Assembly (NCBI GenBank): GCA_902805985.1
Contig: CADCUW010000554.1
Coordinates: forward strand, 1-10,845
Length of the DNA stretch: 10,845 nucleotides
Direction: 5' to 3'
From: an uncultured Rubrobacteraceae bacterium
GTDB taxonomy: Bacteria; Actinomycetota; Rubrobacteria; Rubrobacterales; Rubrobacteraceae
Both the position numbers and the translations under genes were made by a program. The notes under the pieces are model-generated. The model had not been told where the DNA came from and did not search any database. It saw only the letters and a list, made by a program, of their open reading frames with translations. Of this stretch, positions 1-10,845 are shown piece after piece. The number at the start of each line of letters is the position of its first letter. Within the stretch, counting starts at the first letter, position 1.

Positions 1-240
1 ACCGACGCGCTTAAACCGCATCGCGGCAAACATCGAGCAGGCAACTCTCCTCCTAATCCCACTGGTAGGCTTCCCCAAGCCTACGAAACGGGTTCCTACT
101 ATTCCGTAACTAGCGTAGCAGGGATCGATTCGCCGCGTCAAGCCGGCCTTTTAGGGATGAAGGTGTAGCCGCGGGAAGAAAGGAGAGCCTGCCCGCTGCC
201 GAGATGATGCGGTCGCCCCACGACACCGAGGCCCGCTACT
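1..240. other. Intergenic/degenerate left flank without a clear gene
   Basis: No convincing gene is seen here. Base composition is lower in G+C than the rest of the window, especially about 45-125. Two plus-strand frames stay open from the window edge (to TAA at 107-109 and TAG at 166-168) but have no recognisable protein character. On the minus strand an ATG at 33 lies downstream of AGGAGGAGAG (45-54) and could begin a gene running off the left edge. Only 11 codons are visible and the spacing from the best Shine-Dalgarno match is long, so I do not call it. A perfect hairpin lies at 65-84 (separate entry). Confidence 0.4.
65..84. repeat. Perfect 8-bp inverted repeat, loop CCCC
   Basis: GTAGGCTT (65-72) and AAGCCTAC (77-84) are exact reverse complements around a CCCC loop. 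No T-run follows on either strand, so a canonical intrinsic terminator is not supported. It could be a weak terminator for a gene to the left or a regulator-binding palindrome. It sits in the low-GC stretch. The role is unknown. Confidence 0.5.
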
Positions 241-533
241 CCTGGAAGCGGAAGGTCGACCAGGTCGAAAAGAGCGGTGGAGCGCATGATCGCCGAGCGC
301 GGGGCGGGCGGGACCCGTCAACCTGGTGGTCAAGGAGCTCGACAACGCGTACTTCACGGAGATCATCCTCAGCGTGGAGCAGACGCTGGAGCGGGCAGGG
401 CTCTCGATGGTCCTCACGGCGACACACACCAGGATGCTGCTGCTGCGGGTCATCGCCGATGAGACCCCGGAGAGCACCCGCACCGAGCTTACGACACCCC
501 TTGTGGTGCGCGAGTCCTCCGCCCCGCCCCTGA
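241..533 (+). pseudogene. Degraded LacI-family transcriptional regulator
   Basis: LacI-family proteins have an N-terminal helix-turn-helix, a sugar-binding core beginning V-x-L-V-V-x-x-L-x-N-x-[YF]-F-x-E-I, and a C-terminus ending in ELVVRES-x-APP. Here the frame from 311 to about 530 reads VNLVVKELDNAYFTEI, then about 19 residues of the first core helix and strand, then almost directly TELTTPLVVRESSAPP. About 200 residues of the core are therefore missing, apparently by internal deletion near 429-440. Upstream, at 277-303, VERMIAERG matches the last helix of the HTH domain but in a different frame, and the rest of the HTH is unrecognisable. After SSAPP the frame has no stop; a one-base shift in the C-run (527-530) would give TGA at 531-533. 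The fragment is convergent with the GH42 gene and is probably its former local regulator. Exact limits are approximate. Confidence 0.75.
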
Positions 534-540
534 CGGCGGG
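523..540 (-). terminator. Possible operon-end hairpin after GH42
   Basis: CCCGCC (523-528) pairs with GGCGGG (535-540) across a 6-base loop. It begins 16 bases past the GH42 TGA (557-559) and lies at the broken end of the convergent LacI remnant. There is no U-tract on the minus strand. It is a GC-only stem in GC-rich DNA, so chance is a real alternative. Confidence 0.3.
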
Positions 541-556
541 ACCGCGGTGCCTGCCC

Positions 557-2560
557 TCACCACTCCCGCAACACGGCCGCGCCGAACGGTTCGAGGCGGA
601 GCGTCCCGTCTCGCCCGGCGCCGCTCAGCAGATCCACGGTCGGTCCCTCCAACTCCACGTCGGCGGCCTCTTCGCCGTGGTTGAGCACGAAGAGATAGGA
701 GGCTTCCGTGGAGCGACGACGCACCACCTCGACGCCTGGCGGCGCCTCAGACGGCGCCCCTACGCCGGCCTCGGCGCAGACCCTCTCCAGAAGGACCCCC
801 ATGTATCCTGCATCCGGCCTGGTGCCGAGGTAGTAGGCCGAGCCGCCACCATAGGCGTTGCGGGTAACGGCAGGCATTCCCCCGTAGAAACCATCGGCGA
901 AGGTGGTCAGCGCCTCCGCGCCCCGGAGGTGTACGAGGTCCGCCCACAGGTCGCACGAGAAGCTGGCTCCCTCCTCCGTCGCCAGGCATCCGGTCGCCCC
1001 CTCGGCCAGGGGTACGAAGTCCTCGATGGTCAGGCCCAGAAGATCTTTGAACGGCGCCGGGTAACCGCCGAGCCTCACATGGTCGTTCTCGTCCACGATC
1101 CCGGAGAAAAAAGACATCAGGAGCGTGCCGCCGTCCTCCACGAAGCTCCTGACGTTCTCTGCGGCCTCGTCGGTGACGAGGTAGAGGTTCGGGGCGATGA
1201 CCAGGTCGTACGACGAGAGGTCCGAGCCGGGGTGGGCAAAGTCCACGGGGACGTTCGCCTCAAAGAGCGGCCTGTACAGGAAGTAGAGGCCTTCGATCAT
1301 GCGCACGTCCGCCGAAGGCTTGGAATCCAACTCCAGCGCCCACCAGTTGTCCCAGTCGATCAGGACCGCGGTCCGCGCCTCCCCCCTCGTCCCGGATAGA
1401 CCATCGAGCTTGGTGAGGTCCTCGCCGAGCCGTTTCACCTCGGCCCAACTCCGGGAGTCCTCGGGCCTCACATGCGGAACCATCGCGCTGTGGAACTTCT
1501 CGGCGCCCGCCTTAGACTGACGCCACTGGAAGAACATGATCCCGTCGGCGCCCCGGGCGACGGCCTGAAGGCTCCAGAGGCGCATCCGGCCCGGCTCCTT
1601 GGGGGCGTTGCGTCGGCGCCAGTTCACCCTGACGGTCGTCTGCTCCATGAGCACCCAGGAGTTTCCACCGCCCAGGGAGCGCATCAGGTCGCGGTTCATG
1701 GCCGCGAGTACGTGCGCCTCGGGGTCCGAAGGGTCGGGGTAGGAGTCGTCGGAGACGACGTCCTCGCGTCCGGCCCACTTCCAGTAGTCCGCCGGCTTGA
1801 AGAAGCCCATAAAGTTCGTCGTAACGGGAACATCGGGCGTGGCACCGCGCAGGATCTCCCTCTCCATCTCGTAGAGCCCGAGCAGGGCGTCAGAGGAGAA
1901 GCGGCGGAAGTCGAGCTGCTGGGTCGGGTTGGCGAAGGTCGGGGCGGATCTCGGGGGAAGGATCTCGTCCCACCGCCCGTAGCGTTGGCTCCAGAAGGCC
2001 GTCCCCCACGCCTCGTTTAGCCGTTCCAGGTCTCCGTAGCGGTTCTCCAGCCACCTCCTGAAGTGCGCCGCCGACGCGTCGCAGTAGCACTCGGAGACGT
2101 GGCAGCCGTACTCGTTGTTGACGTGCCACATCGCGAGCACCGGGTGGTCCTTGTACCGCTCGGCGATGCGGCCGACCAGCCCGGCAGCCCTCTCCCTGTA
2201 GGCGGCGCTGCTCGGGCAGTAGTGCTGGCGGGCGCCGGGATGCAACACCACTCCGTCTTTCGTCACCGGCAGGCTCTCAGGGTAGAGCCGCGCGAGCCAA
2301 GGCGGGGGGGAGGCCGTCGCGGTGGCAAGGTTCGCCATTATGCCGTTCTCGTGCAGGAGATCGAGTAGACGGTCCAGCCAGCCGAAGTCGTACTCGTCCG
2401 GCTGGGGCTCTAGCTTCGCCCAAGAGAAGATGCCTACCGAGACCAGGTTCACGTTCGCCGCGCGCATCAGGCGGACGTCCTCCGCCCAGACCGACTGGGG
2501 CCACTGCTCAGGGTTGTAGTCGCCGCCGTAGATGATGTGGGGGACTTTCGGGGTGATCAA
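557..2560 (-). CDS. GH42 family beta-galactosidase
   Basis: Glycoside hydrolase family 42 retaining enzyme that removes non-reducing beta-galactose (some members take alpha-L-arabinopyranosides); probably cytoplasmic, as no signal peptide is seen. At 667 aa it is full length. The N-terminal TIM barrel begins with the family signature YGGDYNPEQWP (11-21). The acid/base is Glu150 in WHVNNEYG and the nucleophile is Glu306 in LMEQTT. Cys115, Cys153, Cys158 and Cys160 match the zinc-binding cysteine cluster of many GH42 enzymes. A trimerisation-type domain follows (about 390-600), then a small C-terminal beta domain. The start is TTG at 2560, chosen because AGGAGGT (2567-2573) lies six bases upstream and no ATG or GTG fits. 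The TTG overlaps the stop of the permease remnant (TTGA), implying translational coupling. It is the last gene of the minus-strand run. The family call is very secure; the substrate is inferred. Confidence 0.95.
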   Translation of the reverse strand: MITPKVPHIIYGGDYNPEQWPQSVWAEDVRLMRAANVNLVSVGIFSWAKLEPQPDEYDFGWLDRLLDLLHENGIMANLATATASPPPWLARLYPESLPVTKDGVVLHPGARQHYCPSSAAYRERAAGLVGRIAERYKDHPVLAMWHVNNEYGCHVSECYCDASAAHFRRWLENRYGDLERLNEAWGTAFWSQRYGRWDEILPPRSAPTFANPTQQLDFRRFSSDALLGLYEMEREILRGATPDVPVTTNFMGFFKPADYWKWAGREDVVSDDSYPDPSDPEAHVLAAMNRDLMRSLGGGNSWVLMEQTTVRVNWRRRNAPKEPGRMRLWSLQAVARGADGIMFFQWRQSKAGAEKFHSAMVPHVRPEDSRSWAEVKRLGEDLTKLDGLSGTRGEARTAVLIDWDNWWALELDSKPSADVRMIEGLYFLYRPLFEANVPVDFAHPGSDLSSYDLVIAPNLYLVTDEAAENVRSFVEDGGTLLMSFFSGIVDENDHVRLGGYPAPFKDLLGLTIEDFVPLAEGATGCLATEEGASFSCDLWADLVHLRGAEALTTFADGFYGGMPAVTRNAYGGGSAYYLGTRPDAGYMGVLLERVCAEAGVGAPSEAPPGVEVVRRRSTEASYLFVLNHGEEAADVELEGPTVDLLSGAGRDGTLRLEPFGAAVLREW

Positions 2561-2808
2561 GCGTTTACCTCCTCGAGGGTGGTGGTGACGCGGGTCGTGG
2601 CGACACCTTCGGGGTTCCGGCCGTCGAACCAGCCCCCGTTCGCTTCCCGCTCCCAGTCTTTCAAGCTACCGAAAGTGAGGCCGCCCTGCCAATATCTCTG
2701 CAAGAACAGGAAAGACACGACGATGGAGACCAGCGCCCCGGCGATGACCAAAGGGTACGGGTTCTGTGCCCCGCCCTCCCCGCTCGCCAGGTCGTTCCAC
2801 AAGGCCAT
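2557..2808 (-). pseudogene. C-terminal remnant of a CUT1 (MalG-type) sugar ABC permease
   Basis: This 83-codon frame encodes one membrane segment (about residues 18-36, YPLVIAGALVSIVVSFLFL) followed by QRYW-x-GGLTFGSLK. That is the usual C-terminal end of the second permease subunit of CUT1 carbohydrate ABC transporters (final TM, then QRY[FW]-x-x-G[LI]-x-x-G-[SA]-[VL]-K). Such permeases are normally about 270-300 aa with six TM segments, so roughly three quarters is missing, including the EAA motif that contacts the ATPase. The reading frame is open upstream to a TGA at about 2880 but shows no permease sequence before 2808. The break lies close to the end of the TIM-barrel gene (stop at 2838). 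The ATG at 2808 has only a weak ribosome site. Its end carries the Shine-Dalgarno and TTGA overlap for GH42, which may be why it is kept. A translated small membrane protein is possible. Confidence 0.75.
2567..2573 (-). promoter_or_regulatory. Shine-Dalgarno AGGAGGT for GH42 TTG start
   Basis: Read on the minus strand, AGGAGGT is followed by AAACGC and then TTG (2560-2558). The perfect spacing fixes the unusual TTG as start. The site lies inside the last codons of the permease remnant. Confidence 0.8.
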
Positions 2809-2837
2809 CCTGGTGCCTGTAGCCTGATCTCTGAAAC

Positions 2838-3605
2838 CTAGTCTCCCGCCAAACCCCGCATCGCCTTGAGGCTGATCTCAACGTCTTCCATCGCGTCCTG
2901 CGGGTTGTCCTGCTCGACTATGAACCACTCGACGCCGAGTCCGTCAGCCGCTCTCAGGAGGTCCGGCCACGGCATGGTGCCCTCCCCGACCGGGAGATCC
3001 GAGCGGGTCTCATCAGGGGCCATGTCCTTGAGGTGGACGAGAGAGACGCGGTCTCCGACGCCACGCAGCACGGTCTCGGGGTCCGAGCCACCGTACTTGA
3101 TCCAGTACAGGTCGAGCTCGAAGTGGACCAGGTCCGGGTCGGCCTCCCGGACGAGCACGTCCCACATCGTGGTCCCGCCGAGGTTGTTGCCTAGGGGGGC
3201 GAACTCGAAGTCGTGGTTGTGGTAGGAGAAGGTCAGGCCTTCGGCGCGGCAGAGTTCGCCCCAGCGGTTGAAGTCTTCGGCGAGGCGGGAGATCGAGTCC
3301 GCGTCCCCGCGGCGCTCCGGCGGCACCATCGGGACCACGGCGTGGGAGGAGCCTACAGCGTGCATGTCGGCGATGACGGAGGCGGGGCCCGCGTCCCAGG
3401 CGTCGAGGGGGACGTGGGCGCCGGAGGCACGGAGTCCGAGGTCGTCGAGAACGGCGCGGAGTTCTTGGGCAGAGAGGCCGCCGAAGCCGGCGGTCTCGAC
3501 GGCGGTGTAGCCCATCTTCGATAGACGGCGGAGGGTGCCCGGCATGTCGCGGGCCGTGCGCCCGCGGAGGGTGTAGAGCTGGAGCGAGATCTGGTCTTCC
3601 CTCAT
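2838..3605 (-). CDS. Sugar phosphate isomerase/epimerase-type TIM-barrel protein (second copy)
   Basis: AP-endonuclease-2/xylose-isomerase-like TIM barrel of 255 aa, the usual length for short members of this family. They use a divalent metal to isomerise, epimerise, dehydrate or eliminate sugars and keto-sugars. Visible likely metal or catalytic residues are Glu37 (AVETAG), His64 (GAHVPL), His129/His131 (YHNHDFEF), Glu163 and Asp165 (FELDLYW), His191/Lys193/Asp194 (VHLKD) and Glu231 (IVEQDN). GEG at 207-209 is also a family motif. There is no signal peptide. The ATG at 3605 overlaps the stop of the preceding oxidoreductase (ATGA), so the two are probably co-translated and act in one pathway. 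It is clearly different in sequence and length from the TIM-barrel protein at 8485-9486, so it is not a recent duplicate. The exact reaction is unknown; 3-keto-sugar elimination or hydration is a context-based guess. Confidence 0.88.
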   Translation of the reverse strand: MREDQISLQLYTLRGRTARDMPGTLRRLSKMGYTAVETAGFGGLSAQELRAVLDDLGLRASGAHVPLDAWDAGPASVIADMHAVGSSHAVVPMVPPERRGDADSISRLAEDFNRWGELCRAEGLTFSYHNHDFEFAPLGNNLGGTTMWDVLVREADPDLVHFELDLYWIKYGGSDPETVLRGVGDRVSLVHLKDMAPDETRSDLPVGEGTMPWPDLLRAADGLGVEWFIVEQDNPQDAMEDVEISLKAMRGLAGD

Positions 3606-4711
3606 GCGTCACCCCCAAAGACCTTCTCTCCCGCCGGCAGCGGCTCCGGACGGTCGAAGGTGCTCCCTACCTCGACGTGCCGGCCGCCTTCCGAGGAGTC
3701 CAGAAAGGCGTGGATGACGTCGAGGACGTGCCCGCCAAGCTCGCCGCTGGCGCGGTGCTCCTTGCCGGAACGGAGGGCCTGGGCCATTTCCGCGAGCCCG
3801 AGTCCGCGGCTGTTCTCGGTGTACGGATGGGTGAGCGGCACGTTGTTCCAGGTCTCGTCGCCGGAGCGCCAGACGCGCACGGGGCCGCCGAAGGTGTTCG
3901 GGTCGGGGACGCTCAGGGTGCCTTCCGTGCCGTAGATGTCGATCCGGGAGTGTTCCTCGGACCAGACGTCGAAGCTGGTGACGAGCGTTCCTACGGCGCC
4001 GCCCTCAAAGTCCATCACGCCGGCGACGTGGGTCGGAGTGTTCACCGTGATGGTCGACCCCGCTAGCGGCTCGCTCGTGACCTGCCGCTCCGGGAAGGTG
4101 ACCCGGGCGGAGCCGGTGACGCGGCGCACCGGTCCCAGGAGCGTCGCGAGCGCGGTCAGGTAGTAGGGGCCCATGTCGAACATGGGCCCTGCGCCGGACT
4201 GGTAGAAAAAGTCCGGGTTGGGGTGCCAGTCCTCAGGGCCGTGGGTCATCATGATGGCCGTCGAGGCGACGGGCTCGCCGATGATGCCCTCGTCCATCAC
4301 CTTGCGGCAGGTCTGGAGCCCCCCGCCGAGAAAGGTGTCGGGGGCGCAGCCGATCAGGAGTCCTCTCGCCTTCGCGACCTCCAGCAGCAGCCGCCCGTCC
4401 TCGCGGCTCACGGCCAGCGGCTTCTCGGTGTAGACGTGCTTGCCGGCCTCCAGTGCTGCCAGCGAGACCTCGGCGTGGACCGCCGGAACGGTCAGGTTCA
4501 GAACGACTTCGACATCGGGGTCCGCGAGCATCTCGTCTGGGGTGCAAGCCTTCGGCACGCCGTAGGAGCGCGCCTGCTCCTCCGCCCGCTCCACCAACAA
4601 ATCAGCGCAGGCGACGATCTCCACGTCGTCGAAGATCTCCCCGTTTTGCAGGTAGATGCCGCTGATCTTGCCCGCCCCCATTACCCCGATCTTTACAGGC
4701 CCGTTCTCGAT
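3602..4711 (-). CDS. Gfo/Idh/MocA-family oxidoreductase with apparent ATC start
   Basis: NAD(P)-dependent sugar oxidoreductase, 369 aa if begun at ATC 4711, 359 aa from ATG 4681. From the ATG the protein would start at MGAGKISG, inside the dinucleotide-binding loop, without the first Rossmann strand. The ten codons upstream supply it (…PVKIGVMGAGKISG). No ATG, GTG or TTG lies in frame between the upstream TAG (4763-4765) and 4681. At 4709-4711 an ATC stands seven bases from a strong AAGGAGG (4719-4725), where a start codon belongs. Numbered from the ATG, the catalytic motif is Glu86-Lys87-Pro88 (TEKPLA) and the second-domain motif is Asp169 (FDMGPYY). The gene follows the ThuA-like gene after an 80-base gap and overlaps the next TIM-barrel gene by ATGA. 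The family is certain; substrate and direction of the redox step are not. Confidence 0.9.
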   Translation of the reverse strand: MENGPVKIGVMGAGKISGIYLQNGEIFDDVEIVACADLLVERAEEQARSYGVPKACTPDEMLADPDVEVVLNLTVPAVHAEVSLAALEAGKHVYTEKPLAVSREDGRLLLEVAKARGLLIGCAPDTFLGGGLQTCRKVMDEGIIGEPVASTAIMMTHGPEDWHPNPDFFYQSGAGPMFDMGPYYLTALATLLGPVRRVTGSARVTFPERQVTSEPLAGSTITVNTPTHVAGVMDFEGGAVGTLVTSFDVWSEEHSRIDIYGTEGTLSVPDPNTFGGPVRVWRSGDETWNNVPLTHPYTENSRGLGLAEMAQALRSGKEHRASGELGGHVLDVIHAFLDSSEGGRHVEVGSTFDRPEPLPAGEKVFGGDA

Positions 4712-4718
4712 GGCGCCG

Positions 4719-4725
4719 CCTCCTT
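4719..4725 (-). promoter_or_regulatory. Shine-Dalgarno AAGGAGG placing an ATC start codon
   Basis: AAGGAGG on the minus strand is followed by seven bases (CGGCGCC) and ATC (4711-4709). It is among the best ribosome sites in the window, yet no normal start codon follows at the right distance. The nearest in-frame ATG is 30 bases further on and would remove the first Rossmann strand. Confidence 0.7.
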
Positions 4726-4731
4726 GTCGTT

Positions 4732-4745
4732 GGGCCTTGAGGCCC
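4732..4745. repeat. Small GC hairpin in the intra-operon gap
   Basis: GGGCCT (4732-4737) and AGGCCC (4740-4745) are reverse complements, realistically a 5-bp stem with a TTGA loop. It sits in the 80-base gap between the ThuA-like gene and the next oxidoreductase, just upstream of its ribosome site. It could be a processing or attenuation element. It is short and may be chance. Confidence 0.3.
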
Positions 4746-4791
4746 GAGGCTCTGAGGTTTTCCTAGCGCCTCGAATCTCAAAGCTTTCCCT

Positions 4792-5436
4792 TCACCTGCT
4801 CGCCCAGAGCATGCCGCGCTCGACCAGCGTCCTAGCCTCCGGCACGTCGAAATCTTTGGCGACGTGGCCGAGGGAGGAGTAGAAGACCCGGCCCTCACCC
4901 CAACGGCGTTTCCAGACCACCGGCATGACGGCCCCCTCTATCCAGGGGGTGTGCTCGCCGGAGAAGGTGGTGGTCGCCAGAACCTCGTTGGTGGGGTCCA
5001 CGTGCATGTAGTACTGCTCGGAGTGCATCCGGAAGTCTTCGAGGCCAGCGGTTATGGGGTCGTCGTGGTCGACGACGGTGACCTCGTAGTCGATGATGTT
5101 GCCGGGGTGGGCGACCCACTGGCCGCCGACCATAAACTGGTAGCGGATGCTCCCGCGGAACGAGTCGGCCATGCCGCCGTGCCAACCGGCGAGGCCGACG
5201 CCGCCCTCGACGGCGCCGATGAGACCCTGCTCCTGCTCCTCGGTGATAGTGCCCATCGTCCAGATCGGGACCACAAGATCGAGGGCGCGAATCTTCTCCT
5301 CATCGAGGTAGGAGTCGAGGGTCGTCGAGATCTCGACCCCGTAGCCGTTCTCTTCCAGGAAGGGCACGAAGATGCGGGCGCACTTCTCGGGCTCGTGGCC
5401 CTCCCAGCCACCGCAGACGAAGAGCGCAGACTTCAT
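4792..5436 (-). CDS. ThuA-like domain protein (second, divergent copy)
   Basis: A 214-aa protein of the ThuA-like class, which has a flavodoxin/glutamine-amidotransferase-like fold and is found with keto-sugar oxidoreductases. Visible features are the N-terminal strand [13 protein letters not shown] (4-16), GLAGWHGGM (81-89) in place of the nucleophile-elbow region of amidotransferases, SEQYYMH (139-145), and the C-terminal [16 protein letters not shown] (176-191) typical of ThuA-like domains. His14, His86, His145 and His191 are candidates for metal or substrate contact. The ATG at 5436 overlaps the upstream oxidoreductase stop (ATGA), which decides the start; the open frame extending to 5883 is antisense-like noise inside the neighbour. 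It is quite unlike the classical ThuA at 6626-7336, so it likely handles a different substrate or step. ThuA-like proteins are linked to keto-glycoside breakdown; the reaction here is inferred only. Confidence 0.88.
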
Positions 5437-6533
5437 ACGGCCTCTTCCTCGGCGACCTCCCGAAGGGAGACCTCGCGGTTCTGCAGGGCGGAGGCGTAGC
5501 AGGCGTCTATGATGCGGGCCCGGTCCAGGCCGTCTTCCCCGTGCTGCCCGGCCCAGTCGCCGCCCCGGATCGTCTCCACGAAGCGCCGGACGACGGCGAG
5601 GTGCCCCTCGCGCGGCTCTATCTCGGGCGTTACGACGGCCGGCACGCCCGCGACGTCCGTGTAGATTCGGACGGTGTCGCTGGTGCCGTAGTTCTTTACC
5701 TTCATCTCGGCGCCGCCGTCGGTGCCGTAGAGGGTCACGCCGAAGTCGTCGCTCGACTCGCGGTAGGCGGCCCAGCCGGTCTCCAGGTTCAGCGTCGCGC
5801 CGCCGGAGAGCCGTATAAACGCCGTTGCCAGGTCCTCGACCTCGTAGGGGCTGTCGCCGGTCATGAGGCCCTTGCCGGCCCACCCGCCGCGTCCTCGGGG
5901 GCCGAGCTCGGCGTAGGTGGCGCAGCTCACGGTCTCTACCTCCGGGTTCCCCATCAAGAAGAGGGCCATGTCGACCATGTGGACGCCGAGGTCTATGAGC
6001 GGACCGCCGCCGGCCATCTCCTTGCTGGTGAACCAGCCGCCCATACCGGGTATGCCGTTGCGGCGCATCCAGGTCGCCTTGGCGTGGTAGATCCTGCCGA
6101 GGTTCCCCTCCTCGATGTGCCGCTTGAGCGCCTGCACATCGCCCCGCTCGCGCTGCGTAAAGGCTATGTGGACCGCCCTGCCGGCCTCCCTGGCGGCCCG
6201 CACGATCCCTTCGGCCTCGACCCCCGTCCGCGCCAGCGGCTTCTCGCAGAGCACGTGCCTGCCCCCCTCTAGCGCCGCGATGGCGATGGGCGCGTGCAGG
6301 TGGTTCGGCGCCCCGATGCTCACCACGTCGAGATCATCCCTGGCGAGCAGATCCTCCCAGCTCCTGTACAGGTTCGGGACCCCGTACCGCCCGCCAAGAT
6401 CCTTGAGCCGCTCCTCCTCCAACCCGGCCAGCGCCACGGCCTCCACGTTCGGCATCCGAACGAAGTTCTTCAAGTGCTGCTCCCCGGCGTAGCCGAGGCC
6501 GACCACCCCGACGCGCAGCGGCTCCACATTCAT
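5433..6533 (-). CDS. Gfo/Idh/MocA-family oxidoreductase, central gene
   Basis: NAD(P)-dependent sugar or polyol oxidoreductase of 366 aa, a normal size. The N-terminal Rossmann fold shows [11 protein letters not shown] (7-17). CEKPL gives the catalytic Glu97-Lys98-Pro99, and the C-terminal domain has [11 protein letters not shown] with Asp181 and His185. The stretch [18 protein letters not shown] (160-177) is typical of a subgroup of these proteins annotated as putative sugar dehydrogenases. I chose ATG 6533 because the Rossmann strand begins right after it. An in-frame ATG at 6575 would add 14 residues of no evident use and cannot be excluded. The gap to the upstream ThuA gene is 92 bases (50 with the longer start). 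The end overlaps the second ThuA gene by ATGA, so this oxidoreductase and that ThuA form a tight pair. Substrate unknown. Confidence 0.92.
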
Positions 6534-6625
6534 GCTCTCTCGTTGCAAAAGACCCTCCAACGTTGCGCTCCTCATCGACCTCTACGAACAAAGCCCCGCC
6601 ACCAACGAACTGATGCCTGAAACCT

Positions 6626-7336
6626 CTATTCCAGCGGGTTCGTGTTGCCGTAGATCGGCGCGGCGCCCGGCGTCGGGGCGGCCCAGCGCACGGCGTTCTC
6701 TATGACGCGGAGCACGTCCGGGTTGTGGTAGGAGGGGTTCTCCTCGTGGCCCGGTCGGAAGTAGAAGATGCGGCCAGAGCCCCGCCTGTAGCAGAGCCCG
6801 CTCCTGAAGACCTCCCCCCCGCCGAACCAGCTCACGAAGACCAGCTCGTCCGGCTCGGGCACGTCGAAGTGCTCCCCGTACATCTCCTCTTCGAGCTCTA
6901 TGTACTCGCCGATGCCCTCTGCTATCGGGTGGCCGGGGGCGACGACCCAGAGGCGCTCGGTGTCGTCGTGGCGCCACTTCAGGTCGCAGGTCGTGCCCAT
7001 GAGCCTCTTGAAGATCTTCGAGAAGTGGCCCGAGTGGAGCACTATAAGGCCCATCCCGTTCAGGACCCGCTCGTGGACCCGGTCCACCACCGCATCCGAG
7101 ACCTCATCGTGGGCGATGTGGCCCCACCACAGGAGCACGTCCGTCGAGCCGAGGACCTCCTCCGTCAGCCCGTGATCGGGCTCGTCGAGGGTGGCCGTGC
7201 GGACGTCGAGGTCTCTCTCACCCAGGGCGCCGGCGAGGGTGGCGTGAATGCCCTCGGGGTAGATCTTCGCGACCTCCTCGTTGGCTCTCTCGTGCCTGAA
7301 CTCGTTCCAGACCGTGACGCGCAGAGCACCTTCCAA
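6626..7336 (-). CDS. thuA: ThuA, trehalose-utilization-type protein
   Basis: A 236-aa protein with the full pattern of classical ThuA, known from the rhizobial trehalose/sucrose utilisation locus, where it works with the oxidoreductase ThuB through 3-keto-disaccharides. Visible blocks are [11 protein letters not shown] (6-16), [14 protein letters not shown] (68-81), [19 protein letters not shown] (96-114), [10 protein letters not shown] (151-160), [14 protein letters not shown] (167-180) and [16 protein letters not shown] (191-206). The repeated His residues (His72, His76, His101, His104, His156, His197) suggest a metal or catalytic cluster. The start is TTG at 7336, directly after the upstream TAA (TAATTG), with a G-rich ribosome site (GGGGGGGA) about five bases before it; the family's first strand begins at residue 6. 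It is coupled to the levoglucosan-dehydrogenase-like oxidoreductase, the counterpart position to ThuB. The family is very clear; the natural substrate need not be trehalose. Confidence 0.93.
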
Positions 7337-8485
7337 TTAGATCCCCCCCAACTCGGGTTTCGTCCATCCGCCGACCTCCACGCTCCGCTCCACGGCGTCG
7401 AGGACCGCCTGGCAACGATACGCGTCCTCGAAGGTCGGCGCAGGGCTCTCCCCCGCCCTTATGCCGTCCATGAGGTCCTTCATCGTGTGGACGAAGGTGT
7501 GCTCGTAGCCGATGATGTGCCCCGGCGGCCACCACGCCCCGGCGTAGGGATGCCCTGGCTCCGTCACGTTGACCGTCCTGAAGCCCTGCACGTCCGCGTC
7601 GTCGTCCACGAAGAACACCTCCAGCTCGTTCATCCGCTCCAGGTCGAAGGCGACGCTGCCCTTCGAGCCGTTTATCTCGAACGCGTTCTTGTTTCTCCGC
7701 CCGGCGGCGAACCGCGTCGCCTCGAAGGTGCCCACAGCCCCGTTCTCGAAGCGCGCCAGAAACGCCGCCGCGTCGTCCACCGTCACCCAGCCCGTCACCC
7801 TGCCCGTCTCCCCGTCAGAACCTTCGAGGGGACGCTCCTTCACGAACGTCTGCGTCATCCCCGTGACCTCGGAGATGCCGCCGACGAGAAAGTGGGCGAG
7901 GTCGACGCTATGGGCGCCTATGTCCCCTAAAGCGCCCGATCCGGCAAGCTCCTTTCTGAGGCGCCAGATCAGGGGAAACTCAGGGTCCATGATGAAGTCT
8001 TGCAGGTACGTCGCACGCCAGTGCCGGATGGTCCCGAGCCGCCCCTCGTCTATGAGCTTCTTCGCCAGTTGGACCGCCGGGGCCCGCCGGTAGTTGAAGC
8101 AGACGGCGTTTATCGTCCCGGCGGCGCGGGCGGCGTCGAGCATCTCCCCGGCTTCGGCAAGCGTGTTGGCGAGCGGCTTCTCGCAGATGACGTGCTTTCC
8201 GGCCTCGAGGGCGGCCAGCACGATCTCGCGGTGCGTGTACCCCGGCGTTACCACGTCCACGAGCCCGACGTCGTCGCGCTCGACGAGCCTGCGGTAGTCC
8301 GTCTCGTATGAAGGCCAGCCCAAAGAGTCCGCGGCCTCCCTGACGCCCGACTCGTCCCGGCCGCAGATGGCGGCCATGCGCGGGGCCGGGTCGACGTCGA
8401 AGAAGCGGGGGAGCTGGCGGTAGGCGTTGGAGTGGGCGCGGCCCATGAACTTGTAGCCGACGAGGCCGACGCCTATCCCGGCCAC
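7337..8485 (-). CDS. Gfo/Idh/MocA oxidoreductase, levoglucosan dehydrogenase/ThuB-like
   Basis: NAD(P)-dependent oxidoreductase of 382 aa. It opens with GVGLVGYKFMGRAHSNAYR (5-23), a variant nucleotide-binding loop with the FMG-x-AH signature of enzymes that oxidise C3 of sugars such as levoglucosan. It continues with CEKPL (catalytic Glu102-Lys103-Pro104), FNYRRAPAVQLAK (130-142), YLQDF (160-164), and SGALGDIGAHSVDLA (183-197, with Asp188 and His192). The NYRR and YLQD blocks also resemble levoglucosan dehydrogenase as I remember it. The start is GTG 8485, sharing one base with the upstream TAG (TAGTG) and preceded by GAGGGAGG; the frame open to 8656 lies inside the neighbour and is not coding. 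It is the direct neighbour of an IolE-like TIM barrel and of ThuA, the expected set for making a 3-keto-sugar and then processing it. The substrate is a hypothesis. Confidence 0.93.
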   Translation of the reverse strand: MAGIGVGLVGYKFMGRAHSNAYRQLPRFFDVDPAPRMAAICGRDESGVREAADSLGWPSYETDYRRLVERDDVGLVDVVTPGYTHREIVLAALEAGKHVICEKPLANTLAEAGEMLDAARAAGTINAVCFNYRRAPAVQLAKKLIDEGRLGTIRHWRATYLQDFIMDPEFPLIWRLRKELAGSGALGDIGAHSVDLAHFLVGGISEVTGMTQTFVKERPLEGSDGETGRVTGWVTVDDAAAFLARFENGAVGTFEATRFAAGRRNKNAFEINGSKGSVAFDLERMNELEVFFVDDDADVQGFRTVNVTEPGHPYAGAWWPPGHIIGYEHTFVHTMKDLMDGIRAGESPAPTFEDAYRCQAVLDAVERSVEVGGWTKPELGGI

Positions 8486-9486
8486 TACTCCTCCCTCGCG
8501 AACGCGGCGTCGAAGGCCTGCGCAGACGGCGCGAAGTCCGTGCGCCGGGCGAAGGCGAGCGCGTCCTGCGCCCCGTACTCGCGGTCCATCCCGGAGTCCT
8601 CCCACTCTATGGAGAGCGGCCCCTCGTAGCCGATGCGGTTGAGCGCGCGCACGCACTCCTCGAGGTCGACGTCCCCGTGCCCCGGCGAGACAAAGTCCCA
8701 GCCGCGTCCGGCCTCGCCGAAATCGAGGTGGGAGGCGAGGATGCTACGCCTGCCGTCTAGGCGCTTGCGGGAGTCCTTTATGTGGAAGTGGTAGATGCGC
8801 TCCGCGAACTCCTCGATAAACGCCGCAGAGTCTAGGAACTGGTGGGCGAGGTGGCTCGGGTCGAAGTTGATGCCGAACCCCTCGCGGTTGCCGATGGCGT
8901 CGAGGGCTCTCTTCGTGGTGACGAAGTCGTAGGCGATCTCCGTCGGGTGAACCTCGAGGCCAAAGCGCACCCCCTCCGCGTCGAAGACGTCGATTATGGG
9001 GTTCCAGCGCTCGGCGAAGTCCTCGTAGCCACGCTCTATCTCGGCCGGGTCGTTGGGCGGGAACGAGTAGAGCAGGTGCCAGATGGCCGAGCCCGAGAAG
9101 CCGTTTACCTGCGTCACCCCGAGCCTCGCGGCGGCCCTGGCCGTGTCCTTCATCTTGTCTGCGGCCCTGGTGCGGACGCCTTCGGGGTCCCCGTCGCCCC
9201 AGACGTCCGGGGGAACCGTTGCCCTGTGGCGGTTGTCTATCGGGTCGCAGACGGCCTGGCCGACGAGGTGGTTGCTTATGGCCCAGCAGTTGAGGCCGTT
9301 TCTGCGCAGGATCTCCCACCGGCCCTCGACGTAGCCGTCCTCGCCGAGCGCCCGGTCGACGTCGAAGTGGTCCCCCCAGCACGCGAGCTCCAGCCCGTCG
9401 AAGCCCCACGCGCCGCATTTTCTGGCCAGCTCCTCGAGCGGCAGGTCAGCCCATTGTCCTGTGAACAGCGTTACCGGCCTTGCCAC
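8485..9486 (-). CDS. IolE-like sugar phosphate isomerase/epimerase TIM-barrel protein (first copy)
   Basis: A 333-aa AP-endonuclease-2/xylose-isomerase-like TIM barrel, longer than the copy at 2838-3605. Metal-site residues expected for the family are visible: Glu33 ([12 protein letters not shown]), Glu178 and His180 (GLEVHP), Asp209 and His212 (NFDPSHL), His235 (YHFHIKD), and Glu294 (SIEWED). PGHGDVD (268-274) is the usual loop before the last strands. The start is GTG 9486, chosen because AGGAGGG lies six bases upstream and the family begins at [11 protein letters not shown]. An in-frame ATG at 9516 would add ten residues and has a weaker site. The gene ends with TAG overlapping the next GTG, so it is co-translated with the levoglucosan-dehydrogenase-like enzyme. 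In keto-sugar pathways such barrels eliminate, hydrate or epimerise the 3-keto product. This is inferred from context, not visible in the sequence. Confidence 0.92.
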
Positions 9487-9492
9487 AGTACG

Positions 9493-9499
9493 CCCTCCT
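9493..9499 (-). promoter_or_regulatory. Shine-Dalgarno AGGAGGG deciding the GTG start at 9486
   Basis: AGGAGGG on the minus strand is followed by CGTACT and GTG (9486-9484). It lies downstream of the alternative ATG (9516) and supports the shorter protein. Confidence 0.7.
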
Positions 9500-9532
9500 A
9501 TTCGCCTCTCCCTCATGGTCCGTCCCTACAGC

Positions 9533-10534
9533 TTAACGCCCGGTCGCGGGCTCCTCCTCGCCGGGGTACCGCAGGCCCCAGGCGGCCCGGATCTCATCCA
9601 TCGCATCCATCACGGAGACAGTCTCCTCCAGCGGCATGATCCGGCTCTCCCTCTCCCCCGCCGTCAGGCACCGCATCACCTCTTCGGCCTCGTACCGGAA
9701 GCCGTTGTCCTCGGTGGGCTCCTTTACGACCTCGTCTTCCCGGCCGGGACGCGAGATGGTCATCGCCTCGGGCTGCCACCAGGGGCTGTGTATCCTCGCG
9801 TACCCTCCCGTACCCAGGACCGTCGCCTCGTGCGGCGAGGCGGTGCGGGTGCCGGCGGTGATGGCGGAGATCCGGCCTTCCCCGTGCTCCAAAGTGGCGG
9901 CGAACTGCTCGTCCACCCCGGTCTCCCCGAGGTGCGAGAGACCCGTCCCCCGGACCGGTTTTCCGAGGACCATCGAGGCGAACGAGACGCAGTAGACGCC
10001 CACGTCGAGCAAGGCGCCCCCGCCGAGCTTCGGGTCGAACAGGCGCGAGGCCGGGTCGAGCTCCGCCCTGAAGCCGAAGTCCACGGTGAGCATCCGCGGC
10101 TCGCCTATGGCCCCGTCCGCGAGCATCCGCCGCAGCCTCCCCATCAGGGGAAAGAAGCGCGTCCACATGCCCTCCATCAGGAACAGGTCCCTCTCCCTGG
10201 CGAGCCCGACGAGCCTGCGGGCCTCCGCGGCGTTGACGGTAAAGGGCTTCTCGCAGAGCACGGCCTTGCCGGCCCGCAGGCAGAGCTCCGCGTTCTCGGC
10301 GTGGAAGGGGTGGGGGGTTGCGACGTAGACGACGTCCACGTCGGGGTCAGCGGCGAGCTTCTCGTAGCTTGGGTAGGCGCGGGCGAAGCCGTGGGCTTCG
10401 GCGAAGCGGTCGGCGGAGTCCCCGGAGCGGGAGCCCACCGCGAGCGTCTCGGCCTCCGGCAGGGCGGCGAGGGCCTCGGAGAACCGGCCGGCGATGCTGC
10501 CGGCGCCGATGATCCCCCAGCGCACCCGGCTCAC
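9533..10534 (-). CDS. Gfo/Idh/MocA oxidoreductase, dihydrodiol/D-xylose dehydrogenase type
   Basis: NAD(P)-dependent oxidoreductase of 333 aa and first clear gene of the run. The Rossmann start is RWGIIGAGSIAGRF (5-18). CEKPFTVNAAEA (94-105) holds Glu95-Lys96-Pro97. EGMWTRFFP (121-129) and GGGALLDVGVYCVSFA (171-186) are hallmarks of the dihydrodiol dehydrogenase / NADP D-xylose 1-dehydrogenase / anhydrofructose reductase branch, which differs from the other three oxidoreductases here. The start is GTG at 10534; a second in-frame GTG at 10525 lies just before the first strand and neither has a good ribosome site. The 10534 start overlaps the stop of a possible 39-aa upstream peptide (GTGA), which would explain the poor site by translational coupling. 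A gap of 46 bases follows before the IolE-like gene. It may be the step that reduces a keto-sugar back to an aldose or oxidises a free sugar. Confidence 0.92.
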   Translation of the reverse strand: MSRVRWGIIGAGSIAGRFSEALAALPEAETLAVGSRSGDSADRFAEAHGFARAYPSYEKLAADPDVDVVYVATPHPFHAENAELCLRAGKAVLCEKPFTVNAAEARRLVGLARERDLFLMEGMWTRFFPLMGRLRRMLADGAIGEPRMLTVDFGFRAELDPASRLFDPKLGGGALLDVGVYCVSFASMVLGKPVRGTGLSHLGETGVDEQFAATLEHGEGRISAITAGTRTASPHEATVLGTGGYARIHSPWWQPEAMTISRPGREDEVVKEPTEDNGFRYEAEEVMRCLTAGERESRIMPLEETVSVMDAMDEIRAAWGLRYPGEEEPATGR

Positions 10535-10650
10535 GGGCGGCCCGCCGAGTGGTGCGTATCTGCGATGTGGGGTGGTTTCACGTATCCCATCATAGGCCCC
10601 GCAAGAAGGAGCGGCCAGAGCACGATCAGACGACGCCGGAAGTCGTACAC
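10531..10650 (-). CDS. Possible 39-aa single-span membrane peptide leading the operon
   Basis: A GTG-started frame of 39 codons: RRR near the N-terminus, then a hydrophobic stretch LIVLWPLLLAGPMMGYV (8-24), then a polar His-rich tail. Its TGA overlaps the GTG of the next oxidoreductase (GTGA), as at other junctions in this operon. GTG 10650 is the first possible start after the TAG at 10752. A weak GAGG lies 11 bases upstream. Third codon positions are about 74% G/C, less than in the sure genes, and I recognise no family. It could be a leader peptide, a real small membrane protein or chance. Confidence 0.35.
   Translation of the reverse strand: MYDFRRRLIVLWPLLLAGPMMGYVKPPHIADTHHSAGRP
10589..10594 (-). 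promoter_or_regulatory. Weak candidate -10 element TATGAT
   Basis: TATGAT on the minus strand lies about 55 bases upstream of the GTG at 10534, in the right place for an operon promoter. At 17-bp spacing the upstream hexamer is TGGCCG, a poor -35. It lies within the possible small peptide frame. Only a candidate. Confidence 0.2.
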
Positions 10651-10700
10651 CGCGGCGGCCGCCTCGACACCGTGGCTCCGCCGCCCTGTCGCACGAATTC

Positions 10701-10729
10701 GCCCCCCGGTAGACGGACTACCAGGGGGC
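10701..10729 (-). terminator. Strong 12-bp hairpin downstream of the right-edge gene
   Basis: The arms 10701-10712 and 10718-10729 pair over 12 bp around a 5-base loop. The one imperfect position is C/A when read on the plus strand but a U-G wobble in minus-strand RNA, so the hairpin is fully paired only in minus-strand transcripts. It starts 20 bases after the stop of the minus-strand gene at 10750-10752. The following bases (GAATTCGTGC) are not a U-tract, so termination may be incomplete or factor-aided. It separates that gene from the keto-sugar operon. Confidence 0.6.
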
Positions 10730-10749
10730 AGCGGCTCAAAGGCTAGAGG

Positions 10750-10845
10750 CTACTTGACCTTGCCGAAGATAAGGACGCCCTTCTCCGTGTCCCAGTAGAT
10801 CGTCTCCGCATCGTGAATAAGGTCCCTCAGCAGCTTGCCGTCCTC
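10750..10845 (-). CDS. C-terminal fragment of an unidentified gene (right edge)
   Basis: The last 31 codons of a gene that enters from the right edge and ends in TAG at 10750-10752. It reads KLLRDLIHDAETIYWDTEKG (4-23) and ends FGKVK. Third positions are G or C in 27 of 31 codons, as in the sure genes, which supports real coding sequence. The fragment is charged and soluble in character with no membrane segment. I do not recognise a family. The hairpin at 10701-10729 probably ends its transcript, so it is likely outside the downstream operon. Confidence 0.7.
   Translation of the reverse strand, partial: EDGKLLRDLIHDAETIYWDTEKGVLIFGKVK

Follow-up and report, generated by a model that had tools for sequence, protein, structure and literature searches.

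The oxidoreductases, eliminases and hydratases of the non-hydrolytic route of glycoside cleavage are known, and the thuEFGKAB genes of Sinorhizobium are a trehalose operon. The Agrobacterium tumefaciens operon GlycDH-OGE-HYD-Gfo covers four steps with one Gfo reductase, as described in the available portion of PMC10628242. The levoglucosan pathway (LgdA-LgdB1-LgdB2-LgdC) proceeds by oxidation, elimination, hydration and reduction, according to the available portions of PMC7676230 and PMC10066097. GH4 glycosidases carry out an equal net chemistry in one active site (in the same portions of PMC7676230 and PMC10628242), unlike the locus described here, in which the chemistry would be spread over several proteins.

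We analyzed a stretch of 10,845 nucleotides (the window) from an uncultured Rubrobacteraceae bacterium (contig CADCUW010000554.1). The host is a soil bacterium. From sequence comparisons, we favor with moderate confidence a reading in which an eight-gene operon in the window encodes non-hydrolytic glycosidic-bond cleavage by oxidation, elimination, hydration and reduction, with ThuA proteins as alternative cleavage enzymes, one shared tail, and a gene order that arose from stacked gene pairs.

Eight genes in a single coupled run

All eight genes are on the minus strand in a single tightly coupled run, as an earlier sequence-only reading had stated. Gene calls were based on the ORF list and a Pfam scan (PF01408, C-terminal Gfo domain, PF01261 and PF06283). 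Matches were all above cut-off and gave the composition that had been read before: four Gfo/Idh/MocA oxidoreductases (PF01408 plus a C-terminal Gfo domain), two TIM-barrel proteins (PF01261) and two ThuA-like proteins (PF06283). The order of transcription is GFO4-TIM2-GFO3-THUA2-GFO2-THUA1-GFO1-TIM1. We call the run coupled because the spacings in this direction are 16, -7, 0, 50, -4, about 80, and -4 bases. THUA1 (4792..5436) takes up just the final 214 codons of ORF 4792-5883, and GFO1 (3602..about 4711) probably starts at an ATC codon at 4711. A promoter scan found one promoter-like site versus 0.7 in shuffled sequences, and a terminator scan found two terminator-like sites versus 4.4; both scans are uninformative. 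The plus-strand ORF at 326-535 had no match above cut-off in the Pfam scan.

A proposed route with several entries and one exit

GFO3 and/or GFO2 would form a ketone at C3 of a glucoside or disaccharide by oxidation, as their family and motif suggest. TIM1, a predicted metal enzyme, would beta-eliminate the aglycone or second sugar and leave 2-hydroxy-3-keto-glucal, TIM2 would add water to give 3-keto-glucose, and GFO1 would reduce 3-keto-glucose to glucose. The two ThuA proteins would cut 3-keto-glycosides beyond the reach of TIM1, possibly alpha-linked ones, with THUA2 paired with GFO2 or GFO3, as ThuA is with ThuB, and THUA1 paired with GFO1. All of these cleavage entries would feed the one hydratase-reductase tail.

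Keto-sugar chemistry of the levoglucosan or ThuAB kind, which the sequence-only reading had suggested, is supported by the AtOGE-like site of TIM1, the match of TIM2 to 8ro4, and the relatives of GFO3 and GFO2. That reading saw all of the families twice and offered two routes or one long route. The set does not look like two copies of one route, because the TIM barrels resemble an eliminase and a hydratase, which are different steps, and the Gfo proteins differ in clade and motif. The choice becomes one of several entries and one exit.

TIM1 (2838..3605) is a probable 3-keto-glycoside beta-eliminase of the AtOGE type. It matched the solved 3-keto-glycoside beta-eliminase AtOGE (8bvk) with 124 bits, and the alignment keeps eight of the eight metal-site or catalytic residues named for AtOGE, including the catalytic His. 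Six of the eight are invariant and one is nearly so in a 17-row TIM1 alignment, in which the last site position is missing from some rows. The active site matches, and the activity is predicted from it. TIM2 (8485..9516) is a probable 2-hydroxy-3-keto-glucal hydratase, based on PF01261 and its matches to 8ro4 (134 bits), an entry with that name and presumably AtHYD, and to 2zds (469 bits), whose entry states no function.

The locus resembles the Agrobacterium operon, as far as the latter is described, in its four predicted steps, in the OGE active site common to TIM1, in the likeness of TIM2 to the solved hydratase, and in having a predicted Gfo reductase. However, the first oxidation there is by a flavoenzyme (in the available portion of PMC10628242), whereas in the window it is probably by Gfo proteins, and the window adds a pair of ThuA proteins as well as more Gfo proteins.

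ThuA proteins as possible alternative cleavage enzymes

THUA2 (6626..7336) belongs to the trehalose-operon ThuA family. It is 62% identical to S. meliloti ThuA over 219 residues and matched 1t0b with 387 bits. THUA1 belongs to a second ThuA family (PF06283, 170 bits) and had no match at 1e-3 in a PDB sequence search. The predicted models had pLDDT values of 87 (THUA2) and 91 (THUA1). The locus is like thuEFGKAB (L225) in this ThuA and in the place of ThuB in our 66-sequence tree, as sister to the clade of GFO3 (support 86), but ThuB is in a separate clade and its best identity, to GFO3, is only 26-31%. The Sinorhizobium operon is without TIM barrels, and the window has the second ThuA family. 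ORFs and Pfam matches in the window's run included no ThuEFGK-type sugar ABC transporter, only a permease remnant.

We propose, from sequence and gene context, that the ThuA proteins may be another means of cleaving 3-keto-glycosides, perhaps alpha-linked ones, with a common hydratase-reductase tail. A more specific version is tentative: both ThuA families could be an unrecognized class of 3-keto-glycoside-cleaving enzymes on a glutamine-amidotransferase-like fold, a non-orthologous replacement of the TIM-barrel eliminase that is specialized for alpha-linked 3-keto-trehalose or 3-keto-sucrose. If true, the operon would act as a hub, with three bond-cutting enzymes that differ in the linkages they prefer supplying a single hydratase and a single reductase. 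In the partial account at hand, 3'-keto-maltose is not cut by AtOGE, which would make a partner that acts on alpha linkages useful. We found no assignment of ThuA catalysis in the open-license literature or in the names of ThuA-like PDB entries; the solved relatives were taken from a Foldseek ranking and then VIA-align on that ranking, and folds absent there stay possible.

Outside the genus, GFO1 is mostly found beside either TIM1 or ThuA

THUA1 adjoins GFO1 in many genomes, and within the window's genus THUA1 and TIM1 are on the two sides of the same GFO1. We compared 31 GFO1-anchored loci outside the genus and G015, a genome of another genus, made up of 16 genomic places and the best 15 of 1162 plasmid records (loci reached only through ThuA anchors were left out). 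TIM1 was adjacent in 11, ThuA in 15, neither in 5, and both in none. The genomic places had TIM1 in six, THUA1 in six, and both in none; the best 15 plasmid records had TIM1 in five, ThuA in nine, and both beside one GFO1 in none. Two of the five loci with neither stop less than 2 kb from the end of their contig, and one has ThuA genes 3.4 kb away. The values for this lack of overlap, 0.026 (16 loci) and 0.002 (15 loci; 0.019 when the two weak ThuAs are left out), are overstated because related loci were counted as independent. Only three to four partner changes are needed on the GFO1 tree and a single origin is possible, so the either-or pattern may rest on few events.

Four genomes (G043, G270, G347 and Paracoccus AK26) have one GFO1 locus of each kind. 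In G043, one is TIM2-GFO3-GFO1-TIM1 (L030), an order that is also contiguous in Arthrobacter ERGS1:01 (L041), and the other is GFO3-TIM2-THUA1-GFO1 (L166), with THUA1 in the place expected for TIM1. Deinococcus aetherius has GMC oxidoreductase-TIM1-GFO1-TIM2, which follows the logic of the Agrobacterium operon.

It is also conceivable, although we consider it unlikely, that the four-enzyme route is right and that the ThuA proteins do not cleave bonds but are isomerases, epimerases or clean-up enzymes for free keto-sugars, or accessory proteins, with cleavage by TIM1 alone or by unlinked enzymes. Among 80 THUA2 neighborhoods kept of at least 582 confirmed loci, 16 have a TIM1-like gene in the same stretch, a pattern in which ThuA may serve an additional step. 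In four of those 16 (Bacilli L067, L099, L108 and L122), THUA2 is between TIM1-like and TIM2-like genes, as a gene for an extra step would be. The co-occurrence of TIM1 and both ThuAs in the window's genus and the closest solved ThuA-like relatives, which are without assigned catalysis, fit as well. However, seven loci would then have no linked cleavage enzyme: L043, L215, L216, L048 and L062, which are GFO3-ThuA-GFO1 sets with no TIM genes within the fetched stretch, and L035 and L036, in which GFO1-ThuA is accompanied by a transporter and the fetched stretch is free of TIM1. The place of THUA1 in L166 also argues against this alternative. Against our main reading, no second dehydrogenase was seen within the fetched stretch of the rhizobial GFO1-THUA1 loci.

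We prefer the reading of the ThuA proteins as alternative cleavage enzymes. That one type of oxidoreductase has TIM1 or ThuA as its neighbor, and that both are in one operon in the window's genus, makes the question assayable. If ThuA splits 3-keto-disaccharides, then many bacterial and archaeal loci with ThuA and Gfo genes would be readable as keto-glycoside pathways. In the partial account available, a hydrolase for 3-keto-trehalose is known from a different family, DUF1080, which counts against ThuA as the cleavage enzyme.

Gene order is largely kept in the genus

The whole order is kept among relatives, where the sequence-only reading had proposed to look for it. In a sample of nine genomes of Rubrobacter kin (G000-G008), the full eight-gene order was present in five (G000, G003, G004, G005 and G006), three of which have extra genes between GFO4 and TIM2 (one in G004, two in G005 and G006). 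The cluster is interrupted by contig ends in G001 and G002, with the visible part consistent with the order, and the order is broken in G007, where THUA1 is missing. G008 has GFO1 alone on a 3.0-kb contig of an assembly that is 79% complete, and order cannot be judged there. G015 is without TIM2 and GFO3.

Independent occurrence of the genes, which would have spoken against the cluster as a unit, was found in part: smaller sets occur elsewhere, but the same partners recur in them (TIM2-GFO3, GFO1-TIM1, THUA1-GFO1, and GFO2 with THUA2). This recurrence fits modules of one chemistry.

The mirror-symmetric order of seven genes that had been pointed out is by itself weak evidence, and the eighth gene, GFO4, falls outside the mirror. 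Six of the 210 orders of two TIM, three Gfo and two ThuA genes are palindromic; among the six orders in which Gfo genes alternate with the rest, two are. The near-palindrome is probably a by-product of stacked recurrent gene pairs. We rejected inverted duplication as its cause because the mirrored paralogs are dissimilar and each Gfo protein is in an old clade; the mirrored pair GFO3 and GFO1 even differs in motif (His versus Tyr).

Recent duplication had been set aside from the sequence, and our comparisons exclude it. The Gfo proteins are 26-34% identical over the aligned part, THUA1 and THUA2 are 27% identical over 97 residues (E 0.001-0.002), and TIM1 and TIM2 had no match at E≤1 (all by blastp). 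In the 66-sequence tree, the four Gfo proteins are in four separate clades, as expected of old paralogs. The clades of GFO1, GFO2 and GFO3 include members from other phyla, and that of GFO4 includes one from a different family within the phylum.

The oxidoreductases and other possible routes

Families of C3 dehydrogenases and of Gfo reductases are both in the run; the direction and substrate given here for each Gfo protein are predictions. In a motif alignment, the active-site residue is His in GFO2 and GFO3, and Tyr in GFO1 and GFO4. GFO3 (7337..8491) and GFO2 (5433..6575) look like 3-dehydrogenases, the former probably NAD-dependent, acting on glycosides, and levoglucosan dehydrogenase- or ThuB-like, the latter probably acting on glucosides and YcjS- or DgpA-like (177 bits to DgpA, 7xr9). 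GFO1 has the motif D-M-G-P-Y, with D-x-[GA]-P-Y in 25 of 25 clade rows, and is a probable 3-keto-sugar reductase, as read from gene context. GFO4 (9533..10534), which opens the run, has the motif D-V-G-V-Y. Among solved structures, its closest relatives are 2o48, a dihydrodiol dehydrogenase (245 bits), and 3rbv, a sugar 3-ketoreductase (114 bits). GFO4 may add another reductase or dehydrogenase to the set.

The top NCBIfam model for GFO3 is that of levoglucosan dehydrogenase (LevoglcsnDh), and its PDB matches were 4h3v (459 bits) and 6a3f (329 bits), the latter of which we take to be levoglucosan dehydrogenase. These matches are what would be expected of an operon dedicated to levoglucosan or another anhydrosugar, with GFO3 as LgdA, TIM1 as LgdB1, TIM2 as LgdB2/B3 and GFO1 as LgdC, and the Lgd pathway has the same four steps with two Gfo and two TIM-barrel proteins (in the available portion of PMC7676230). 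Nevertheless, we think this improbable. GFO3 scored 402.1 bits, below the curated cut-off of 650, which also leaves levoglucosan unsupported as the specific substrate. The window has ThuA proteins, whereas the available portions of the Lgd accounts name none. We dropped the firm assignment of GFO1 as LgdC because LgdC is described, in the portion at hand, with His at the position of the GFO1 Tyr, and kept that of a probable reductase by context. This mismatch also counts against our main reading.

A route of the E. coli Ycj type, in which the TIM barrels would be keto-sugar epimerases and rare glycosides would be oxidized, epimerized and reduced to glucosides, seems quite improbable. The ycjM-W cluster (L034) has a TIM barrel and a Gfo protein, YcjS (annotated as D-glucoside 3-dehydrogenase), that adjoins the GFO2 clade (support 96, long branch), and the Gfo-TIM-Gfo order would fit. 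However, blastp at 1e-4 matched YcjR (annotated as 3-dehydro-D-guloside 4-epimerase) to neither TIM1 nor TIM2, and these match an eliminase and a hydratase instead. YcjQ fails to align with the Gfo motifs; it has the longest branch in the tree, and its position there is uninformative because its aligned sequence has no EKP motif. Inositol catabolism, suggested by weak NCBIfam matches to inositol 2-dehydrogenase and IolE, is highly improbable, with scores that fall well short of the cut-offs (IolE, 46-47 of 290 bits; IolG, 72-107 of 355) and no other iol-type models in the NCBIfam scan of nine proteins.

The neighboring genes vary among relatives

A GH42 beta-galactosidase gene (557..2560, minus strand; Pfam, 527 bits) neighbors the run and is probably not a constant member of the operon. 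Between them, a minus-strand ORF (2557..2808) includes what is left of the C terminus of a sugar-ABC-transporter permease, with the similarity at 2656-2808. This remnant is 72% identical to the G002 permease over 54 residues and had no match in the Pfam scan. GH42 also adjoins TIM1 in G003 and is 8.3 kb away in G002, and the cluster's neighbor differs between relatives. A deletion, of which the permease remnant is the trace, probably brought GH42 close to the run, so the hint of beta-galactosides as substrates, which the sequence-only reading had raised, is weak. Transporter genes are near the cluster in G002, G004 and G005, and G002 also has a GH4 gene near the cluster (L023).

The eight genes form a conserved unit

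The eight-gene keto-sugar cluster of the sequence-only reading was real, and the run was more than chance. ORFs together with Pfam matches gave GFO4, TIM2, GFO3, THUA2, GFO2, THUA1, GFO1 and TIM1 (Gfo/Idh/MocA oxidoreductases, TIM-barrel proteins and ThuA-like proteins) on the minus strand from 10534 down to 2838, with spacings of 16, -7, 0, 50, -4, about 80, and -4 bases from GFO4 to TIM1. The window (67% G+C) is the entire contig C554 of a 4.2-Mb assembly in 707 contigs (G000), and the two ThuA matches in this genome are both within the cluster.

Conservation of the whole order had been proposed as a check, and the order was complete in five of nine genomes of the genus (G000, G003, G004, G005, and G006). 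It was interrupted by contig ends in G001 and G002, with nothing contradictory; G007 was without THUA1, and GFO1 alone was found in G008, on a contig of 3.0 kb. Between GFO4 and TIM2 there was a fifth Gfo (GFO5) in G004, and a fifth Gfo plus an aldo/keto reductase (AKR) in G005 and G006. G015, from another genus, had GFO4, AKR, GFO5, THUA2, GFO2, THUA1, GFO1, and TIM1, without TIM2 and GFO3. Based on these complete, partial and extended orders, we conclude that the run is conserved as a unit, with pieces gained and lost. Matches to THUA2 were found in 15 of 60 genomes, own genome counted, and the closest named loci were from Rubrobacter MAGs.

The mirror order of the genes was not due to recent duplication, as the first reading had held. 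The Gfo paralogues of the window were 26-34% identical, THUA1 and THUA2 were 27% identical over 97 residues, and TIM1 and TIM2 gave no match at E<=1. In a tree of 66 sequences, GFO1 to GFO5 fell in separate clades, each Gfo of the window in its own; members from other phyla were in the clades of GFO1, GFO2, GFO3, and GFO5, and the GFO4 clade reached a different family within the phylum. The dissimilar paralogues and separate Gfo clades also rule out an inverted repeat as the origin of the mirror.

Parts of the run were found apart from it: TIM2-GFO3 (L041, L030, L161, L029), GFO1-TIM1 (L205, L207, L209, L221, and others), THUA1-GFO1 (L035, L036, L163, L165, L168, and others), GFO2 with THUA2 (L030, L041, L047, L051), and GFO3-ThuA-GFO1 (L043, L215, L216, L048, L062). 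Priestia filamentosa and Bosea are among the cultivated carriers of GFO3-THUA1-GFO1 or GFO1-THUA1. Among the loci examined, adjacency of GFO2 and THUA1 was confined to the window's genus and G015. By calculation, a set of this composition has 210 orders, six of them palindromic, or two of six if Gfo alternates with the others. Four loci of Bacilli (L067, L099, L108, L122) were also mirror-like, with other paralogues, in the order Gfo-TIM-ThuA-TIM-Gfo around THUA2.

Predicted chemistry of the cluster

The keto-sugar chemistry first proposed was right in kind. In place of "two parallel routes or one long route", the cluster is better read as a single non-hydrolytic pathway in which several modules for entry and cleavage share a common tail. 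On this reading it is a new combination of parts already known.

TIM1 resembled an eliminase and TIM2 a hydratase. The top solved relative of TIM1 was 8bvk (123.7 bits), which we took as the Agrobacterium tumefaciens 3-keto-glycoside eliminase AtOGE because its residue numbering fits the residues in PMC10628242. The site residues described there, E39, H66, H132, H134, E161, D163, H189, and E233, correspond in order to TIM1 E37, H64, H129, H131, E163, D165, H191, and E231; E37, H129, H131, E163, D165, and H191 were invariant in 17 aligned relatives and H64 nearly so. As described in that source, AtOGE converts C3-oxidised beta-glucosides to aglycone and 2-hydroxy-3-keto-glucal, and its H134A variant is dead (PMC10628242). 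TIM2 matched 8ro4, named 2-hydroxy-3-keto-glucal hydratase, at 134 bits, and 2zds ('putative DNA-binding protein') at 469 bits.

The oxidoreductases had different relatives. GFO3 scored 402 bits with the levoglucosan dehydrogenase model, below its cut-off of 650, matched the solved proteins 4h3v (459 bits) and 6a3f (329 bits), and was the sister of ThuB, of the trehalose operon, in the tree (support 86). GFO2 matched DgpA at 177 bits, and YcjS adjoined its clade (support 96, long branch). GFO4 matched dihydrodiol dehydrogenase (245 bits) and sugar 3-ketoreductase (114 bits), and GFO1 had no solved relative at 1e-20. The motif was D-x-[GA]-P-Y in 25 of 25 rows of the GFO1 clade and D-x-G-V-Y in all five of the GFO4 clade; His was at the Tyr position in GFO2 (8/8 rows), GFO3 (16/16), both ThuB, and YcjS. 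KijD10 and glucose-fructose oxidoreductase are known to have Tyr at this position.

Gene context makes GFO1 the probable reductase. The order in Deinococcus aetherius was GH3, GMC oxidoreductase, TIM1 (30%), GFO1 (56%), and TIM2 (59%). The Agrobacterium operon, where oxidation by a flavoenzyme and reduction by a single Gfo are described (PMC10628242), has the same logic. Counting against a firm assignment of the Tyr-type GFO1, LgdC of the levoglucosan pathway is described with His, and the stretches of the rhizobial-type GFO1-THUA1 loci contained no second dehydrogenase.

Neighbours of GFO1 and a possible role for ThuA

Among the GFO1-anchored loci counted outside the genus and G015, no GFO1 was beside both TIM1 and a ThuA. 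THUA2 belongs with the ThuA proteins of trehalose operons (62% identity to that of S. meliloti); THUA1 represents a second family, found in 14 of 396 genomes of the phylum at 1e-20, own genome counted. Anchoring on GFO1 gave 26 places, of which 16 remained once the ten from the genus and G015 were set aside. GFO1 adjoined TIM1 in six (L030, L204, L205, L207, L209, L210), THUA1 in six (L163-L168), neither in four (L203, L206, L208, L211; L203 and L211 are <2 kb from a contig end), and both in none of the 16. Among the best 15 of 1162 plasmid records with GFO1 matches, all fetched, the partner was TIM1 in five (L042, L214, L220, L221, L222), ThuA in nine (L043, L044, L212, L213, L215, L216, L217, L218, L219; identity was only 30-31% in L044 and L219), neither in one (L223, two ThuAs about 3.4 kb away), and both beside one GFO1 in none.

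Both kinds of locus can occur together. G043, G270, and G347 each had one TIM1-kind and one ThuA-kind GFO1 locus; the two of G241 were both TIM1 kind. In G043, the clearest case, L030 had TIM2-GFO3-GFO1-TIM1, separated by a regulator from GFO2-THUA2; the other locus, L166, had GFO3-TIM2-THUA1-GFO1 following transporter genes. In L218 (Paracoccus AK26), a ThuA-partnered GFO1 was followed a few kb on by a second GFO1 with TIM1. The GFO1 tree requires 3-4 switches of partner, but its well supported branches are compatible with one origin; the window's GFO1 grouped (91/94) with ThuA-partnered GFO1s from GFO3-ThuA-GFO1 loci.

The ThuA proteins are candidate alternative cleavage enzymes; simple replacement of TIM1 by them had several observations against it. 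A TIM1-like gene was in the stretch of 16 of 80 THUA2 loci (80 kept of at least 582 confirmed); in L067, L099, L108, and L122, THUA2 was between TIM1-like and TIM2-like genes, with Gfo genes outside; and GFO1 lies between THUA1 and TIM1 in the window's genus. Additionally, the DUF1080 hydrolase BT2157 of Bacteroides is described for 3-keto-trehalose. Predicted models of THUA1 (pLDDT 91) and THUA2 (pLDDT 87) had the ThuA fold, and the closest solved chains (4e5v, 4jqs, 1t0b) were ThuA-like, with names that give no function. THUA1 H14, H86, D91, H110, E140, and H191 were invariant in 21 rows, suggestive of a putative active or metal site. Because AtOGE is described as not cleaving 3'-keto-maltose, action on alpha linkages is a natural guess for ThuA.

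Some individual records were unusual. In L217 (Paracoccus liaowanqingii plasmid), the ThuA beside GFO1 was unannotated and matched as two pieces in different frames, probably a broken copy. L223, a plasmid of the archaeon Halarchaeum, had adjacent genes of both ThuA families, one matching the THUA2 reference set at 64% and the other that of THUA1 at 36%; its GFO1 was about 3.4 kb off. L035 (CP090106.1), 3.7 Mb long, is labelled Sinorhizobium meliloti plasmid pSymB; the stretch examined carries tsaD and sdh genes, and the record is perhaps a mislabelled chromosome.

Flanking genes and the start of GFO1

Nearby glycosidases and sugar transporters varied among relatives. A GH42 gene adjoined the cluster in G000 and G003; G002 had GH42 near it, with GH4, transporter genes, and an intact permease in between; G004 and G005 had transporter genes nearby; and one GH1-like and one GH2-like gene were identified by eye in G015. 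In the window, a sugar-transporter permease remnant (2557-2808, minus strand; 54 residues matching the G002 permease at 72%) lies 3' of TIM1, before the GH42 beta-galactosidase, and shows a loss of material from the TIM1-GH42 interval. In G003 the permease remnant in this gap was weaker, and a GH4-like piece was recognised there by eye.

At 10743-10845 (minus strand), 5' of GFO4, is the end of a small gene; the full-length 83-residue protein upstream of GFO4 in L018 and L021 had no Pfam match above cut-off. Nor did a plus-strand ORF (326-535), which looks by eye like a portion of a LacI-type regulator and is possibly a decayed one.

The first in-frame ATG of GFO1 (start region 4681-4727, minus strand) falls inside the first strand of the Rossmann fold, with no in-frame ATG, GTG, or TTG 5' of it; AAGGAGG lies seven bases 5' of an in-frame ATC. 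L018, L021, and L023 were similar, L020 had a GTG further upstream, and L022 and L024 had ATG in place of the ATC; the ATC is perhaps a conserved start.

A second cluster in the same genome (L032, contig C630) had three Gfo genes, the GFO3-like member 37% identical, with a GntR-like gene, a solute-binding-like gene, and, by eye, a TIM-barrel-like gene.
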